NCBI GenBank assembly: GCA_938084715.1
Contig: CALKES010000005.1
Location: forward strand, 1 to 64,000
From: Candidatus Bipolaricaulota bacterium
GTDB lineage: Bacteria > Bipolaricaulota > Bipolaricaulia > Bipolaricaulales > Bipolaricaulaceae
Direction of reading: 5' to 3'
DNA length: 64,000 nucleotides
The first letter of the stretch is position 1, and every line of letters starts with the position of its first letter. A program made the translations under genes and the position numbers. Below the pieces are notes generated by a model. It was not told the DNA's origin. It did no database searches and was given only the letters and a program-made list of their open reading frames with translations. Below, piece after piece: positions 1 to 64,000 of this stretch.

Positions 1-618
1 GGTGACCTTCACGTTCGCCGGGTCGCCGGGGACGACGGCAACGGGGTGGCCGAGGAGGAGGACCGCCGCCGCGTCGTCGGGGAGGTCCACCCCCTGTCGC
101 GCAGCCAACGCATACCCCTCCGCGAGGAGCTCGCGCCGGAACCCCTGCGGAGTCTGAATCACGACAAGTCCCTCCCGCTCAACCGCCGTGGGCCGGAGGA
201 ACGCCCCCTCGACGTAACGGACCGTGTCCGGAACGGGCACAACCGGGACCGCCGCCCCATGCGCCTTCGCCGCCTGGAGGACGCGGGCGATGAGCTCCGG
301 CGTCACGAGAGGCCGAGCTCCGTCGTGGACAAGGACGTAGTCCCCGGAGGCCGCGGCCAGCCCGGCTCGGGCCGAGTCCGCCCGCCGCTCCCCTCCCGGG
401 ATGACCCGCAGTGGAAGGGGGAGCTCCCCTCCTAGCCCGCCCGCCCTTCCCTCGTCTCCGGGCCGGACAACGACGACGAGCTCCCCGATCCCCGCGACCC
501 TGGAAAAGGCCGCAACGCTATGCCACAGGAGGAAGCGTCCCCGGAGGGGCGCCCACACCTTTCCCCCGCCGAACCGGCTCCCCGCCCCGGCAGCAAGCAC
601 GACCGCGGAAGCGCGCAT
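1..618 (-). CDS. ispD: 2-C-methyl-D-erythritol 4-phosphate cytidylyltransferase (IspD), 3' end beyond the window
   Basis: IspD couples CTP to methylerythritol phosphate in the cytoplasmic MEP isoprenoid pathway. The 206 codons visible start at an ATG (618) two bases after the stop of the upstream lipoprotein gene, so the two are probably cotranscribed. Family landmarks are present in order: an N-terminal LAAGSGNRFGGG nucleotide loop, HDGARPLV near the middle, TPQGFR, and a VVPGDPANVKVT segment just before the edge that matches the usual GDxxNxKIT block. Family members are about 225-235 residues, so only the last 20-30 are missing. The usual PKQF after the glycine loop is changed here (K-V-W-A-P-L). 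The family call is firm; the remaining end cannot be seen. Confidence 0.9.
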   Translation of the reverse strand, partial: MRASAVVLAAGAGSRFGGGKVWAPLRGRFLLWHSVAAFSRVAGIGELVVVVRPGDEGRAGGLGGELPLPLRVIPGGERRADSARAGLAAASGDYVLVHDGARPLVTPELIARVLQAAKAHGAAVPVVPVPDTVRYVEGAFLRPTAVEREGLVVIQTPQGFRRELLAEGYALAARQGVDLPDDAAAVLLLGHPVAVVPGDPANVKVT

Positions 619-620
619 CC

Positions 621-1106
621 TCAGCGGTCGAACGAGACCTTCTCCAACCCGGTCCCGTCGGGCCGGACCAGGTACGCCCCCCACTTCCCGCCCCGGTTGG
701 AGTTGAACAGGATCCGCCCGTCTCCGCTCCAGGACGGGTTGGCGTCAATCGCCGGATCGGCCGTGACCCGAAACGTCTGCCCCGACGCCACTTCAACGGT
801 GAAGATGTCCCAGTTGTCCTTGTCCTGAACGTACATGAACGCGATCCGGGTCCCATCCGGGGACCAGGCCGGGTAGACGATGTCCCGCTCGAGGGCCAGA
901 AGCCTGCGCTCCTCCCCGGTGGCGAGGTCCAGGAGATAGAGGGCATAGGCCTTCTCCCCCTTGGCGAGGTAGGCGAGCACCGTCCCGCCGGGGGAAAGCG
1001 CCGGCTGCCAGAAGTCCACCGGTTCCTCCTCGCCGCCGAAGAAGGCGCACCCCCCAAGGGTGAGCCCGAGGGCGGCCACAAGACCCATGAACGTAATGCG
1101 TACCAC
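621..1106 (-). CDS. lipoprotein with TolB/PD40-type beta-propeller repeats
   Basis: This 161-residue protein has a short signal peptide ending in the lipobox LGGC (Cys at residue 20), so it should be a lipid-anchored envelope protein. After the Cys come WD40-like (PD40) repeats: SPGGTVLAYLA, SPDGTRIAFMY, and SGDGRILFNS followed by PDGTGLEKV. These are typical of TolB C-terminal propellers and of DPP-IV N-domains. With only three or four repeats it cannot close a full propeller alone, so it may oligomerise or be a remnant. The start is a GTG at 1106 preceded by GGGAGG at good spacing; the ATG at 1088 has no ribosome site. It is followed immediately by ispD. Function is not known. Confidence 0.7.
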   Translation of the reverse strand: MVRITFMGLVAALGLTLGGCAFFGGEEEPVDFWQPALSPGGTVLAYLAKGEKAYALYLLDLATGEERRLLALERDIVYPAWSPDGTRIAFMYVQDKDNWDIFTVEVASGQTFRVTADPAIDANPSWSGDGRILFNSNRGGKWGAYLVRPDGTGLEKVSFDR

Positions 1107-1125
1107 ATTGCCTCCCTTGTTGCGC

Positions 1126-1151
1126 TACAATGCGCCTCGTGTCCCATTGTA
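1126..1151. promoter_or_regulatory. inverted TACAAT pair: overlapping divergent -10 elements
   Basis: TACAATG (1126-1132) and CATTGTA (1145-1151) form a perfect 7-bp inverted repeat with a 12-bp spacer. It lies between the leftward lipoprotein-ispD genes (start 1106) and rightward prmC (start 1167). Each arm reads as a TACAAT -10 hexamer on its own strand. The start points would then lie near 1138-1139, and the two promoters would occupy the same DNA. I see no good -35 on either side. An operator is the alternative reading. Confidence 0.4.
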
Positions 1152-1166
1152 CGGGGAGGGAGCGTG

Positions 1167-2000
1167 GTGGCCCCACGGGCTGAGGGGGTGAGGAGCCCCG
1201 TGGCCGAGGGGGCACAAACCCTGGCCTCAGCCGGGGTTCCCTCCCCCGAGCGGGAGGCCCGAGCCCTGTGGGTCCTGGCCGGTGGCGCGCCGTGGGAGAT
1301 GGCCGGGCCCAACTTCGTGCGCCGGCGGTACAGGGCCCTCCTTGCCGCCCGGGCCCGGCGGGTCCCAAGGCCCCTTCTTGAGGGGGAGATCGGGTTCCTG
1401 GACTTCGACGTCCGGGTGTGGCCGGGGGTGTTCATCCCCCGACCGGAGACGGAGGAGCTCGCCGAACGGGCAGTCCAGCTCTTCCGCTCCCTCCCTCCCC
1501 GGGCCCTCGACCTCGGGACGGGAACGGGGGTCCTGGCCATCGCCCTGGCCCGGGCGCGGCCCAAGGCCACGGTCCTGGCCGTGGACCGAAGCCCAAGGGC
1601 CCTCGCCTGCGCCCGGGCCAACGTCCGCCGCCTGGGCTTGGAAGGGCGGATCCAGGTTCAGAACTCGGACTGGTTTTCCTCGGTCGAAGGTCGATTCGGG
1701 CTCGTCGTCTCCAACCCCCCCTACGTGGCCCGGGGCGACCTCCCCCGCCTTCCCCCGGAGGTCCGCCGGTACGAGCCCCGGCGGGCCCTCGACGGGGGAG
1801 AGGACGGGCTGGACGCGATCCGGGAGATCCTCGAGGGGGCCCCGGCCCACCTCTTCCCCGGGGGGTGGCTCCTCCTCGAGATCGGCGACGGGCAGGGGGA
1901 GGTGGTCCTCCGCTTCGCCGACGGGGGGGCCTGGGCCGAGGCCCGGGTGGAGCGGGACTTCGCGGGCCGGGAGCGGTTCTTCCTCGCGCGATGCGGGTAG
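1167..2000 (+). CDS. prmC: peptide chain release factor N5-glutamine methyltransferase (PrmC/HemK)
   Basis: PrmC methylates the glutamine of the GGQ motif in release factors RF1 and RF2. The 277-residue product has an N-terminal helical part, a GVFIPRPETEELAE linker typical of the family, the SAM-binding loop LDLGTGTGVLAIALA, and the catalytic NPPY (SNPPYVARGDL) that contacts glutamine. The end (LLLEIGDGQGE) also fits. The reading frame stays open far upstream. I chose GTG 1167 because GGGGAGGG lies just before it; GTG 1164 and GTG 1188 are alternatives. Its last 10 bases overlap the next gene (FtsE-like), indicating coupling. Confidence 0.85.
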   Translation: MAPRAEGVRSPVAEGAQTLASAGVPSPEREARALWVLAGGAPWEMAGPNFVRRRYRALLAARARRVPRPLLEGEIGFLDFDVRVWPGVFIPRPETEELAERAVQLFRSLPPRALDLGTGTGVLAIALARARPKATVLAVDRSPRALACARANVRRLGLEGRIQVQNSDWFSSVEGRFGLVVSNPPYVARGDLPRLPPEVRRYEPRRALDGGEDGLDAIREILEGAPAHLFPGGWLLLEIGDGQGEVVLRFADGGAWAEARVERDFAGRERFFLARCG

Positions 2001-2680
2001 CGATCCAGGTTTCCGAGCTCCGTTACGCCACCGAGGACGGGGTCCTCGTCCTCGATGGGCTGTCGTTTGGGCTTCCGGGAGATGGGTTTGTGGTTGTGGT
2101 CGGCCCTCCCTCGTCGGGGAAGACCCTGCTTCTAGAGCTCATCCTCCGGGAGAAGTTCCCCACGGGGGGGCAGATCCTCGTCCTGGGCCGGAACATGGCC
2201 CGCCTGTCCCCGGCCCGGGCCCGGGCCCTCCGGCGCCGGATCGGGTACATGCCCGAGGGGCCGGTGATCCTGGAGGGGAGGACCGTGCAGGAGAACCTGG
2301 AGTTCAAGCTGCGGGCCCTGGGGATCCCCCCCCAGGAGGCCCGGGAACACCGGGCCCGGGCCCTGGAGCTCGCCGGCCTCAAGGGGGAGGAGGGCCGGCC
2401 CGCGTCCACCCTGAACCTGCTGGAGCAGCGGAGGCTCCTCCTCGCCCTCGCCCTGTGCCCGGAGCCGGCGATCCTCCTGGCCGATGACCCGTTCCGCGGC
2501 CTTTCCGTGGAGGGCCAGGACGAGGTGATGGCGGCCCTCCACGGGGTTCACGAGCTTGGGGTAGCGGTGTTGGCCACCGCCCGGGATGGGGAGGTCCCGG
2601 CGCGGCACGGGTTTCCCCCCAAGGACCGGGCTCCGCTTCTCAAGTACGCGGTGTACTTGCAGCCGGACAGGTCGCGATGA
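1991..2680 (+). CDS. FtsE-like ABC ATPase with degenerate catalytic motifs
   Basis: This 229-residue ABC-type ATPase starts at ATG 1991 inside the end of prmC and overlaps the FtsX-like gene by 4 bp. That order and the partner's topology point to the FtsEX system, which controls peptidoglycan hydrolases at division. Walker A is intact (GPPSSGKT, residues 38-45). Other motifs are not. The Q-loop region reads GYMPEGPVILEG without the usual Gln, the LSGGQ signature is replaced by LNLLEQRR (141-148), Walker B ends in ADDPF (165-168, Asp where the catalytic Glu belongs), and the H-loop reads ATARD with no His. It may bind ATP but hydrolyse it poorly. It could also be the ATPase of another small export system. 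Confidence 0.65.
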   Translation: MRVAIQVSELRYATEDGVLVLDGLSFGLPGDGFVVVVGPPSSGKTLLLELILREKFPTGGQILVLGRNMARLSPARARALRRRIGYMPEGPVILEGRTVQENLEFKLRALGIPPQEAREHRARALELAGLKGEEGRPASTLNLLEQRRLLLALALCPEPAILLADDPFRGLSVEGQDEVMAALHGVHELGVAVLATARDGEVPARHGFPPKDRAPLLKYAVYLQPDRSR

Positions 2681-3486
2681 CCCGCGGAGCAGCGTTCCTC
2701 GTGGCCGATGCCCTGCGACGGGCCTTGGTCCGGCCCCTCCCCCTCATCCTCTGGGCGGTGGCGGTGGCCGCGGCGCTCCTTGGGGGGATGGCCTTCCTCC
2801 TCCTCCCCGTCGGCCGGGGCGGGGGGGGAAGGACCGTCGAGGCCTACCTCCTGGCGGAACTGGCAGTCACCAGCTCCGAGGCGGCAATCGCCCGCTTGGG
2901 AAGTGAGGTGTGGGCGTGGCCGGGGGTGGACGCGGTGACGTTCCGCTTTCCTGGGGAAACGGCCCCCGCTCCGGTGGCAGGGCGAAGCCTCCTGGTGCGG
3001 CTTCTCACCCCTGAGGCCCGCCCGGGCGTGGAGGCCCGGCTCCGGGCCCTCCCCGAGGTCGTCCAGGTTCAGTACCACGAGCGGGCCGCGCGGGCTCAGG
3101 TCCCCCTCACCTCCCGGGTCGTGGCCTTGGCCTTCCTCGTGGCGACCCTGGCCTTGGCCCTGGGACTGGGCTACCGGGCGGTCGCCGGGGCGGAGAGGCT
3201 TTGGGGGCGGGAGCTCGCCCTTCTGCGGAGCTGCGGGGTGAGCCCGGCTGGGCGGCGCGCCCCCTTCTTTGTCCTGGGCGGGCTTGTGGGCGCGGCCGGG
3301 GGCGCCCTCTACCTCGGGGCGAGCTGGGCCCTGTGGCGGTGGGGGTCCGCGCTTCCCTACCTCCGGGACGCGGTCCCCCACTTCCCCCAAGTCTGGGTGG
3401 GGCTCGTCGGGTGGGGCCTTGGGGTCGGGGTTGGGCTTGGGCTCCTGGGATCCTTGATCGCGGCGGTGGCCCCCTCTCACTCGTAG
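2677..3486 (+). CDS. FtsX-like membrane protein
   Basis: The 269-residue product has one N-terminal membrane segment (about 22-45), an external domain of about 110 residues, then three membrane segments (about 148-166, 192-220, 240-262). This 1+3 topology with a loop containing LRALPEVVQVQYHE is that of FtsX, which works with FtsE to activate cell-wall hydrolases. It overlaps the ATPase gene by 4 bp. Sequence conservation beyond topology looks weak, in keeping with its degenerate partner. Its 3' end overlaps the convergent MacB-like gene by 10 bp. Confidence 0.6.
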   Translation: MTRGAAFLVADALRRALVRPLPLILWAVAVAAALLGGMAFLLLPVGRGGGGRTVEAYLLAELAVTSSEAAIARLGSEVWAWPGVDAVTFRFPGETAPAPVAGRSLLVRLLTPEARPGVEARLRALPEVVQVQYHERAARAQVPLTSRVVALAFLVATLALALGLGYRAVAGAERLWGRELALLRSCGVSPAGRRAPFFVLGGLVGAAGGALYLGASWALWRWGSALPYLRDAVPHFPQVWVGLVGWGLGVGVGLGLLGSLIAAVAPSHS

Positions 3487-4664
3487 CGGAGGGCCTCCAC
3501 GGGAGGAAGCTGGGCGGCTCGCCGGGCCGGCAGCACCCCCGAGATCGCCCCCACCCCAAACGAGAAGAGCAGGGCCCCGAACACCAGGGCCGGGGTGAGG
3601 GCGGGGGAAAGGCCTTCTGCGGTCTGAAAGAGACTGGACACGATGGCCACCGCCGCCCACGCCGCCCCCAGGCCGAGGAGGAGCCCCAGGATCCCGCCCC
3701 CCAGGCCCATCAGCCCGGACTCGAACAGGAACAGGAGGAGGACTTGGTACCCCTTGGCCCCCACCGCCTTCAGGACCCCGATCTCCCGCGTCCGTTCCAG
3801 GACCGCGGTGTACATCGTGTTCATCACCCCGATTCCCCCGACGAGGATCGAGATCCCGGCGATCCCGGCCAGGAACGCCTGAACCCCCCCGATGAGGGCC
3901 TGGATCCGGTTCGTGAGGTCTTCGAAGTCGACGAGGGTGGCGTTCCGCTCGCCGGTTGCCTGGAGAACGGCCCGGATCTCCTCCTTCACCGCCTCGGTGG
4001 AGGCCCCGTCCCGAACCTTGACGATGGCGTACAGGACAAGCTCGGGCCCGGGGAAGAGGGTCCGGAGGTCGCTGTAGGGAACGACGACGGCGTCGTTGAG
4101 GGAGACCCCGACCGGGTTGAACCCTCCCCGGCTCCCGGCCTGCTGGGCGAGGATCCCCACGACCCGGAACGGCGTGTCCTCGATTCGGAGGATGGACCCG
4201 ATCTGAGCCCCGTACTCCCGGGCTGTGCGGGCGCCGACGAGGACCGTTCCCGGCTCGGCCGGGGGCCCTCCGGCGGTGATCGTGAGGTTGAGCTCCCCGG
4301 CGAACTCCTCCATCGCCGGCTCGTAGCCGATGATCGTCGGGAACCCCTGGCCTCCCGGCCCCTCCACGTAGGCGGTTTCCGTCCGGACCGCCACCGCGGC
4401 CCGGACCCCGGGGATCGCCCGCAGGGCCCCAAGGTCCACCCGGATCCGCTGCCCAAACCCCTGCCCCCGGGGGCTGATGAGGATCGTGTTGTACCCCACG
4501 AGCCGCTCCACCTGCTGGGTGACCGTGCGCTGGAGGCCATGGCCGATGGCGATGAGGGCCACCACCGCCGCCGTCCCGATGAGGATCCCGATCACGGTGA
4601 GCCAGGACCGGATCCGGCGGTGTCCGATGTTCCGTAGCGCCAAGCGGAAGAGATCCCACATCAT
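3477..4664 (-). CDS. MacB/LolC-like ABC transporter permease
   Basis: This is a 395-residue inner-membrane protein of the MacB_PCD plus FtsX-domain family. It has one N-terminal membrane helix (LTVIGILIGTAAVVALIAIG), a long periplasmic domain (about 45-260), and three C-terminal helices starting at FLAGIAGISILVGGIGVMNTM. The phrases REIGVLKAVGAKGYQVL and PARRAAQLPPVEALRYE are typical of the family. Such proteins use cytoplasmic ATP hydrolysis to do mechanical work in the periplasm, exporting peptides or lipoproteins. It is the last gene of a leftward operon and overlaps its ATPase gene by 4 bp. Confidence 0.85.
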   Translation of the reverse strand: MMWDLFRLALRNIGHRRIRSWLTVIGILIGTAAVVALIAIGHGLQRTVTQQVERLVGYNTILISPRGQGFGQRIRVDLGALRAIPGVRAAVAVRTETAYVEGPGGQGFPTIIGYEPAMEEFAGELNLTITAGGPPAEPGTVLVGARTAREYGAQIGSILRIEDTPFRVVGILAQQAGSRGGFNPVGVSLNDAVVVPYSDLRTLFPGPELVLYAIVKVRDGASTEAVKEEIRAVLQATGERNATLVDFEDLTNRIQALIGGVQAFLAGIAGISILVGGIGVMNTMYTAVLERTREIGVLKAVGAKGYQVLLLFLFESGLMGLGGGILGLLLGLGAAWAAVAIVSSLFQTAEGLSPALTPALVFGALLFSFGVGAISGVLPARRAAQLPPVEALRYE

Positions 4665-5341
4665 ACCGCCTCCTGCACCCGGCCGTCCCGCAGCCGGATG
4701 ACCGAGCTTGTCGTGGCCGCCGCCTCCGGGTCGTGGGTCACGAGGATCAGGGTCTTCCCTCCCCGGTGGAGCTCCCCGAGGATCCCGAGGATCTCCCGAC
4801 CCGTGGTGGAGTCGAGGTTCCCCGTGGGCTCATCGGCCAAGATGAGCTCGGGGTCCGGAGCGAGGGCTCGGGCGATGGCCACCCGCTGCTGCTCGCCCCC
4901 CGAGAGCTGCCTTGGCTTGTGGGCTTTCCGGTTCTCCAACCCCAGCCGCGCGAGGAGCTCCTCGGCCCGCGCCCGCCGCGCCCGGGGCGGCACCCCGAGG
5001 AACACGAGCGGGAGCTCCACGTTTTCAACTGCCGTCAGGGTCGGAACGAGGTTGAACGTCTGGAACACGAACCCGATGTGCCGCCCCCGGAGCTCGGCGA
5101 GGTCGTTGGGACGAAGGCCCGTCACGTCCCGGCCGTCCCACAGGACTCGCCCGGCGGTGGGGCGGTCGAGGAGCCCGAGGAGGTGGAGGAGGGTCGACTT
5201 CCCCGACCCTGAGGGCCCCATGATCGCCAGGGACGCCCCCCGCTCCACGGTGAGGTCGATCCCCCGGAGGGCGGGGACGGCCACGTCCCCTAGCTTGTAC
5301 ACCTTCTCCACCCCCTCGAGGCGGATGAGGGGGCTTGTCAT
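4661..5341 (-). CDS. MacB/LolD-type ABC transporter ATP-binding protein
   Basis: The 226-residue ATPase has all motifs intact: Walker A GPSGSGKST, Q-loop FVFQTFNLVPTLTAVENV, signature LSGGEQQR, Walker B LILADEPTGNLD and H-loop VTHDPEAA. The FNLVPTLTAVENVELPL phrasing is characteristic of the LolD/MacB/FtsE-like class. It pairs with the downstream MacB-like permease, overlapping it by 4 bp. It also overlaps the upstream secreted protein gene by 4 bp, so the three are likely one unit. The substrate cannot be told from sequence. Confidence 0.88.
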   Translation of the reverse strand: MTSPLIRLEGVEKVYKLGDVAVPALRGIDLTVERGASLAIMGPSGSGKSTLLHLLGLLDRPTAGRVLWDGRDVTGLRPNDLAELRGRHIGFVFQTFNLVPTLTAVENVELPLVFLGVPPRARRARAEELLARLGLENRKAHKPRQLSGGEQQRVAIARALAPDPELILADEPTGNLDSTTGREILGILGELHRGGKTLILVTHDPEAAATTSSVIRLRDGRVQEAV

Positions 5342-5898
5342 GGCCGCTTGTACGCGGTGAGGACCATCTCAAACGTGATCCGATCCCCTTCCCGGACGCG
5401 CATGAGGGGGAGGAAGTACACGGGGTCGCTCAGGGCGAACCCGATCTCGATCACCGTCCCCGACCGGTCGGCGGGGCGGAACTCTCCGTGGAGGCACTCC
5501 ACCCCGGCGATGGGGGCCCGCTCCCGGGCGAGGAACGTCCCCCCGGGGAGGACGTAGGACTCCCCCACCCGGAGGGTCTCCCTGCGCCGGGAGAGGACGA
5601 GGAGGCTTGAGAGGTCCACCTGGGCCCCCGAGGCCTGGACGAACAGGGCCGACCCGAGGAACCCCAGGGTCCCGAGCTCCGCCGCCGTCCCCTCCGCGGC
5701 CACCCCAAGCTCGATCCGGTACAGCCCCCCGGGCTTCCCCTCCACGCGGAGGGAGAGCTCTTGGGGGGAGGAGAGGCTCCCGCTCGTGACCCGCCAGGTC
5801 ATCGAGGTCACCCCCACGGGGAAGTCTTCGAGCGACCCCTGGCCGAGGCTCAGGCCGGCGGCGGCCACCACAAGCGCACATGCAATCCATTTGGACAT
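5338..5898 (-). CDS. secreted protein of unknown function linked to a MacB-like exporter
   Basis: The 186-residue product starts with a clear signal peptide (hydrophobic WIACALVVAAAGLSLGQG). The rest is beta-rich, with phrases such as ELSLRVEGKPGGLYRIELGV and a C-terminal GDRITFEMVLTAYK. I do not recognise a family. I chose ATG 5898 because GGAGG lies 11 bases upstream and the signal peptide follows directly; a TTG at 5916 is possible but sits on that ribosome site. It overlaps the ATPase gene by 4 bp and is separated from the upstream flippase gene by 27 bp. It could be a periplasmic partner or client of the exporter. Confidence 0.6.
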   Translation of the reverse strand: MSKWIACALVVAAAGLSLGQGSLEDFPVGVTSMTWRVTSGSLSSPQELSLRVEGKPGGLYRIELGVAAEGTAAELGTLGFLGSALFVQASGAQVDLSSLLVLSRRRETLRVGESYVLPGGTFLARERAPIAGVECLHGEFRPADRSGTVIEIGFALSDPVYFLPLMRVREGDRITFEMVLTAYKRP

Positions 5899-5925
5899 CG
5901 CTGGTATCGCCTCCAAATGAGAATC

Positions 5926-6990
5926 CTACCGCTTCTCCGGGGACTGATCCACGTTCACGGTGACCCGCCCCCGGCGAAAGCCGACGAGCCCCCGCCGGAG
6001 GAGGAGCTGGGCTCCGACCCCGACGAGGAGGAGGTCCACGAACCGGTACACGACGTTGAACGCCACCGCCCCGCTCCAGGAGATTCCGAGAAGGGAGAAG
6101 ATCGCGGCCCGCCCTCCATCCGTGACCCCGAACCCCCCGGGGGTGATCCAGAGGAAGGCGTTCACGAACAGGCTCAAGGTGAAGTAGAGGGAGAGCTGGG
6201 GGAACGTGAACAGGGTCCGCTGGGTGAAGTGGAAGAAGATTTGGGGCCGGATGTAGGACAGGAACACGGTGAGGAGCTGGAGGAAGAAGGAGAGAAGCGT
6301 GGGGCCCCGGTAGCGGGTGAACGCGCGGTGGATCTCGTCTTCCATCTCCGCCACGTGGCCGGCGGCCCGGAGGAGGCGGGTGTAGCGGGGGAGCTTGCGG
6401 GCGAGCCAGCCCAAGGGTCGGGAAAGCCAGCGGACCCGGCGGGCAAGAAGGACCAGGGCCAGGCCCAGGAGGAGGTAGAGGGACCCCAGGATGAGGCCGA
6501 CCGCCCCCTTGTCGGCGAGGGAGACGCCGGGGGAGATGAGGGTGAAGAACGCCCCGATCGAGGCGAACGCCAGGACCGAGAACCCGGACAGCATCCGTTC
6601 CACGACCACCGTTCCCATGACCCGGGCCGTAGGCACCCCCTGGTCCCGGGCGATCCAGTACGCCCGGACCGGTTCGCCCCCGAGGTACATCGAGGGGGTG
6701 AGGTAGGTCACTGCGTACCCGGCGAGGAGGGGGGCGGCCGTTCGGTGCCACGGGGTGCGGATCCCCGCCCCCCGGAGGAGGGCGTACCAGCTCAGGGACC
6801 AGGTGACCATGGACAGGACGACGCTCAGGACGACGACGAGGAACCCCAAGGCCCCGATCCGGGTGATCTCGGCCAGCACCCGGGCCGGACCGCTCAAGTA
6901 GACGAGGAGGCCGAAGAGAGCGAGTCCCCCCCCGAGGAGGACCGCCGTCCCGGCCGTCCGGAGGACCCCCCACCCTCGGGCGCCCGTCAC
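5926..6990 (-). CDS. lysylphosphatidylglycerol synthase/flippase-like membrane protein (UPF0104 type)
   Basis: This 354-residue integral membrane protein has seven or eight hydrophobic helices. Signatures of the AglD/YbhN/MprF flippase-domain family are visible: [22 protein letters not shown] near residue 90 (P-x-x-x-GGEPVRA is the hallmark), VVVERM, and [10 protein letters not shown] in the C-terminal half. Members move or transfer lipid-linked groups across the inner membrane. The GTG start (6990) overlaps the stop of pncC by 4 bp, and a charged tail ends the protein. Substrate unknown. Confidence 0.85.
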
Positions 6991-7457
6991 CGCGCCTCCA
7001 GGTGGCGGAGGAGGAGCGCGAGGGCGGCGTCGCAGGCCTGGCGGCGGACCTCGGCCCGCCCCCCGGGAAGGCGGTGCTCCTCCGCCCAGATCCCGTCCGG
7101 GGAGGCGAGGGCCACGTAGACGAGGCCCACGGGTTTCTCCGGGGTCCCCCCGCCCGGTCCGGCGATCCCCGTCGTGGCCAGGGCGTAGGTGGCCCCGAAC
7201 CGCTCCCGGGCCCCGGCGGCCATGGCCCGGGCGCACTCGGGGGACACCGCCCCCCTCGTCCGGAGGACCTCCGGGGGGACGCCGAGGAGGTTCACCTTGG
7301 CCTGGTTGCTGTAGGCGACGACGCCCCCGAGGAAGTAGGCCGAGGACCCGGGGACGTCGGTGATCCGGCCGGCCAGGACCCCCCCCGTGCACGACTCGGC
7401 CACGGCCAGGGTCTCCCCCCGCGCCGTGAGGACCTTCCCCACCTGGACCTCGATCAT
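6987..7457 (-). CDS. pncC: nicotinamide-nucleotide amidohydrolase (PncC/CinA C-terminal domain)
   Basis: This 156-residue stand-alone CinA C-domain deamidates NMN to nicotinate mononucleotide, recycling pyridine nucleotides. The catalytic serine motif AESCTGG (Ser about 21), the [16 protein letters not shown] block, the [10 protein letters not shown] segment and [19 protein letters not shown] are all present at the usual spacing. The N-terminal CinA nucleotide-binding domain is absent, as in many short PncC proteins. It starts at ATG 7457, overlapping the sirtuin gene by 4 bp. This makes functional sense, because sirtuins release nicotinamide from NAD. Confidence 0.9.
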
Positions 7458-8206
7458 CGCTCCAATCCCAACGCCCTTCCCAGCTCCTGGGCGATCTGGA
7501 CGAGGTCCCCGCGGAGGAGGACCGTCGCCTCCCCGTCGTAGGGGGTGGGGTCGCGGTTGGCGAGGACGACCGGGATCCCCCGGGCGACCGCCTGGGGAAC
7601 GAGGCCGGCCACCGGCCACACCGTGAGGGACGTCCCGAGGACGAGGAGGAGGTCCGCCTCCTCCACGGCGGCGACTGCCCGGGCGAAGTCCGGGGTGAGC
7701 TCCTCCCCGAACAGGACGACGTCCGGCTTGATGAGGCCCCCACAGGGGCAGAAGGGGATCCCGTGGGCCTCGGCCTGGTGGATGACCTCGGCGAGAGGGT
7801 AGGAGCCCCGGCAGGCGAGGCACGTCCCCGACCGGATGTGGCCGTGGACCTCAAGCACGGTTCGCGAGCCGGCGCGGGCGTGGAGGCCGTCGATGTTCTG
7901 GGTGATGACCCCCCGGAGGAGCCCCCGGGCCTCGAGCCCGGCGAGGAGGGTGTGAACAGGGTTGGGCTCCGCCTCTTCCATGTGGCGGAACCGCCACGTC
8001 CACAGGCTCCAGAAGGCCTCCGGGCTTCGGCGGAAGCTCTCGATGGACGCCACCTCGTCGGGGTCGGCGAGATCCCAAAGGCCCCCCGGGGAGCGGAAGT
8101 CGGGGATCCCGGACGGGGTGCTGACCCCGGCCCCGGTGAGGGCCCACCCGGAGCGGGAGTTCTCCAGGAGCCGTGCGGCGGCGGCAATCCCAGCCGAGGC
8201 GGCCAT
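7454..8206 (-). CDS. cobB: NAD-dependent protein deacylase, SIR2 family
   Basis: This sirtuin of about 250 residues removes acyl groups from lysines using NAD. Its motifs are complete: [32 protein letters not shown], the catalytic His in EVHGH, a zinc set CLAC and CPCGG, VLFGE, and the [10 protein letters not shown] loop. ATG 8206 gives a normal N-terminal helix; a TTG at 8242 would add 12 residues and cannot be excluded. It is the first gene of a leftward run with pncC, the flippase, a secreted protein and the ABC exporter. It is divergent from yebC. Confidence 0.9.
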
Positions 8207-8247
8207 CGGCCCAAGTGTCCTTCCGAAGGCCCGTCCCTGCAACGGGT

Positions 8248-8276
8248 TTGCCGACCCCTAGTCCCCTCACTATCAT
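8248..8276 (+). promoter_or_regulatory. sigma70-like promoter for yebC
   Basis: TTGCCG (8248-8253) and TATCAT (8271-8276) are separated by 17 bp. They lie 22 bases before the yebC start, leaving room for the GGAGGAG ribosome site. Confidence 0.5.
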
Positions 8277-8297
8277 TCCCGCCGCAGGAGGAGTGCG

Positions 8298-9053
8298 ATG
8301 GCGGGTCACTCGAAGTGGGCGAACATCAAGCACCGCAAAGGAGCGCAGGACAAGAAGCGCTCCAGCCTCTTTTCGCGCCTGTCCCGGGAGCTCATCGTCT
8401 GCGCCCGCCAGGACCCCAACCCGGAGACGAACCCCACCCTTGCCGCGGCGATCGAGCGAGCTCGGGCGGCGAACATGCCCAAAGAGAACATCGAGCGGGC
8501 GATCAAGAAGGCCTCCGGAAATGTGGACGGGGTTCAGTACACCGAGGTGACCTACGAGGGCTACGGCCCCGGCGGGGTGGCGATCTACCTCCGGGCCCTC
8601 ACGGACAACCGGAACCGCACCGCGGCCACGGTCCGGCACCTGTTTGAGATCCACGGGGGGAGCTTGGGGGGCGAGGGGAGCGTGGCCTGGCAGTTCGAGC
8701 GCCGGGGGGTGGTCGAGGTGGCCGAGCTCCCCCCGACTGCGGACCGGGAGTCCCTGGTGCTCCTCGCGGCCGAGGCCGGGGCTGAGGACTTCACCTACGA
8801 CGAGGGGACCCTCACCTTCTACACCCCTCCCACGGCCGTGGCGGCGGTGCGGGACGCCCTCCAGGGGGCGGGGGTCGAGGTGACGAAGGCCGAGGTGGCC
8901 ATGGTTCCCAAGACCACGGTTCGGGTGGAGGGGAAGGACGCCGAGCGGGTCCTCAAGCTCCTCGACGCCCTGGATGAGGAGGAAGACGTCCAGGAGGTCG
9001 TGGCGAACTTCGACATCCCGGATGAGGTGATGGCGCGGGTGGAAGGAGGCTAG
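8298..9053 (+). CDS. yebC: YebC/PmpR (TACO1) family protein
   Basis: The 251-residue protein begins with the family hallmark MAGHSKWANIKHRKGAQD and continues with NPTLAAAIERARAANMPKENIERAI and VTYEGYGPGGVAIY. YebC proteins act as DNA-binding regulators in some bacteria, and recent work on TACO1/YebC2 shows a role in translating proline-rich stretches. Length and domain order are normal. ATG 8298 follows GGAGGAG. The next gene starts one base after its stop codon. Confidence 0.93.
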   Translation: MAGHSKWANIKHRKGAQDKKRSSLFSRLSRELIVCARQDPNPETNPTLAAAIERARAANMPKENIERAIKKASGNVDGVQYTEVTYEGYGPGGVAIYLRALTDNRNRTAATVRHLFEIHGGSLGGEGSVAWQFERRGVVEVAELPPTADRESLVLLAAEAGAEDFTYDEGTLTFYTPPTAVAAVRDALQGAGVEVTKAEVAMVPKTTVRVEGKDAERVLKLLDALDEEEDVQEVVANFDIPDEVMARVEGG

Positions 9054-9421
9054 ATGAAAGGGCTGGCGGTCGTCGTGGCGCGGTGGTGGCGCTTGGGGTC
9101 GGGGGGCTGGGGCGGCAGGAGCCGAACCCGATCCCCCTCATCCACGGGATCGCGTCGTTGGCGGTTCCCGGGCTTGGGCAGTACCTGAACGGGGAGTACA
9201 GCAAGGCCCTCGTCCACTTCGGGGTGGCGGTGGGGATCGGGGTCGTCGGGGGGTACCTCGCGTGGGTCCTTCCCACCCCGGGCTTTTCCCTCTACTGGGG
9301 AGTGGGGCTCGCGTACACGGCGTGGGCCCTCTACTCCGGGTGGGACGCCTACACCGTGGCCCTGCGCCGGGAGGGGCTGAGCCTCAAGGTCTCCCCGACG
9401 GGGTTCGCCCTGAACTTCTAG
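9054..9421 (+). CDS. small secreted/membrane protein, apparently interrupted by a one-base frameshift
   Basis: A strong ribosome site (AAGGAGG) precedes ATG 9054, and the first codons read MKGLAVVVA, the start of a signal peptide. That frame ends within 50 codons. From GTG 9083, one base out of phase, a sensible protein follows to 9421: VALGVGGLGRQEPNPIPL, then a LAVPGLGQYLNGEYSKA segment and two or three membrane helices. Adding one base near 9080 joins both parts into a protein of about 122 residues resembling DUF5683-type proteins (VPGLGQ-x-NG-x-Y-x-K). No slippery site is visible, so a lost base in the genome or assembly is likelier than programmed shifting. The stop shares a CTAG with the convergent gene. 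Confidence 0.6.
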
Positions 9422-10167
9422 GGGGTCCCGGCCGGGACGGGGGCGGGCCGGACGAGCCGGTAGCTCACCAGGCCGTGGTGGGTTAACTGGACAAGCCCCA
9501 CGCTTTGACCTCGGTGTCCCGCTTGGACGATGGGTACCTTCCCCACCCACACTGGTTCCTCGAGGAAGCGGTGGTTGTGGCCGGAGATGATGAGGGCGCA
9601 GTGGGGGAGGGCCCGGGCGAGGGCCTCGAGCTTCCCGAAGTCGAGGTGGGCGAGGAGGACGAAGAGGTCGTGGGGAGGCGCCTGGGCCAGGGCTTCCTCG
9701 ATCGCCGCGAGCGGATCCCGGAGCTCCCACCCCGGCCAGACGAGGGCGAGGTCCCACAGAACCCCGAGGAGGAGGACCCGCACCCCCTGGACCTCGAGGA
9801 GGGCCCACTCCCGGGTCGGGAGGGGACTCCGGAGGTTCGTCGCCAGGACCGGGAACGGGGCCGCGGCGACGAGCTCCCCGAGGACCGCCGGCCCGAGGTA
9901 GGTCTCGTGGTTCCCAAGGACCATCCCGTCGTACCCCAGTTCGACCATGGCCGCCAGGGTGGCCCGCGCCTCCCGGGCCCCGGTGAGGCGGTGGGTGTCC
10001 TCCCACGTGTCCCCGGCGTCGAGGACGAGGTCGGCCCCGGCGAGGAGGCCTGCAAACGGCAGGAGCCGCTCCGGGTAGGCGTGAAGGTCGTTCGTGAACG
10101 CGATCGTGATCTCCCACGCCAAACCCGAGACGGAGACGAGAAGCGCTAGAAGTAGAGCCCGCACCAT
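9418..10167 (-). CDS. secreted calcineurin-like metallophosphoesterase (5'-nucleotidase type)
   Basis: The 249-residue protein has a signal peptide (MVRALLLALLVSVSGLAW) and then the UshA/5'-nucleotidase metal motifs: FTNDLHAYPE (D-x-H), LDAGDTWEDT (GDT), VLGNHETY (GNHE), LLAHLDFGKLEALA (H), and ISGHNHRF (GHxH). It probably hydrolyses phosphoesters of nucleotides or sugars outside the cytoplasm. It lacks the C-terminal substrate-specificity domain of UshA, so it is about half the usual length. The start (ATG 10167) lies inside the end of the upstream gene, with which it overlaps by 22 bp. Confidence 0.85.
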   Translation of the reverse strand: MVRALLLALLVSVSGLAWEITIAFTNDLHAYPERLLPFAGLLAGADLVLDAGDTWEDTHRLTGAREARATLAAMVELGYDGMVLGNHETYLGPAVLGELVAAAPFPVLATNLRSPLPTREWALLEVQGVRVLLLGVLWDLALVWPGWELRDPLAAIEEALAQAPPHDLFVLLAHLDFGKLEALARALPHCALIISGHNHRFLEEPVWVGKVPIVQAGHRGQSVGLVQLTHHGLVSYRLVRPAPVPAGTP

Positions 10168-10577
10168 AGGGTCAGTCCTCCTCGGCGGATGAGGGCCGCC
10201 GCCCACGTCTTGATCCCCCGCACCCGGATCCCGCACGCCTTCTCCCCGCCCAGGGCCCCGAAGAGGGAGAGCTTGGGAGAGGCCTGGAGCTCCCAGACAA
10301 CGTTCATCCCTGAGCTCCCTCCCACGAGGGCGAGCCAGGCCGGGGCGATCGCCCGCCCCAGGGCGAGGCGCAGGGGTGGGGCCTCGGCCCAGGCGAACCA
10401 CGGGCCCCGGAGGAGGCGGATCCTCCCCCCTACCCGAGGCTCACTGGCTCCGACGACGATCTGAACGGGCCCGGCGGGGAGGAGGGCCCACGGCTCGGGC
10501 CCAAGCGCAAGGGCTCCTCCCCCGGCCATCGCGAGGGGTACGGTCCCGAGTGCCCACAGGAACGCCCCGACCTCCAC
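10146..10577 (-). CDS. hypothetical secreted protein
   Basis: This is a 143-residue product beginning with a hydrophobic segment (FLWALGTVPLAMAGGGALALG) that could be a signal peptide. It is followed by a mostly beta-patterned region (PVQIVVGASEPRVGGRIRLL, MNVVWELQASPKLSLFGAL). I do not recognise it. The start is uncertain: GTG 10577 is the best choice, with no clear ribosome site, and the frame is open further upstream. It is divergent from tilS and overlaps the phosphoesterase gene by 22 bp, suggesting a two-gene unit. Confidence 0.45.
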   Translation of the reverse strand: MEVGAFLWALGTVPLAMAGGGALALGPEPWALLPAGPVQIVVGASEPRVGGRIRLLRGPWFAWAEAPPLRLALGRAIAPAWLALVGGSSGMNVVWELQASPKLSLFGALGGEKACGIRVRGIKTWAAALIRRGGLTLWCGLYF

Positions 10578-10632
10578 GGGGGGAATCGTACCCCGAGTGG
10601 ACCGAGGCTGGGAGGAGGCCCACAATGGGGCG

Positions 10633-11979
10633 ATGCTCGAGCGGGTGCGGGAGGCGATCCGCCGGTACGGGCTCCTCGATCGGGGGGACCGGGTCGTGGT
10701 TGCGGTCTCGGGAGGGGCGGACTCGACCGCCCTCCTCCACGCCCTCATCCGCCTCCGGGAGGAGCTCGGGATCGAGCTCGTCGTGGCCCACCTCGACCAC
10801 GGGATCCGGCCCGAGAGCGCAGACGACCTCGCCTTCGTGCGGGCGGAGGCGGGGCGGCTGGGGCTCCCGTTCGTCGGGGAGCGGGTGGATGTCCCGGCCC
10901 TTGCCCGGGAGCGGGGGTTCAACCTCGAGGAGGCGGCCCGCCTCGCCCGGCGGGGGTTCCTCGAGCGGGTGGCCCGGGAAGCTGGGGGGGCGAAGATCGC
11001 CCTCGGCCACACCCGGACCGACCTCGCCGAGACGGTCCTCCTCCACCTCCTCCGGGGGGCGGGGCCCCGGGGCCTCCGGGGGATCCTCCCCTCCTCCCCC
11101 CCCTACGTCCGGCCCCTGATCCTCGTCTCCCGGGAGGAGGCGCGGGCCTTCTGCCAGAGGGAGGGGATCCCGTTTCGCGACGACCCGACGAACGAGGACC
11201 GGCGGCTCCTCCGGAACGCGGTCCGGCTCGAGGTTCTCCCGCTCCTCTCCCGGCTCCAGCCCCGGGCCGAGGAGGCCCTCGCCCGGGCGGGGGGGCTCCT
11301 CGCGGAGGCGGAAGAGGCCCTCCGCTGGACCGCCGACCTCGTCCTCGCCGAGGTCTTCCGGCCCGAGGGCCTGGACCTTGGGCTCCTGCGGGGCCTTCCC
11401 CGGCCCGTCCAGGCCGTCGCCCTCCGCCGGGCGGCCGAAGCGGCGGGGGCATCCCTCGAGGAGCGGCACGTGGCCGCGATCCTGGAAGCCGTCGACGAGG
11501 GCCGGGGCGAGGTCCACCTCCCGGGCGGGCTCTCCGCCCGGGTCGGAAGCGGGGTCCTCGCTCTCGGTTCGCAGGTTCTACCTTCCTTTGGAGACCGAGT
11601 GTGGGAGCTTCCCCCGGTGGGGGAGCTCGCGATCCCCGAGCTTGGGTGGGCGTTTCGTCTGGCGAGGGTTCCCCGTCCGGAGAGCCTCGTCCCGCCGAGC
11701 CCCCATGTGGCCTATCTCGACCCGGGGCGACTCGAACTTCCCCTGCGGGTCCGGGCTCCCCGGCCCGGGGATCGGGTCCGGCCCCTGGGGATGGAGGGGA
11801 GGAAGCGGGTTCGGGACCTCCTCCTCGAGGCAGGGGTTCCCCGCTGGGAGCGGGTGAGGTGGCCCCTCGTCCTCGACGGCCGGGGGATCGCCTGGGTGGT
11901 GGGGGTCCGGACGAGCGAGGATCATCGGGTGATGCCCGGGGCGGCGGAGGTCCTCCGGGTGGAGGCGCGGCGGCTGTGA
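10633..11979 (+). CDS. tilS: tRNA(Ile)-lysidine synthetase
   Basis: TilS converts C34 of the CAU-anticodon tRNA(Ile) to lysidine so that it reads AUA. The 448-residue protein has the PP-loop AVSGGADSTALLHAL (residues 21-35), the LDHGIRPES segment, GHTRTDLAETVLLHLLRGAG, and FRDDPTNED. It also has a C-terminal TilS domain ending in RKRVRDLLLEAGVPRWER. ATG 10633 gives the usual short N-terminus (MLERVREAIRRYGLL). Its stop overlaps the GTG of rseP by 4 bp. Confidence 0.93.
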   Translation: MLERVREAIRRYGLLDRGDRVVVAVSGGADSTALLHALIRLREELGIELVVAHLDHGIRPESADDLAFVRAEAGRLGLPFVGERVDVPALARERGFNLEEAARLARRGFLERVAREAGGAKIALGHTRTDLAETVLLHLLRGAGPRGLRGILPSSPPYVRPLILVSREEARAFCQREGIPFRDDPTNEDRRLLRNAVRLEVLPLLSRLQPRAEEALARAGGLLAEAEEALRWTADLVLAEVFRPEGLDLGLLRGLPRPVQAVALRRAAEAAGASLEERHVAAILEAVDEGRGEVHLPGGLSARVGSGVLALGSQVLPSFGDRVWELPPVGELAIPELGWAFRLARVPRPESLVPPSPHVAYLDPGRLELPLRVRAPRPGDRVRPLGMEGRKRVRDLLLEAGVPRWERVRWPLVLDGRGIAWVVGVRTSEDHRVMPGAAEVLRVEARRL

Positions 11980-13247
11980 TCACGCTTCTCGTCTTTGCGG
12001 GGACGATCCTCGTCCTGGTCGGGGTTCACGAGGGGGGCCACTTCCTCGCGGCCAAGGCCCTCGGGATCGCGGTCGAGGAGTTCGCCCTCGGCTTTGGTCC
12101 GGCGATCTGGACAAGGAGGCGGGGGGAGACCCGGTACAGCGTCCGGGCGTTCCCCTTGGGGGGCTTCGTCCGCCTGGCCGGAGAGTCCGCGCCGGCCGAG
12201 GGGGTCCCCGGGGAGCGGACGTACTACGGGGCCACGGCCTGGAAGCGGTTCGTCCTCTCCCTCGCTGGTCCCGCGGCGAACGCCCTCCTTGCGGTGGTCG
12301 TCGTCGTGGGCGCGGTCCTGGGTCTCGGGCTCCCGCGGCCCCAGGTGGCGGGGCTCGTCCCAGGAAGGCCGGCCGCGGAGGCCCTCGCGGTGGGGGACGT
12401 CGTCCTCGCCGTGGGGGGCCAGTCCGCCTGGGCCACGGGGGACGTCGGGGCGGCGATCCGGGCCATCGCCCCTGATCCGGTCTCGTTTCGAATCCGCCGG
12501 GGCGGGGAGGAGCTGGAGGTGATCGTCCGCCCCCTCTACGACCCCGCGGAGGGCCGCTACCTCGTCGGGGCCTACTTCCTCCCCCAAATCCTCCTCCCCG
12601 AGCTTCAGGGCGTCGAGCCCGGTGGGGGCTGGTCCCGGCTGGGGTACCTCCCCGGTGACCGGATTGTGGAGGCCTGCGGGGAGGAGGTCCGGTCGTTCCT
12701 CGACCTCTACGTCCGGTGGGAGGCGGGGTGCCGGGAGGCCCTCGTCGCCCGGGCTGGGGAGCGGCGCGTCTTCCCCCTCCCCGACTCCCTCCAGGGCTTG
12801 GCGGGCGACGCCTCGTTCCGGGCCACTCCCCCGATCTACGAGAGGCCTCCCGCGGGGGAGGGGATCGCCCTGTCGTTCGGGGAGCTCGGCCGGGCGGTGG
12901 CGGGGTTTGTGGCCACGATCCGCGGGCTTCTCACCCGGTCGGTCCCGCCGGGCGAGGCGGTGAGCGGTCCGGTGGGGATCGCCTTCCTTCTCGGGCAGGG
13001 GGTCCAGGCCGGCCCGCTGGCCTTTCTTCTCCTCGTGGCCCTGATCAGCCTGAACCTTGCCCTCTTCAACCTGATCCCGTTTCCGGCCCTCGACGGCTCC
13101 CGGATGGCGTTCGCCCTCTACGAGATGGCCGCCCGGCGGAGGGTCTCCCCGCGGGTCGAGATGGCCGTCCACGCCGCGGGGTTCGCGATCCTCCTCGGGG
13201 TCCTCCTCCTCATCACCCTCCAGGACCTCCGCCGCCTGTTTGGCTAA
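11976..13247 (+). CDS. rseP: site-2 intramembrane zinc protease RseP (M50 family)
   Basis: RseP cleaves membrane-embedded substrates such as anti-sigma factors and leftover signal peptides. The 423-residue protein has the zinc motif VHEGGHF in the first membrane helix (His, Glu and His of HExxH), then FGFGP-like ALGFGPAIW and PLGGFVRLAGE. Two PDZ-like regions follow (around LVPGRPAAEALAVGDVVLAV and LGYLPGDRIVEACGEE). The second metal site, NLIPFPALDGSRM, is near residue 365. Four membrane segments are visible. The GTG start overlaps tilS by 4 bp. A possible client system is the ECF sigma/anti-sigma pair at 40.5-41.5 kb. Confidence 0.93.
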   Translation: MITLLVFAGTILVLVGVHEGGHFLAAKALGIAVEEFALGFGPAIWTRRRGETRYSVRAFPLGGFVRLAGESAPAEGVPGERTYYGATAWKRFVLSLAGPAANALLAVVVVVGAVLGLGLPRPQVAGLVPGRPAAEALAVGDVVLAVGGQSAWATGDVGAAIRAIAPDPVSFRIRRGGEELEVIVRPLYDPAEGRYLVGAYFLPQILLPELQGVEPGGGWSRLGYLPGDRIVEACGEEVRSFLDLYVRWEAGCREALVARAGERRVFPLPDSLQGLAGDASFRATPPIYERPPAGEGIALSFGELGRAVAGFVATIRGLLTRSVPPGEAVSGPVGIAFLLGQGVQAGPLAFLLLVALISLNLALFNLIPFPALDGSRMAFALYEMAARRRVSPRVEMAVHAAGFAILLGVLLLITLQDLRRLFG

Positions 13248-13253
13248 AAGGGC

Positions 13254-13930
13254 TTAGGCCAGTTTGCGGACCCGGACCTCGATTGGGGGCTCGTCCCGGA
13301 GAAGATCGAGGAGCTTCCCAGGGTCCGTGCTCCCGTAGTGGTAGGGGTAGAGGACCTTGGGCCCAAGCGCCCGGGCGAGGTCGGCGACCATCTCCGGGGT
13401 CATCGTGGAGGGGAGGTTCATGGGGAGGAAGGCGACCTCCACGTCCCGGAGGGCCTTGAGCTCGGGCACGTTCTCCGTGTCCCCGGCCACGAGGACCCGG
13501 ATGCCCCCGAACGTGAGGACGTAGCCGTTCTCCCTCCCCCGGGGGTGGTAGGGCTCCCCGGTCTCCCGCTTGTGGAGGACGTTGTAGGCCGGGACGGCTT
13601 CGATCCTCACCCCGAGGAGGGTCGCCGACTCCCCGTTCCGAAGGACGAGGCATTGGTCCAAAACTTCCGCGCACGCGGGGGGGCCGACGACGACCGTCTC
13701 CGGGCCCGGATCGCCCCAAGGGCCGCGGGGTCGAGGTGGTCCCGGTGCTCGTGGGTGAGGAGGACGAGGTCCGCCTTCGGAAGCCGGCTGTAGTCGGCCA
13801 CCCGGCTGAAGGGATCGACGTAGATCCGCCTTCCGGCAAACGTGAAGAGGAGGGAGCCGTGCCCGAGGGACGTGATCGCGAGCTCCCCCTGGGCGGTCTC
13901 GAATACGTCCGTCTCGAACGCCTGTTCCAT
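13254..13930 (-). pseudogene. UlaG-like metallo-beta-lactamase-fold hydrolase, interrupted by a frameshift
   Basis: Two overlapping frames together make one protein of about 225 residues. The first (from ATG 13930) runs MEQAFETDVFETAQGELAIT, then LGHGSLLFTF and LLTHEHRDHLDP (the HxHxDH metal site) and ends in low-complexity residues. The second frame carries the rest: GPETVVVGPP, LVAGDTENVPELKAL, AFLPMNLPSTMTPEMVADLA, and YPYHYGSTDPGKLLDLL. The join falls near 13700-13712 in a CCGGGCCCGG stretch; one extra base there restores the frame. I find no slippery heptamer, so it is a real lesion or an assembly error. Homologues are general metal-dependent hydrolases of unknown substrate. Confidence 0.75.
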
Positions 13931-14013
13931 GGGCGGGGGAGTCTACGCCTCGGGAGCGCCCGGCGCTACAATCCCCGGCTCTCGGCCGGGGTGCCGGGGG
14001 GAAGGAGAGGTTC

Positions 14014-15786
14014 GTGAAGTCCCTTGCTTGGGTGTTTCGGTACGCGCGGAAGTACAAGCTGGCCCTGCTCCTCACCGTCCTCAGCATGCTCGCCCTGGTG
14101 GGGATCCAGCTCGTGGCCCCGTGGCTCGTTCGGACGATGATCGCCGCCGTCACCGCCCCCGACGCGGGGACGGAGGCCCTTCCGATTGTGGCTCGCCTGG
14201 CCCTCGCGGCACTGGGGATCTACGTCCTTCGGGCGGGGATGCAGTTCGTCCGCTCCTACGCCGCCCACGTGGCCGGCTGGCACGTGGTGGCCGACGTCCG
14301 GAACGACGTCTACCGGCACCTCCAGCGGCTCTCGCTCCGGTTCTACGCGGATAAGCAGACGGGCCAGCTCATGTCCCGCACCGTGAACGACTCGGATCTC
14401 CTTGAGCAGCTTGTGGCCCACGCCATCCCCGACGTCTTCGTGAACGTCCTCCTGCTCGTCGGGGTCACCGCGGTCCTCGTCCGGATGAGCTGGCAGCTCG
14501 CGCTGCTCTCGATGATCCCGATCCCGTTCATCGTGCTGGCGATGCAGGGCTTCGCCCGCTACGTCCGGCCGGCGTTCCGGAAGCGGCAGGCCGAGCTAGG
14601 GGAGCTCAACGCGGCCTTGAACGACAACTTCTCCGGGATTCGGGAGATCCAGGCCTTCACCCGGGAGGAGGCCGAGGCCAGCCGGATCTGGACGCGGATC
14701 GTCCGCTACCGGGACTCCCTCCTCCGGGCCCTGCGCCTCATGGCCGTGTTTCACCCCTCGGTCGAGCTGGCCTCGGCCCTCGGGACGATCGTCCTCATCT
14801 ACTTCGGGGGGAGGCTCGTCCTGGAGAAGACCCTGCCCGTGGCCGACCTCGTGGCCTACTTCCTGTACCTTGAGCTCCTCTACCAGCCCGTGCGGGCCCT
14901 GAGCGGAGTCTGGGAGAGCGTCCAGCAGTCGATGGCCGGGGCGGAGCGGATCGAAGAGCTCCTTGCCCAGGAGCCCGACGTGGTCGAGAAGCCCGGGGCG
15001 ATCGAGTTCCCCGGCCGGGCCCGGGGGGAGATCCGGTTCGAGGACGTGAGCTTCGCTTACCGGCCGGGCGAGCCGGTACTTGAAGGGATCAACCTCGAGA
15101 TCGCGCCGGGGTCGATGGTGGCCCTGGTCGGGCCCACGGGGGTGGGGAAGACGACCCTCGCCATGCTCATCCCCCGGTTCTACGACGTGGGGGCGGGGCG
15201 GATCACCCTCGACGGCTACGACATCCGGGATCTCACGCTCCAAAGCCTCCGCCGCCAGGTGAGCATTGTGCTCCAGGACGTGTTCCTCTTTCACGGCACA
15301 GTGCGGGAGAACATCCTCTTTGGCCGGCCCGAGGCAAGCGAGGCGGAGATGATCGAGGCCGCCAAGGTCGCCAACGCCCACGAGTTCATCGTCGAGCTTC
15401 CCCAGGGGTACGACACCGTGATCGGGGAGCGGGGGGTGAAGCTCTCGGGCGGGCAGCGGCAGCGGCTGGCCATCGCCCGGGCGGTCCTCAAGGACGCCCC
15501 GATCCTCATCCTGGATGAGGCGACCTCGGCCGTGGACACCCACACCGAGCTCCTCATCCAGCAGGCCCTCGAGCGGCTGATGGCGGGGCGGACGACGATC
15601 GTGATTGCCCACCGGCTGTCCACGGTCCGGCGGGCAGACAAGATCGTGGTCCTGGACGAGGGGCGGATCGTGGAGGAGGGGAACCACGAGGGTCTCCTCG
15701 CCCGGGATGGGCTCTACCGCCGGCTGTGCCGGGTCCAGGTGGACGGGGAGCTCGCGCCGGCCCTGAGCGAAACGGGCGTGGGCTAG
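14014..15786 (+). CDS. MsbA/BmrA-type ABC exporter (fused membrane and ATPase domains)
   Basis: This 590-residue half-transporter has six membrane helices in residues 1-300 and a nucleotide-binding domain in 330-575. The ATPase domain has Walker A GPTGVGKT, Q-loop VLQDVFLFHGTVRENI, signature LSGGQRQR, Walker B ILILDEATSAVD and H-loop IAHRLSTV. Family members flip lipids (MsbA, lipid A precursors) or export drugs as homodimers. The GTG start (14014) follows GGAAGGAGAGG. A TACAAT -10 lies at 13967-13972, giving a leader of about 35 bases. It stands alone, followed by a long noncoding gap. Confidence 0.88.
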   Translation: MKSLAWVFRYARKYKLALLLTVLSMLALVGIQLVAPWLVRTMIAAVTAPDAGTEALPIVARLALAALGIYVLRAGMQFVRSYAAHVAGWHVVADVRNDVYRHLQRLSLRFYADKQTGQLMSRTVNDSDLLEQLVAHAIPDVFVNVLLLVGVTAVLVRMSWQLALLSMIPIPFIVLAMQGFARYVRPAFRKRQAELGELNAALNDNFSGIREIQAFTREEAEASRIWTRIVRYRDSLLRALRLMAVFHPSVELASALGTIVLIYFGGRLVLEKTLPVADLVAYFLYLELLYQPVRALSGVWESVQQSMAGAERIEELLAQEPDVVEKPGAIEFPGRARGEIRFEDVSFAYRPGEPVLEGINLEIAPGSMVALVGPTGVGKTTLAMLIPRFYDVGAGRITLDGYDIRDLTLQSLRRQVSIVLQDVFLFHGTVRENILFGRPEASEAEMIEAAKVANAHEFIVELPQGYDTVIGERGVKLSGGQRQRLAIARAVLKDAPILILDEATSAVDTHTELLIQQALERLMAGRTTIVIAHRLSTVRRADKIVVLDEGRIVEEGNHEGLLARDGLYRRLCRVQVDGELAPALSETGVG

Positions 15787-15973
15787 TTGAGCTTGCTGGT
15801 TGTCAGACTCCCTACCAGGGCGGTGAGAGAGGGTGGCCGGGAAGGCGCTTCTCGTGAAGAAGCCTGCGGGACCTCGTGTGGCACTCCGAGCCCGCGGTGC
15901 GGTTCTCTAGGGAGAACGGGGGGGCCGGAGCACGTGCTCTGGCAGTCCTGCAGGCCTTGATGTTGAGGACGAC
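15787..15973. other. structured noncoding gap with several hairpins
   Basis: No convincing gene lies here. Three near-perfect inverted repeats occur in 100 bases: CTTCT/AGAAG (15848-15862), GTTCTC/GAGAAC with a 4-base loop (15902-15917), and the 18-base palindrome-like CCGGAGCAC/GTGCTCTGG (15925-15942). This could be a small structured RNA or the 3' trailer of the exporter message. I cannot match it to a known RNA family. Confidence 0.35.
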
Positions 15974-16010
15974 AGCGAGAGCGGGCAGGTGGGTCCCACC
16001 CGCTCTCGCT
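15974..16010. terminator. hairpin terminator between the exporter and the propeller operon
   Basis: A perfect 12-bp stem, AGCGAGAGCGGG (15974-15985) with CCCGCTCTCGCT (15999-16010), encloses a 13-base loop. It lies 20 bases after the stop of the leftward propeller gene and can serve both strands. The flanking T-run is poor. Confidence 0.6.
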
Positions 16011-16030
16011 TCCTTGAGTCATTACCTACC

Positions 16031-17218
16031 CTAAGGGCGGCATGGGGGCGTGCCCGACCCGCCGCAGCACGGAGCCATATCCGTGCAGTCATCCGTGGCG
16101 CACAGGGGGTTGTAGATCACTTGGATTGCGGGCCCAACCCCGTTTGGCCCTCCGCCGCTCAGGGCTACAACGAGGTCCAGAATCCCGTCCCCATTGAAGT
16201 CCCCGGCGGCGATACTGATAGGCTGGCGACCTACGGGGATACTCCGTTCAAGCTTGAATCTTCCCGCACCCTGGTTCATGACCAGTGACACCACATCGCC
16301 GCCGTACTGGGCCACGGCAAAGTCCATCCTACCGTCGCGGTTTAGATCGACGGGGATGACGAAAACCGGCTCCTGATCTAGCTTGACACGAGACGCTACC
16401 TCGAAGCTCCAGCAACCCATATTGCGGAGGGCGATGAGCCCGCCGAACGCTGGGTCGACCACGGCCACGTCCACCCGGCCGTCGTTGTCAAAGTCTGTGA
16501 TGGCAATGCTGCGGAGTGCGACCGCAACAGGCAGCGCAACTTTGAAGACGAAGGCGCCGCCACAGGTGTTCTCGAAGAAGAGGAGACTCGTCCCGCTGGC
16601 TACCACAATGTCAAGATCGCCATCTCGATCAAAGTCTGCGGTGGCAAGGAACGTCGGTTGGCCTGCTACCGCGTGCCCTTTGAGGCTGACCGGAGAAATC
16701 TTTCCTGTTGGAAAGTGGATTGTCAGGCCTACTGGGTCAAGCACGGCTACGTCGAGTGCCCCATCGCTATTGAAGTCCCCGGCGATGGTGTGGATAGCTG
16801 TGATCAAGGGAAGCGTGGTTAGGTTGGCACTCGTATCCGTGACTTTGAACGATGTCCAGGCGGGGGTGTACTGGGTGATCGCAACGATCTTCTTCTCGTA
16901 AGGTCCGACGCCAGATCCAAAGAGTCCCCACGCGAGGGCAGTTGGGGAGTCGCCGAGGGCGAATGTCTTGGGTGTAGACCACGACACAGGGCAGGTTTTC
17001 CGGCATTCCCGGTCTGTGGGGTTGAGTCCGACAACGATCATGTTGCAGGAGTGACAGGCGACGGCGAAGTCGTCGAACCCATCCCCGTTGAAATCCCAAG
17101 CGATCACATACGCTGGCTTGACGCAGTCCCAGTTGAGATCCTGGATCATCCCCACCTGGGCAACTGCCCCGACGGCTAGCACTGCTGTTCCAATGGCGTA
17201 CCACCACAACCGTTTCAT
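16031..17218 (-). CDS. secreted FG-GAP/VCBS repeat beta-propeller protein with Cys-rich tail
   Basis: The 395-residue product has a signal peptide (MKRLWWYAIGTAVLAVGAVAQ). It then has at least six calcium-binding propeller repeats of the form DxNxDGxxD: DFNGDGFDD, DFNSDGALD, DFDRDGDLD, DFDNDGRVD, DLNRDGRMD and DFNGDGILD. A Cys (32) and a CHSC motif (55-58) sit in the first blade. The C-terminus is Cys-rich (CATDDC, PCCGG, PPC). It is a clear paralogue of the propeller encoded at 19102-20544, sharing the opening (CxxPxYxxAxDF, ACHSCN), a GCW segment and the VVYNP ending. ATG 17218 follows GGAGGTGACT. The frame is open upstream but not protein-like. Function unknown; adhesion or calcium-dependent surface binding is an inference. 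Confidence 0.8.
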   Translation of the reverse strand: MKRLWWYAIGTAVLAVGAVAQVGMIQDLNWDCVKPAYVIAWDFNGDGFDDFAVACHSCNMIVVGLNPTDRECRKTCPVSWSTPKTFALGDSPTALAWGLFGSGVGPYEKKIVAITQYTPAWTSFKVTDTSANLTTLPLITAIHTIAGDFNSDGALDVAVLDPVGLTIHFPTGKISPVSLKGHAVAGQPTFLATADFDRDGDLDIVVASGTSLLFFENTCGGAFVFKVALPVAVALRSIAITDFDNDGRVDVAVVDPAFGGLIALRNMGCWSFEVASRVKLDQEPVFVIPVDLNRDGRMDFAVAQYGGDVVSLVMNQGAGRFKLERSIPVGRQPISIAAGDFNGDGILDLVVALSGGGPNGVGPAIQVIYNPLCATDDCTDMAPCCGGSGTPPCRP

Positions 17219-17307
17219 AGTCACCTCCGTATCGCTCAGCTGTCGGCCGCGTTCCGTCCCCGGGTTACCTACCTCACCTGACGTCTTCTTTCTCTGGTCT
17301 ATGATTC

Positions 17308-17327
17308 CCTCCTTATGCCTCCTTATG
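17308..17327 (-). repeat. tandem 10-bp repeat duplicating a ribosome-site sequence
   Basis: On the minus strand the decamer CATAAGGAGG occurs twice in perfect tandem, between the stop of the Cys-rich gene (17334) and the propeller gene start (17218). Each copy contains AAGGAGG but no start codon follows at usual spacing. Confidence 0.5.
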
Positions 17328-17333
17328 TCATGG

Positions 17334-17915
17334 CTAACGCATGATGAGCCAATGCAAGAGCAACACAGCTGTTGCTCCAGTAACGAGACCAAGTAGAAAT
17401 TTTGTCCAACAGCTTGGGCAAGGTCCGCAACCGCGACAGTCATAGCAAATGGAGGTAATTGTCAACTGGTCGCAGTACCTATCGAGTTCAAGGCGGAGGA
17501 TGCCCGCCGAGGGAAGATCCGTCAGCCGGACCCACCACGATCCCGTTCTCGGAGGGGCTATCGAACGCACAACAGACCCGTCAACCGAGAAGGTGATCTT
17601 GCCGGTGGTTGAGGGGCTTTCGAACAGGAAAATGAGGGATCGGCCCTGGATCAACTTGAGGCTGAGTTCAAGAGAACTGGGAGGTGCGGTCTGTGCCGGG
17701 AACAGGGTGAGACCGGATCCTGACAGCACGGCAAGCCCAGTGGTACACCCCGCGTTCCAGTCCAGCCAACACCACCCATCGAGCTTAGGCGTCCGTGTCC
17801 CTACGGTCAGGGTGGTTGCGTAACCGAGGCTTGTGCCCCAGGAGAAGATGACCGCGAGCGTAGCCAAGAGGATGCGGCCTCGATCCAGTCGCGTTTGGGG
17901 GAATTGGGAGTTCAC
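17334..17915 (-). CDS. secreted Cys-rich protein with C-terminal membrane segment
   Basis: This 193-residue protein has an N-terminal signal (RGRILLATLAVIFSWGTSLGYA), a beta-rich middle (LTVGTRTPKLDGWCWLDW, LELSLKLIQGRSLIFLF), then a dense cysteine block CYDCRGCGPCPSC. It ends in one hydrophobic helix (LLGLVTGATAVLLLHWL) and a short basic end (IMR). This tail has the layout of a C-terminal sorting or anchoring signal: motif, helix, basic residue. I do not recognise the specific class. The ATG overlaps the stop of the upstream propeller frame by 4 bp, so translation is coupled. It is part of the 20544-to-16031 operon. Confidence 0.7.
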   Translation of the reverse strand: MNSQFPQTRLDRGRILLATLAVIFSWGTSLGYATTLTVGTRTPKLDGWCWLDWNAGCTTGLAVLSGSGLTLFPAQTAPPSSLELSLKLIQGRSLIFLFESPSTTGKITFSVDGSVVRSIAPPRTGSWWVRLTDLPSAGILRLELDRYCDQLTITSICYDCRGCGPCPSCWTKFLLGLVTGATAVLLLHWLIMR

Positions 17916-19084
17916 GGTCTCCTCCAGCGGACTAGATGCAAGATTCCGTTCTGGTCAAGTGCCAGGAGCTCGACGTGGCCATCGCCGTCCACGTCTGCTG
18001 CTGCGAGTCTAACTAGAGTAAGAGGCTCCGAGCTGCGAGCGATCTCAGCCTGGTAGCCGCCGGCGTCCGTGAGAAAGATCTCACCGGTATTGTGACTGTA
18101 GTACACAGTCTCAGTCACCCCATCGCCGGTTAGGTCGGTGCAGAGGAAGGGCTGGGAGGGAACCGGCCCCAAGGCCCAGAGATTGGGGGTAGTTTTCCAC
18201 TCGATGACCTGTCCCGCCGCACTGAAGCTCCAGACTAGAGGTTGTTGGCGAACTGCCCAGACCAGTTCAAGGCCTGGATGCTCGTTGAGTTGGTCAGTCC
18301 AGACGTCGTCCGCACCAGCGGGGACGCCGATCGCAACGGGGGAAACAAAGGCAAACGGGCCTGAGGATACGTACAGAAGAGCCCGCCGAGCGGTCCAGCT
18401 AACGGCAACGATATCCGGTAGGCTACACCCGGCGAAGTTCCCCACTAGTACCCTGTCCGGAGTGAACGCGAGGTCAAGTTTACCAAGCTGAGTAAACCGT
18501 CCATCTCCAGAGCCCTTGAAGAGTCTGAGGTGCCTCTCTCCGCGGGCGATGCCCACCAGGTCTGCGATTCCATCGCTGTCAAGATCCCCGGCAGCAATGT
18601 CAACAAGACCTCGGCCGCTGTCGAGGTCAACGGCTTGCCAGGATGCTTCAGGGGCACTAAGACGAGGCTCCGGGTTAGGAAGGGGCTTCGCTGCGGGCGC
18701 CGGGACCTCTTGGCTGGCTAGGCTGTGTGTCACGGGCGCCTGTGCCACCTCGCCAACTTGGGGCGCAGCACTTGTCGGGAGCTGGCCAGAAGCGACCGAG
18801 GCAGCGGGTCCAATGTTCACGGTGATGGGGACGACGGGGACGGGTGTTCCTCGAACGGCCACCTGATAGAGCCCCAGGCTGATCTCCCCAGCGCCTGTCT
18901 CGAGGCTAGGGGTGACCGTGTAGTGACCCGGTGTGCCGAAGATTACCGTCACCGCTGGTCCCCGCAGGGAGAAGCTGGAGGGCCCGTCAAAGCGCCAAAG
19001 GACCGGAAGCTCGGCCGGCTCTGCGCCGATGCGCACACCGAAATGCGCTGGCTCGCCAACTTCTGCCTCGCTGGGGACCAACAC
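17912..19084 (-). CDS. PKD-like plus FG-GAP propeller module, probably the -1 frame extension of the upstream propeller gene
   Basis: This frame encodes a PKD/Ig-like domain (EVGEPAHFGVRIG, then FGTPGHYTVTP), a Pro/Ala linker, and propeller repeats (DLDSDGIADLVGIA, DLTGDGVTETVYY, DVDGDGHVELLALD). It has no signal peptide and no ribosome site. The only candidate start, GTG 19084, falls inside the first strand of the domain. The open frame and good protein sequence (RVELGPTDVLVPSEAEVG) continue upstream to the slippery site at 19108-19114. The likeliest product is therefore a fusion: residues 1-479 of the upstream gene joined to 398 residues from here. Its stop overlaps the next gene's ATG by 4 bp. 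If translated separately it would be a cytoplasmic 390-residue protein, which makes little sense. Confidence 0.7.
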   Translation of the reverse strand: MLVPSEAEVGEPAHFGVRIGAEPAELPVLWRFDGPSSFSLRGPAVTVIFGTPGHYTVTPSLETGAGEISLGLYQVAVRGTPVPVVPITVNIGPAASVASGQLPTSAAPQVGEVAQAPVTHSLASQEVPAPAAKPLPNPEPRLSAPEASWQAVDLDSGRGLVDIAAGDLDSDGIADLVGIARGERHLRLFKGSGDGRFTQLGKLDLAFTPDRVLVGNFAGCSLPDIVAVSWTARRALLYVSSGPFAFVSPVAIGVPAGADDVWTDQLNEHPGLELVWAVRQQPLVWSFSAAGQVIEWKTTPNLWALGPVPSQPFLCTDLTGDGVTETVYYSHNTGEIFLTDAGGYQAEIARSSEPLTLVRLAAADVDGDGHVELLALDQNGILHLVRWRRP

Positions 19085-19114
19085 GTCGGTCGGCCCCAGC
19101 TCTACCCTTTTGGG
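19071..19114 (-). promoter_or_regulatory. putative -1 programmed ribosomal frameshift signal
   Basis: On the minus strand, in the reading frame of the upstream gene, the heptamer C CCA AAA (19114-19108) matches the X XXY YYZ rule. Eight bases later, with the zero-frame TAG inside the spacer, a hairpin begins: CTGGGG+CCGAC pairing with GTTGG+CCCCAG (19099-19089 with 19082-19071). It has a 6-base loop and a one-base bulge. A -1 slip leads straight into the downstream PKD/propeller frame. An assembly indel in the C5A4 run is the alternative. Confidence 0.6.
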
Positions 19115-20544
19115 GGTTCACCGGCCTGAGGTTCACCACACTCCCCCGGCGTTCCGCCCGGACAACAGGGCGCCGCCCGCGTCTGTCCCGGCTGACAACC
19201 GTTGCAGAGCACACAACAGATGGGGTTATAGACAACGCTGGCCGGCACCGGTACTCCCTGGCCGGGGAAACCATTGTGGATGACGGCTAGGTCGGGAACA
19301 CCGTTGTTATCGAAATCTCCGCTTGCGAGACCGATCGGACGCGACCCTGCAGCAAACTGGAACGTGCGACACAGGTTGAAGGTCATGATGTCTGCGAAGA
19401 TCGTGCAAGCAGGGCAGTTGGCTACCTGAGTTCCCGTGATCGGCCCAACGGAAGTGATCGCCCCACTGTAGATGCTGACGCGGTCAAGGTCCTTCTGGGC
19501 GACCGCGATGTCTAGGATTCCATCGCGGTTGGCATCGAAGACGTGAACGAAGTAGGCCTTCTCTGATTTGATGCGAACCACTTTGAAAGTCCAACACCCG
19601 GTGTTCCAGAGCACGCTCACCGCGCCTAGGTCTGGATCCGTCGCAACAAGATCAGGGTCTCCGTCGCGATCGAAATCGGCCACTGCTAGAGAGGTAACGG
19701 TCTGGCCCACAAGGACAGAAGGCAATCCGGTGTTGAACTCTCCGGCCCCGTTTCCGCAGAGGAACTTGACGTTTCCCCCAGTTGCAACGGCGATGTCCAT
19801 GTTTCCGTCGCGATCAAAGTCCGCCGCTGCCAAGAAGCGAGCCCCTGGCACGGGGAGGAAGACCGGCTGCCCCATGGCCGCCGGGGCTACGGGCGCCTGG
19901 GCTGACAAGGCGGAGTACAGAGGTGGGAGGGCGCCTGCGGGAGATAGGTAGACGAAGACCCCCCCGCCGCTGGTGAGAGGGTCGGCAATAGCGATGTCCG
20001 GGCGGCCGTCCTTGTTGAAATCCGCGAGAACCACGTGGGCTGGGTAGACTGGCGGGGGGTTGCCCGGCAGTTGGAAAAGGACGGCTGCGCCCCCGGAGAT
20101 GCTCCAGGAAACCCAGGGCCCGGTTGGTGGGGTGCCGCTCAGGGGGGTAATGCGGACGATACCAGGCGTGTATTGGGTTACGACCACGAGGTGGGGAAAG
20201 ATGTCGTGAAAGACGAGTGGGCGTGATGGGGGCACAGCATCGAGAAACCAGCCCGTGGCCAGGGCCAGTGGGGCATCTCCCTGCCCTGCGTAGAGGAGAG
20301 GCCAGGCCAGTCCATTGGCGAAGGCGGCGCACTCCTTTCCGCTCCTGGCAAGGTTCGGCACCACCAAGACCTGGTTGCAGGAGTGGCAAGCGATGGCGAG
20401 GTCCACCCACCCATCCCGGTCGAAGTCCTCGGCTACGATGTAGACTGGCCGAATGCAGTTGAGTTGGAGGTTTTGAACCTGACTCAGCGCGCTCGCCCAG
20501 AGAAGTGTCGCCAGACTTCCCAGCGCTACTGTTCTCGCTCTCAT
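19102..20544 (-). CDS. secreted FG-GAP/VCBS propeller protein with Cys-rich tail; first frame of a probable frameshift fusion
   Basis: The 480-residue zero-frame product has a signal peptide (residues 1-22) and six DxNxDGxxD calcium repeats (DFDRDGWVD, DFNKDGRPD, DFDRDGNMD, DFDRDGDPD, DANRDGILD, DFDNNGVPD). It has Cys 30 and CHSC (53-56) in blade one. The C-terminal Cys cluster is CCVLCNGC, then PCCPGG and GEC, and the end is Pro-rich (GEPPKG). It is paralogous to the gene at 16031-17218. ATG 20544 follows AAGGAGGGAGG. It is the first gene of a leftward four-frame operon with a promoter at 20586-20614. A -1 frameshift near its stop would extend it by 398 residues with a PKD-like domain and a second propeller. 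Confidence 0.82.
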   Translation of the reverse strand: MRARTVALGSLATLLWASALSQVQNLQLNCIRPVYIVAEDFDRDGWVDLAIACHSCNQVLVVPNLARSGKECAAFANGLAWPLLYAGQGDAPLALATGWFLDAVPPSRPLVFHDIFPHLVVVTQYTPGIVRITPLSGTPPTGPWVSWSISGGAAVLFQLPGNPPPVYPAHVVLADFNKDGRPDIAIADPLTSGGGVFVYLSPAGALPPLYSALSAQAPVAPAAMGQPVFLPVPGARFLAAADFDRDGNMDIAVATGGNVKFLCGNGAGEFNTGLPSVLVGQTVTSLAVADFDRDGDPDLVATDPDLGAVSVLWNTGCWTFKVVRIKSEKAYFVHVFDANRDGILDIAVAQKDLDRVSIYSGAITSVGPITGTQVANCPACTIFADIMTFNLCRTFQFAAGSRPIGLASGDFDNNGVPDLAVIHNGFPGQGVPVPASVVYNPICCVLCNGCQPGQTRAAPCCPGGTPGECGEPQAGEPPKG

Positions 20545-20585
20545 CGAACCTCCCTCCTTAACCTATAAGGAGTTATGACGGACGT

Positions 20586-20614
20586 AGGATAGCGAGGAGC
20601 GGTACGGATGTCAG
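20586..20614 (-). promoter_or_regulatory. sigma70-like promoter of the propeller operon
   Basis: On the minus strand CTGACA (20614-20609) and TATCCT (20591-20586) are separated by 17 bp, 41 bases before the first ATG. Confidence 0.45.
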
Positions 20615-20770
20615 TTACTTTTGTTACGCTCGCGACGATGTGGCGGTTGCGGGTGCCCGCCCCTTGCCGGGGCTCTTCTGTTGAGTGGGGGTTGGACATT
20701 TGCCTACGCGCCAGGTGCTGGCACCCGTCCCAGAAGGGAATGAGGAGTCATCCAGGCCGGTGCCCAGGAC

Positions 20771-20799
20771 TTGACCTCATGTGTCAACGTTGTTATAGT
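20771..20799 (+). promoter_or_regulatory. sigma70-like promoter for the secreted protein gene at 20893
   Basis: TTGACC (20771-20776) and TATAGT (20794-20799) with exactly 17 bp between them make one of the best promoters in the window. The transcript leader would be about 86 bases. Confidence 0.65.
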
Positions 20800-20810
20800 G
20801 ATTTTATGGC

Positions 20811-20844
20811 GGGGGGCGGCCGGGTTGCGAAGGCCGGACCCCCC
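20811..20844 (+). promoter_or_regulatory. leader hairpin
   Basis: Just after the promoter, GGGGGG...CCCCCC and the inner GGCC/GGCC arms fold into a strong GC hairpin in the untranslated leader. It may protect the message or attenuate it. Confidence 0.4.
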
Positions 20845-20892
20845 GCGGTTTGGGCGGTGCTTACAGCCTTGTGCGGGAGGAGGGGGTGTGAG

Positions 20893-21693
20893 ATGAAGAG
20901 GATGACGGTTGGGGCAATCCTTGGGGTCCTGGTTCCGGTGGCCTGCTGGGCCCAAACACCGCTCCAGGCTCCTGAGGGCGCGCTTGCTTTCCCGACGTCG
21001 GCGGCTGGGATCAGCGCGTGGGTAAAGGTGGACCGGGCGATCCGCATTGACGAAACGCTGAGCAAGGTCTTCCACCGGATTGAGGACGTGAGCGGAACTC
21101 ACATCCTTGGGACGGTAAAGGTAGAGAACTTCGTGGCCACGGTCTACCCCCACGTATACGTGGATACGGAGGGTTGGATCGTGGCGTTCTTCCTCGCTTC
21201 GGAGCCGACAGCCTGGATCATGCACTGGCAGGGGGACCACAACAACCCTGTTCCGAGCATTCGGACCACTCTGGAAGAAGCCCTCGAGAGGGCGGCTGGG
21301 GCGGCGCGGGTGTCGCTCCCCAAGGCGTCGTTCTACGACTTCCGCCACCCTCAGGCCAACAGCATGTTGATTCTTCTCAACGTCCTTTCTGCGCCAGCTA
21401 CCAAGGTGATGTATTTGAAGCTCCCGCCTGCGTATACCCCCTACGTGGCCTCTTACTATCACTACGGCTGCAACTATGGGACGTACCGTGGCTTCGAGTC
21501 AACTTTCAGCTTGGATACTTCGGTAATGAGTAAGCTCCGGGCGGGGAATGCTCTTAACAGCCAAGCAAAGGACATTCCCGCCCGTGACTTTGTCGTCAAT
21601 AAGCTGTATGAGTTGGGGATCGCTCTGTCTATGTGGGACGGGGACAATGGTTCTGCAGGACTCGCGTTCGTCCTTGTATACCGAGCGCCCTAG
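20893..21693 (+). CDS. secreted protein of unknown function
   Basis: The 266-residue product has a signal peptide (MKRMTVGAILGVLVPVACWAQ) and no other membrane segment. Visible features are aromatic-rich stretches (YTPYVASYYHYGCNYGTYRG) and an acidic WDGDNGSAG near the end. I cannot place it in a family. ATG 20893 lies after GGAGG and is the only start that yields a signal peptide; the frame is open further upstream. It is divergent from the propeller operon and is followed 14 bases later by the repeat protein. Base composition is visibly lower in GC than the flanks. Confidence 0.65.
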   Translation: MKRMTVGAILGVLVPVACWAQTPLQAPEGALAFPTSAAGISAWVKVDRAIRIDETLSKVFHRIEDVSGTHILGTVKVENFVATVYPHVYVDTEGWIVAFFLASEPTAWIMHWQGDHNNPVPSIRTTLEEALERAAGAARVSLPKASFYDFRHPQANSMLILLNVLSAPATKVMYLKLPPAYTPYVASYYHYGCNYGTYRGFESTFSLDTSVMSKLRAGNALNSQAKDIPARDFVVNKLYELGIALSMWDGDNGSAGLAFVLVYRAP

Positions 21694-21707
21694 ATGCGGA
21701 GGCCGCG

Positions 21708-22217
21708 ATGGATAGGACGCTACTTGTTGTCCTTGGCCTTGCGGTGGTGGTCCTCGCGGTTGTGTTTCTCCGGCCAGCTCCAAGTCCAGCACCGACGCCG
21801 CCTCCAGATGGACCTGTTGCCCCCCTTCCGGAGTGGCGCGATTGGGACGCTGCGTCTACGTTCAAGCTTGCGAAACCTGAGCTGAACGTGCGCGCTAAGG
21901 GGATCACCGACCCATTTAGAAGCCATACCGATGCGGCAGCCGTTGTGAGCCTCGCGCCCGCCGGAGTGAGCACCGCGGTGCAGCCGATCACCCAGGTCGT
22001 GGTCTCTCATGCTGACGCCGTCACGTGGACGGCCCTGCAAGGAGCAGAGACTGCCACTCAGGCGGCTCCGCTCGGTGCGGTGTTCCGCAGCCACGCGGAT
22101 GCCGCGCTCCTTGTCGAGCTTGGTGAGGTTCGCGTCCCTACTCTCGTTCGAAGCCTGGGGACAGTGTTCGTGAGCCATGCCGATGTAGTATCGTCAGCCG
22201 GCCTGGTGAAACCGTAG
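21708..22217 (+). CDS. membrane-anchored protein with four (five) 28-residue SHAD repeats
   Basis: The 169-residue product has an N-terminal membrane anchor (LLVVLGLAVVVLAVVFL), a Pro-rich spacer, then a strict repeat. S-H-(A/T)-D occurs at residues 72, 100, 128 and 156, exactly 28 apart, each followed by a short hydrophobic block and often preceded by VF or VV. A degenerate first copy is recognisable at residue 44 (RDWDAAS aligned to SHTDAAA). I know of no family with this repeat. ATG 21708 follows GGAGG at 6 bases. It is probably cotranscribed with the secreted protein upstream. His and Asp at fixed spacing could bind metal or stack as beta-solenoid rungs; that is inference. Confidence 0.7.
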   Translation: MDRTLLVVLGLAVVVLAVVFLRPAPSPAPTPPPDGPVAPLPEWRDWDAASTFKLAKPELNVRAKGITDPFRSHTDAAAVVSLAPAGVSTAVQPITQVVVSHADAVTWTALQGAETATQAAPLGAVFRSHADAALLVELGEVRVPTLVRSLGTVFVSHADVVSSAGLVKP

Positions 22218-22253
22218 CGAGCCTGAAGGGAGCGTAGGGGGCGAGCCTCCGTT

Positions 22254-23267
22254 TCACAGCGCGGGGTGGATGGCTTGTGCTCTCTCTATAGAGAAGATCG
22301 CTTGTCCGCCAGGGAGGCTGGCCCACTTGCCTGAGATAAGGACGAGGGGGAGGCCACGGAAGCGGGCCCGAACCTCCCACCGGTCCCCCAGGTACTCGGC
22401 GCTCTCGACCTCGGCAGTGAAGGGGCCCTCGCCGATCTTGGCCCACTCCGGGCGGAAGAAGAGGAGGACCTCGTCCCCCTCGCGGGCCTCCCCCCGCTCG
22501 GCGGGGATCCGCTCGCCGGCGACCTCGACGCCGGCGCGGTCCCCGTCCACGGAGACCACCCGGCCCGGCCAGAGGTTCGCCCGGCCGAGGAAGCTGGCCA
22601 CGAATGGGGTCTGGGGCCGGTGGTAGAGCTCCGCGGGCGGAGCAATCTGCTCCAACCTCCCTTCGCGCATCACCGCCACCCGGTCGGCGAGGGCGAGGGC
22701 CTCCTCCTGGTCGTGGGTGACGTAGAGGGCGGTCATCCCCAGCCGCTTGAGGAGCGCCCGGAGCTCGCCCCGGAGCTCCTTCCGGAGGGCGGCGTCGAGG
22801 GCGGAGAGGGGCTCGTCGAGGAGGAGGACCTCGGGCGCGGGGGCGAGGGCCCGGGCGAGGGCCACCCGCTGCTGCTGCCCGGCCGAGAGCTCGTGGGGCT
22901 TCCGTCGCTCGTACCCGGAAAGGCCGACGAGCTCGAGAATCTGCCTCACGCGCTTCCTCCGGTCGGCCCCGCGCAGGCCGTAGGCGACGTTCCCGGCGAC
23001 CGAGAGGTGGGGGAAGAGGGCGTAGCTTTGGAACACAAGCCCCACCCCCCGCCGCTCGGGGGGCCAGGGGGTGGCGTCCCGGCCCCCCAGGAGGACCCGC
23101 CCGGCGTCGGGCTTCTCCAGGCCCGCCACGATCCGCAAGACGGTCGTCTTCCCGCACCCCGAGGGCCCCAGGAGGGCGAGGAGCTCCCCCTGCGGCACGG
23201 TCAGGGAGAAGTCGGCGACGGCGGTCACGCCCCCGAATCGTTTCCAGAGCCCGACGAGCTCAAGCAC
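22254..23267 (-). CDS. thiQ: thiamine ABC transporter ATP-binding protein
   Basis: This 337-residue importer ATPase has Walker A GPSGCGKTT, Q-loop VFQSYALFPHLSVAGNVAYG, signature LSAGQQQR, Walker B LLLDEPLSALD, H-loop THDQEEALAL, and a C-terminal TOBE-like domain (from about residue 230). On sequence alone it is a generic CUT1/PotA-type ATPase. The thiamine assignment rests on the operon: thiB, thiP and a TPP riboswitch upstream. The GTG start (23267) overlaps thiP by 8 bp and follows GGGAGG. It is longer than classical ThiQ (about 230 residues) because of the TOBE domain. Confidence 0.8.
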   Translation of the reverse strand: MLELVGLWKRFGGVTAVADFSLTVPQGELLALLGPSGCGKTTVLRIVAGLEKPDAGRVLLGGRDATPWPPERRGVGLVFQSYALFPHLSVAGNVAYGLRGADRRKRVRQILELVGLSGYERRKPHELSAGQQQRVALARALAPAPEVLLLDEPLSALDAALRKELRGELRALLKRLGMTALYVTHDQEEALALADRVAVMREGRLEQIAPPAELYHRPQTPFVASFLGRANLWPGRVVSVDGDRAGVEVAGERIPAERGEAREGDEVLLFFRPEWAKIGEGPFTAEVESAEYLGDRWEVRARFRGLPLVLISGKWASLPGGQAIFSIERAQAIHPAL

Positions 23268-24924
23268 GGGTCCTCCCCAGCCACCGGGACCCGGCCCAGT
23301 CCCACCCCCAGGCGACGAGGGCGGTGACGGCCATGAGGAGGGTGGCCATCGCCGAGGCGGCCCCGAAGTCCCGGCTCGCAAGGAAGCTGTAGATCGCCAT
23401 CGGCATCGTCATCACCCCCGGCCCGGAGAGCATCGCCACCGCGGTCATCTCCCCCAGGGAGAGGGCGAAGGCGAACGCCCCGGCGGCGAGGACTCCCCGC
23501 CCGAGGAGGGGGAGGGTCACGGTTCGGAACGCCCGCAGGGGACCGGCCCCGAGGGTCCGCGCCGCCTCGACGAGGGCGGGGTCCAGGCCCTCCCACAGGG
23601 GGCGGATCGCCCGGACGACGAACGGGTAGACGATGAGCGTGTGGGCGACGACGATCGCCCACTCCCCCCCGAGGGCGGACAGGGGCGGCCGGCGAAAGGC
23701 GAGGAGGAGGGCGAGGCCAAGGACCACGGACGACACGGCCAGGGGGGCCATGAGGAGGGTCTCCAGGAGCCGCGACCGGATCCGGCGGAGGACGGCGGCC
23801 ACGGAGAGGCCGAGGAGGAGGGCGAGGGCCGTCGCCCCGGCCGCGACGAGGAGGCTCGTCCGCACCGCCCCCCACGGGGACGACTCGAGGAACGGGTTCC
23901 AGGCCGGGGAGACGATCATCCGGTACCAGTGGAGGGTGGGGGGGGCCCCGCCGGGGGCGGGGTGGAGGAACGAGTCGGCGACGATCGCCCCGATCGGGCC
24001 GAGGAACACGAGGGCTGCCGGGAGGAGGTAGAGGAGCCACAGGGCCCGGATCGGCCGCTTCCGGGAGAAGAGGGGGAGCCGGGGGACCGGCCGCCCCCCC
24101 CGCTGGGGGACAGCCAATCCTCCCCCCGCCCGGAGGTGGAGGTAGGTGAGGGCAAGGGACAGGACGAGGGTGACCATGGCCAGGGCCGCCGCCCGGGGGA
24201 AGTCCACGAGCACCCCCCGGGCGTAGAGGTACACCCCCACCTCCACCGTGGCGTACCGCGCTCCCCCGAGGGCCAGCGGGATCGAGAACGAAAGCGTGCA
24301 CAGGACGAACACGAGGGCGAGGGCGGAGAGGACGGAGGGGAGGAGGAGGGGAAGCGTCACCGTGAGGAACGTCCGGAGGGGCCCCGCCCCGAGGGTCCGC
24401 GCCGCCTCGGGGAGGGACGGGTCCGCCCCCTCCCAGGAGGCGTTCACGAACCGCGCCACCACCGGCGCGTTGTAGAACGCGTGGGCGAGGACCACCGCCC
24501 ACAGGGTGTAGAGGACCCGGATCGGGGGCTCCCGGAGGCCCAATAGGTCCATCAGAAAGCGGTTGAGGTACCCCGAGCGGCCGAAGAAGAGGACGAACCC
24601 CAGCGCCACCGTGATCGAGGGGAGGACGAACGGGACGATGGTGACCGACCGGAGGAGCGTCCGGCCGGGGAAGCGGTACCGGGTGAGGAACCACCCCAAG
24701 GGGAATCCCAGGACCAGGGCGAGGAGGGCGGACAGGGCGGCCTGCCCGAGGGTGAAGAGGAGGAGCCGCCGGACGTAGGGGTCGGAGAGAAGCCCGAGGA
24801 CCCGCTCCCCGGTCAGCCGCCCGTCCCTCTCGAGCCCCAGGCGGAGGACGTCGAGAAGGGGCCAGAAGAAGGCGAGCCCCAAGAAGAGAAGGGGCAGGAG
24901 GGCCAGCGCCCACCCTGCCCCCAC
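23260..24924 (-). CDS. thiP: thiamine ABC transporter permease (two fused permease halves)
   Basis: The 554-residue membrane protein has about 12 helices in two homologous halves. Each carries the EAA motif that contacts the ATPase, nearly identical in the two copies: EAARTLGAGPLRTF and EAARTLGAGPLRAF. This double-permease layout is that of ThiP and of the iron FbpB family. Position between a ThiB-like binding protein and the ATPase, behind a TPP riboswitch, settles the substrate. GTG 24924 was chosen because it lies just after the thiB stop; earlier GTGs would overlap thiB. Confidence 0.82.
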   Translation of the reverse strand: MGAGWALALLPLLFLGLAFFWPLLDVLRLGLERDGRLTGERVLGLLSDPYVRRLLLFTLGQAALSALLALVLGFPLGWFLTRYRFPGRTLLRSVTIVPFVLPSITVALGFVLFFGRSGYLNRFLMDLLGLREPPIRVLYTLWAVVLAHAFYNAPVVARFVNASWEGADPSLPEAARTLGAGPLRTFLTVTLPLLLPSVLSALALVFVLCTLSFSIPLALGGARYATVEVGVYLYARGVLVDFPRAAALAMVTLVLSLALTYLHLRAGGGLAVPQRGGRPVPRLPLFSRKRPIRALWLLYLLPAALVFLGPIGAIVADSFLHPAPGGAPPTLHWYRMIVSPAWNPFLESSPWGAVRTSLLVAAGATALALLLGLSVAAVLRRIRSRLLETLLMAPLAVSSVVLGLALLLAFRRPPLSALGGEWAIVVAHTLIVYPFVVRAIRPLWEGLDPALVEAARTLGAGPLRAFRTVTLPLLGRGVLAAGAFAFALSLGEMTAVAMLSGPGVMTMPMAIYSFLASRDFGAASAMATLLMAVTALVAWGWDWAGSRWLGRTRA

Positions 24925-24935
24925 TCGGAACTTCG

Positions 24936-25952
24936 CTACTCGCCCAGGATCCGCTGCCACCGGGTGATCCACTCCTCCAGGTGCTCCGCGGCGTAGCTGG
25001 GTGGGACGAACACCGGTTGCTTGGGGAGGACGGCGAGGCGGGCGAAGTCCGGCGGGAGCGGAACGTCCGTCCGCGCGGGGAACATCCACTGGGAGGTGGG
25101 GAGGAGGGCCTGGATCTCCGGGGAGAGGACGAGGTTGAGGAACGCGTGGGCGAGCTCCCGGTTGGCGCTCGTCCGGACGATCCCCATCCCCTCCAGGAGC
25201 CGGTACCCCTCTCCATCGGGGGTCACCACCCGGTACTTCTCCTCCCCGGAGGTGAGGTAGGCGTAGGCGGCATCGGTGGAGTAGGAGAGGACGATCGGGG
25301 CCTCCCCGGCCTCGAACATGGCGAACGCCTCGCTCCAGCCCCGGGTGATCGTGAGGGTGTTGGGGAGGAACGCCCTCCAGAACGCGGGCCAGTCCTCGCC
25401 AAAGCGGGCCACGGTCCAGAGGAGGAAGGCGAGGCCCGTGGATGAGGTCCGCGGGTCCTGGAGGATGACCTTCCGCCGGAGCTCGGGCCGGAGGAGGTCG
25501 GCGAACGTCGTTGGGACGAGGTCCTCGGGGAGCTCCCGGTGGACGACGAAGGTGACGTAGCCGTGGTCGAACGGGACGACGTGGCCCGTGGGGTCGAACC
25601 ACAAGTCCTCAGGGACGAAGGCGAGGTTGGGGATGAGGGTGGGATCGTAGGGCTGGAACGCGCCCTCCTTCAGGGCGCGGGGGAGGTCGGTCGCCGAGAT
25701 CCCCAGGAACACGTCGGCGTCCGTCCTTCCGGTGGCGAGCTCGGCGAGGAGGCGGGAGAGCATCTCCGCCCCCCCGGCCGGGGCGACCCACACGAGGTCC
25801 ACCCCGGGAAAGCGGTCCTCGAACGCCCGCTCGATTGCCGCGGCCGGCCCGTAGCGGACGAACGAGCGGTAGGTGTAGACGATGAACTTCTCCGCTCCAA
25901 CGGCCGCGCAGGCCAGGGCCGCGGCCGCGAGGATACCGATCATGTACTTCAT
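24936..25952 (-). CDS. thiB: thiamine ABC transporter substrate-binding protein
   Basis: The 338-residue periplasmic protein has a signal peptide (MKYMIGILAAAALACAAVGA). It then reads FIVYTYRSFVRYGPAAAIER, matching the ThiB opening (VYTYDSF...GP). FDHGYVTFV, the DPRTSSTGLAFL block and RGWSEAFAMF (W-S-E-A-Y in ThiB) also fit. It captures thiamine, TMP or TPP and delivers it to ThiPQ. ATG 25952 follows AAGGAGG. It is the first gene after the riboswitch, about 95 bases downstream of the aptamer. Confidence 0.88.
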   Translation of the reverse strand: MKYMIGILAAAALACAAVGAEKFIVYTYRSFVRYGPAAAIERAFEDRFPGVDLVWVAPAGGAEMLSRLLAELATGRTDADVFLGISATDLPRALKEGAFQPYDPTLIPNLAFVPEDLWFDPTGHVVPFDHGYVTFVVHRELPEDLVPTTFADLLRPELRRKVILQDPRTSSTGLAFLLWTVARFGEDWPAFWRAFLPNTLTITRGWSEAFAMFEAGEAPIVLSYSTDAAYAYLTSGEEKYRVVTPDGEGYRLLEGMGIVRTSANRELAHAFLNLVLSPEIQALLPTSQWMFPARTDVPLPPDFARLAVLPKQPVFVPPSYAAEHLEEWITRWQRILGE

Positions 25953-26012
25953 GGGACGCCTCCTTGGGGCCTGGGTGAGGTTTGCCCCCTGGGGCAGGCG
26001 GATACAGGGACA

Positions 26013-26035
26013 AGGCCCAGGGGTACCCTGGGCCT
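26013..26035 (-). terminator. expression-platform hairpin of the TPP riboswitch
   Basis: AGGCCCAGGG (26013-26022) and CCCTGGGCCT (26026-26035) form a perfect 10-bp stem with a 3-base loop, between the aptamer and thiB. It could be the terminator arm, although no U-run follows on the minus strand. A second short stem lies at 25983-25996 near the ribosome site. Confidence 0.5.
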
Positions 26036-26049
26036 GGGACTGCGCTTCC

Positions 26050-26145
26050 CGGGTAACCTTCCCTCCGCTGGCATGACCCAGATCAGGTTCTGGGGTCGAG
26101 GCGCTGGGCCTCCTCTCAGCCCCGCAGGGCTCCCCCAGTTACCCC
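26050..26145 (-). ncRNA. TPP riboswitch (THI element)
   Basis: Read on the minus strand, the conserved core is complete: GGGGAGCCC..GGGGCTGAGAGG, then ACCCCAGAACCTGATCTGGG and TCATGCCAGCGGAGGGAAGG. The P1 stem is formed by GGGTAAC (26144-26138) with GTTACCC (26057-26051). It lies upstream of thiB-thiP-thiQ and should shut the operon down when thiamine pyrophosphate is plentiful. Confidence 0.95.
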
Positions 26146-26199
26146 ACGGCGATTCTAGGGGGAGGCCCCTCGGCCGTCCACCGGTGCCCCGGCCTGGCG

Positions 26200-26228
26200 T
26201 TGACGCCTTCCCCGGGACGGGCTACTGT
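26200..26228 (+). promoter_or_regulatory. sigma70-like promoter for the small gene at 26249
   Basis: TTGACG (26200-26205), a 17-bp spacer and TACTGT (26223-26228); the start codon is 21 bases further, behind GGGAGG. Confidence 0.6.
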
Positions 26229-26248
26229 CCACGCGGGAGGTGGTCCGG

Positions 26249-26539
26249 ATGGAGAAGCTGTCGCTTGCGCTCCGGGTCCGAGCCGACGAGGAGGGGCTCT
26301 GGCTTGAGGACGATGGGCGGAGGCTCCCGCTTCCGGTGTCCTTCTGGCACGCCCTGGCCGACGCCCTGCGGGAGGCGGGGCAGCCGGAGCTCGCCGGGCG
26401 GCTGGAGCGGGCGATCCGCGACGCCCAGGAGCGGCTCGTCCGCGCCGATGAGAAGTTCCGGTGCATGGCGGGGGCCTACTCCCCGGAGGAGGCCCGCCGC
26501 TGCCAGGCCCTCCTCGAAGAGGACCTCAAAAGTGGGTGA
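26249..26539 (+). CDS. small protein of unknown function
   Basis: This 96-residue cytoplasmic protein is mostly helical and highly charged, with an amphipathic middle (LADALREAGQPELAGRLERAI) and one cysteine pair (residues about 72 and 86). I do not recognise it. It has a good promoter and the ribosome site GGGAGG eight bases before ATG 26249, so it is probably real. A GTG at 26240 is in frame but lies on that site. Its 3' end overlaps the convergent thiL gene by 14 bp. Confidence 0.65.
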   Translation: MEKLSLALRVRADEEGLWLEDDGRRLPLPVSFWHALADALREAGQPELAGRLERAIRDAQERLVRADEKFRCMAGAYSPEEARRCQALLEEDLKSG

Positions 26540-27524
26540 ACCCCCGCCCCTCGAGGGGGACCGGGCGGCCGTCGGGGAGGACGAGCCACCGACCCTCTGA
26601 CGGGGGTAGGACCTCCCCCACCGGGGTCACTGCGGTCCCGAGCGCGGCCAGCCGCTCCCTGAGGGCGTCGGCCGCCGAAGGCGGCGCGGTGAAGAGGAGC
26701 TCGAAGTCCTCCCCCCCGTAGAGGGCGAGCTCCCAGGGGGCCCTCCCGGAGAGGTTCGCCACGTGGGGCACTCCCGGGGTGAGGGGTAGGTTCTCGACGT
26801 ACACGCGGACGCCGACCCCGCTCTGGTCGCAGACGTGGAGGACGTCGCTTCCCAGGCCGTCGGAGAGGTCGATCATCGCCGTCGCGAGGCGCGAGGCGGC
26901 GATCGCTCGCCCTTCCCGCACCCGGGGGGTGGGGGCGAGGTGCCGGGTGAGGAGGGCGTCTCGGTATGGAACGTCCGCCTCGGGGTGTTCCCTCAGCCAC
27001 AGGCCGGCGGCCGCGCCGCCCAGGGTCCCGGTGACGAGGACGGCGTCCCCGGGACGGGCCCCGGCCCGGGTGAGGAGCTCCCCCTGGGGTACCCGCCCGG
27101 CAAGGGTGAGGTCCAAGACGACCCCGTCCCCCGAGCGGGCGACGTTTCCCCCCACCACCGCAGCCCCCAGCCGGTCCCCCTCCTCCCCAAGGCCCCGGTA
27201 GAGCTCCTCGAGCCAGTCAAGCTCGAGCTCCGGGGGAAGGACGAGGGAGACGAGGGCGTGGGTGGGCTCCCCGCCCATGGCAGCGATGTCGCTGGCGTTC
27301 ACGGCGAGGAGCCTCCGGCCGAGGAGCCGGGGTGGGATCCTGTCCAGCACGAAGTGGACGCCCTCCACCTGGCTGTCCACGGTCAGGAGGAGGAGCTCCT
27401 CCCCCCCGAGGTCGAGGGCTGCGGCGTCGTCCCCGATTCCGACGACGACGTCGACCCGCCGGCGGCCGACGATCCCCCCCAGCCGCGCAATGAGGGGGAA
27501 CTCCCCCACGTCCCGGACCCGCAT
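26526..27524 (-). CDS. thiL: thiamine-monophosphate kinase
   Basis: ThiL phosphorylates thiamine monophosphate to the cofactor TPP. The 332-residue protein shows the family blocks: GEFPLIARL, IGDDAAALDL, TVDSQVEGVHF, RLLAVNASDIAAMGGEP, GGNVARSG, TGTLGGAAAGL, MIDLSDGLGSDV and YGGEDFELLF. It belongs to the same fold as PurM/SelD. Its position just upstream of the thiBPQ transporter block fits a salvage strategy. No biosynthetic thiC, thiE or thiG is in the window. The message leader of thiBPQ is separate. Confidence 0.93.
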   Translation of the reverse strand: MRVRDVGEFPLIARLGGIVGRRRVDVVVGIGDDAAALDLGGEELLLLTVDSQVEGVHFVLDRIPPRLLGRRLLAVNASDIAAMGGEPTHALVSLVLPPELELDWLEELYRGLGEEGDRLGAAVVGGNVARSGDGVVLDLTLAGRVPQGELLTRAGARPGDAVLVTGTLGGAAAGLWLREHPEADVPYRDALLTRHLAPTPRVREGRAIAASRLATAMIDLSDGLGSDVLHVCDQSGVGVRVYVENLPLTPGVPHVANLSGRAPWELALYGGEDFELLFTAPPSAADALRERLAALGTAVTPVGEVLPPSEGRWLVLPDGRPVPLEGRGFTHF

Positions 27525-27564
27525 GGGGCCATCCTACACCAGGCGTGCGGGCCTGAGGGGGCGG

Positions 27565-27570
27565 TATGAT
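27565..27570 (+). promoter_or_regulatory. -10 element TATGAT directly before rsmA
   Basis: TATGAT ends eight bases before ATG 27578, so transcription would begin at or next to the A of the start codon. No clear -35 is visible. Confidence 0.45.
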
Positions 27571-27577
27571 CCGCCGG

Positions 27578-28420
27578 ATGCCGGATAAGCTCACGTCGCC
27601 CTCGGTCCTGCGGGATGTTCTCGCCCGCCACGGGGTCCGCCTGCGCGTGGAACTGGGGCAGCACTTCCTCGTGGACGAAAACGTGCTCCGCCGGATCGTG
27701 GAGCTCGCCGAGCCCCGCCCCGACGAGACGGCGGTGGAGGTCGGGGCCGGGGCGGGGACCCTCACCGCGGCCCTCGCCCCCCACGTTCGGGAACTCGTGG
27801 CCGTCGAGGTGGACCGCCGGCTCCTCCCGGTGCTTGGGGAGACCACGGCGCCCTATTCCAACGTCCGGGTCCTCCCCGCCGACTTCCGGGAGGTCGCCCT
27901 TCTTTTGCTTGGTAAGGATCTCCTCATCGTGGGGAACCTCCCCTACGGGATCACGAGCGACGTCCTCCTGAAGCTCCTGCGGGAACGGGAGGCGGTGGAC
28001 CGGGCCGTCCTCATGGTCCAGCGGGAGGTGGGGGAGAAGCTCGTCGCCCCGCCCGGGCCGGAGGCGAGCCGGCTGGGGGTCCACCTCCGGGCCTACTTCG
28101 CGGTTGAGCTCGTGCGGAAGGTGCCTCGAACCGTGTTCTTCCCCCCGCCCGAGGTGGACTCGGCGCTGATCCGGCTCCGGAAGCTCCCCCAGCCGCGGAT
28201 CACGGCGCCCGAGGACGCGTTCGAGCGGGCTCTCGCCCTCATCTTCTCCGGTCGGCGCAAGACCCTCCGCCGGGCTCTCCTTGCGGCGCTACCCGCCGAT
28301 GCCGTGGACCGAATCCTCGCCGCAACCGATCTCGACCCCCAGGTCCGGGGGGAGGCCCTCCCCCTCGAGGCCCTGGACCGCCTGGCCCGTGCCCTGGACG
28401 GTTGGGGGGGGGAGGCTTAG
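27578..28420 (+). CDS. rsmA: 16S rRNA dimethyladenosine transferase
   Basis: RsmA (KsgA) dimethylates A1518 and A1519 of 16S rRNA during small-subunit maturation. The 280-residue protein carries LGQHFLVDENV, VEVGAGAGTLTAALA (SAM loop), the NLPYGITSDVLLKLL catalytic block and FFPPPEVDSALIRL. ATG 27578 gives MPDKLTSPSVLRDVL; ATG 27566 would add four residues but overlaps the apparent -10. There is no ribosome site, which fits a leaderless message. The next gene starts 10 bases after its stop. Confidence 0.92.
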   Translation: MPDKLTSPSVLRDVLARHGVRLRVELGQHFLVDENVLRRIVELAEPRPDETAVEVGAGAGTLTAALAPHVRELVAVEVDRRLLPVLGETTAPYSNVRVLPADFREVALLLLGKDLLIVGNLPYGITSDVLLKLLREREAVDRAVLMVQREVGEKLVAPPGPEASRLGVHLRAYFAVELVRKVPRTVFFPPPEVDSALIRLRKLPQPRITAPEDAFERALALIFSGRRKTLRRALLAALPADAVDRILAATDLDPQVRGEALPLEALDRLARALDGWGGEA

Positions 28421-28429
28421 GGTTGGCCT

Positions 28430-29206
28430 GTGACCCTTCGGGACCTGGGACAGGCGTTGGAGTCGAGGCTGGGGGCGGAAGGGCGCCTCATCTCCCTCCC
28501 CACGAACAGGCCCGTCGTGTTCGTGGGCGATACCCACGGAGATCGCGACGCGACGGTGCGGGTGTTGGAACGGTTCCCCCCCGAAGAGCACGTCCTTGTG
28601 TTCCTCGGGGACTACGTGGACCGGGGCCCGGATTCCCCCGGGAACCTGGCCCTCCTCCTTGAGGCGAAGCTCGCCCACCCGGGTAGTGTCCACCTCCTCA
28701 TGGGGAACCACGAGGGCTGGGCGGCCGCCCCGTTTACGCCGGCGGACTTCTGGCGGGGCCTCCCCCCCGAGGAGGCCGAGGCCTTGGGCGCCCTCCTCCT
28801 CCGGCTTCCCCTGGCCGCCCACCACCCTGCAGGGGTCCTCGCCCTCCACGGGGCCCTTCCCGACGTGGGTACGCTCGCCGACCTCGCCCATGTGGAGCCG
28901 GGTTCCCCGGCGTGGCGGGCGATGGCCTGGGGGGACTGGCGCGACGGCCCGGGGTACGCGTTCGGGTCCGGGGCCTTCGGCCGGCCGGCGTTCGGCCGGG
29001 ACCACTTCCTTCGGGTGGCGGGGCGCCTCGGGATCCGCGTCCTCGTCCGGTCCCACCAGCCGGGGACCCCCCTCTTCCTCTACGACGACCGGCTCCTCAC
29101 CCTGTTCACCTCCCGGGCCTACGGGGACCGGGTCCGGCGGGTGGCCGTCCTCTACCCCGACGTCTCCGTTCGCACCGCCCGCGACCTCGCCCTCGTCGAG
29201 CTCTAG
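28430..29206 (+). CDS. PPP-family serine/threonine protein phosphatase-like metallophosphatase
   Basis: The 258-residue protein has the PP1/PP2A-type metal motifs in order: GDTHGD (GDxHG), GDYVDRG (GDxVDRG), MGNHEG (GNHE), ALHGALPDV, and VRSHQPGTPLF (RxH). Bacterial PPP enzymes dephosphorylate proteins or act as Ap4A hydrolases. Its GTG start follows rsmA, and in many bacteria apaH (the symmetric Ap4A hydrolase) sits with rsmA, so an ApaH-like role is possible. It shares a CTAG stop with convergent orn. Confidence 0.85.
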   Translation: MTLRDLGQALESRLGAEGRLISLPTNRPVVFVGDTHGDRDATVRVLERFPPEEHVLVFLGDYVDRGPDSPGNLALLLEAKLAHPGSVHLLMGNHEGWAAAPFTPADFWRGLPPEEAEALGALLLRLPLAAHHPAGVLALHGALPDVGTLADLAHVEPGSPAWRAMAWGDWRDGPGYAFGSGAFGRPAFGRDHFLRVAGRLGIRVLVRSHQPGTPLFLYDDRLLTLFTSRAYGDRVRRVAVLYPDVSVRTARDLALVEL

Positions 29207-29772
29207 CCCAGCGGGAGCTGAAGGGGGCCCGCCGGAGGGACGAACACGGTCCTCCGGTAGTGGCGGAGCTCCTCGATGGACTCCAGGATGTCCGGAAGCG
29301 CCCGGTGCTTGGCTCCAGACCCGTTGGGGTACGCCTTATCCGGGTACCACCGCCCGACGAGCTCCTTGAGGGAGCTCACGTCGATCTGCCGGTAGCTCAG
29401 GTGGGCCTCGAGCCGGGGCATGTGGCGGATGAGGAACCGCCGATCGAAGCACACGGAGCTTCCGGCTAGCGGGCACGCCTTGGGCGGGCAGTACGCGCTC
29501 ACCAGGGCCAGGAGCTCCTCCTCGGCCTCGGCGAGGGAGATCCCGGACCCCCGCACCTCGGCGAGGAGCCCTGAGGCCCCGTGCTGGGCCTGGACCCAGG
29601 GGTCGAGGGCCTCGAGGACCTCCGGGGGCTGGTGGACCACGAGGGACTTCTGGGCGAGGAGGTTGAGGTGCTTGTCGGTGATCAAGCAGGCGACCTCCAG
29701 GATGAGGTCCCGCTCGGGGACAAGGCCCGTCGTCTCGAGATCAACCCAGACAATGTTCTCGCGGTAGCGCAC
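29203..29772 (-). CDS. orn: oligoribonuclease
   Basis: Orn is the DEDDh 3'-5' exonuclease that clears RNA dinucleotides, including pGpG from c-di-GMP turnover. The 189-residue product has NIVWVDLETTGL (D and E of Exo I), LITDKHLNLL, CFDRRFLIRHMPRLEAH, and YRQIDVSSLKELVGRW. The Exo III pair HRALPDILESIEELRHYR is at the end. The GTG start at 29772 follows GGAGAG. An 18-residue C-terminal extension rich in Pro and Leu goes beyond the usual end. Confidence 0.92.
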   Translation of the reverse strand: MRYRENIVWVDLETTGLVPERDLILEVACLITDKHLNLLAQKSLVVHQPPEVLEALDPWVQAQHGASGLLAEVRGSGISLAEAEEELLALVSAYCPPKACPLAGSSVCFDRRFLIRHMPRLEAHLSYRQIDVSSLKELVGRWYPDKAYPNGSGAKHRALPDILESIEELRHYRRTVFVPPAGPLQLPLG

Positions 29773-29835
29773 TGTGCTCTCCTACAGGAAGCGGCCTGGG
29801 TTGCAGGGCTTCTCCGGCGGAGGTACCGTCCCGCC

Positions 29836-30396
29836 ATGGCGAGCGGTCCCCTTCCCCCGGGCCAACGGTGGGTTGCGGCCCCGATCCCCTTCGACATCGG
29901 GCCCGTCCCCGAGGCGGACCTCTCCCGGTTCCGGCTGCGCCTCTTCGGCGCCGTCGAGCGCCCCCGGGAGCTCTCCTGGGACGAGCTCCTCGCCCTCCCC
30001 CAGGTGGAGGTGTGGGCGGACTTCCACTGCGTCACGGGCTGGAGCGTCCCGGACGTCCTCTGGGAGGGCGTTCCGGCCGGGGCGATCGTGGACCTCGTCC
30101 GCCCCCGCCCGGAGGTCGGGTGGGTCGTTGCCCACGGCCGGGAGGGGTACACGACGAACGTCCCCTACGCCCACTTCCTCCATCCCGGGACCCTCCTCGC
30201 CCGCCGGATGAACGGGGCGCCCCTCCCTCCCGAGCACGGCTATCCCCTCCGCCTCGTGGTCCCGTCCCTCTACGCCTGGAAGAGCGCGAAGTACCTCCAA
30301 GCCCTGGAGTTCCTCCCCGCGCTCCGGCGGGGGTACTGGGAGGAGCGGGGCTACCACGACGTGGGCGACCCCTGGCGGGAGGAGCGGTACCGCTAG
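29836..30396 (+). CDS. sulfite-oxidase-like molybdopterin-binding oxidoreductase
   Basis: This 186-residue protein is a single Oxidored_molyb domain of the YuiH/MsrP type. The molybdenum-ligand cysteine is in DFHCVTGWS, followed by VPDVLWEGVPAGAIVDLVRP, a GREGYTTNVP segment, and GYPLRLVVPSLYAWKSAKYL. It has no signal peptide, so unlike MsrP it probably works in the cytoplasm; the natural substrate of this subgroup is not known. ATG 29836 gives the expected N-terminus. No Mo-cofactor synthesis genes are nearby. It shares a CTAG stop with convergent lepB. Confidence 0.87.
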   Translation: MASGPLPPGQRWVAAPIPFDIGPVPEADLSRFRLRLFGAVERPRELSWDELLALPQVEVWADFHCVTGWSVPDVLWEGVPAGAIVDLVRPRPEVGWVVAHGREGYTTNVPYAHFLHPGTLLARRMNGAPLPPEHGYPLRLVVPSLYAWKSAKYLQALEFLPALRRGYWEERGYHDVGDPWREERYR

Positions 30397-31298
30397 AAGA
30401 GGGACGACCACCAGTACCCATTCATCGGCCCAAACCGGGGCAGGGGCCACACCCGGAAGAACGGGGCCCCGATGAGCTCCTCCTCGGGCACAAACCCCCA
30501 GTACCGGGAGTCGTAGGAGTTCATCGTGTTGTCCCCGAGGACGAAGTAGTGCCCGGGGGGAACGAGGGTGGGGGCAATCCCGTACTGCATCCCCGGCCCC
30601 TGGGTCCAGTAGGTCCTCCCGGCCACGGGGGCCAGCGGTGTCCCGTCGATGAGGACCTTCCCTCCCACGATCTGCACCGTCTGCCCGCCCACGGCGATCA
30701 GGCGCTTCACGTACCGCTCCTTACGGGTGCGGTACTTGATCCCCAGGTCCCCAAGGGTCTTGGCGGTCGCCGGGACGGAGACGGTGAAGGCCTGGATTCC
30801 AATCCCCTCCCGTAGGACGGTCACGGTGAGGTCCCTCCCCTGGGCGGCCTCCACGCGGCGGTTGGCCGTGCGCACAGACGGGACCGGCTCGCCGCCGATC
30901 CCGATCATCGGGTACTGGGTGTGGGTGATCCAGTCTCCGGGTCGGAGCCCCGCCCGCTCGGCCGGGCTCCCCGGCCCCACCCCCGTGACCTGGAGCTCCT
31001 CGAGCTGCCAGAACACGACCACCCGCCCCGGGGCGGGCTTCCGGAAGTGGTAGGTGAGGATGTCCACGAAGAACGAGTCCCCGGGGGCGATCGTGGGGTT
31101 CATCGACGCGGTGGGGACCGTCATCCGGACGGTGACGAAGGTGATGGTGAGCCAGAAGATGAGGCCCACCTCGACGATCGTCTCCGCCCAACCCAGGGCC
31201 CACTCCGCCCTCGGGGAGAGGTGGATCCCCCTACGGCGGAGGAGGCGAACAACGAGGGGCGGCTTCTTCTCCTTCTTCTTCCGCCGCCAGGGGCTCAT
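30393..31298 (-). CDS. lepB: signal peptidase I with an inserted PDZ domain
   Basis: The 301-residue protein has a basic N-terminus, a membrane helix (about 42-57), and the catalytic serine in VPTASMNPTI (Ser65). It has the catalytic lysine in RYVKRLIAVGG (Lys198) and the end block GHYFVLGDNTMNSYDSRYWG. Between box C and the lysine box lies an extra domain (about 100-178) with the PDZ signature GVGPGSPAERAGLRPGDWI and later RVEAAQGRDLTVTVLREG. Normal LepB proteins have no PDZ there. It removes signal peptides from exported proteins, and the PDZ could bind substrate C-termini or partners. The ATG overlaps rplS by 4 bp. Confidence 0.93.
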   Translation of the reverse strand: MSPWRRKKKEKKPPLVVRLLRRRGIHLSPRAEWALGWAETIVEVGLIFWLTITFVTVRMTVPTASMNPTIAPGDSFFVDILTYHFRKPAPGRVVVFWQLEELQVTGVGPGSPAERAGLRPGDWITHTQYPMIGIGGEPVPSVRTANRRVEAAQGRDLTVTVLREGIGIQAFTVSVPATAKTLGDLGIKYRTRKERYVKRLIAVGGQTVQIVGGKVLIDGTPLAPVAGRTYWTQGPGMQYGIAPTLVPPGHYFVLGDNTMNSYDSRYWGFVPEEELIGAPFFRVWPLPRFGPMNGYWWSSLF

Positions 31299-31633
31299 TC
31301 GATCTTGTGGATCCGGCCCACCCGGCGGAGCCAGTACGGGCGGCTCTTGGCCACCGTGTTTCGCTTGACCACCTCGATCCGGTCCAGCCGGGGGGAGTGC
31401 AAGGGGACCGTTCGCTCGACCCCGACCCCGGCCGCGATCTTCCTCACGGTCACGGTGGTTCGGGTTCCCGAGCCCGAAACCTTGAGCACCACGCCCTCGA
31501 AGGGCTGGAGCCGCTCCCGGGTCCCCTCGGAGACCTTCTCGTAGAAGCGGATCACGTCTCCGGGGCGGAACTCGGGCACGTCCCGGAGCTTCGGGGCTTC
31601 CAGGGCGCGGATCAGATCGTCCATACCCGTCAT
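31295..31633 (-). CDS. rplS: 50S ribosomal protein L19
   Basis: The 112-residue protein matches L19 throughout: VPEFRPGDVIRFYEKVSEGT, ERLQPFEGVVLKVSGSG, TVTVRKIAAGVGVERTVPLHSP, DRIEVVKR. L19 sits at the 30S-50S interface. ATG 31633 follows AGGAGAGG; ATG 31624 is a less likely start. It overlaps both neighbours by 4 bp (SPOUT methyltransferase upstream, lepB downstream), a common rRNA-maturation/secretion cluster order. Confidence 0.95.
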   Translation of the reverse strand: MTGMDDLIRALEAPKLRDVPEFRPGDVIRFYEKVSEGTRERLQPFEGVVLKVSGSGTRTTVTVRKIAAGVGVERTVPLHSPRLDRIEVVKRNTVAKSRPYWLRRVGRIHKIE

Positions 31634-32175
31634 GGTTCCTCTCCTTTCAGTCGATCCAAGATGATGGCCACCGCCGCCCGCACCGAAAGGTAATTGTACC
31701 CCCGGCTCCGCACGGGGGGGAGGAGGGCGTCGCAGGCCTGGAAGAGCTCGTCGGCCATTCCGTTTCCCGTCCCGAACAGGACGAGGACGGGGTGCCCCCG
31801 GAGGAGGGCCCGGGCCTCCTCCCAGCCAAGCCGGGGATAGGGGAGGTTGGCCCGGGCGCTTGTCCCCCACACGAGGGGGGGCCCTTCGGCGGCGGCGATC
31901 TCCTCGTAGCACTCCCCAAGCTCCTCCCGCACCGCGACGAGCTCCACCGCCTCCCGCCGGTTGGGGAGCTCCTCTTCTTCCAGCCAAAACTCCCGCAGCC
32001 GCTCGGCGATCCGCCGCTGGCTGGCGAGAGGCGTGACGACGTAGTAGCGCTTGACCCCGTAGGTCCGGGCCGTCCGGGCGATGTCGGGGACGTTCATCGA
32101 GGTGAGGGCAGTGGCCACGATCCCCCCGACCCGGCTGCGCATCGGGAAGTGGAGGAGGGCGATGTAGAGGCTCAT
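31630..32175 (-). CDS. SPOUT-fold RNA methyltransferase (TM1570-like)
   Basis: The 181-residue protein belongs to the SAM-dependent RNA methyltransferase family often placed with trmD and rplS. It reads MSLYIALLHFPM, then VATALTSMNVPDIARTARTY, YYVVTPLASQRRIAERL, WGTSAR, and the trefoil-knot segments LVLFGTGNGM and LSVRAAVAIILDRLKG. The target nucleotide is not established from sequence. ATG 32175 gives the standard N-terminus. trmD itself is not next to it. It overlaps rplS by 4 bp. Confidence 0.85.
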   Translation of the reverse strand: MSLYIALLHFPMRSRVGGIVATALTSMNVPDIARTARTYGVKRYYVVTPLASQRRIAERLREFWLEEEELPNRREAVELVAVREELGECYEEIAAAEGPPLVWGTSARANLPYPRLGWEEARALLRGHPVLVLFGTGNGMADELFQACDALLPPVRSRGYNYLSVRAAVAIILDRLKGEEP

Positions 32176-32271
32176 CGGCCCCCAAGGGTACGGAAGGGGG
32201 GATCCCAAGGCAAGGGATGGCGTTCCCATCCGCGTTGTCCTCCCCCGGGACCCGGGTTAGACTGGGCCGTC

Positions 32272-32712
32272 ATGAGGTCGAGCTGGCCCGCGCTCCTCGC
32301 CCTGGGGGTGGTGGCCCTCGATCAGGGGACGAAGGCCTGGGCGGAGCGGACGCTGTCCGTGGGCGTTCCCCAGCCCCTCCTTGGGGACTTCGTCCGCCTG
32401 ACGCGGGTCCACAACCCAGGTGGAGCGTTCGGGCTTCTGCCCCAGAGCACGGGGGCGTTCATCGCCGTGTCGGTGGTGGTGGTCGTGGCCCTCGGCTGGA
32501 CCCTCCTCCGGGGTCGGTGGGGGGGCCTAGCCCGGCTTGGGGGGGCGCTCCTCCTCGGGGGGGCGCTTGGGAACCTCGTCGATCGCCTCCGGTGGGGGTA
32601 CGTCCTCGACTTCCTGGAGCTCCCCTCGTTTCCCGTGTTCAACGCCGCCGACAGCGCGATCGTCCTCGGGGCGGGGCTCCTCGGGCTCTCCCTCCTGTGG
32701 AGGTGGAAGTGA
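32272..32712 (+). CDS. lspA: lipoprotein signal peptidase (signal peptidase II)
   Basis: LspA cleaves prolipoproteins after Lgt has added the lipid. The 146-residue protein has four membrane helices and the family boxes DQGTKAWAE, RVHNPGGAFGLL, GALGNLVDRLRWGYVLDF (first catalytic Asp) and FNAADSAIVLG (second). A TAGACT -10 (32258-32263) ends nine bases before the ATG, implying a nearly leaderless message. It overlaps tmk by 4 bp. Confidence 0.94.
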   Translation: MRSSWPALLALGVVALDQGTKAWAERTLSVGVPQPLLGDFVRLTRVHNPGGAFGLLPQSTGAFIAVSVVVVVALGWTLLRGRWGGLARLGGALLLGGALGNLVDRLRWGYVLDFLELPSFPVFNAADSAIVLGAGLLGLSLLWRWK

Positions 32713-33314
32713 AGCCCCTGTTCGTCGTCCTCGAGGGCCCGGACGCGTCGGGGAAGTCGACCCAGCTCCGGCTCCTCTCCGAGGCCCTGGCCGCGCGGGG
32801 AGTACCCCACGTGGCGACCCGGGAGCCGGGGGGTACCCCCCTGGGGGAACGGCTGCGGGACCTCGTGCTGTCCTCTGAAACCGGGATGGCCCCCCTGACC
32901 GAGCTCCTCCTCATCGTCGCCGCCCGACACGAGCACGTGGAGAAGGTCATCCGCCCGGCCCTCGCCGAGGGCAAGTGGGTGCTCTCTTCCCGCTACACCC
33001 TCTCCTCCCTCGCCTACCAGGGCTGGGGCCGGGGGCTGGATCTCTCGCTCATCCGGCAGCTCAACGCCCTGGCCACCGGGGGCCTCGAGCCGGACCTCCT
33101 CTTCCTCCTCGACCTGCCCCCGGCGGTGGCCTACGCCCGGACCCGGGAGCGGGACCGGTTCGAGGGGGAGGGCCTGGAGTTCTTCACCCGGGTCCGGGTG
33201 GGGTACCTCGAGCTCGTCCGGTCGGCCCCCCGGGCCCACGTGATCGACGGAACCCTGCCCCCGGAGCGGGTCCTGGGAGAGATCTTGGCCCACATTCCCC
33301 TCCCTGGGATATGA
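32709..33314 (+). CDS. tmk: thymidylate kinase
   Basis: Tmk phosphorylates dTMP to dTDP. The 201-residue protein has P-loop LEGPDASGKST, TREPGGTPLGE, and a lid-type region RTRERDRFEGEG. The usual DRY/DRF motif reads SSRYTLSSLAYQG: the conserved aspartate is replaced by serine, which is unusual because that Asp helps position the metal and dTMP. GTG 32709 overlaps the lspA stop by 4 bp and follows GGAGGTGG. It sits just before dnaN. Confidence 0.92.
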   Translation: MKPLFVVLEGPDASGKSTQLRLLSEALAARGVPHVATREPGGTPLGERLRDLVLSSETGMAPLTELLLIVAARHEHVEKVIRPALAEGKWVLSSRYTLSSLAYQGWGRGLDLSLIRQLNALATGGLEPDLLFLLDLPPAVAYARTRERDRFEGEGLEFFTRVRVGYLELVRSAPRAHVIDGTLPPERVLGEILAHIPLPGI

Positions 33315-33335
33315 TCGGCCCCTGAAGGAGGGCGC

Positions 33336-34455
33336 ATGGAGATCGTCTGCCGGCGAGAGGACCTGGCGTTTGGGGTGCGAACCGTGGGCCACGCCCTCGG
33401 GGGACGGACGGCGATGCCCGTCCTCGGGGGGATCCGGCTTCAGGGGGAGAAGGGGGGCCTGGAACTCCTGGCCACGGACCTCGAGCGGTCCATCCGCTGT
33501 CGGATCCCCGCCCAGGTCAAGGGGACCGGGACCACCGTCCTCCCGGGCCAGGTCCTTGCCCAGCTCGTGGGGCGCCTTCCCGAGGTGGACACCGTGGAGC
33601 TCCGGGAGGCCGATGGCCGGGCGCGGCTCTCCTGCGGCCGGGCGAGCTTCGATCTCCCCACCCTCCCCGCCGACGAGTTCCCCGCCGGGCCGAGCCCGTC
33701 GGGGAACCCCGTGGGACGGGTCGCCCTTGCCTCCCTCCTTCAGGCGATCGCCCAGACGGTCTACGCCGCCCTCCGGGCCTCGGAGACCACGCGCCTTGCT
33801 CTCACCGGAGTGGACATCCTCCTCCGGGGCGGGGCAGCGACGTTCGCTGCCACGAACGGCTACCGGCTGGCGATCAAGAGGATCCCCGTCGAGGGCCTCG
33901 CCGACTCCTACGAAGGGGCGTTCCTCATCGACGCCGGGGTCCTCGGGGACCTGTCGCGGGTTCTTGCGGGGGTGAACGAGACGACGGTGGACGTCTACAC
34001 GGACGGGGGCCAGCCCCACTTCTCGGCGGGTCCGGTCCTGTTCTCTTGCCGGACGATCCAGGAGCAGTTCCCCGACTTCGAGCGGGTAGTGCCCAAGGAC
34101 AGCGAGATCGGGCTTTTTGCCTCCCGAACGGAGCTCCTGGACGCGCTGCGGCGCCTGGAGATCACCGCCGCCGAGGAGTCGGGGGCGGTGATCCTCAAGG
34201 TGACGGGCTCCGAGCTCGAGATGACCTCCGCCTCCAAGGACAAGGGGCAGGGGCGGGAGGTGGTCCCCCTCCTCAAGCCCCCGGCGAAGGGGATCGAGAT
34301 CGCGTTCCGCGCCGAGTACCTCATCGACGCCCTGCGCCGGATGGAGTCGGCCCAGGTGGCCCTGTGGCTCACGGCTCCAGAGCGGGCAGGGCTCCTGGAG
34401 CCCGCGGGGGAGATCGCCCCTGGGGACGAGGGGTTCATCTACGTCTGCATGCCGG

Positions 34456-34469
<14 letters not shown>
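33336..34469 (+). CDS. dnaN: DNA polymerase III beta sliding clamp
   Basis: The 377-residue protein has three clamp domains, with LLATDLERSIRCRIPA, LPADEFPAGP, TNGYRLAIKRIPV, EQFPDFERVVP and a C-terminal CMPVRLL that closes the third domain as in other clamps. It tethers DnaE (gene at 49.4 kb) to DNA. It is not next to dnaA or recF here, but after tmk. ATG 33336 follows GAAGGAGGG, and a TATGAT lies at 33310-33315. The 3' end overlaps convergent alaS by 14 bp. Confidence 0.94.
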
Positions 34470-37047
<2,578 letters not shown>

Positions 37048-37062
37048 CGGGGGGATTGTCGG

Positions 37063-37836
37063 CTAGGCCGCGGCCCTCTGCCACAGCCGGCCGACGAGGA
37101 GCCAGCTTCCAAACGCGAGGACGAGGAGGACGCTCGCCACCTGGGCCGCCCGCCAGGGCCCAAGCATCAGGGCATCCCCCCGGAAGAACTCGCACACAAA
37201 CCGCACCGCGGCGTAGGAGACAAAGTAGACGGAGGTGAGGAACCCGTCGCGAGCGGGCCGCTTCCGCAGCGTCCAGAGGAACAGGAAGATGAGGAGGTTC
37301 CCCAGGGCCTCGTAGAGCATCGCGGGGTGAAGGGGCACCCCGGGGTACTCCGCCCCGGCGGGGGACGTCCGGGGGAACACCACCCCCCAGGGGAGGTTCG
37401 TCGGTGTCCCGAACGCGTCCCCGTTGAGGAAGTTCCCGATCCGCCCCAGGACCTGCCCCAGGATCAGGGCGGGGACGACCGCATCGGCCAGCCGCCAGAA
37501 CGGCACGCGCTTCCAGCGGGAGACGACGAGAAGCCCCAGGACCCCGCCCAGGATTCCCCCGTGGATCGCCAGGCCCCCGTGCCACAGTTGGAGGATTTCC
37601 CACGGGTTTCCGCGGTACCACTCCCACTGGAAGGCGACGTAGTAGAGCCGCGCGAAGACGATCCCCAGCGGGATCGTGACGAGGAAGAGGTCGAGGACGT
37701 CCTCGGGCTTGGCGAACAGCCCCCGCCTTCGGGCCTCGGCCCGAACGAGAAAGTAGCCCAGGACGAACGAGATCACGTACATGAGCCCGTAGTAGCGGAT
37801 CACGAGCGGCCCGATCTGAACAAATACAGGATGCAT
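37063..37836 (-). CDS. lgt: prolipoprotein diacylglyceryl transferase
   Basis: Lgt adds diacylglycerol to the lipobox cysteine, the first step of lipoprotein maturation. The 257-residue membrane protein has seven helices, HGGLAIHGGILGG, the Lgt signature GRIGNFLNGDAFG, and HPAMLYEALGNLLIF. ATG 37836 is preceded by GAGGGC and by a palindromic -10 at 37856-37863. It is divergent from lnt (last step), and lspA (second step) is 5 kb away. Confidence 0.95.
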   Translation of the reverse strand: MHPVFVQIGPLVIRYYGLMYVISFVLGYFLVRAEARRRGLFAKPEDVLDLFLVTIPLGIVFARLYYVAFQWEWYRGNPWEILQLWHGGLAIHGGILGGVLGLLVVSRWKRVPFWRLADAVVPALILGQVLGRIGNFLNGDAFGTPTNLPWGVVFPRTSPAGAEYPGVPLHPAMLYEALGNLLIFLFLWTLRKRPARDGFLTSVYFVSYAAVRFVCEFFRGDALMLGPWRAAQVASVLLVLAFGSWLLVGRLWQRAAA

Positions 37837-37855
37837 CCCGCCCTCACCGAGCGCG

Positions 37856-37863
37856 ATTATAAT
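37856..37863. promoter_or_regulatory. palindromic ATTATAAT shared -10 for lgt and lnt
   Basis: ATTATAAT contains TATAAT on both strands (37858-37863 plus, 37861-37856 minus). Rightward transcription would start about 37870, the G of the lnt GTG itself. Leftward transcription would start about 37849, thirteen bases before the lgt ATG. Confidence 0.6.
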
Positions 37864-37869
37864 CGGAAA

Positions 37870-39321
37870 GTGCTCGCGCTGTCCCGCCCGGTGGGTGCCG
37901 TGGCATCGGCCGTTCTCCTTTGGGCCGCGTTCTTCCCTGGGTGGGGCTGGCTCGCGTGGGTCGGGCTGGTTCCCCTCTTTTTGGCGGTGGGCGGGGCCGG
38001 GGGGGGGCGGGGGGCGCTCCTCGGCCTTCTGTTTGGGGTTGTGTTCTTTGGCCTCGAGTTCTCCTCGCTCGTCCCCCTCGGGGCGTTCATCGGCCCGGTG
38101 GTCGCCCTGGTCTGCGCCGGGCTTGCCCTGTACGGAGGCGTGTTTGGGGTCCTTTTTGGGACGGTGGCCGGCCGGTGGAGCTCGCCCCCCCTCTGGGCTG
38201 GGGCGTGGACCCTCGTCGAGGCCCTCCGGGCGGCCGGGCCCCTGGGGTTCACGTTCGGCAGCCTGCCCACGGCCCTCGTCGGGACACCGTTTCTCCCCGC
38301 GGCGGCGATCGGGGGCCCCTGGGTCCTGTCCCTGGCGGTCGGCTGGACGGGGGCGTGCCTGGCTCGGGGGCTCCGAGACAGGCGTTGGCTCCTTGGGGCC
38401 GCCCTCGGCCCCCTCGTCCTCCTCGGGCTCTCCGTCCTGCCGACGGGGGCGTGGCAGACGGGAGCCCTCCGGGTGGCCCTCGTCCAGCCCAACATCCCCA
38501 AGGTCGAGCAGCTCGACCCGTGGCTCGTTGAGGATCACCTCGCGACCTACCGGGAGCTTTTGGGCCAGCTCGCGCCCCCCCTGGACTTGGTTGTCCTCCC
38601 CGAGAACGCCCTTCCCTGGCTCCTCGACCGGCCGGAGGAGTTCTCGGTGTTCCAGGGGGCGGCCCGACGCCTGAGGGCGCCCCTGGCCCTCGGCTCGGCC
38701 GACTTCGACGGGGAGCGGGTGTACAACCGGGTCTTTCTCCTGGGTCGAGATGGGGAAATCGCCGGCTCCTACGCCAAGACGCGGCTCGTTCCCTTTGGGG
38801 AGTACGTGCCGGGAAGAGAGTTCTGGCTGCGGGTGGGGCTGGGCGGCCTGATCGAGCCCTTCCTCCCCTTCGACCAGAGCCCGGGGGGGTCGGTGGCGCC
38901 GGTGGGGAACCTCGGGTTCATGATCTGCTTTGAGTCGACGTTTCCGGGCGTGGCCCGGGAGCTCGTCCTCCGGGGGGCGGAAGTTCTCCTGGTGCCCACG
39001 AACGACGCCTGGTTTGGGCGGACGCGGATCCTGTGGGAGCACTACGCGTTTGCGGCCCTGCGGGCGGCGGAGACGGGCCGGTCCGTCCTCCAGGTCGGCC
39101 ACACCGGGGTAAGCGGGGGCTGGGACGCCCAGGGCCGAGAGCTCGGCCGGCTTCCGCCTTGGGCCCGGGGAACGGCGGTCCTGGAGGTCCCGGCTCGGTC
39201 TGGGCTCACGCCTTACGCCCGGTGGGGGGACGGGCCGGCATTGGCCCTAGCAGGTGTGCTCCTCCTCCTCGGCCTCAACGCAAAGCGGCCCCGCCAGGGG
39301 CGGGGCCGCGGAGGTCAGTAG
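37870..39321 (+). CDS. lnt: apolipoprotein N-acyltransferase
   Basis: Lnt adds the third acyl chain to lipoproteins, a step typical of diderm bacteria. The 483-residue protein has about six N-terminal helices and a nitrilase-like domain with the triad Glu in VVLPENALPW, Lys in YAKTRLVPFGEY, Cys in ICFESTFPG. The later segment is TNDAWFGRTRILWEHY. I chose GTG 37870 because it opens directly into the first helix and coincides with the predicted transcription start; there is no ribosome site. The last codons encode a basic tail (KRPRQGRGRGG) that also forms the terminator hairpin. Confidence 0.92.
   Translation: MLALSRPVGAVASAVLLWAAFFPGWGWLAWVGLVPLFLAVGGAGGGRGALLGLLFGVVFFGLEFSSLVPLGAFIGPVVALVCAGLALYGGVFGVLFGTVAGRWSSPPLWAGAWTLVEALRAAGPLGFTFGSLPTALVGTPFLPAAAIGGPWVLSLAVGWTGACLARGLRDRRWLLGAALGPLVLLGLSVLPTGAWQTGALRVALVQPNIPKVEQLDPWLVEDHLATYRELLGQLAPPLDLVVLPENALPWLLDRPEEFSVFQGAARRLRAPLALGSADFDGERVYNRVFLLGRDGEIAGSYAKTRLVPFGEYVPGREFWLRVGLGGLIEPFLPFDQSPGGSVAPVGNLGFMICFESTFPGVARELVLRGAEVLLVPTNDAWFGRTRILWEHYAFAALRAAETGRSVLQVGHTGVSGGWDAQGRELGRLPPWARGTAVLEVPARSGLTPYARWGDGPALALAGVLLLLGLNAKRPRQGRGRGGQ
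39285..39309. terminator. bidirectional hairpin overlapping the end of lnt
   Basis: GCGGCCCCGCC (39285-39295) pairs perfectly with GGCGGGGCCGC (39299-39309) around a 3-base loop. On the minus strand TTTGCGTTG follows, so it mainly serves the leftward PKD lipoprotein gene while lying inside lnt coding sequence. Confidence 0.75.
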
Positions 39322-39342
39322 CAGGCCTAAAGGAGAAACGAG

Positions 39343-40308
39343 CTACGGTCCTACCACTACGTTGACGCCGAGCGTGGCCTCGGCCGTCTGGGCCGGGGTG
39401 AGATCGTCCCACACCTTCACACTGGCCGTGTAGGAACCTGTCTGGGTGTATCCGCCAGCGTACACGTGGCTCACGTTGAGCGTGCTCACCGGCGCCACGT
39501 TGACCGTAACAACGTAGCCATCACCCGACTTGAGCTCCCACTTCACCAGCTTGCGGGAGGGATCGCCAGCGGCAGCCTGGAAGGCGAACGTGACATCCGT
39601 GTCTTCAACCACTGAGACAGGTCCGCTACTTGATCCGTTGATGGTGAACGTGGTGATCGCCGGCGGGGGGCTGGTCACGGTGATCGCCGCGGTGGCAGTG
39701 AAGGATTGGGGCGGTGTCGCATCGTCCGTCACGGTGAGGGTTGCGGTGTACGGCCCTGGGGTGGTGTAGGTGTGCCCCCCGATGAAGAAGTTGTAGCTCT
39801 CAAAGTCCACGTCGGCCTCGAAAATCGGAGATCCGTCTCCGTAGTCCAGTGCGATGTGCTTGATCCGCCGCCCGGGGGCAGCCTGGACGTTGGCCCAAAA
39901 ATCAACGGCCAGAGGTGCCGGGCCCGACGCGGGGAACGCCCCAAGGCTGACTGTTGTTGTGGGTGGGGCGGCCACCGTGATCGTCACCGAGGCCGAATCG
40001 GTCCGGCCCCGCGCGTCCTGAACGGTGAGCGTAGCCACGCGCGTCCCCGGGGTGGTGTAGGTATGGAGGACAGCTGTCCCGATCGTCTCCCCGGTCCCGG
40101 TGGCCGGAGCCGACCCGTCCCCAAAGGTCAAGGTCCAGGTCGCAATCGGGCCGGTGGACCCTGACAGGTCGAACTGGACCGCCAGGGGAGCGGTCCCACT
40201 CGTGACACTTGCCGTAAGGACCGCCTTGAGCGGGGTGAACAGCCACGCGCAGCCCCCCAGCCCCAGCCCGACCAACACGAACAACCCCAATGTCAGACCC
40301 TTGCGCAT
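39343..40308 (-). CDS. lipoprotein with PKD domains
   Basis: The 321-residue product has a lipobox (LGLGGC, Cys 20). It then carries three PKD/Ig-like domains: LTFGDGSAPATG with HTYTTPGTRVATLTV, ALDYGDGSPIF with HTYTTPGPYTATLTV, and a third with HVYAGGYTQTGSYTASVKV. PKD domains mediate protein or carbohydrate contacts outside the cell; no catalytic domain is attached. ATG 40308 follows AAGGAGG. It is divergent from the ECF sigma operon, whose last gene also has PKD domains, so the two may be functionally related. Confidence 0.82.
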   Translation of the reverse strand: MRKGLTLGLFVLVGLGLGGCAWLFTPLKAVLTASVTSGTAPLAVQFDLSGSTGPIATWTLTFGDGSAPATGTGETIGTAVLHTYTTPGTRVATLTVQDARGRTDSASVTITVAAPPTTTVSLGAFPASGPAPLAVDFWANVQAAPGRRIKHIALDYGDGSPIFEADVDFESYNFFIGGHTYTTPGPYTATLTVTDDATPPQSFTATAAITVTSPPPAITTFTINGSSSGPVSVVEDTDVTFAFQAAAGDPSRKLVKWELKSGDGYVVTVNVAPVSTLNVSHVYAGGYTQTGSYTASVKVWDDLTPAQTAEATLGVNVVVGP

Positions 40309-40469
40309 ACCGACCTCCTTTGTCGCTGGCCCGAGGGTAGCCCGGGGACCTGGCCCCCGGTGAGAATACAGTGAACTCCCGATCGGGGTTCCGTCCGGCG
40401 GCAGGGGGACAAATGTCCAGGCGAAACCCCGCCCGCGGGAGGGTGTATATTGACGCGGAAGGAGGGAGG

Positions 40470-41012
40470 TTGGAGGTCGGGGAACTGGATCTCCTCCAGC
40501 GGAGCCTCAACGGGGACCTTGAGGCGTGGGGGGAGATCGTGAGCCGGTACAAGGAGGCAGCGTTTGGCGTGGCGGTGGCCATCGTCCGGAACCAAGCCGA
40601 CGCCGAGGACGTCGTGCAAGACGCGTTTGTCCGCGCCTACGAGCGGCTGCGGCGGTACGACCTCTCGCGGAAGTTCTCCACGTGGCTGTTCACCGTCACG
40701 GCCAACGTGGCCAAAAACGCTCTCCGCAGGCGGCGCCGGGACCCCCCCCTCCCCGAGGTGTGGGCCGACGACCCGGCGCAGGCGGTGTGGGAAGAGGAGA
40801 TGGTGAAAACCGTTCGCGAGGTGGTGTGGGGCCTCCCCGAGGCGTACCGGGCCCCCCTCGTCCTCCGGTACTGGCACGACATGCCCCTGGAGGAGATCGC
40901 GTTGGTGTTGGGAATACGTCTCGGAACGGTGAAGACTCGTCTGCACCGGGCCCGGGCCCTGGTGCGGGCGGAGCTTGCGGCCCGGGGGGTGATCCGCGAT
41001 GCCGTGGGATGA
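40470..41012 (+). CDS. ECF-type RNA polymerase sigma factor
   Basis: This sigma factor of about 180 residues has region 2 (YKEAAFGVAVAIVRNQADAEDVVQDAFVRAYERL in short blocks, with DLSRKFSTWLFTVTANVAKN). It also has region 4 with a helix-turn-helix (MPLEEIALVLGIRLGTVKTRLHRAR). There is no region 1.1 or 3, as in ECF factors. The start is unsure: TTG 40470 directly follows AAGGAGGGAGG and a TATATT -10 (40446-40451), while ATG 40413 would add 19 residues lying upstream of that -10. It overlaps the next gene by 14 bp. Confidence 0.9.
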   Translation: MEVGELDLLQRSLNGDLEAWGEIVSRYKEAAFGVAVAIVRNQADAEDVVQDAFVRAYERLRRYDLSRKFSTWLFTVTANVAKNALRRRRRDPPLPEVWADDPAQAVWEEEMVKTVREVVWGLPEAYRAPLVLRYWHDMPLEEIALVLGIRLGTVKTRLHRARALVRAELAARGVIRDAVG

Positions 41013-41535
41013 AGTCGAGGCGTGGATCCGCAAGGCGGTGGATCGGGAGGTGCGGGCGGGCGCCCCCGGCCTCGAGGGGCTCGAGGCCCGGGTGGTCCGC
41101 CGGCTCGCCCACCCCCCGCGGCCGAGGTCCCTGGTGGTCCGGCTTCGGGAGGCCCTGGTGGTTCGGAGCCCGCGCCTTGTCTACGCCTTTGGGGTTGGAT
41201 TGCTCCTCCTGGTGGCAGGGTTCGCCGGCGGCCGGCTGTCGGCCCTCCTCCCCCGCCGACCTGCCCCGGCGGGACCCAACACGTTCACCATTGCCGCCCC
41301 CGGTGCCAAAGAGGTGGTCCTGGTCGGGGACTTCTCCGCCTGGCAGCCCATCTCCCTCTTTGACCACGACGGCGACGGGGTCTGGTCGGTGACCGTGGCC
41401 CTCCCCCCGGGTCGGTACGAGTACGCGTTCGTCGTCGACGGCCGGTGGGTGGGCCAGGACCCCCTCGCGGCCGAGTACGTGCGTACGTTCGGGGAGTACG
41501 TCTCCGTCCGCTACATCGGAGGTGAAGGGCAGTGA
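40999..41535 (+). CDS. anti-sigma-like membrane protein with an extracytoplasmic CBM48 (glycogen-binding) domain
   Basis: The 178-residue protein has a cytoplasmic part (1-58), one membrane helix (about 61-78), and outside it a domain (about 95-170) with the CBM48/AMPK-beta pattern VVLVGDFSAWQPISLFDHDG, GVWSVTVALPPGRYEYAFVV and DGRWVGQDP. Its position right after an ECF sigma gene, overlapping it by 14 bp, is that of anti-sigma factors. I see no zinc-finger HxxxCxxC motif. A polysaccharide-sensing anti-sigma factor is an inference. Confidence 0.75.
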   Translation: MPWDEVEAWIRKAVDREVRAGAPGLEGLEARVVRRLAHPPRPRSLVVRLREALVVRSPRLVYAFGVGLLLLVAGFAGGRLSALLPRRPAPAGPNTFTIAAPGAKEVVLVGDFSAWQPISLFDHDGDGVWSVTVALPPGRYEYAFVVDGRWVGQDPLAAEYVRTFGEYVSVRYIGGEGQ

Positions 41536-42200
41536 GGCGAACGTCCCTTCTTCTCGCCCTCTTCCTTGCCCTCGGGGCCGCGGCCCAGGTCACCTTCTCC
41601 CCCGCCCCTCCGGTGGAGCAGGTGTTGAGCTTCCTCCAAGGGATGGAGATCTCCTCCGAGGTCAAGGCCGTGGTGGGGCCTGTCCTCGGGGCTGGGCTTG
41701 CGACCGGCCGGGCCGGGACGTTGGTGGCCCTCGAGTTCCTTGGGCGGCTCTCGACCCTCCCCCGGCCGCAGGCCGAGGAGGCCCTCCTCGTGGTCCACCG
41801 GGCCCTCGAGCGGGGGTTCATCGTGGACGGGCTCATGAACGAGGTCCTCAAGGTCCTCCAGATGGGACAGCCCTGGGAGGCGGTGATGACGACCCTCAAG
41901 GTCCGCTCGAACCTCCTCCTCGCGACCCAGCAGGTACTCCTGACCTACAAGGTGGTTGGGGTAGGGCCCCAGGGGCCGGGAGGGCCTCTTCTTGAGCAGG
42001 ATCGGCTGATTCTGGAAGTGGCGTGGGCCGTGGGGGACTGGATCTTAGGTCAGCCGCGGGAGACGTTGGAAGTTTACGTGCGATCGCGACTCCTCCGGCT
42101 TAGGGGGTCGGTGCTCAGCCCCGGGGTGGTGGACCCACTCCTCGCCGGGCTCACCCCCGAGCTCCTGGCGGGGATCGCGAGCCGCGCGTACGGGCCGTAA
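41532..42200 (+). CDS. secreted protein of unknown function in the ECF sigma operon
   Basis: The 222-residue product has a signal peptide (RRTSLLLALFLALGAAAQ) and is otherwise helical with many Leu/Val heptads (AEEALLVVHRALERGFIV, LIVEV-type segments). There are no cysteines or repeats that I can see. GTG 41532 overlaps the previous stop by 4 bp, and the next gene follows 17 bases after its end. The family is not recognised. Confidence 0.65.
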   Translation: MRRTSLLLALFLALGAAAQVTFSPAPPVEQVLSFLQGMEISSEVKAVVGPVLGAGLATGRAGTLVALEFLGRLSTLPRPQAEEALLVVHRALERGFIVDGLMNEVLKVLQMGQPWEAVMTTLKVRSNLLLATQQVLLTYKVVGVGPQGPGGPLLEQDRLILEVAWAVGDWILGQPRETLEVYVRSRLLRLRGSVLSPGVVDPLLAGLTPELLAGIASRAYGP

Positions 42201-42217
42201 ATAGGAGGTCGAGGAAC

Positions 42218-44308
42218 ATGAAGAGTGCGTGGATTCTGGTGCTGGTTCTGGCCTTGGGTGCATCCACCTTGGGCCAGGTGGAGCCCCTGGGGATCGTGGT
42301 CGAGCCCCCGGCGGGAGACCTCACGGTGACGGTCACCACCGACAAGCCGGCGTACGCGGTGGGGGAGGCGGTGCGGATCACGTTTACCCTCAACCGCCCG
42401 GCCTACGTCTACATCTGGGACATCCCGCCGGACGGGAACGTGACCCAGATCTTCCCCAACTACTACGACCCCCAGAACTACTTCCCCGCGGGGACCCACA
42501 CCGTCCCCACCCCCGGGAAGACCTACGTTCTGCGGGTCCAGCCCCCCTTGGGGACGGAGTGGCTCCAGATCTTGGCGAGCACGGAACCCCTACCGGCCTT
42601 CGCCGGCTACTCCCCTGGCGATCCCTTCCCGCTCCTCGGATCTGACCCCGAGGGGTGGGGCGTCCAGGTGTTGGGGCTTGTCCCCGAGCCCACCCAACGG
42701 GCGTTTGACTTCACGAGCTTTGAGATCGTGGCCTCGCCTCCGCCGGGGTTCGGGACCCTCATCGTCCGGAGCTCTCCCACTGGGGCCAAGCTCTACATCA
42801 ACGGGGTCTTCCGGGGCTACACCCCGCGGACGGTGAACCTCCTTCCGGGGTTCCACGACGTGCTCGTACGGAAGACGGGGTACCAGGACTACACGGCGCG
42901 GGTGTTCCTCGTAGCCGGGGGGACGCGCACGTTGGAGCCCACGCTCCTCCCCACGGCTCCGGCCAACCAGCCGCCCGTGGCCGCGTTCAGCTTCTCCCCG
43001 ACGAACCCTGCCCCGGGGGCCGTCGTCTCGTTCAACGCCGGGGCCTCCTACGACCCGGACGGGACGATCGCGAGCTACAGCTGGGACTTCAACGGGGACG
43101 GAGTGTTCGACCGGACGGGGGCGACCACGACCTGGACGTTCACCGCACCGGGGACGTACACCGTGCGCCTTGTCGTGACGGACAACCGGGGAGCCACCGG
43201 GCAGACCACGCGCGCGGTGACCGTGCTCGCCCTGAACCAGCCCCCGGTGGCGCAGTTCACCTACACGCCCTCGGCCCCCCGGCCCGGGGACTGGATCCGG
43301 TTTGACGCGTCGGGCTCTTTCGACCCTGACGGCTCGATCGCCAGCTACCAGTGGGACTTCCAGAACGACGGGGTGTTCGACGCCTCGGGCCAGATCGTGT
43401 TCCACCAGTACCTCGCCCCGGGGACGTACACCGTGCGGCTCCTGGTGACGGACAACCTCGGAGCCACGGGCCAGACGACCCAGGCGGTGGTCGTCACCCC
43501 GGTCGTCGTGAACCAGCCCCCGGTGGCCCAGTTCACCTACACCCCAGCCTCGCCCACGGTGGGGGCGGCGGTGAACTTCAACGGGACGGCTTCCTACGAC
43601 CCGGACGGGAGCATCGTCTCCTACGCTTGGGACCTCAACGGCGACGGGGTGGTCGACCGGACCGGTCCGGTGGTCTCCTGGACCTACGCCACCGCCGGGG
43701 CGTACACCGCGACCCTGTTCGTGACGGATAACCAGGGGGCCACGGGCCAGGCGAGCCAGCCGGTGATCGTGGCCGTGGCCGGGCCGCCCGGGATGCCCTC
43801 GATGCCCGTCCCGGGGATCTACGTGTGGGGCACGGACACGTGGCGGCTCACCGTGAACGGGGCCGCGACCTGGATGACGCCCCGCTCCTACCGGCTGGAG
43901 CTCCGGACGGACGGGCAGTTCATCAACGTGTCCACGGATGCGGGTCCCGTGCCGTTGGGGCTCGTTCCCGAGCCGGTGAGCGAGGGCTGGCGGATCGTGT
44001 TCGAGGGGTCCGTGACCACGGGTCGGGTGACCCACTCGTTCCAGGTCCGGAACGCGACCTCGATCTACATGGATCTCCGGTTGGATATGGACGGGGACGG
44101 GGTCTTGGACCGCTCGCCGGGGTTCGTGCGGCTGCGGGCGTTCGGCGTAAACCCGCCGGTGAACCCTCTGGTGGTGGGAAGCCCGGAGGGCTACACCGGG
44201 GCGTTTATCCCGTCGATCAACTTCCGGATCGGGACCGCCCTCTCCTACACGGAGTTCGTGCGGATCGTGTTCTGGCAGACGACAATCGGGGCCCTCGAGG
44301 GGATCTAG
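42218..44308 (+). CDS. large secreted protein: DUF4384, PEGA and three PKD domains
   Basis: The 696-residue product has a signal peptide (1-19). A DUF4384-type domain (about 33-170) carries VTTDKPAYAVGEAVRITF and YVYIWDIPPDGNVTQIFPN. A PEGA domain (about 180-245) carries LIVRSSPTGAKLYINGVFRG and LLPGFHDVLVRKTGYQDY. Three tandem PKD domains (about 252-345, 347-437, 440-525) each contain YDPDG or FDPDG, SYxWDF/L and GTYTVRLxVTDN. A C-terminal beta domain is unassigned. It probably acts at the cell surface. It closes the ECF sigma operon and is followed by a terminator. Confidence 0.82.
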   Translation: MKSAWILVLVLALGASTLGQVEPLGIVVEPPAGDLTVTVTTDKPAYAVGEAVRITFTLNRPAYVYIWDIPPDGNVTQIFPNYYDPQNYFPAGTHTVPTPGKTYVLRVQPPLGTEWLQILASTEPLPAFAGYSPGDPFPLLGSDPEGWGVQVLGLVPEPTQRAFDFTSFEIVASPPPGFGTLIVRSSPTGAKLYINGVFRGYTPRTVNLLPGFHDVLVRKTGYQDYTARVFLVAGGTRTLEPTLLPTAPANQPPVAAFSFSPTNPAPGAVVSFNAGASYDPDGTIASYSWDFNGDGVFDRTGATTTWTFTAPGTYTVRLVVTDNRGATGQTTRAVTVLALNQPPVAQFTYTPSAPRPGDWIRFDASGSFDPDGSIASYQWDFQNDGVFDASGQIVFHQYLAPGTYTVRLLVTDNLGATGQTTQAVVVTPVVVNQPPVAQFTYTPASPTVGAAVNFNGTASYDPDGSIVSYAWDLNGDGVVDRTGPVVSWTYATAGAYTATLFVTDNQGATGQASQPVIVAVAGPPGMPSMPVPGIYVWGTDTWRLTVNGAATWMTPRSYRLELRTDGQFINVSTDAGPVPLGLVPEPVSEGWRIVFEGSVTTGRVTHSFQVRNATSIYMDLRLDMDGDGVLDRSPGFVRLRAFGVNPPVNPLVVGSPEGYTGAFIPSINFRIGTALSYTEFVRIVFWQTTIGALEGI

Positions 44309-44333
44309 CCCTTCGCGGCCTTGGGGGACGCTT

Positions 44334-44362
44334 GGGGCCCGGCCGACTGGCTGGGCCCCTTT
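44334..44362 (+). terminator. rho-independent terminator of the ECF sigma operon
   Basis: GGGGCCCGGCC and GGCTGGGCCCC form an 11-bp stem (one G-T pair, loop GACT) at 44334-44359, followed by TTTCCTT. Confidence 0.8.
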
Positions 44363-44373
44363 CCTTGCCCCCC

Positions 44374-44401
44374 TTCACCAGCCGAAGGGTCCCGCTATAA
44401 T
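44374..44401 (+). promoter_or_regulatory. promoter of the oligopeptide-type transporter operon
   Basis: TTCACC (44374-44379), 16 bp, TATAAT (44396-44401). The predicted leader of about 105 bases to the ATG at 44513 holds no gene that I can identify. Confidence 0.55.
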
Positions 44402-44512
44402 GCGGCCATGCTGCCTAGCAGGTGGCGCCACTTCCAGGAGGTGATAGGCGGACAGGAAGAGGGTCGGTTTTCGGCAGTCTGAACCAGACCACTATGCACG
44501 GGAGGTGCTGTA

Positions 44513-46042
44513 ATGCAGGGTAAGCTGTTGCTTGTTGCGTGTCTTTTGGTGGCGGGACTTGTGGCCGTGGCCCAGGTGCCGAAAGTAGGCGGGGAGATGG
44601 TCATCGGGTTTGGGACGGACCCGGAATCCCTTGACCCGAACAAGATCACGTCGGCTCCGGCCGGGATGGTGCTCACCCACATTGCCGAGACCCTTCTCTT
44701 CATGACCGAGGACCTGCAGATCGCCCCGCTTCTGGTGGAGACCTGGACCGTCTCGGTCGACGGTCTGACCGTCATGCTCTACCTCCGCAAGGGTGTCTTC
44801 TTCCACGACGGGACACCGTTCAACGCCGAGGCCGTCAAGGTCAACCTGGAGCGGTTCCGCAAGGCGACCTACGCGTTCCTCCTCTTCCCCCGCGTTCAGA
44901 CGATCGACGTGGTGGACGAGTACACGATTCGGTTCAACCTTGACAAACCCTTTGCTCCCCTCATCCCCCACCTCACCCACAACTTCGTGGCCATCGTGAG
45001 CCCCAAGCAGATCGCCGAGCTCCCCGAGGGCAGGGACATCATGGAGCCCATCGGGACCGGTCCGTTCAAGTTCGACAAGTGGGTGCGGGGCGACTACGTC
45101 CGCATTGTCCGCAACGACAACTACTGGGGGCAGAAGCCTTACCTTGACTCCGTGGTGTTCAAGGTTGTCCCCTCCGACGCCACCCGGCTCGTGCTTCTGG
45201 AGACGGGCCAGATTCACGCCATGATGCGCGTCCCGCCGCTCGATGCGCCGCGGGTTGCGGCCACCCGGGGTCTTCAGGTCGTCCAGGTCCCCAGCGTCCG
45301 GACGATTTACATCGCCTTCAACTACCAGAAGCCTCCGTTCACCGACGTGCGGGTCCGTCAGGCGATCAACTACGCGGTGGACAAGGAAGCGATCGTGAAG
45401 GAGATCCTGGGCGGCGTGGGCGGGGTCTCGGATGCCCCGATCATGCCCCTGATCTATGGCTACTCCCCGCAGAAGCCCTATCCGTACGATCCGGAGATGG
45501 CCAAGAAGCTTCTGGCGGAGGCCGGGTTCCCCCGGGGGTTCAAGTGCACGCTCTACCACCCCACGGGCCGCTACATGAAGGACGCGGCCATTGCCGAGGC
45601 GGTCCAGGCCTACCTCGCCGAGGTCGGGATCCAGGCCGAGCTCATCACCATGGAGTGGGCGGCGTACCTCGCGTTCCTCCGCAAGCCGGTCAACGAGGCT
45701 ACGTTCGACATGTTCATGCTCGGCTGGGGCTGCGTGACCCTGGACGCCGACTATGGGCTGTTCCCGCTCTTCCACACGAGCGAGTGGGCACCGGTGGGTT
45801 CCAACCGCAGCTTCTACTCTAACCCCGTTGTGGACAACCTCCTCGACCAGGCGCGGGTGGAGACCAACCCCGCGACCCGGCTCGCGATCTACGCCGATTT
45901 GATCCGGGTCCTGTGGGAGGATGCCGGCTGGTTGTTCCTCCACTACGAGGCGCAGATCAACGCCCAGCGGACGGTGGCCAAGGGCCTTATCCACCACCCG
46001 CGGGAGTACATCCTCGCCCACCGGGCGTGGCTTGATCAGTAG
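44513..46042 (+). CDS. ABC transporter substrate-binding protein, family 5 (oligopeptide/nickel type)
   Basis: The 509-residue periplasmic protein has a signal peptide (MQGKLLLVACLLVAGLVAVAQ). Its SBP_bac_5 blocks are GTDPESLDPNKI, YLRKGVFFHDGTPFNAEAVK, PIGTGPFKFDKWVRGDYV, and FTDVRVRQAINYAVDKEAIV. It delivers peptides, or sugars in some thermophiles, to the two permeases downstream. ATG 44513 follows GGGAGG. A strong hairpin separates it from the permeases, probably giving excess binding protein. Confidence 0.92.
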   Translation: MQGKLLLVACLLVAGLVAVAQVPKVGGEMVIGFGTDPESLDPNKITSAPAGMVLTHIAETLLFMTEDLQIAPLLVETWTVSVDGLTVMLYLRKGVFFHDGTPFNAEAVKVNLERFRKATYAFLLFPRVQTIDVVDEYTIRFNLDKPFAPLIPHLTHNFVAIVSPKQIAELPEGRDIMEPIGTGPFKFDKWVRGDYVRIVRNDNYWGQKPYLDSVVFKVVPSDATRLVLLETGQIHAMMRVPPLDAPRVAATRGLQVVQVPSVRTIYIAFNYQKPPFTDVRVRQAINYAVDKEAIVKEILGGVGGVSDAPIMPLIYGYSPQKPYPYDPEMAKKLLAEAGFPRGFKCTLYHPTGRYMKDAAIAEAVQAYLAEVGIQAELITMEWAAYLAFLRKPVNEATFDMFMLGWGCVTLDADYGLFPLFHTSEWAPVGSNRSFYSNPVVDNLLDQARVETNPATRLAIYADLIRVLWEDAGWLFLHYEAQINAQRTVAKGLIHHPREYILAHRAWLDQ

Positions 46043-46050
46043 AGAGTTGG

Positions 46051-46081
46051 GCGGGGGGCCCGCCCTAGGCGGGCCCCCCGC
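46051..46081 (+). terminator. intra-operon hairpin after the binding-protein gene
   Basis: A perfect 14-bp stem, GCGGGGGGCCCGCC with GGCGGGCCCCCCGC, and a 3-base loop. It lies seven bases before the first permease ATG, with no T-run. It likely stabilises the upstream message or causes partial termination. Confidence 0.65.
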
Positions 46082-46087
46082 GGTCTC

Positions 46088-47008
46088 ATGATCCAGTACG
46101 CGGTTCGAAGGCTGCTCCTGGCCATCCCGACCCTGTTCGGGGTGACCATCCTTGTGTTTGGGATGCTGCGGATGCTCCCCGGCGATCCCGCCCAGGCGAT
46201 GGCCGGCGTCCACGCGACTCAAGAGTACGTGGCCCAGGTCCGACGCCAGCTGGGCCTGGACCAGCCCCTGCACATCCAGTACGGCCGGTTCATGGCCGGA
46301 CTGTTGCGAGGAGACCTCGGTATATCCATTCGCACTGGGCTTCCGGTGAGCCGCGAGGTCTGGTCCCGGCTCATTCCCACCCTGGAGCTCACCGGGGTGA
46401 GCCTCGCTCTGGCCACCCTTGTCGGGATCGGGGTCGGGGTGGTGTCGGCGGTGAAGCCTTACTCGATCTTTGACTACGTGAGCATGACCGCAGCCCTGAT
46501 CGGCCTATCAGCCCCCGTGTTCTGGCTTGGGCTCATGCTCATGCTTCTCTTCTCCGTGCAGCTCCGCTGGCTCCCCGCCGCGGGCCGGGGGGGCCTGGCC
46601 AACTTGGTCCTTCCCTCGGTGACCCTCGCCGCCTCGTCGGTGGCCCTCATCGCCCGGTTCACCCGCTCCACGATGCTCGAGGTCATGCGCCAGGACTACG
46701 TGAACACGGCCCGGGCCAAGGGACTCCCCCAGGGAACGGTGATCCTCCGCCATGCCCTCCGGAACGCCCTGATCCCGATCGTGACCATCATCGGCCTTCG
46801 CTTCGGCGCGCTCCTCTCTGGGGCGGTCCTCACGGAGACGGTCTTTGCCTGGCCGGGGGTTGGCCGTCTGATCGTGGACTCCATCTCAGCCCGGGACTAC
46901 CCCGTGGTTCAGGGGGCGGTCCTCCTCCTGGCCCTGGCGTTTGTGGGCATCAACTTGGTGGTGGACCTCCTCTACGGGTTGGTCAACCCGCGCATCCAGT
47001 ACGACTGA
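46088..47008 (+). CDS. DppB/OppB-type ABC permease
   Basis: The 306-residue permease has six helices and the family start YAVRRLLLAIPTLFGVTILVF. It has LPGDPAQAMAG, RQLGLDQPLHIQYGRFMAGL, the EAA-type loop RTARAKGLPQGTVILRHALRNALIP-like (here NTARAKGLPQGTV, ALRNALIPIVT), and a final GLVNPRIQYD. It forms the channel with the DppC-type partner four bases downstream. The matching ATPase genes are not in the window. Confidence 0.93.
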   Translation: MIQYAVRRLLLAIPTLFGVTILVFGMLRMLPGDPAQAMAGVHATQEYVAQVRRQLGLDQPLHIQYGRFMAGLLRGDLGISIRTGLPVSREVWSRLIPTLELTGVSLALATLVGIGVGVVSAVKPYSIFDYVSMTAALIGLSAPVFWLGLMLMLLFSVQLRWLPAAGRGGLANLVLPSVTLAASSVALIARFTRSTMLEVMRQDYVNTARAKGLPQGTVILRHALRNALIPIVTIIGLRFGALLSGAVLTETVFAWPGVGRLIVDSISARDYPVVQGAVLLLALAFVGINLVVDLLYGLVNPRIQYD

Positions 47009-47012
47009 GTCC

Positions 47013-47846
47013 ATGGGTACCTTCAAGCGTCTTCTCAAGCACCGGATGGCCGTGGTGGGGATGATCATCGTCCTGGCCTTCCTCGTGGTCGCGGCGTTTG
47101 CGCCCCAGCTTTCTCCCCGCGACCCGATGAAGTTTTCCCTCGCGAACAAGCTCACCCCCCCCTCGGCCACGTTCCTCCTCGGGACCGACGAGCTCGGGCG
47201 GGACCTCCTCTCCCGCATCCTCCACGGCACCCGGGTCTCCCTCATGATGGCCGTGGTCTCCGTGGCCATCGGCCTGTTCATCGGAACCCCCATTGGGGCG
47301 CTGTCGGGCTTCTACGGGGGGGCGGCCGACCTCCTGACCCAGCGGCTGGTGGACATCCTGATGGCCTTCCCCGGGATCTTGCTGGCGATCATCGTGGTGG
47401 CCGTGCTTGGCCCGGGGTTGTGGAACGCCATGCTTGCTGTGGGGATTTCGTTCGTCCCGACCTACGTCCGCGTGGTGCGGAGCTCGGTCCTGGAGATCCG
47501 TACCCGGGAGTACGTGGAGGCGGCCCGGGCGGTGGGCACGGGTAGCCTCACCATCGTCCGGAGACACGTCCTCCCCAACTGCCTTGCTCCCATCATCGTC
47601 CTCTCCACGCTCCAGATGGCCTCGGCGATCCTCTGGGCGTCGGGGTTGGGGTACCTCGGCTTGGGGGCTCAGCCTCCCACCCCGGAGTGGGGGACGATGC
47701 TGGGCCGGGCCCAGGCCTACGTCCGCGTGGCCTGGCACTACGCGACCTTCCCCGGGGTGGCCATCGCCCTAGCCGTCTTGGGGTTCAACCTCGTCGGGGA
47801 CGGCCTTCGGGACGCCCTTGACCCCCGCCTGCGCGGGCGGCTCTAG
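47013..47846 (+). CDS. DppC/OppC-type ABC permease
   Basis: The 277-residue permease starts at ATG 47013 (MGTFKRLLKHRMAVVGMIIV). It carries FLLGTDELGRDLLSRILHGTR, GALSGFYGGAADLLTQRLVD, EYVEAARAVGTGSLTIVRRHVLPN (EAA loop) in its middle, and LGYLGLGAQPPTPEWGTML and GDGLRDALDPRLRG at the end. All are hallmarks of the OppC group. It is the last gene of the operon, and two ATPases must be supplied from elsewhere. Confidence 0.93.
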   Translation: MGTFKRLLKHRMAVVGMIIVLAFLVVAAFAPQLSPRDPMKFSLANKLTPPSATFLLGTDELGRDLLSRILHGTRVSLMMAVVSVAIGLFIGTPIGALSGFYGGAADLLTQRLVDILMAFPGILLAIIVVAVLGPGLWNAMLAVGISFVPTYVRVVRSSVLEIRTREYVEAARAVGTGSLTIVRRHVLPNCLAPIIVLSTLQMASAILWASGLGYLGLGAQPPTPEWGTMLGRAQAYVRVAWHYATFPGVAIALAVLGFNLVGDGLRDALDPRLRGRL

Positions 47847-49428
<1,582 letters not shown>

Positions 49429-49429
49429 C

Positions 49430-52400
49430 GTGGCGTTTGTCCACCTCCACGTCCACTCCGAGTACTCGCTCCTGGACGCCATGGGCCGGGTCCGGGAACT
49501 CGTCGGGCGGGCGGTGGACCTCTCAATGCCCGCCCTTGCCCTCACCGACCACGGGGTCGTCTCGGGGGCGATCAAGTTCTACCGGGCGGCCCGGGAGGCC
49601 GGGATCAAGCCGATCCTCGGCTGCGAGCTCTACGTGGCCCCCGACTCCCGCTTCTCCCGCGACCCGGGGACCCACCGCTCCCCGTTCCACCTCGTCCTCC
49701 TTGCTGCCGATCGGCGGGGGTGGCAGAACCTCCTCCGCCTCGTCCACTGCGCCCACACCGAGGGGTTCTACTACAAACCGCGGGTGGACCTCGAGCTCCT
49801 CGCGGAGTGCAGCGAGGGCCTGATCGCCCTTTCGGCCTGCGAGTCGGGGGGGGTGCAGCGGCTTCTCCTCGGGGGGCGGACCGAGGAGGCGGCGGACCTC
49901 GCTGGGCGTCTGGGCGAGATCTTCCCGGGTCGGTTCTACCTCGAGCTCCAGGACCACGGGCTGGAGCGGGGCCGGGAGCTCATCGGGGCGCAACTCCGGC
50001 TCGCCGAGCGGCTGAACCTCCCGGTCGTGGCCACCACCGACGTCCACTACCTCGACCCCGAGGACCGGGAGGCCCACCGGGTCCTCATCAACATCCAGGC
50101 CGGAAAGCGCCTCTCCGACCCCGATGCCCGGTCCTTTGCTGGGTCGGACTACCACTTCTTGACCGAGGAGGAGATGGGGGCGAAGTTCCGGGAGGTCCCC
50201 CAGGCCCTCGCGGCGACCCTGGAGATCGCGGAGCGGTGCGAGCTAGAGCTGGAGCTTGGGCGAAGGCTCCTCCCCCGGTACCCCTCCTCCCGGGCCCCAA
50301 CTGAGGAACTCGAGGAGAAGGCCTGGGCCGGGGCCCGGGCCCGCTACGGGGAGCCTCTCCCTCCCGAGGTGGAGGAGCGCCTCCGGTACGAACTGTCCGT
50401 CATCGCCCGGATGGACCTCCCCTCCTACTTCCTCATCGTCGCTGACTTCGTGGGCTACGCCCGGGCGCGGCGGATCCCCGTCGGCCCGGGCCGGGGCTCC
50501 GCCGCCGGGTCCCTCGTCGCCTACGCCCTGGGGATCACCCAGGTCGATCCCCTCCAGTTCGGGCTCCTCTTCGAGCGGTTCCTCAACCCCGATCGGGTGA
50601 GCCTCCCTGACTTCGACATCGACTTCTGCGTTCGGGGCCGGGACGAGGTCCTCCGCTACGTGGCCGACCGCTACGGCCGGGATCACGTTGCCCAAATCGC
50701 CACCTTCGACAGGATGGCGGCCCGGTCCGTGGTCCGGGACGTGGCCCGAGTCCTGGGGTTCCCCTACGAGAAGTCCGACCGGATCGCCAAGCTCGTCCCG
50801 TTTGGGATGTCGCTCGAGCAGGCCCTGGAGGGGGTTCCGGCCCTGGGGGAACTCGCCGAGGAGTCGGAGGAGAACCGGAGGCTGTTTACGATCGCTCGGC
50901 GACTCGAAGGCTTGCTCCGCAACAGCTCCACCCACGCCGCGGGGGTGGTCATCGCGCCCGAGTCCCTCGAACGGTTCGTCCCCTTGATGCGCCTCACCGA
51001 GGGCTCGTTCGTCACCCAGTTTGACATGCACGACGTCGAGGCGGTGGGGCTTCTCAAGATGGATTTCCTGGGCTTGCGGAACCTGACCCTCCTCGACGAC
51101 GTCGTGCGGCTGGTGGAGAAGCGCACGGGGCTTCAGGTGGATCTCGAGCGGATCCCCCTCGATGACCCCGCGACCTACGCCCTCATCGCCTCGGGCCAGA
51201 CCACGGGGGTGTTTCAACTCGAGTCTCCGGGGATGAGGGCCCTCATCCGACGGCTCCAGCCCACGGAGTTCCGGGACCTCATCGCGCTTCTGGGCCTGTT
51301 CCGCCCGGGCCCCTTGGACTCGGGGATGGCCGACGACTACATCGAACGCAAGCACGGCCGCCAGCCCGTCACCTACCCCCACCCCTCCACGGTGGAGGTC
51401 CTCTCCGAGACCTACGGGCTCCCCATCTACCAGGACCAGATCCTCCTCCTCGCCCAGCGGCTGGCCGGGTTCACCCTCGGGGAGGCCGACCTCCTCCGGC
51501 GGGCGATGGGAAAGAAGAAGCCCGAGGAGATGGCGGAGATGGAGACCCGGTTCGTGGAGGGCTGCGTCCGGAACGGGATTCCCCCCGAGGAGGCGCGGCG
51601 GATCTTCTCCGACATCGAGAAGTTCTCCCGCTACGGGTTCGTCAAGGCCCACTCCACCGCCTACGCCTTCATCACCTACTGGACCGCCTACTTCAAGGCC
51701 CACTACCCCACCGAGTTCATGGCCGCCCTCCTCACCTCGGTCCAGGACAACCTCGACAAGGTGGCGGAGTACATCGCCGAGTGCCGGGGGATGGGGATCG
51801 AGGTCCTGCCCCCCGACATCAACGAGTCGGACGTCGGGTTCACCCCGGTGGGGGAGGGGCGGATCCGGTTTGGGCTCGGGGCGATCAAGCATGTGGGGAC
51901 GGGGGCGGTGGAGGCGATCCTCCAACGGCGGGGAAGTGGGTTCAAGAGCTTTTTCGACTTCTGCCAGCGGGTGGACCCCGAGCGGGTGGGCCGGGAGACG
52001 GTGGAGTGCCTGATCAAGGCGGGGGCGATGGACCGGTTCGGGGTTCCCCGGAAGGCCCTCATGGCCCTCGCCTGTGAGGGAGTGCGGCTGGCGCAGCTTG
52101 CGAAGGCCCAGCGGGCCTCAGGCCAGCAGTCGTTCTTCGCCGCCGAGGAGTTCATCCCTTCTCTTGCCGTGGACACGACGGAGTACTCCCGCGAGGAGCT
52201 CCTCGGCTTTGAGCGGGAGCTCCTTGGGCTCTACCTGGGCGGGCACCCGCTGGACGCCCACGCGGCGGAGCTCCAGGCCCGGGGCGTGGTGCCCATTGCC
52301 GAGGCCGGGGCCCAGCCCCGGTCCTTCACCGTTGCCGGGGAGGTCAAGGCCCTGAAGCGGGTGGGGACCCCCAGCGGCCCACTGGCGTTCGTAACCCTCG

Positions 52401-52801
52401 CCGACCGGACGGGGGAGGTGGTGGTCGTGGTGGGTCCCCGACATGCGGGCGGCGACCTCCTGCGGGAGGGCGCGCTTCTCCTGGTCCAGGCGCGGTGGGC
52501 TGAACGGAACGGGTCGCGGAGGCTCCAGGCCTTGGAGATCGAGCCCCTGGGGAGGGGTAAGGACGCCCCTCCCGCGTGCCTGATCGACTACCCCCTGGAG
52601 CTCCTCACCCCGGAGAACGTGGATCACTTGGGGAGGATCCTCGCCGACCACCCGGGCCCCGTCCCGGCCCGGATCCGGGTTCGCGACGGGGAGAAAGTCC
52701 TGGTGGTGGAAGCGGGACCCCGGTATCGGGTCCAGCCCTGCCCCGAGCTCCGGCAGAAGCTCCTCGAGCTCGGCCCCGGGGTCCATGTGGAGTGGCGATG
52801 A
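49430..52801 (+). CDS. dnaE: DNA polymerase III alpha subunit
   Basis: The 1123-residue replicative polymerase starts at a GTG behind GGAGGTAGC. Its N-terminal PHP domain has HLHVHSEYSLLDA and ALTDHGVVSG. The polymerase core has GPGRGSAAGSLVAYALGIT and the catalytic aspartates in LPDFDIDF. RPGPLDSGMADDYIERKHGR, YQDQILLLAQRLAGF and FNKSHSTAY-like FVKAHSTAYAFITYWTAY follow. The C-terminal part contains the helix-hairpin-helix and OB fold (VAGEVKALKRVGTPSGPLAF). It lacks a proofreading domain, as DnaE1 types do. The stop overlaps the next ATG by 4 bp. Confidence 0.95.
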   Translation: MAFVHLHVHSEYSLLDAMGRVRELVGRAVDLSMPALALTDHGVVSGAIKFYRAAREAGIKPILGCELYVAPDSRFSRDPGTHRSPFHLVLLAADRRGWQNLLRLVHCAHTEGFYYKPRVDLELLAECSEGLIALSACESGGVQRLLLGGRTEEAADLAGRLGEIFPGRFYLELQDHGLERGRELIGAQLRLAERLNLPVVATTDVHYLDPEDREAHRVLINIQAGKRLSDPDARSFAGSDYHFLTEEEMGAKFREVPQALAATLEIAERCELELELGRRLLPRYPSSRAPTEELEEKAWAGARARYGEPLPPEVEERLRYELSVIARMDLPSYFLIVADFVGYARARRIPVGPGRGSAAGSLVAYALGITQVDPLQFGLLFERFLNPDRVSLPDFDIDFCVRGRDEVLRYVADRYGRDHVAQIATFDRMAARSVVRDVARVLGFPYEKSDRIAKLVPFGMSLEQALEGVPALGELAEESEENRRLFTIARRLEGLLRNSSTHAAGVVIAPESLERFVPLMRLTEGSFVTQFDMHDVEAVGLLKMDFLGLRNLTLLDDVVRLVEKRTGLQVDLERIPLDDPATYALIASGQTTGVFQLESPGMRALIRRLQPTEFRDLIALLGLFRPGPLDSGMADDYIERKHGRQPVTYPHPSTVEVLSETYGLPIYQDQILLLAQRLAGFTLGEADLLRRAMGKKKPEEMAEMETRFVEGCVRNGIPPEEARRIFSDIEKFSRYGFVKAHSTAYAFITYWTAYFKAHYPTEFMAALLTSVQDNLDKVAEYIAECRGMGIEVLPPDINESDVGFTPVGEGRIRFGLGAIKHVGTGAVEAILQRRGSGFKSFFDFCQRVDPERVGRETVECLIKAGAMDRFGVPRKALMALACEGVRLAQLAKAQRASGQQSFFAAEEFIPSLAVDTTEYSREELLGFERELLGLYLGGHPLDAHAAELQARGVVPIAEAGAQPRSFTVAGEVKALKRVGTPSGPLAFVTLADRTGEVVVVVGPRHAGGDLLREGALLLVQARWAERNGSRRLQALEIEPLGRGKDAPPACLIDYPLELLTPENVDHLGRILADHPGPVPARIRVRDGEKVLVVEAGPRYRVQPCPELRQKLLELGPGVHVEWR

Positions 52802-54111
52802 CCGTCCCCCCAGGGTTGAAGCTCCTCCTCCCGGGGATGGGGGTGAAGCGGTGGTTCTTCCTCGCTCTTGCGGGGATTGCCCTCGTGGCGTTGGGGTCTC
52901 TGTTCCTCGTCGGGGAGGGGGGGATGCGGGAGCTCTACGCCCTCCTCCTCCGCCGCCTCCCGTTCCTGTGGCGGCCCGTGGTGGGGGCGGCGGTGTTGGG
53001 AGGCGGGCTTCTGGCCACGGTGGTGGGGATGGCGGGGGCCGTGCGGGCGATCCTCCACGCGGTGACCCCGCACCGCGGGGGGTCCCTGGCTGAAGCGATC
53101 TACCAAGGGCGGGTCCTCCGCGCCGCGCCTCGGGTGGCGGCCATCGGGGGCGGAACCGGCCTCTCCACGCTCCTCCGGGGTATGAAGGCCTACACCGCCA
53201 ACCTCACCGCGGTGGTCACGGTGATGGACACCGGGGGGAGCTCCGGCCGGCTACGGACGGAGCTCGACGTCCTCCCCCCCGGGGATATCCGAAACTGTCT
53301 CCTGGCCCTCGCGGCCGATGAGGAACGGATGAGCCGCTTTCTTCAGCACCGGTTCACCTCGGGGGAGGGGTTGGAAGGGCACTCCCTGGGCAACGTGCTC
53401 CTCGCGGGGATGGCCCAGGCGGTGGGGGGATTCGATCGGGCGATCGAGGAGGCGAGCTACTTCCTCTCCGTGCGGGGGAAGGTGGTCCCGGCGACCCTGG
53501 AGCGGACGGACCTCGTGGCCGAGCTCGCCGACGGCCGGGAGATCGTCGGGGAGGCGGAGATCACCGCGGCCCGGGCGCCCATCCGCCGGCTCCGCCTTGC
53601 GCAGCCCGTGTCCGCCTACGCGGCGGCCGTTGAGGCCATCCGCTGCGCCGACCTCATCGTCCTCGGTCCGGGAAGTCTCTACACGAGCGTGATCTCCAAC
53701 CTCCTCGTCGACGGGATCGCCGACGCCGTGGACGAGGCCCCGGCGGAGAAGTTCATTGTCATGAACCTCATGACCGAGCCGGGGGAGACGGACGGGTTCT
53801 CCGCGAGCGACCATCTCCGGGCCCTGGCCGAGCACGTGAACCTCCGTCGGTTCCACGCCGTGGTGGTCAACACCGAGCTCCCGCCCCCGGAGATCTTGGC
53901 CCGGTACCGGGCCGAGGGGAGCGAGCCCGTGCGGGACGACCTCCGGGGGGTCAAGGCGATGGGGCTGCGGGTCGTCCGGGCCCCCCTCCTCGACCTCGTG
54001 GAGATGGAGGGGAAGCTCACGGTGAAGCACGACTCCGGGCGCCTGGCCCGGCTCCTCGCCCGGGAGTCCCGGGTCCTCCGGCGGTCCTGGACCCGCTGGT
54101 TCAGCGGCTAG
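52798..54111 (+). CDS. YvcK/CofD-like gluconeogenesis factor with N-terminal membrane segments
   Basis: The 437-residue protein has two N-terminal membrane helices (about 19-38 and 58-82), then the YvcK/CofD-like domain. That domain carries AAIGGGTGLSTLLRGMK, VVTVMDTGGSSGRLR, PPGDIRNCLLALA, LGPGSLYTSVISNLLV, and NLMTEPGETDGFSASDHL. YvcK binds UDP-sugars and regulates carbon flux and cell-wall synthesis in Gram-positive bacteria, where it is soluble. The membrane form occurs in other lineages. It is coupled to dnaE by a 4-bp overlap. Confidence 0.87.
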   Translation: MTVPPGLKLLLPGMGVKRWFFLALAGIALVALGSLFLVGEGGMRELYALLLRRLPFLWRPVVGAAVLGGGLLATVVGMAGAVRAILHAVTPHRGGSLAEAIYQGRVLRAAPRVAAIGGGTGLSTLLRGMKAYTANLTAVVTVMDTGGSSGRLRTELDVLPPGDIRNCLLALAADEERMSRFLQHRFTSGEGLEGHSLGNVLLAGMAQAVGGFDRAIEEASYFLSVRGKVVPATLERTDLVAELADGREIVGEAEITAARAPIRRLRLAQPVSAYAAAVEAIRCADLIVLGPGSLYTSVISNLLVDGIADAVDEAPAEKFIVMNLMTEPGETDGFSASDHLRALAEHVNLRRFHAVVVNTELPPPEILARYRAEGSEPVRDDLRGVKAMGLRVVRAPLLDLVEMEGKLTVKHDSGRLARLLARESRVLRRSWTRWFSG

Positions 54112-54126
54112 GAGGGAAAAAGAAGA

Positions 54127-54149
54127 GGGGGGCGACCCTGTCGCCCCCC
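54127..54149. terminator. bidirectional rho-independent terminator
   Basis: GGGGGGCGAC and GTCGCCCCCC form a perfect 10-bp stem with loop CCT. TT follows on the plus strand. On the minus strand a run ending CTTCTTTTTCCC serves the convergent lipoprotein gene. Confidence 0.85.
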
Positions 54150-54169
54150 TTGGCCGATCGTTCCCGGTG

Positions 54170-55153
54170 CTACGGGGCGATCGTGAGGGACAGGGTAGCG
54201 GTCTTGTTCTTCCCGCCGCCGACCCCGCGCACCGTGATCGCCGGATACGTTCCCGTAGCGGCGGTCGCGGCCGCCGTCAGGGTGAGGGTCGCTGTGTTGG
54301 CCGTCACCGAAGTGGGTTCAAACGTGGCGGTGACCCCGGTTGGGAGCCCCTCGATGGAGAGCTCCACAGCGTCGGCGAACCCTCCCACCCGGGTCAGGTT
54401 GACCGTGACCGTGGCCGTTCCACCCGGCTTCAGGGACACCGAGGCGGGGCTTAGGGCCATGCTGAAGTCGGGGAGCGCCTCCACGGTCAGCCGCACCGTG
54501 ACGGTCTTGTCGATCCCGTCGCCCCGACCGCGGATCGTGAGGTTGTAGGCCCCTGCGGCCGCGGTGGTGGCAACGTTGAGGGTGAGGGTGCTCGAGGCGC
54601 CCGTGGCCGAGGCGGGGTTGAACGTCCCCGTGACCCCGGCGGGCGCGCCCTCCAGGGTGAGGGCCACCGCCCCGGTGAACGTGGCGTTGCGGGTGATGTT
54701 GACCGTCACCGTCCCGCTCGCCCCCTGCTTGACGGTGAGGGCGGTGGGGTTCACGGCAAGGGTGAAGTCGGGCTTCACCTGGACCGTGAGCTCCAGGGTC
54801 TGCTCCTTCTTCTTGTTCCCGCTCTGGGCGACGACCTTCAGGGTGTACTTCTGGGTGGCCACCGTGTCCGCCACGGTGAGGGTGAGGGTCGTCTCTGTTC
54901 CCTTCTTATCCGTCTTGGCTGGATCGAACTTGTAGGTCACCCCGCTCGGGGCCCCGGTGAGGGAGAAACTAACCTCGCCCTCGAACCTCTCGCGGGTGAA
55001 GGTGATTTTGGTGGTCCCGGACCGGCCCTGAGGGACAGACATCGTGATCGGGGTGGTGGGGAGCTTGAAGTCCCCGCCGCACCCCGCGAGCAACACCGCC
55101 GCCACCGCAACTCCGATGACGCCCAATAGCTTCTTTCCGCGCTTCGTTGTCAT
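54170..55153 (-). CDS. lipoprotein with three Ig-like repeats
   Basis: The 327-residue product has a lipobox (VLLAGC, Cys 25) and three repeats of about 95 residues. Each has the form LTVKQGxSGTxTVxITR, a GAPxGVTxxFxPxS segment and LTLxVAxTAxxGxYxLxI. These resemble the bacterial Ig-like domains found in proteases and surface proteins of thermophiles. No enzyme domain is attached. ATG 55153 follows GGAGG. The Thr/Val-rich composition is typical of surface beta proteins. Confidence 0.8.
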   Translation of the reverse strand: MTTKRGKKLLGVIGVAVAAVLLAGCGGDFKLPTTPITMSVPQGRSGTTKITFTRERFEGEVSFSLTGAPSGVTYKFDPAKTDKKGTETTLTLTVADTVATQKYTLKVVAQSGNKKKEQTLELTVQVKPDFTLAVNPTALTVKQGASGTVTVNITRNATFTGAVALTLEGAPAGVTGTFNPASATGASSTLTLNVATTAAAGAYNLTIRGRGDGIDKTVTVRLTVEALPDFSMALSPASVSLKPGGTATVTVNLTRVGGFADAVELSIEGLPTGVTATFEPTSVTANTATLTLTAAATAATGTYPAITVRGVGGGKNKTATLSLTIAP

Positions 55154-55389
55154 ATGCCTCCTTCCCCTCCGAGCTTCGCCCCGCGGCCCACGTGGACCAG
55201 CCTACCGGTGTGGCGGTTCTGTGATGGGATTGGGGGAGTCCTTGCCGGTGCGCGCTCGGAGGGCTACCTCCTCCTGTAGGGTTCGTTTCCCCCGCCCGTG
55301 TACGCCTCCCGGTCGAGCTCCATCCGAGTCCAAGGATATGCCGTTCGCGGGGGGGAGTCAAATCCGCGCCGGCCATTCCGTTCCCAGGC

Positions 55390-55449
55390 TCAGCACCCGC
55401 CGCACGGTTTCTTGGGCTGCTTGGGCTTGTCGGCCTTCTTCTCCTTCAT
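55390..55449 (-). CDS. 19-residue Lys-rich peptide ending in CGGC
   Basis: The frame reads MKEKKADKPKQPKKPCGGC and stops. A GAGGT ribosome site lies nine bases before the ATG, and a good promoter lies upstream (55503-55532), downstream of the glyRS stop. The message would be short. The peptide has eight lysines and two cysteines in a terminal CxxC. I know no family. It could be a metal- or redox-active micropeptide, a modified-peptide precursor, or a regulatory leader. Confidence 0.5.
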   Translation of the reverse strand: MKEKKADKPKQPKKPCGGC

Positions 55450-55502
55450 CAGCACGTGACCTCGCCTCCTCCTCGCCCCGTCTTCGGGCGCGATTGGGCT
55501 GG

Positions 55503-55532
55503 AGTATAGTCGGGAATGGGCCAGGATGCCAA
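55503..55532 (-). promoter_or_regulatory. sigma70-like promoter upstream of the CGGC micropeptide
   Basis: On the minus strand TTGGCA (55532-55527), an 18-bp spacer and TATACT (55508-55503). The start point would be near 55496, about 47 bases before the micropeptide ATG. Confidence 0.55.
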
Positions 55533-55542
55533 GGGCATTCTT

Positions 55543-57012
55543 CTAGCCCCCACCGAGCTTCTCCCCCAGCCACCCCGCAACCTCGGAGAGCTTGATCCTC
55601 TCCTGGTGCGTCGTGTCCCGGTCCCGGACCGTGACCGTCCCGTCGGCAAGGGTCTGCCCATCCACGGTGAAACAGTACGGGGTCCCGCACTCGTCCTGGC
55701 GCCGGTACCGCCGCCCAATCGAGCCCTTGTCGTCGTAGTCCACGTTCCACGTCTTCTTGAGCTCCCGATAGAGCTCGAGGGCGATCTCGGGCATCCCCTC
55801 TTTTCGGATGAGAGGGAGGACCGCCGCCTTCACCGGGGCCAGGCGAGGGTGGAGCCGCAAGACGACCCGGGGTTGGGGAACTCCCTTCTCGTCGGGGATC
55901 GCGTCCTCATCGTAGGCCTCGCAGAGGAAGGCGAGGACGGACCGGTCCACCCCCGCCGAGGGCTCGATCACGTGGGGGATCAGGCGCTCCCCCGTCTCCT
56001 CGTCGAAGTAGGAGAGGTCTTTGCCGCTTCCGGGATGGGTGGGTTTTCCGTTCGGGCCCGTCTCCACCACGAGCTCCCCGTCCCTCCGGACGAGCTTCCC
56101 CTCCATGTGCGAACGGAGGTCGAAGTCCCCGCGGTGGGCAATCCCCTCCAGCTCCCCGAACTCCCCCGGGGGGAGGAACGGGAACGCGTACTCGATGTCC
56201 GCCGTCCCGCAGCTGTAGTGGCTGAGCTCCTCCGGGCTGTGCTCCCGGAGTCGGACCCGATCGCTTCCCAGCCCCAGGGACACGTACCAGCGGAGGCGCC
56301 GGTCCCGCCAGTACTCGTACCACAGGCGCGACTCCTCGGGCCGGCAGAAGAACTCGATTTCCATCTGCTCAAACTCCCGCGACCGATAGGTGAAGTAACG
56401 GGGGGTGATCTCGTTGCGGAACGACTTTCCGATCTGGGCGATTCCGAACGGGAGCTTGACCCGGGCGGTAGCGAGGACGTTCCGGAAGTTGACGAACATC
56501 CCCTGGGCCGTCTCTGGGCGGAGGTAGGCCTCGCTTTCGGGGTCCACCAGGGCCCCGACGTAGGTCTTGAACATGAGGTTGAACTCCCGGGGGGGCGTGA
56601 GGTCGCAGGTCGTGTGCTCCCCGGGGCGCTTGGAGGGCTTCTCCGGGCACTGGCTCGTCGCGAGCTGGTCGGCGCGGAACCGGGCCTTGCAGTGGCGGCA
56701 GTCGACGAGCATGTCGTGGAAGAGGTCGTAGTGGCCGCTCGCCTTCCACACCTGGGGGTGCATGATGATCGAAGTTTCGATCCCCACCATGGCGTAGGGG
56801 GACGGCATCCCCGGCGGGGGGGTCGTGTCGTCGTGGCGAAGGACCATGTCCTGCCACCACGCCTCGCGGACATTCCGCTTGAGCTCAACTCCGAGGGGGC
56901 CGTAGTCCCAGAAGCCCCCGATTCCGCCGTAGATCTCGCTGGAGGGGAAGATGAACCCCCGCCGCTTGCACAGGGCCACGATCTTGTCCATGAGGTTTTC
57001 TCGGTCCGGCAT
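55543..57012 (-). CDS. glyS: glycyl-tRNA synthetase, single-chain (alpha2) type
   Basis: The 489-residue class IIa enzyme charges tRNA(Gly). It shows CKRRGFIFPSSEIYGG, FWDYGPLGVELKRN, a zinc-type pair CRHCKARF, the PREFNLMFKT block, YLRPETAQGMFVNF, motif 2 GKSFRNEITPR, EFEQMEIEFF, SCGTADIEYAFPF, and motif 3 GVDRSVLAF. The C-terminal anticodon domain begins at APVKAAVLPL. This is the type shared with archaea, eukaryotes and many non-proteobacteria, not the alpha2beta2 type. ATG 57012 follows GGGGAGG. malQ is 27 bases upstream on the same strand. Confidence 0.95.
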   Translation of the reverse strand: MPDRENLMDKIVALCKRRGFIFPSSEIYGGIGGFWDYGPLGVELKRNVREAWWQDMVLRHDDTTPPPGMPSPYAMVGIETSIIMHPQVWKASGHYDLFHDMLVDCRHCKARFRADQLATSQCPEKPSKRPGEHTTCDLTPPREFNLMFKTYVGALVDPESEAYLRPETAQGMFVNFRNVLATARVKLPFGIAQIGKSFRNEITPRYFTYRSREFEQMEIEFFCRPEESRLWYEYWRDRRLRWYVSLGLGSDRVRLREHSPEELSHYSCGTADIEYAFPFLPPGEFGELEGIAHRGDFDLRSHMEGKLVRRDGELVVETGPNGKPTHPGSGKDLSYFDEETGERLIPHVIEPSAGVDRSVLAFLCEAYDEDAIPDEKGVPQPRVVLRLHPRLAPVKAAVLPLIRKEGMPEIALELYRELKKTWNVDYDDKGSIGRRYRRQDECGTPYCFTVDGQTLADGTVTVRDRDTTHQERIKLSEVAGWLGEKLGGG

Positions 57013-57039
57013 TGTCCTCCCCTTTTCGGTCTGAAGAGG

Positions 57040-58566
57040 CTACCGAAGGGGCTCCCCTCGGGCAAGGCGGCCCGTCCGCTCGGCCAGGGCCCGGAGCTGA
57101 TGGGCGAGTTCCTCGGTGAGATCGGAGGTGCGGTACCGCCAGGCCCAGTTCCCGGACGGCTGGGCAGGCCGGTTCATCCGGGTCTCCGGGCCGAGGCCCA
57201 GGACGTCCTGGAGGGGGATCACTGCCAGGCGGGCCCGGCTGCGGAACGCGAGCTCGATCAGGGCCCAGGGGACGTCCCCCTCCCGCCGGAGGGGGATCCC
57301 CTCTTGGGCGAGGCAGGAGGCGAGCCGCTCCCGCTCCTCGGGCGGGGTGCTCCGGTACCACCCGAGCGCCGTGTCGTTGTCGTGGGTCCCCGTGTAGACG
57401 AGGACCCGGCCGTGGTCGGGGAAGTTCCGGGGGAGGTGGGGGTTGTCGTCCCCACCCGCAAAGGCGAACTGGAGGACCCGCATCCCGGGGAGGCCGAAGC
57501 CGTCCCGGAGGGCCTCGACCTCCGGGGTGATGACCCCGAGGTCCTCAGCGACGATGGGGACGTCCCCGAGCTCCTCCCGGATCCGCTGGAGGAGGGCCCG
57601 TCCCGGGGCCTCGACCCACCGGCCGCGGACCGCGGTTGGCTCCTCGGCGGGGATCTCCCAGTACGCCTGGAGGCCCCGGAAGTGGTCGAGCCGGACGAGG
57701 TCGAAAAGCTGCAGGGCGTGCCGGACCCGGGCGAGCCACCACGAAAACCCGTCCCGCTCGTGGACCTCCCAGCGGTAGAGGGGGTTTCCCCACCGCTGAC
57801 CGGTGGCGCTGAAGTAGTCGGGCGGGACCCCGGCGACGACGGTGGGGTTCCCCTCCGGGTCGAGGTGGAAGAGCTCGGGGTGGGCCCACACGTCGGCCGA
57901 GTCGTGGGAGACGAAGATCGGCATGTCCCCGAGGATCCCGATCCCCCGCTCAGCGGCGTAGGCCCGGAGCCCGCCCCACTGGCGGGCGAACGCCCACTGG
58001 GTCCAGGCGTGAAACCCCACCTCCTCCCGAAGGGTCCCGCGGGCCGCCCGCAGGGCCTCCGGCTCCCGGGCGCGGAGCTCCCGCGGCCACGCCGTCCACG
58101 GCGCCCCCCCGTGCTCGTTCTTGAGGGCCATGAAGAGGGCGTAGTCGGAGAGCCACTCCCCTTCGGCTTGGGCAAACCAGGCGAGTTTCCGCTTCTCCCG
58201 GCGAGTGGCCCGGCCGAGGAACCCCGCGTAGGCCCTCCGGAGGAGGGGCCACCGGGTGGCGTAGAGAAGGCCGTAATCCACCCGGTCCTCCGGGAACGCG
58301 CCGGGGGCCCCACCGGAGAGCCAGCCCCGGGCCAGGAACACCTCGGGATCGAGGAGGTAGGGGTTCCCAGCAAACGCGGAGAAGGACTGGTAGGGGCTGT
58401 CCCCGTACCCGGTCGGGCCCAGGGGGAGGACCTGCCACCACCGGGCCCCGGAGGCGGAGATCCAGTCCAGAAAAAGGCGGGCTTCGTCCCCCAGCGTCCC
58501 GATCCCCCACGGCCCAGGGAGGCTCGTGGGGTGGAGGAGGATCCCGAACGACCGTTCGAGGTCCAT
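57040..58566 (-). CDS. malQ: 4-alpha-glucanotransferase (amylomaltase)
   Basis: The 508-residue GH77 enzyme transfers alpha-1,4-glucan segments in maltodextrin or glycogen metabolism. It starts with RSFGILLHPTSLPGPWGIG and has WWQVLPLGPTGYGDSPYQ. The catalytic nucleophile region is VRLDHFRGLQAYW (Asp), then the acid in VAEDLGVITPEV and the stabiliser in TGTHDNDTALGW. No ribosome site precedes ATG 58566; a TACCCT -10-like element lies 9 bases upstream. With the CBM48 protein at 41 kb it hints at alpha-glucan use. Confidence 0.94.
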   Translation of the reverse strand: MDLERSFGILLHPTSLPGPWGIGTLGDEARLFLDWISASGARWWQVLPLGPTGYGDSPYQSFSAFAGNPYLLDPEVFLARGWLSGGAPGAFPEDRVDYGLLYATRWPLLRRAYAGFLGRATRREKRKLAWFAQAEGEWLSDYALFMALKNEHGGAPWTAWPRELRAREPEALRAARGTLREEVGFHAWTQWAFARQWGGLRAYAAERGIGILGDMPIFVSHDSADVWAHPELFHLDPEGNPTVVAGVPPDYFSATGQRWGNPLYRWEVHERDGFSWWLARVRHALQLFDLVRLDHFRGLQAYWEIPAEEPTAVRGRWVEAPGRALLQRIREELGDVPIVAEDLGVITPEVEALRDGFGLPGMRVLQFAFAGGDDNPHLPRNFPDHGRVLVYTGTHDNDTALGWYRSTPPEERERLASCLAQEGIPLRREGDVPWALIELAFRSRARLAVIPLQDVLGLGPETRMNRPAQPSGNWAWRYRTSDLTEELAHQLRALAERTGRLARGEPLR

Positions 58567-58630
58567 AGCCGGGGTAGGGTAGCCCTTCGGCGGCCTCGTT
58601 TCAGCCGGGTCCGGGGATAGACTGGGAGAG

Positions 58631-59542
58631 ATGACGCGATGGAGGAAGGCCCTTCTGGGGTTTCTTGGGATCGGCGCCCTGGCCACGGCGGCTCTCGTCG
58701 CCCTGTCCCCCTGGGCGCCCCGGCCGGTCCCCTTCGAGGAGGCGACCGTCCCCGAGGCGTGGTTTGCCCCACCAGCGGAAGAGGCTCCTCCCCCAAAGGA
58801 GGCCCCTTCCGAAGAGGCCCTTCCGGAGGAGGTGCCCTCCCCCCTCCCCCGGGAGACGGTCCCCCCGGGCTATGTTCAGGTGGGGAAGCTCGCCTACGAG
58901 CTCGACGGCCGGCGGGTGGCCGAGGAGGGCTACCGCCTGGAGCGGCTTTCCTCGGGCGAGCTCCTCCTTGCCTCGGAGGGGGCGTTCACCGTGCGGGTCC
59001 TCCTTGTCTCGGTGCGGGTGAGCTTCCAACAGGAGGTTCGTCTCGACGAGGAGCTCGGGCCGCGCCTGTACCGGCTCGAGGCTCAAGGTCCGTTGGGGTT
59101 TGGAACCCGCCGGATCTCGATCGCCGTGGAGGGGGGGCGGGCGGTGGCCGACGCGGGCGATGGACCGCGGGAGGTCCCCTTTCCCGAGGGACGGGCGTTT
59201 TTCGTGGGCACGGTGGCCTCCTACGCCCTCCTCCCCGTCCTCTACGGTCCTTTGGCCCACGGGGACGGGCTCCTCCTCCAGCCCCTGGGGGCGGGGGCCG
59301 GCCCGCCCGGGGCCTCGGCCTCGGGCCCAATCGAGGTCGTCTCTGCGGGGACGGCCGAGGTCGGCCTGGGCGGGCGGGTGGTGGTTCTCGATCGGTATGA
59401 GGTCCGGGCGGGGGCGTTTGGGGGGATCCTCCTCGCCCGGGGCCTGGAGTTCGTGGCCTTCGTGGGGAGGGGGGAGCGCTCGTTTTCCGCCTACCGCTCC
59501 GACCTCTTTCCCCGCGGACTCTCGATCCCGCCCGGCCTATAA
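58631..59542 (+). CDS. anchored or secreted protein of unknown function
   Basis: The 303-residue product has an N-terminal hydrophobic segment (ALLGFLGIGALATAALVAL), a Pro/Glu-rich spacer (about 38-75), and a beta-rich globular part (YVQVGKLAYELDGRRVAEEG, RVLLVSVRVSFQQEVRL, GGRVVVLDRYEVRAGAFGG). I do not recognise it. A TAGACT -10 (58618-58623) ends seven bases before the ATG, so the transcript may be leaderless. It is divergent from malQ. Confidence 0.65.
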   Translation: MTRWRKALLGFLGIGALATAALVALSPWAPRPVPFEEATVPEAWFAPPAEEAPPPKEAPSEEALPEEVPSPLPRETVPPGYVQVGKLAYELDGRRVAEEGYRLERLSSGELLLASEGAFTVRVLLVSVRVSFQQEVRLDEELGPRLYRLEAQGPLGFGTRRISIAVEGGRAVADAGDGPREVPFPEGRAFFVGTVASYALLPVLYGPLAHGDGLLLQPLGAGAGPPGASASGPIEVVSAGTAEVGLGGRVVVLDRYEVRAGAFGGILLARGLEFVAFVGRGERSFSAYRSDLFPRGLSIPPGL

Positions 59543-59543
59543 T
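59538..59543 (+). promoter_or_regulatory. -10 element TATAAT for the gene at 59563
   Basis: TATAAT overlaps the upstream stop codon and lies 19 bases before ATG 59563, which has the strong ribosome site GGAGGTGAT. Confidence 0.55.
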
Positions 59544-59562
59544 CGGCGTGGAGGTGATTTCG

Positions 59563-60459
59563 ATGCGGCGGTTGTGCTCAGGGCTCCTTTTGGCAGCGGG
59601 CTTGTCTCTGACGGTCGCCGGGGCGCCGGTGGTGGCGGTGGCCCCGTTCACGGCCGAGGTGGGGACGGGCCTGGCCAACCTCGGCTTGGGCCTCGGGGAC
59701 ATGCTGGCCGGGCGGCTGGCCCCCCAGGGGATCCTCGTCGTCCCCCCGGGGGCGCTGCAGGCGTGGGTTCTCCAACGCGGCCTCGTCCCGTCCCGGGAGG
59801 CGTGGATCCAGGCCGGGGAGGCCCTCGGGGCGGAGGTCGTCGTCCTCCCCGCGGTGGAGAAGCTGGAGGCGGTGACGATGTCCTTCACCTTGTTCCTCTT
59901 CACCGTGCGGGGGGCTTCGGTGACGGCCGAGCTCCGGGCGGAGGTCCTCAGGCTTGCGACCAGGAGCGGAGAGGTTGTGCGCGCCCGGGGGGAGGCTTCG
60001 GGACCCACATCGGTTGAGGTTTCCCTGCACTTCCCAGTTGACGTCTGCTCCGGTGGGTTCCGAACGGACAAAGGGGTGTACTGGACCGGGGAGCCGGTGA
60101 CCCTGGGGTACCGGGACCCCGCCCCGCCGAACGCGTTCTCCGTCGTGATCCACCCCACCTCGGCCCCCACCCCAAACTGGACCTCGCCCGTGGCCGGGTC
60201 CACTGTGGGAAGCCCGTGCGTCACCTGGACGTGGAACCAGGTCTTCCCGCCGGCGGCGGGGCCGGGGGAGTACGTGGCCGAGCTCTACCAACCTCCAAAT
60301 CCGATTCCCATCGCAACGCGGACGTTCACGATCGGGACTGCCGCGGCGGTGGAGCTCGTCGTGGGGACCCCGGCGTTTGGGACTGCCCCGTGGGGAGAGG
60401 CCCTCGGGAAGGCCCTTGAAGGGCTTTCCGCCAAGATCCTTCCCCTGGTTCAGCCCTAG
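59563..60459 (+). CDS. secreted protein with a CsgG/FlgT-like N-terminal domain
   Basis: The 298-residue product has a signal peptide (LLLAAGLSLTVAGA). The following domain (about 20-150) reads PVVAVAPFTAE, LGLGDMLAGRLAPQGILVVP, and EAGEALGAEVVVLPAVEKL in broken form. This is the pattern of CsgG/TolB-N-type lipoprotein domains that open with VAVxPF and have an A-x-x-LGAD-like site. The C-terminal half (VYWTGEPVTLGYRDP, EYVAELYQPPN) looks like an Ig fold. The function is inferred only at fold level. A start at GTG 59548 is possible but lies on the ribosome site. Confidence 0.6.
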   Translation: MRRLCSGLLLAAGLSLTVAGAPVVAVAPFTAEVGTGLANLGLGLGDMLAGRLAPQGILVVPPGALQAWVLQRGLVPSREAWIQAGEALGAEVVVLPAVEKLEAVTMSFTLFLFTVRGASVTAELRAEVLRLATRSGEVVRARGEASGPTSVEVSLHFPVDVCSGGFRTDKGVYWTGEPVTLGYRDPAPPNAFSVVIHPTSAPTPNWTSPVAGSTVGSPCVTWTWNQVFPPAAGPGEYVAELYQPPNPIPIATRTFTIGTAAAVELVVGTPAFGTAPWGEALGKALEGLSAKILPLVQP

Positions 60460-60471
60460 GGGACGAGGGCT
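60452..60471. terminator. weak bidirectional hairpin between convergent genes
   Basis: AGCCCT (60452-60457) pairs with AGGGCT (60466-60471) across an 8-base loop, spanning both stop codons. Confidence 0.4.
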
Positions 60472-60616
60472 AGCGGAGCTTGACCCCGAGGTAGTAGGGC
60501 CAGATCACGAGGGCGAGGATGGCCTGCCACCACAGGAGCTGGGTGTAGGCGAGGGTGAACAGCCACCCCGCAAACCAGAACATCCCGGCAAATTCTCCCC
60601 GAATCCGTTCGGCCAT
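60470..60616 (-). CDS. 48-residue membrane protein
   Basis: A strong ribosome site (AAGGAGG) precedes ATG 60616, and a TACAAT -10 lies at 60640-60635. The product has a charged start (MAERIRGEFAGMF) and two hydrophobic segments (FAGWLFTLAYTQLLWW, ILALVIWPYYLG), rich in Trp and Tyr. I cannot name the family. A decayed copy of the first 25 codons lies at 61752-61843, showing that this unit has been duplicated. Confidence 0.7.
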   Translation of the reverse strand: MAERIRGEFAGMFWFAGWLFTLAYTQLLWWQAILALVIWPYYLGVKLR

Positions 60617-60819
60617 GGTCCCTCCTTGGGCTCCATTGTAGCGGGTTCCTCTCCGGCCTGCCCGGGGAGATCTCTCCGCCCCTTCCCCAAAGGGTTGCCC
60701 TCGGGAAGGCCAGGGGGTCGCTGCCCCCCTTCCTGTCGGGGGACGGAAGGCCCAGCCCGCGTCCTCGTTCCTGAAACAGGGCGGCTCCGGCCGGGCGAGG
60801 CGGGGGGGCTTCGCCGGGT

Positions 60820-61521
60820 CTAGTCCGTCTGAGGAGCTCCCGGCGCGGCCCTCCAGGTGCCGCCCTCGTCGTACGGTCGCAGCGCCCGGAGCATCGCTTC
60901 GGGGGAGCGGTACAGGGGGTCGGGGTAGAAGATGACGCCGGCGGGCGCGAACGGGTCGTTGAGCGGCAGCAGGACCATAAACCAGTTCATCGGGAGGGCC
61001 AGCTCGGGGAGAGGCCAGGTCCCGAGGGTCGGGGCGTGGGCCATCCACAGGAGAAACCCGCCTTCCTCAACCGCCGGTGAGGTGCCCAAGGCCGGGAAGC
61101 ACCGTCCTCGATCGACGATTTGGAATCTCCCGGAGGCCTTCATCCCCCCGACCAACGCCCCCCGCCCTAGCCGGGGAAAGTTGAGAAGGGCCTGAATCCC
61201 GCTGAACACCGGGTTGAGGTAGAGCTTGAGGTCACCTCCGTCGTACCAAACGGGCCACGTCCCGTCGGCGAGGGACGCCGCAGCCGCGGTGAGCTCCTCA
61301 GGCGCCAGTTGCGCCCTCAGCCAGTGGCCGATCTCCGCCGGAAGCGGTGCCCAGGCGCAAGGTTCCGTCGGTGGGGGCGGGGGTTCCTCCGCTGGTGGCG
61401 GCGGCGGCCCGGGAGGCGGCCCGGCCACTGCGGCTACCCCGAGGGTGGCACCAGCGGCAAGGGAAAGCACCAGGCACCTTACTACCATTGACGTGACGCG
61501 CCATCTTGCGTTTCCTCCCAT
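60820..61521 (-). CDS. secreted Pro-rich protein of unknown function
   Basis: The 233-residue product has a signal peptide (VRCLVLSLAAGATLGVAAVAG), a proline tract (about 33-52), then a globular part with WPVWYDGGDLKLYLNPVFSG and LPMNWFMVLLPLNDPFAPAG. It is not recognised. ATG 61521 follows GGGGTGA; ATG 61488 is a shorter option. A TACAAT -10 lies at 61550-61545. A noncoding stretch of about 200 bases separates it from the 48-residue membrane protein downstream. Confidence 0.6.
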   Translation of the reverse strand: MGGNARWRVTSMVVRCLVLSLAAGATLGVAAVAGPPPGPPPPPAEEPPPPPTEPCAWAPLPAEIGHWLRAQLAPEELTAAAASLADGTWPVWYDGGDLKLYLNPVFSGIQALLNFPRLGRGALVGGMKASGRFQIVDRGRCFPALGTSPAVEEGGFLLWMAHAPTLGTWPLPELALPMNWFMVLLPLNDPFAPAGVIFYPDPLYRSPEAMLRALRPYDEGGTWRAAPGAPQTD

Positions 61522-61751
61522 CGTTGTTCACCCCCTCTTCCTCAATTGTAGGCCCGCGTCAAGGTCGCCCTGGGTTGCGGCTTGGGTCGTCGGCCCGCCG
61601 GCAGGAGCGCGACCTCCCCACGAACACCAACGACGCAGGCGGACGGGACGAAGGCAGAGCACCGGTTCGGCGCGCAAGTCGGCGATCACCGGGCGGCCCG
61701 GGCAGAGGGAAGGGGGAGATCCGGGGGTGTGAGGAGGGAGCGGATCGCCGG

Positions 61752-61843
61752 TCACCCCAGGACCTGGGTGAACGTCAGCGTGAACAACCACCCCGCGAAC
61801 CAGAACATCCCGGCGGACGCCCCTCGGCCCCCTTGTCTGCCAT
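61752..61843 (-). pseudogene. decayed copy of the 48-residue membrane protein gene
   Basis: From ATG 61843 the sequence begins MADKGAEG and then, after a one-base shift, reads GMFWFAGWLFTLTFTQVLG before a stop. The intact gene at 60470-60616 has GMFWFAGWLFTLAYTQLLWW at the same place. The ribosome-site region (AGAGGGACG) also corresponds. The second half of the gene is missing. The surrounding 61522-61955 holds nothing else I can support. Confidence 0.7.
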
Positions 61844-61955
61844 CGTCCCTCTTCTGAACGAGGGCTGGTACGGGGAACCCCTCAGCGCCTGGGTTGCTCC
61901 CCCCCCGCTGGGGGCACACGGCCGTGCCCAGCGGGTTCAGGGCCTGTGAGGGGGA

Positions 61956-63416
61956 TCAGCCCACCAGGAGGTGGGCCACAGCGAGGAGGCCTGCGGCGAC
62001 GAGCACAGCCAAGGAGATGTGGTCCAGTTCAACCTTAGGGAGCGGCACCCGGACCCGCCGCACCAGGAGGAAGAGCCCGTACCCGGCCACCACCGCGGCC
62101 AGTGCCTTCCCCCAGGTGGCGGGGGAGAGGACTCCAGGCAAGCTGGCCAACCCCCACGCCGAGAACCCCACCACCCCCATCCCCAGGAAGAGAACCCCGC
62201 CCCACGCTCCGTGCCCCCGCGCGGGGTGCAGGAGGGGGAGGATCTTGCTGAACGAGGCTGCTGTCCCCACTCCAAGAAGGGTCAGCGCCCACGCGTACGG
62301 GGAAGGAACGAGACCGCCGAGGAACTCCTTGGCCACGAACCCTGCCAACGGGGGCAGTCCCGCGATGGACCACGTCCCCAATGCCAGCCCCCACCCGGCG
62401 GCACGGGGAAGGCGACCCGCCAAGTGGGGGATCTCTCGAACCCCCACTGCCTCTATTCCGCTTCCACCCGCATAGAACAGGAGGCCCTTGAACAGGCAGT
62501 GGGCGATGGTGTAGTAGACGGCGCCGGCGAATGCCGGCCCGCCGAGGCCGAACCCGACAAGCATGTACCCGTACTGCGAGAGGATGTGGTAGGCAAGGAA
62601 ACGCATCAAATCCCGCTCCCATAGGGCGTAGACCAACCCCCCGAACCCGGTGATGACCCCGAGGGCGGCCACCGCCGGGCCCACGGGAAGCGCCTCGCTG
62701 AGCCGGGCCAGGGCGACGATCCCCATCTTCCCCGCCAGCCCAGCGAGGAGGGTCACCACCCCCACCGGAGCCAGGCGGTAGGCCTCGGGGAGCCAGAACC
62801 CGATCAGGAACACCCCCGCCTTCACCGCTGTCCCCACCACGAGGAGGCTTGCCCCCACCCCCAGCGCCGGCGGGGCGAGACCGGGAGCGAGCTCGGCGAT
62901 CTGGACGAGGGACAGCGTCCCCAGCTCCCCGTACACGAGTCCCAATCCGAGGAGGTACACGAGCATCCCCAGCGCGGAGAGGAGGAGGTAGCGCAGCCCG
63001 GCCCACACCGGCCGGGAGCGGAGATCGTAGGCGATGAGGATGGCCCCAAGCAGGGAACCGAGGTCGAGGAGGATGAACAGGTTGAACAGGTCCCGGGACA
63101 GAACGGTAGCCAGACACGTCCCGACAAGAAGCGTGACCAGCCCGTGGAACGTGGTCGAACGGTGCCGTTCGTGCCACCACGCGGCGGCGTGGACCAGGGG
63201 CGCCAGGGCCCAGAACCCAACGGCGAGGGTGTCCCCGGCGAGGGCGACCCCCCACGGGGGGCCGCCCAAGGTCCCCAAGGGGAACCCCGGGGCCCAGAGG
63301 AGGAGGGAGGCCCAGCCCCCGAGGATCGCGAGCAGCCCGGTCCCCCTCCCGGCCCCGAGCAGGCCCGCCACCCCGAGGGCGAGGTAGAGGAGGACCCCCG
63401 CCACCGCCGCCGTCAC
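61956..63416 (-). CDS. mrpD: Mrp/NDH-type proton antiporter subunit D
   Basis: The 486-residue membrane protein belongs to the NuoL/M/N-MrpA/D family that moves protons or sodium. It has about 14 helices. The functional lysine lies in VGTAVKAGVFLIGFWLPEAY, followed by LAYHILSQYGYMLVGFGLGG and AHCLFKGLLFYAGG, WSIAGLPPLAGFVAKEFL. The usual acidic residue of TM5 (LFNLFxxxE) is Asp here (LFNLFILLDLGSL). The GTG start overlaps mrpC by 4 bp. Subunit order C-D is as in Mrp operons and Mrp-containing hydrogenases. Confidence 0.9.
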   Translation of the reverse strand: MTAAVAGVLLYLALGVAGLLGAGRGTGLLAILGGWASLLLWAPGFPLGTLGGPPWGVALAGDTLAVGFWALAPLVHAAAWWHERHRSTTFHGLVTLLVGTCLATVLSRDLFNLFILLDLGSLLGAILIAYDLRSRPVWAGLRYLLLSALGMLVYLLGLGLVYGELGTLSLVQIAELAPGLAPPALGVGASLLVVGTAVKAGVFLIGFWLPEAYRLAPVGVVTLLAGLAGKMGIVALARLSEALPVGPAVAALGVITGFGGLVYALWERDLMRFLAYHILSQYGYMLVGFGLGGPAFAGAVYYTIAHCLFKGLLFYAGGSGIEAVGVREIPHLAGRLPRAAGWGLALGTWSIAGLPPLAGFVAKEFLGGLVPSPYAWALTLLGVGTAASFSKILPLLHPARGHGAWGGVLFLGMGVVGFSAWGLASLPGVLSPATWGKALAAVVAGYGLFLLVRRVRVPLPKVELDHISLAVLVAAGLLAVAHLLVG

Positions 63417-63784
63417 CGGCTCCCTCCTAAGCGTTCCGGCCACTCCCCCTCCTCCCGCTCCAGGCGCCGCACGTCCTGGGTGCGACGGCTCTCGGTGAGG
63501 AAGATCACGTACACGAGGGCGAGGGCGAGGGTGGCGAAGTCGATCACAATCGCGGTGAGGACCAGGGCGTGGGGGAGAGGGTCGGCCGATGGGCCCGGCC
63601 CCAGGCCGGCGATCGGCGGCCGGGCCCCGGGGCGGTGGGCGAGGGAGACGAGGAACAGGACCGCCCCGCTCGCCCCCACGTTGAGCCCAAGGAGCTTCCA
63701 GATGAGGTTCCGCCGGACGATCAGGGTCCACAGCCCCAGGCCCACCAGGGCGATCGCCAGCGCTGCCCCCGCCAGGCCCTCCAT
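63413..63784 (-). CDS. mrpC: Mrp antiporter subunit C (NuoK-like)
   Basis: The 123-residue protein has three helices and the MrpC hallmarks: NLIWKLLGLNVGASGAVLF and, after a loop, DPLPHALVLTAIVIDFATLA. It is homologous to NuoK of complex I. ATG 63784 is preceded by GGGGGGAGGTGT TAG-type overlap with the upstream stop. It is coupled to mrpD. Confidence 0.9.
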   Translation of the reverse strand: MEGLAGAALAIALVGLGLWTLIVRRNLIWKLLGLNVGASGAVLFLVSLAHRPGARPPIAGLGPGPSADPLPHALVLTAIVIDFATLALALVYVIFLTESRRTQDVRRLEREEGEWPERLGGSR

Positions 63785-64000
63785 CTACACCTCCCCCCGG
63801 GAGAGGGCGAACCGGTGGAGGACGACCCACGCCCCGATCGCCACCTCCACCGCGATCAAGAGGTTGGCGGCGATGAAGTAGGCGGTTCCCCTCCTTCCCA
63901 GGAGGAGGAGCGCTCCCGCCAGGGCGAGGATCACGACGATTGACCCGTACTCGGCCCACTCCAAGGTGGGCTCGCGGAGCTCCGCGCTCAGGCGCTCGAC
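63785..64000 (-). CDS. membrane protein, N-terminal part beyond the window (probable Mrp-complex subunit)
   Basis: Seventy-one codons of an open frame run in from the right edge and stop directly before mrpC. They encode two membrane helices (YGSIVVILALAGALLLLG and an AANLLIAVEVAIGAWVVL segment) and a short charged end (RFALSRGEV). By position it should be MrpB or another small subunit, but I see no diagnostic MrpB motif, so the name is left open. Confidence 0.6.
   Translation of the reverse strand, partial: VERLSAELREPTLEWAEYGSIVVILALAGALLLLGRRGTAYFIAANLLIAVEVAIGAWVVLHRFALSRGEV

Follow-up and report, generated by a model that had tools for sequence, protein, structure and literature searches.

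The closest described counterparts of the locus analysed here are mobile elements and, among non-mobile bacterial genes, the few cases in which −1 frameshifting is well supported. In the orfA-orfB arrangement of the IS1 and IS3 families, an X_XXY_YYZ heptamer is followed by a short spacer and a downstream hairpin, the 0-frame stop lies nearby, and the shift yields a longer −1 fusion; our locus has the same sequence elements, and a longer −1 fusion is predicted from it. Escherichia coli dnaX likewise combines a heptamer with a downstream hairpin, and is a cellular gene that gives two proteins from one start. The Mg-chelatase gene chlD, from the GeneTack set, is also a cellular gene with a longer −1 product and is a tested non-mobile case (PMC3711429). 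The slippery heptamers themselves have been assayed in E. coli: each of C_CCA_AAA and A_AAA_AAA gave more than 0.10% shifting without a stimulator, motifs above 0.10% served in a search for new frameshift genes, and when a strong stimulator was present the top motif, C_CCA_AAG, reached 54% (PMC4066793).

The window, that is, the whole 64,000-nucleotide stretch of DNA that was analysed, comes from a Candidatus Bipolaricaulota bacterium (GCA_938084715.1, contig CALKES010000005.1, positions 1-64,000 of the forward strand). On its minus strand, the gene for an exported propeller protein (gene 1) very probably ends in a classical bacterial signal for −1 programmed ribosomal frameshifting. Ribosomes on this gene would arrive at C_CCA_AAA, and the majority would stay in the 0 frame, reading GGG and then TAG to complete a 480-aa protein. 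The GC-rich hairpin 7 nt downstream would hold some ribosomes at the slip site, where both tRNAs could re-pair one base back (on CCC AAA); the slipped ribosomes would then read a PKD-like domain and a second propeller in the −1 frame, giving an 877-aa protein. Slippage is predicted from sequence, in its occurrence as in its rate, and the comparative support comes from four signal-bearing sequences (n=4).

The operon and its junction

The operon is read in the order gene 1, gene 2 (in the −1 frame), gene 3 and gene 4 (Table 1). Gene 1 has a hydrophobic N-terminus and Pfam matches to FG-GAP_3 (4.9e-29) and FG-GAP (6e-20). In gene 2, the −1 frame opens just two codons upstream of the slip and runs for 398 open codons after it to a stop at 17912, so that the predicted long product has 479+398 = 877 aa; both lengths had been proposed in an earlier note on this DNA and follow from the reading frames. 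The same note had described the extension as a PKD-like domain and a second propeller. The propeller is borne out, as the FG-GAP_3 score of 51 bits in gene 2 (101 bits in gene 1) exceeds the Pfam cut-off of 26.9, but the PKD match is sub-threshold. As the note had also stated, the gene 2 product has no signal peptide: no hydrophobic N-terminal segment was found in it. The label of calcium propeller in the note draws solely on the FG-GAP motif, from which calcium binding may be proposed. FG-GAP repeats relate these genes to the integrin-alpha-like propellers, and the AlphaFold model of gene 1, made with a thin alignment (pLDDT 68, pTM 0.73) and of low to moderate confidence, resembles CRTAC1 and integrin headpieces at 10-18% identity, a likeness that carries no claim of integrin function. 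The −1 product modelled alone reached a pLDDT of 37.

Table 1. Features of the propeller operon and of the junction between genes 1 and 2 (window coordinates)
Feature	Position	Strand	Description
Gene 1	19102..20544	−	480-aa FG-GAP propeller with signal peptide; short product, 0 frame
Gene 2 / −1 frame extension	17912..19111	−	PKD-like domain (sub-threshold match) and FG-GAP repeats; fused in frame in G028
Gene 3	17334..17915	−	193 aa; N-terminal signal, C-terminal transmembrane segment; GTG start
Gene 4	16031..17218	−	395-aa paralogous propeller
Slippery heptamer C_CCA_AAA	19108..19114	−	X_XXY_YYZ, in 0 frame
0-frame TAG stop	19102..19104	−	Inside spacer, one sense codon (GGG) after heptamer
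Spacer GGGTAGA	19101..19107	−	7 nt, between heptamer and hairpin
Downstream hairpin	19070..19100	−	12 bp with one bulged T; −20.7 kcal/mol alone

The paralogous propeller of gene 4 ends where the 0 frame of gene 1 ends, without an extension. The two genes have similar Cys-rich tails (YNPxC...CC; 19102-19200 in gene 1, 16031-16110 in gene 4), and the 0-frame end of gene 1 thus looks like the ancestral C-terminus. No Pfam match was found for gene 3, whose signal-like N-terminus and C-terminal membrane segment are retained wherever the operon occurs.

The minus-strand sequence of gene 1 ends in ...GAA CCC CCA AAA GGG TAG. The heptamer near the stop, and the position of the stop codon within the spacer, are as the earlier note had them. 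Other particulars needed correction: the spacer is 7 nt and not eight bases, the GC-rich hairpin has 12 bp with a bulge where 11 bp had been counted, and the span given as 19071-19114 is right at 19114 but falls one base short of the end of the hairpin at 19070. The usual distance from a slippery sequence to the start of its downstream stimulator is 5-8 nt, and the hairpin (GCTGGGG-CCGAC/GTTGG-T-CCCCAGC), at 7 nt, lies inside that range. It is the most stable 34-nt segment among the 2599 in the 2.6-kb region; no Rfam match was found at the junction. A role for the hairpin as a terminator was rejected, as there is no T run and a terminator scan has no entry there. Readthrough of the stop was rejected too, since the 0 frame after TAG is unlike the −1-frame proteins of all relatives.

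Recurrence of the signal in other genera

One hundred genomes of the phylum were compared, including 40 of the family. The operon was found in five of the 40 family genomes (the window's genome, G019, G020, G027 and G028), which belong to five different genera, so that homologues of gene 1 are present in four genera besides the window's, and in none of the remaining genomes of the 100. The distribution of the operon (16031-20544) is patchy, and none of the 11 further genomes of the genus to which the window belongs has it, which suggests transfer or repeated loss. A search of the genome contigs with gene 2 gave no matches, one with the gene 1 alignment gave distant FG-GAP proteins only, and gene 1 had no match in phage records.

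The earlier note had looked to homologues for conservation of the heptamer and stem, and an alignment provides it: gene 2 lies in the −1 frame of gene 1 in the window, G019, G020 and G027, and in these three other genera the homologous site again carries the heptamer, the spacer, the stop and the hairpin. The junctions read GGGGCCCCAAAAGGGTAGAGCTGGGG in G019, GACGCAAAAAAAGGATAGAGCTGGGG in G020 and GTGGACCCAAAAGGATAAAGCTGGGG in G027, with a loop and then CCCAGCGA after each; their common form is CCC or AAA, then AAAAGGRTARAGCTGGGG, a loop and CCCAGC. Each of the four signal-bearing genomes has a single match to AAAAGGRTARAGCTGGGG-N(6-34)-CCCAGC, against 0/96 others of the phylum, a reversed-pattern control gave 0 matches in the same genomes, and the signal pattern was not found in IMG/VR contigs. 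Just upstream of the signal, where an optional SD-like stimulator would lie, G019 has AGGAGGGG and the others are purine-rich, but this stretch is not conserved. An ATG in the −1 frame upstream of the slip is peculiar to G027 (locus L043); it lies nine codons before the slip site (~27 bases upstream of the slip AAA) and has no evident SD.

These comparisons bear on two alternatives. First, the two frames could be an artefact of sequencing or assembly, or the mark of a pseudogene left by a recent frameshift mutation; a C5A4 run at the gene 1/gene 2 junction of a draft assembly would fit an error. The same frame relation and RNA signal are present in four separate assemblies from four genera, which rules out a sequencing error, and gene 2 is open and conserved over ~400 codons in each of the four, against a pseudogene (its identity between the window and relatives is 29-40%). 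We regard this explanation as having a negligible chance of being right. Second, the RNA polymerase might slip on the A run, giving mRNAs with an altered number of bases. The heptamer is C_CCA_AAA in the window, G019 and G027 and A_AAA_AAA in G020, and the seven A's of G020 would suit such slippage; the other three have four A's only, after CCC, whereas slippage-prone runs are well longer than four A's, and polymerase slippage would not call for a hairpin conserved at the distance that suits ribosomes. Transcriptional slippage is accordingly very improbable. For a ribosomal frameshift, the change from CCC to AAA in G020 preserves X_XXY_YYZ slipperiness, and in every one of the four sequences AAAA is preceded by three identical bases (CCC in three, AAA in one).

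Constraint on codons and RNA

Synonymous variation is suppressed at the signal, judging from the aligned codons. Where a residue is identical in all four sequences, the codon is identical too at 6/7 positions in the signal against 2/34 in the rest of gene 2 (Fisher p=4e-5), and at 11/109 in gene 1; the chance of six codon matches is ~1e-10 when calculated from local codon usage with the lineages treated as independent. From heptamer to stem, the only variable bases are those of GGG/GGA and TAG/TAA (the 0-frame stop is TAG in three genomes and TAA in one). This variation is silent in the 0 frame, and its effect in the −1 frame is conservative (V/I, E/K).

The lower stem is invariant across the four genomes except for one G-U pair, and the upper stem has a different sequence and pairing register in each, with pairing kept. 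When the loops were shuffled and the lower stem was kept as it is, 0/2000 shuffles were as stable in sum as the four hairpins; the window's loop taken alone was not significant (288/2000).

One long protein or a separate gene 2 product

In the fifth operon, that of G028, both parts lie in one in-frame ORF of 729 codons, and heptamer and hairpin are absent. Most of the tail cysteines described above are lost in this fusion. A tree of genes 1 and 4 groups G028 gene 1 with G019 and G027 (support 0.992) and places the window and G020 in the other clade. As G028 is thus nested among signal-bearing sequences, the simplest history is an ancestral signal and a later in-frame fusion in G028, and this points to selection for the long protein and not for a gene 2 product made on its own. 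The GeneTack survey likewise counted fusion homologues in favour of recoding (PMC3711429).

Termination and reinitiation would yield gene 2 as a protein of its own, without a signal peptide: translation would end at TAG and begin again at a CTG that lies 5 nt beyond an SD-like AAGGR. Coupled genes typically have short overlapping junctions of this kind, and AAGGG/AAGGA-TARAG-CTG is kept in 4/4. The earlier note's statement that the −1 frame has no ribosome site needs qualifying on this account, as AAGGR does precede CTG; it stands in that there is no conserved standard start with an SD. ATG, GTG or TTG occurs at no shared position, the first ones are non-homologous (in the window, a GTG at codon +9, within the hairpin loop), and CTG, rare as a start codon, is the sole common one. 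Because this CTG lies inside the hairpin stem, the stem alone explains its conservation. Reinitiation, moreover, has no need for the homogeneous triplet before AAAA that all four sequences carry, and its product would lack export whereas all neighbours carry a signal peptide; nor does it sit well with the fusion of the two parts in G028. Overall, we consider reinitiation unlikely. A −1 ribosomal frameshift, by which a short and a long protein would be made from one start as originally proposed, is supported by the conserved signal, the suppressed synonymous variation and the G028 fusion.

Possible coupling to gene 3

In 5/5 loci (the window and L041-L044), genes 2 and 3 overlap, the stop of the one with the start of the other. 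The overlap is GTGA in the window (17912-17915) and ATGA in G020, G027 and G028, and it is longer in G019 (L042). The 0-frame TAG lies ~1.2 kb before gene 3, and shifted ribosomes alone would reach the gene 2 stop, terminating on the gene 3 start. Given the stop-start overlap in all five loci, frameshifting may govern translation of the membrane protein gene 3 as well, and so help to set its level. A strong SD-like sequence precedes gene 3 in most loci and would allow its independent initiation. We tentatively raise the idea, to which we give somewhat less than an even chance, that one frameshift sets both the ratio of short to long propeller and, via the overlap, gene 3 translation, so that a surface complex would contain free propeller, double propeller and anchor in constant proportions.

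Comparison with known systems

No paper linking frameshifting with FG-GAP or beta-propeller proteins was found in open-access full text. As far as the open-access literature shows, the mechanism is classical, and the novelty lies in the gene, in its exported product and in the proposed coupling. In the lineage itself, no obvious classical slip site was found in dnaX (dnaX frames were cleanly identified only in G000 and G027), so dnaX lends no independent support to −1 shifting there. The differences from the described systems are multiple. First, unlike IS1 and IS3 elements, the propeller operon is chromosomal, encodes an exported protein and no transposase, and uses C_CCA_AAA or A_AAA_AAA. 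Second, the protein differs from that of chlD, and the propeller signal has a conserved GC-rich hairpin and a C-rich heptamer. Third, the shifted product of dnaX is the shorter one whereas that of the propeller gene would be the longer, and dnaX uses an upstream SD-like stimulator, none of which is conserved in the propeller operon. The comparative support for the propeller case is unusually clean (four genera, a change that preserves slipperiness, and a natural fusion), and its setting is an operon for exported propellers, not replication or transposition, which suggests that frameshifting can set the ratios of the parts of a surface complex.
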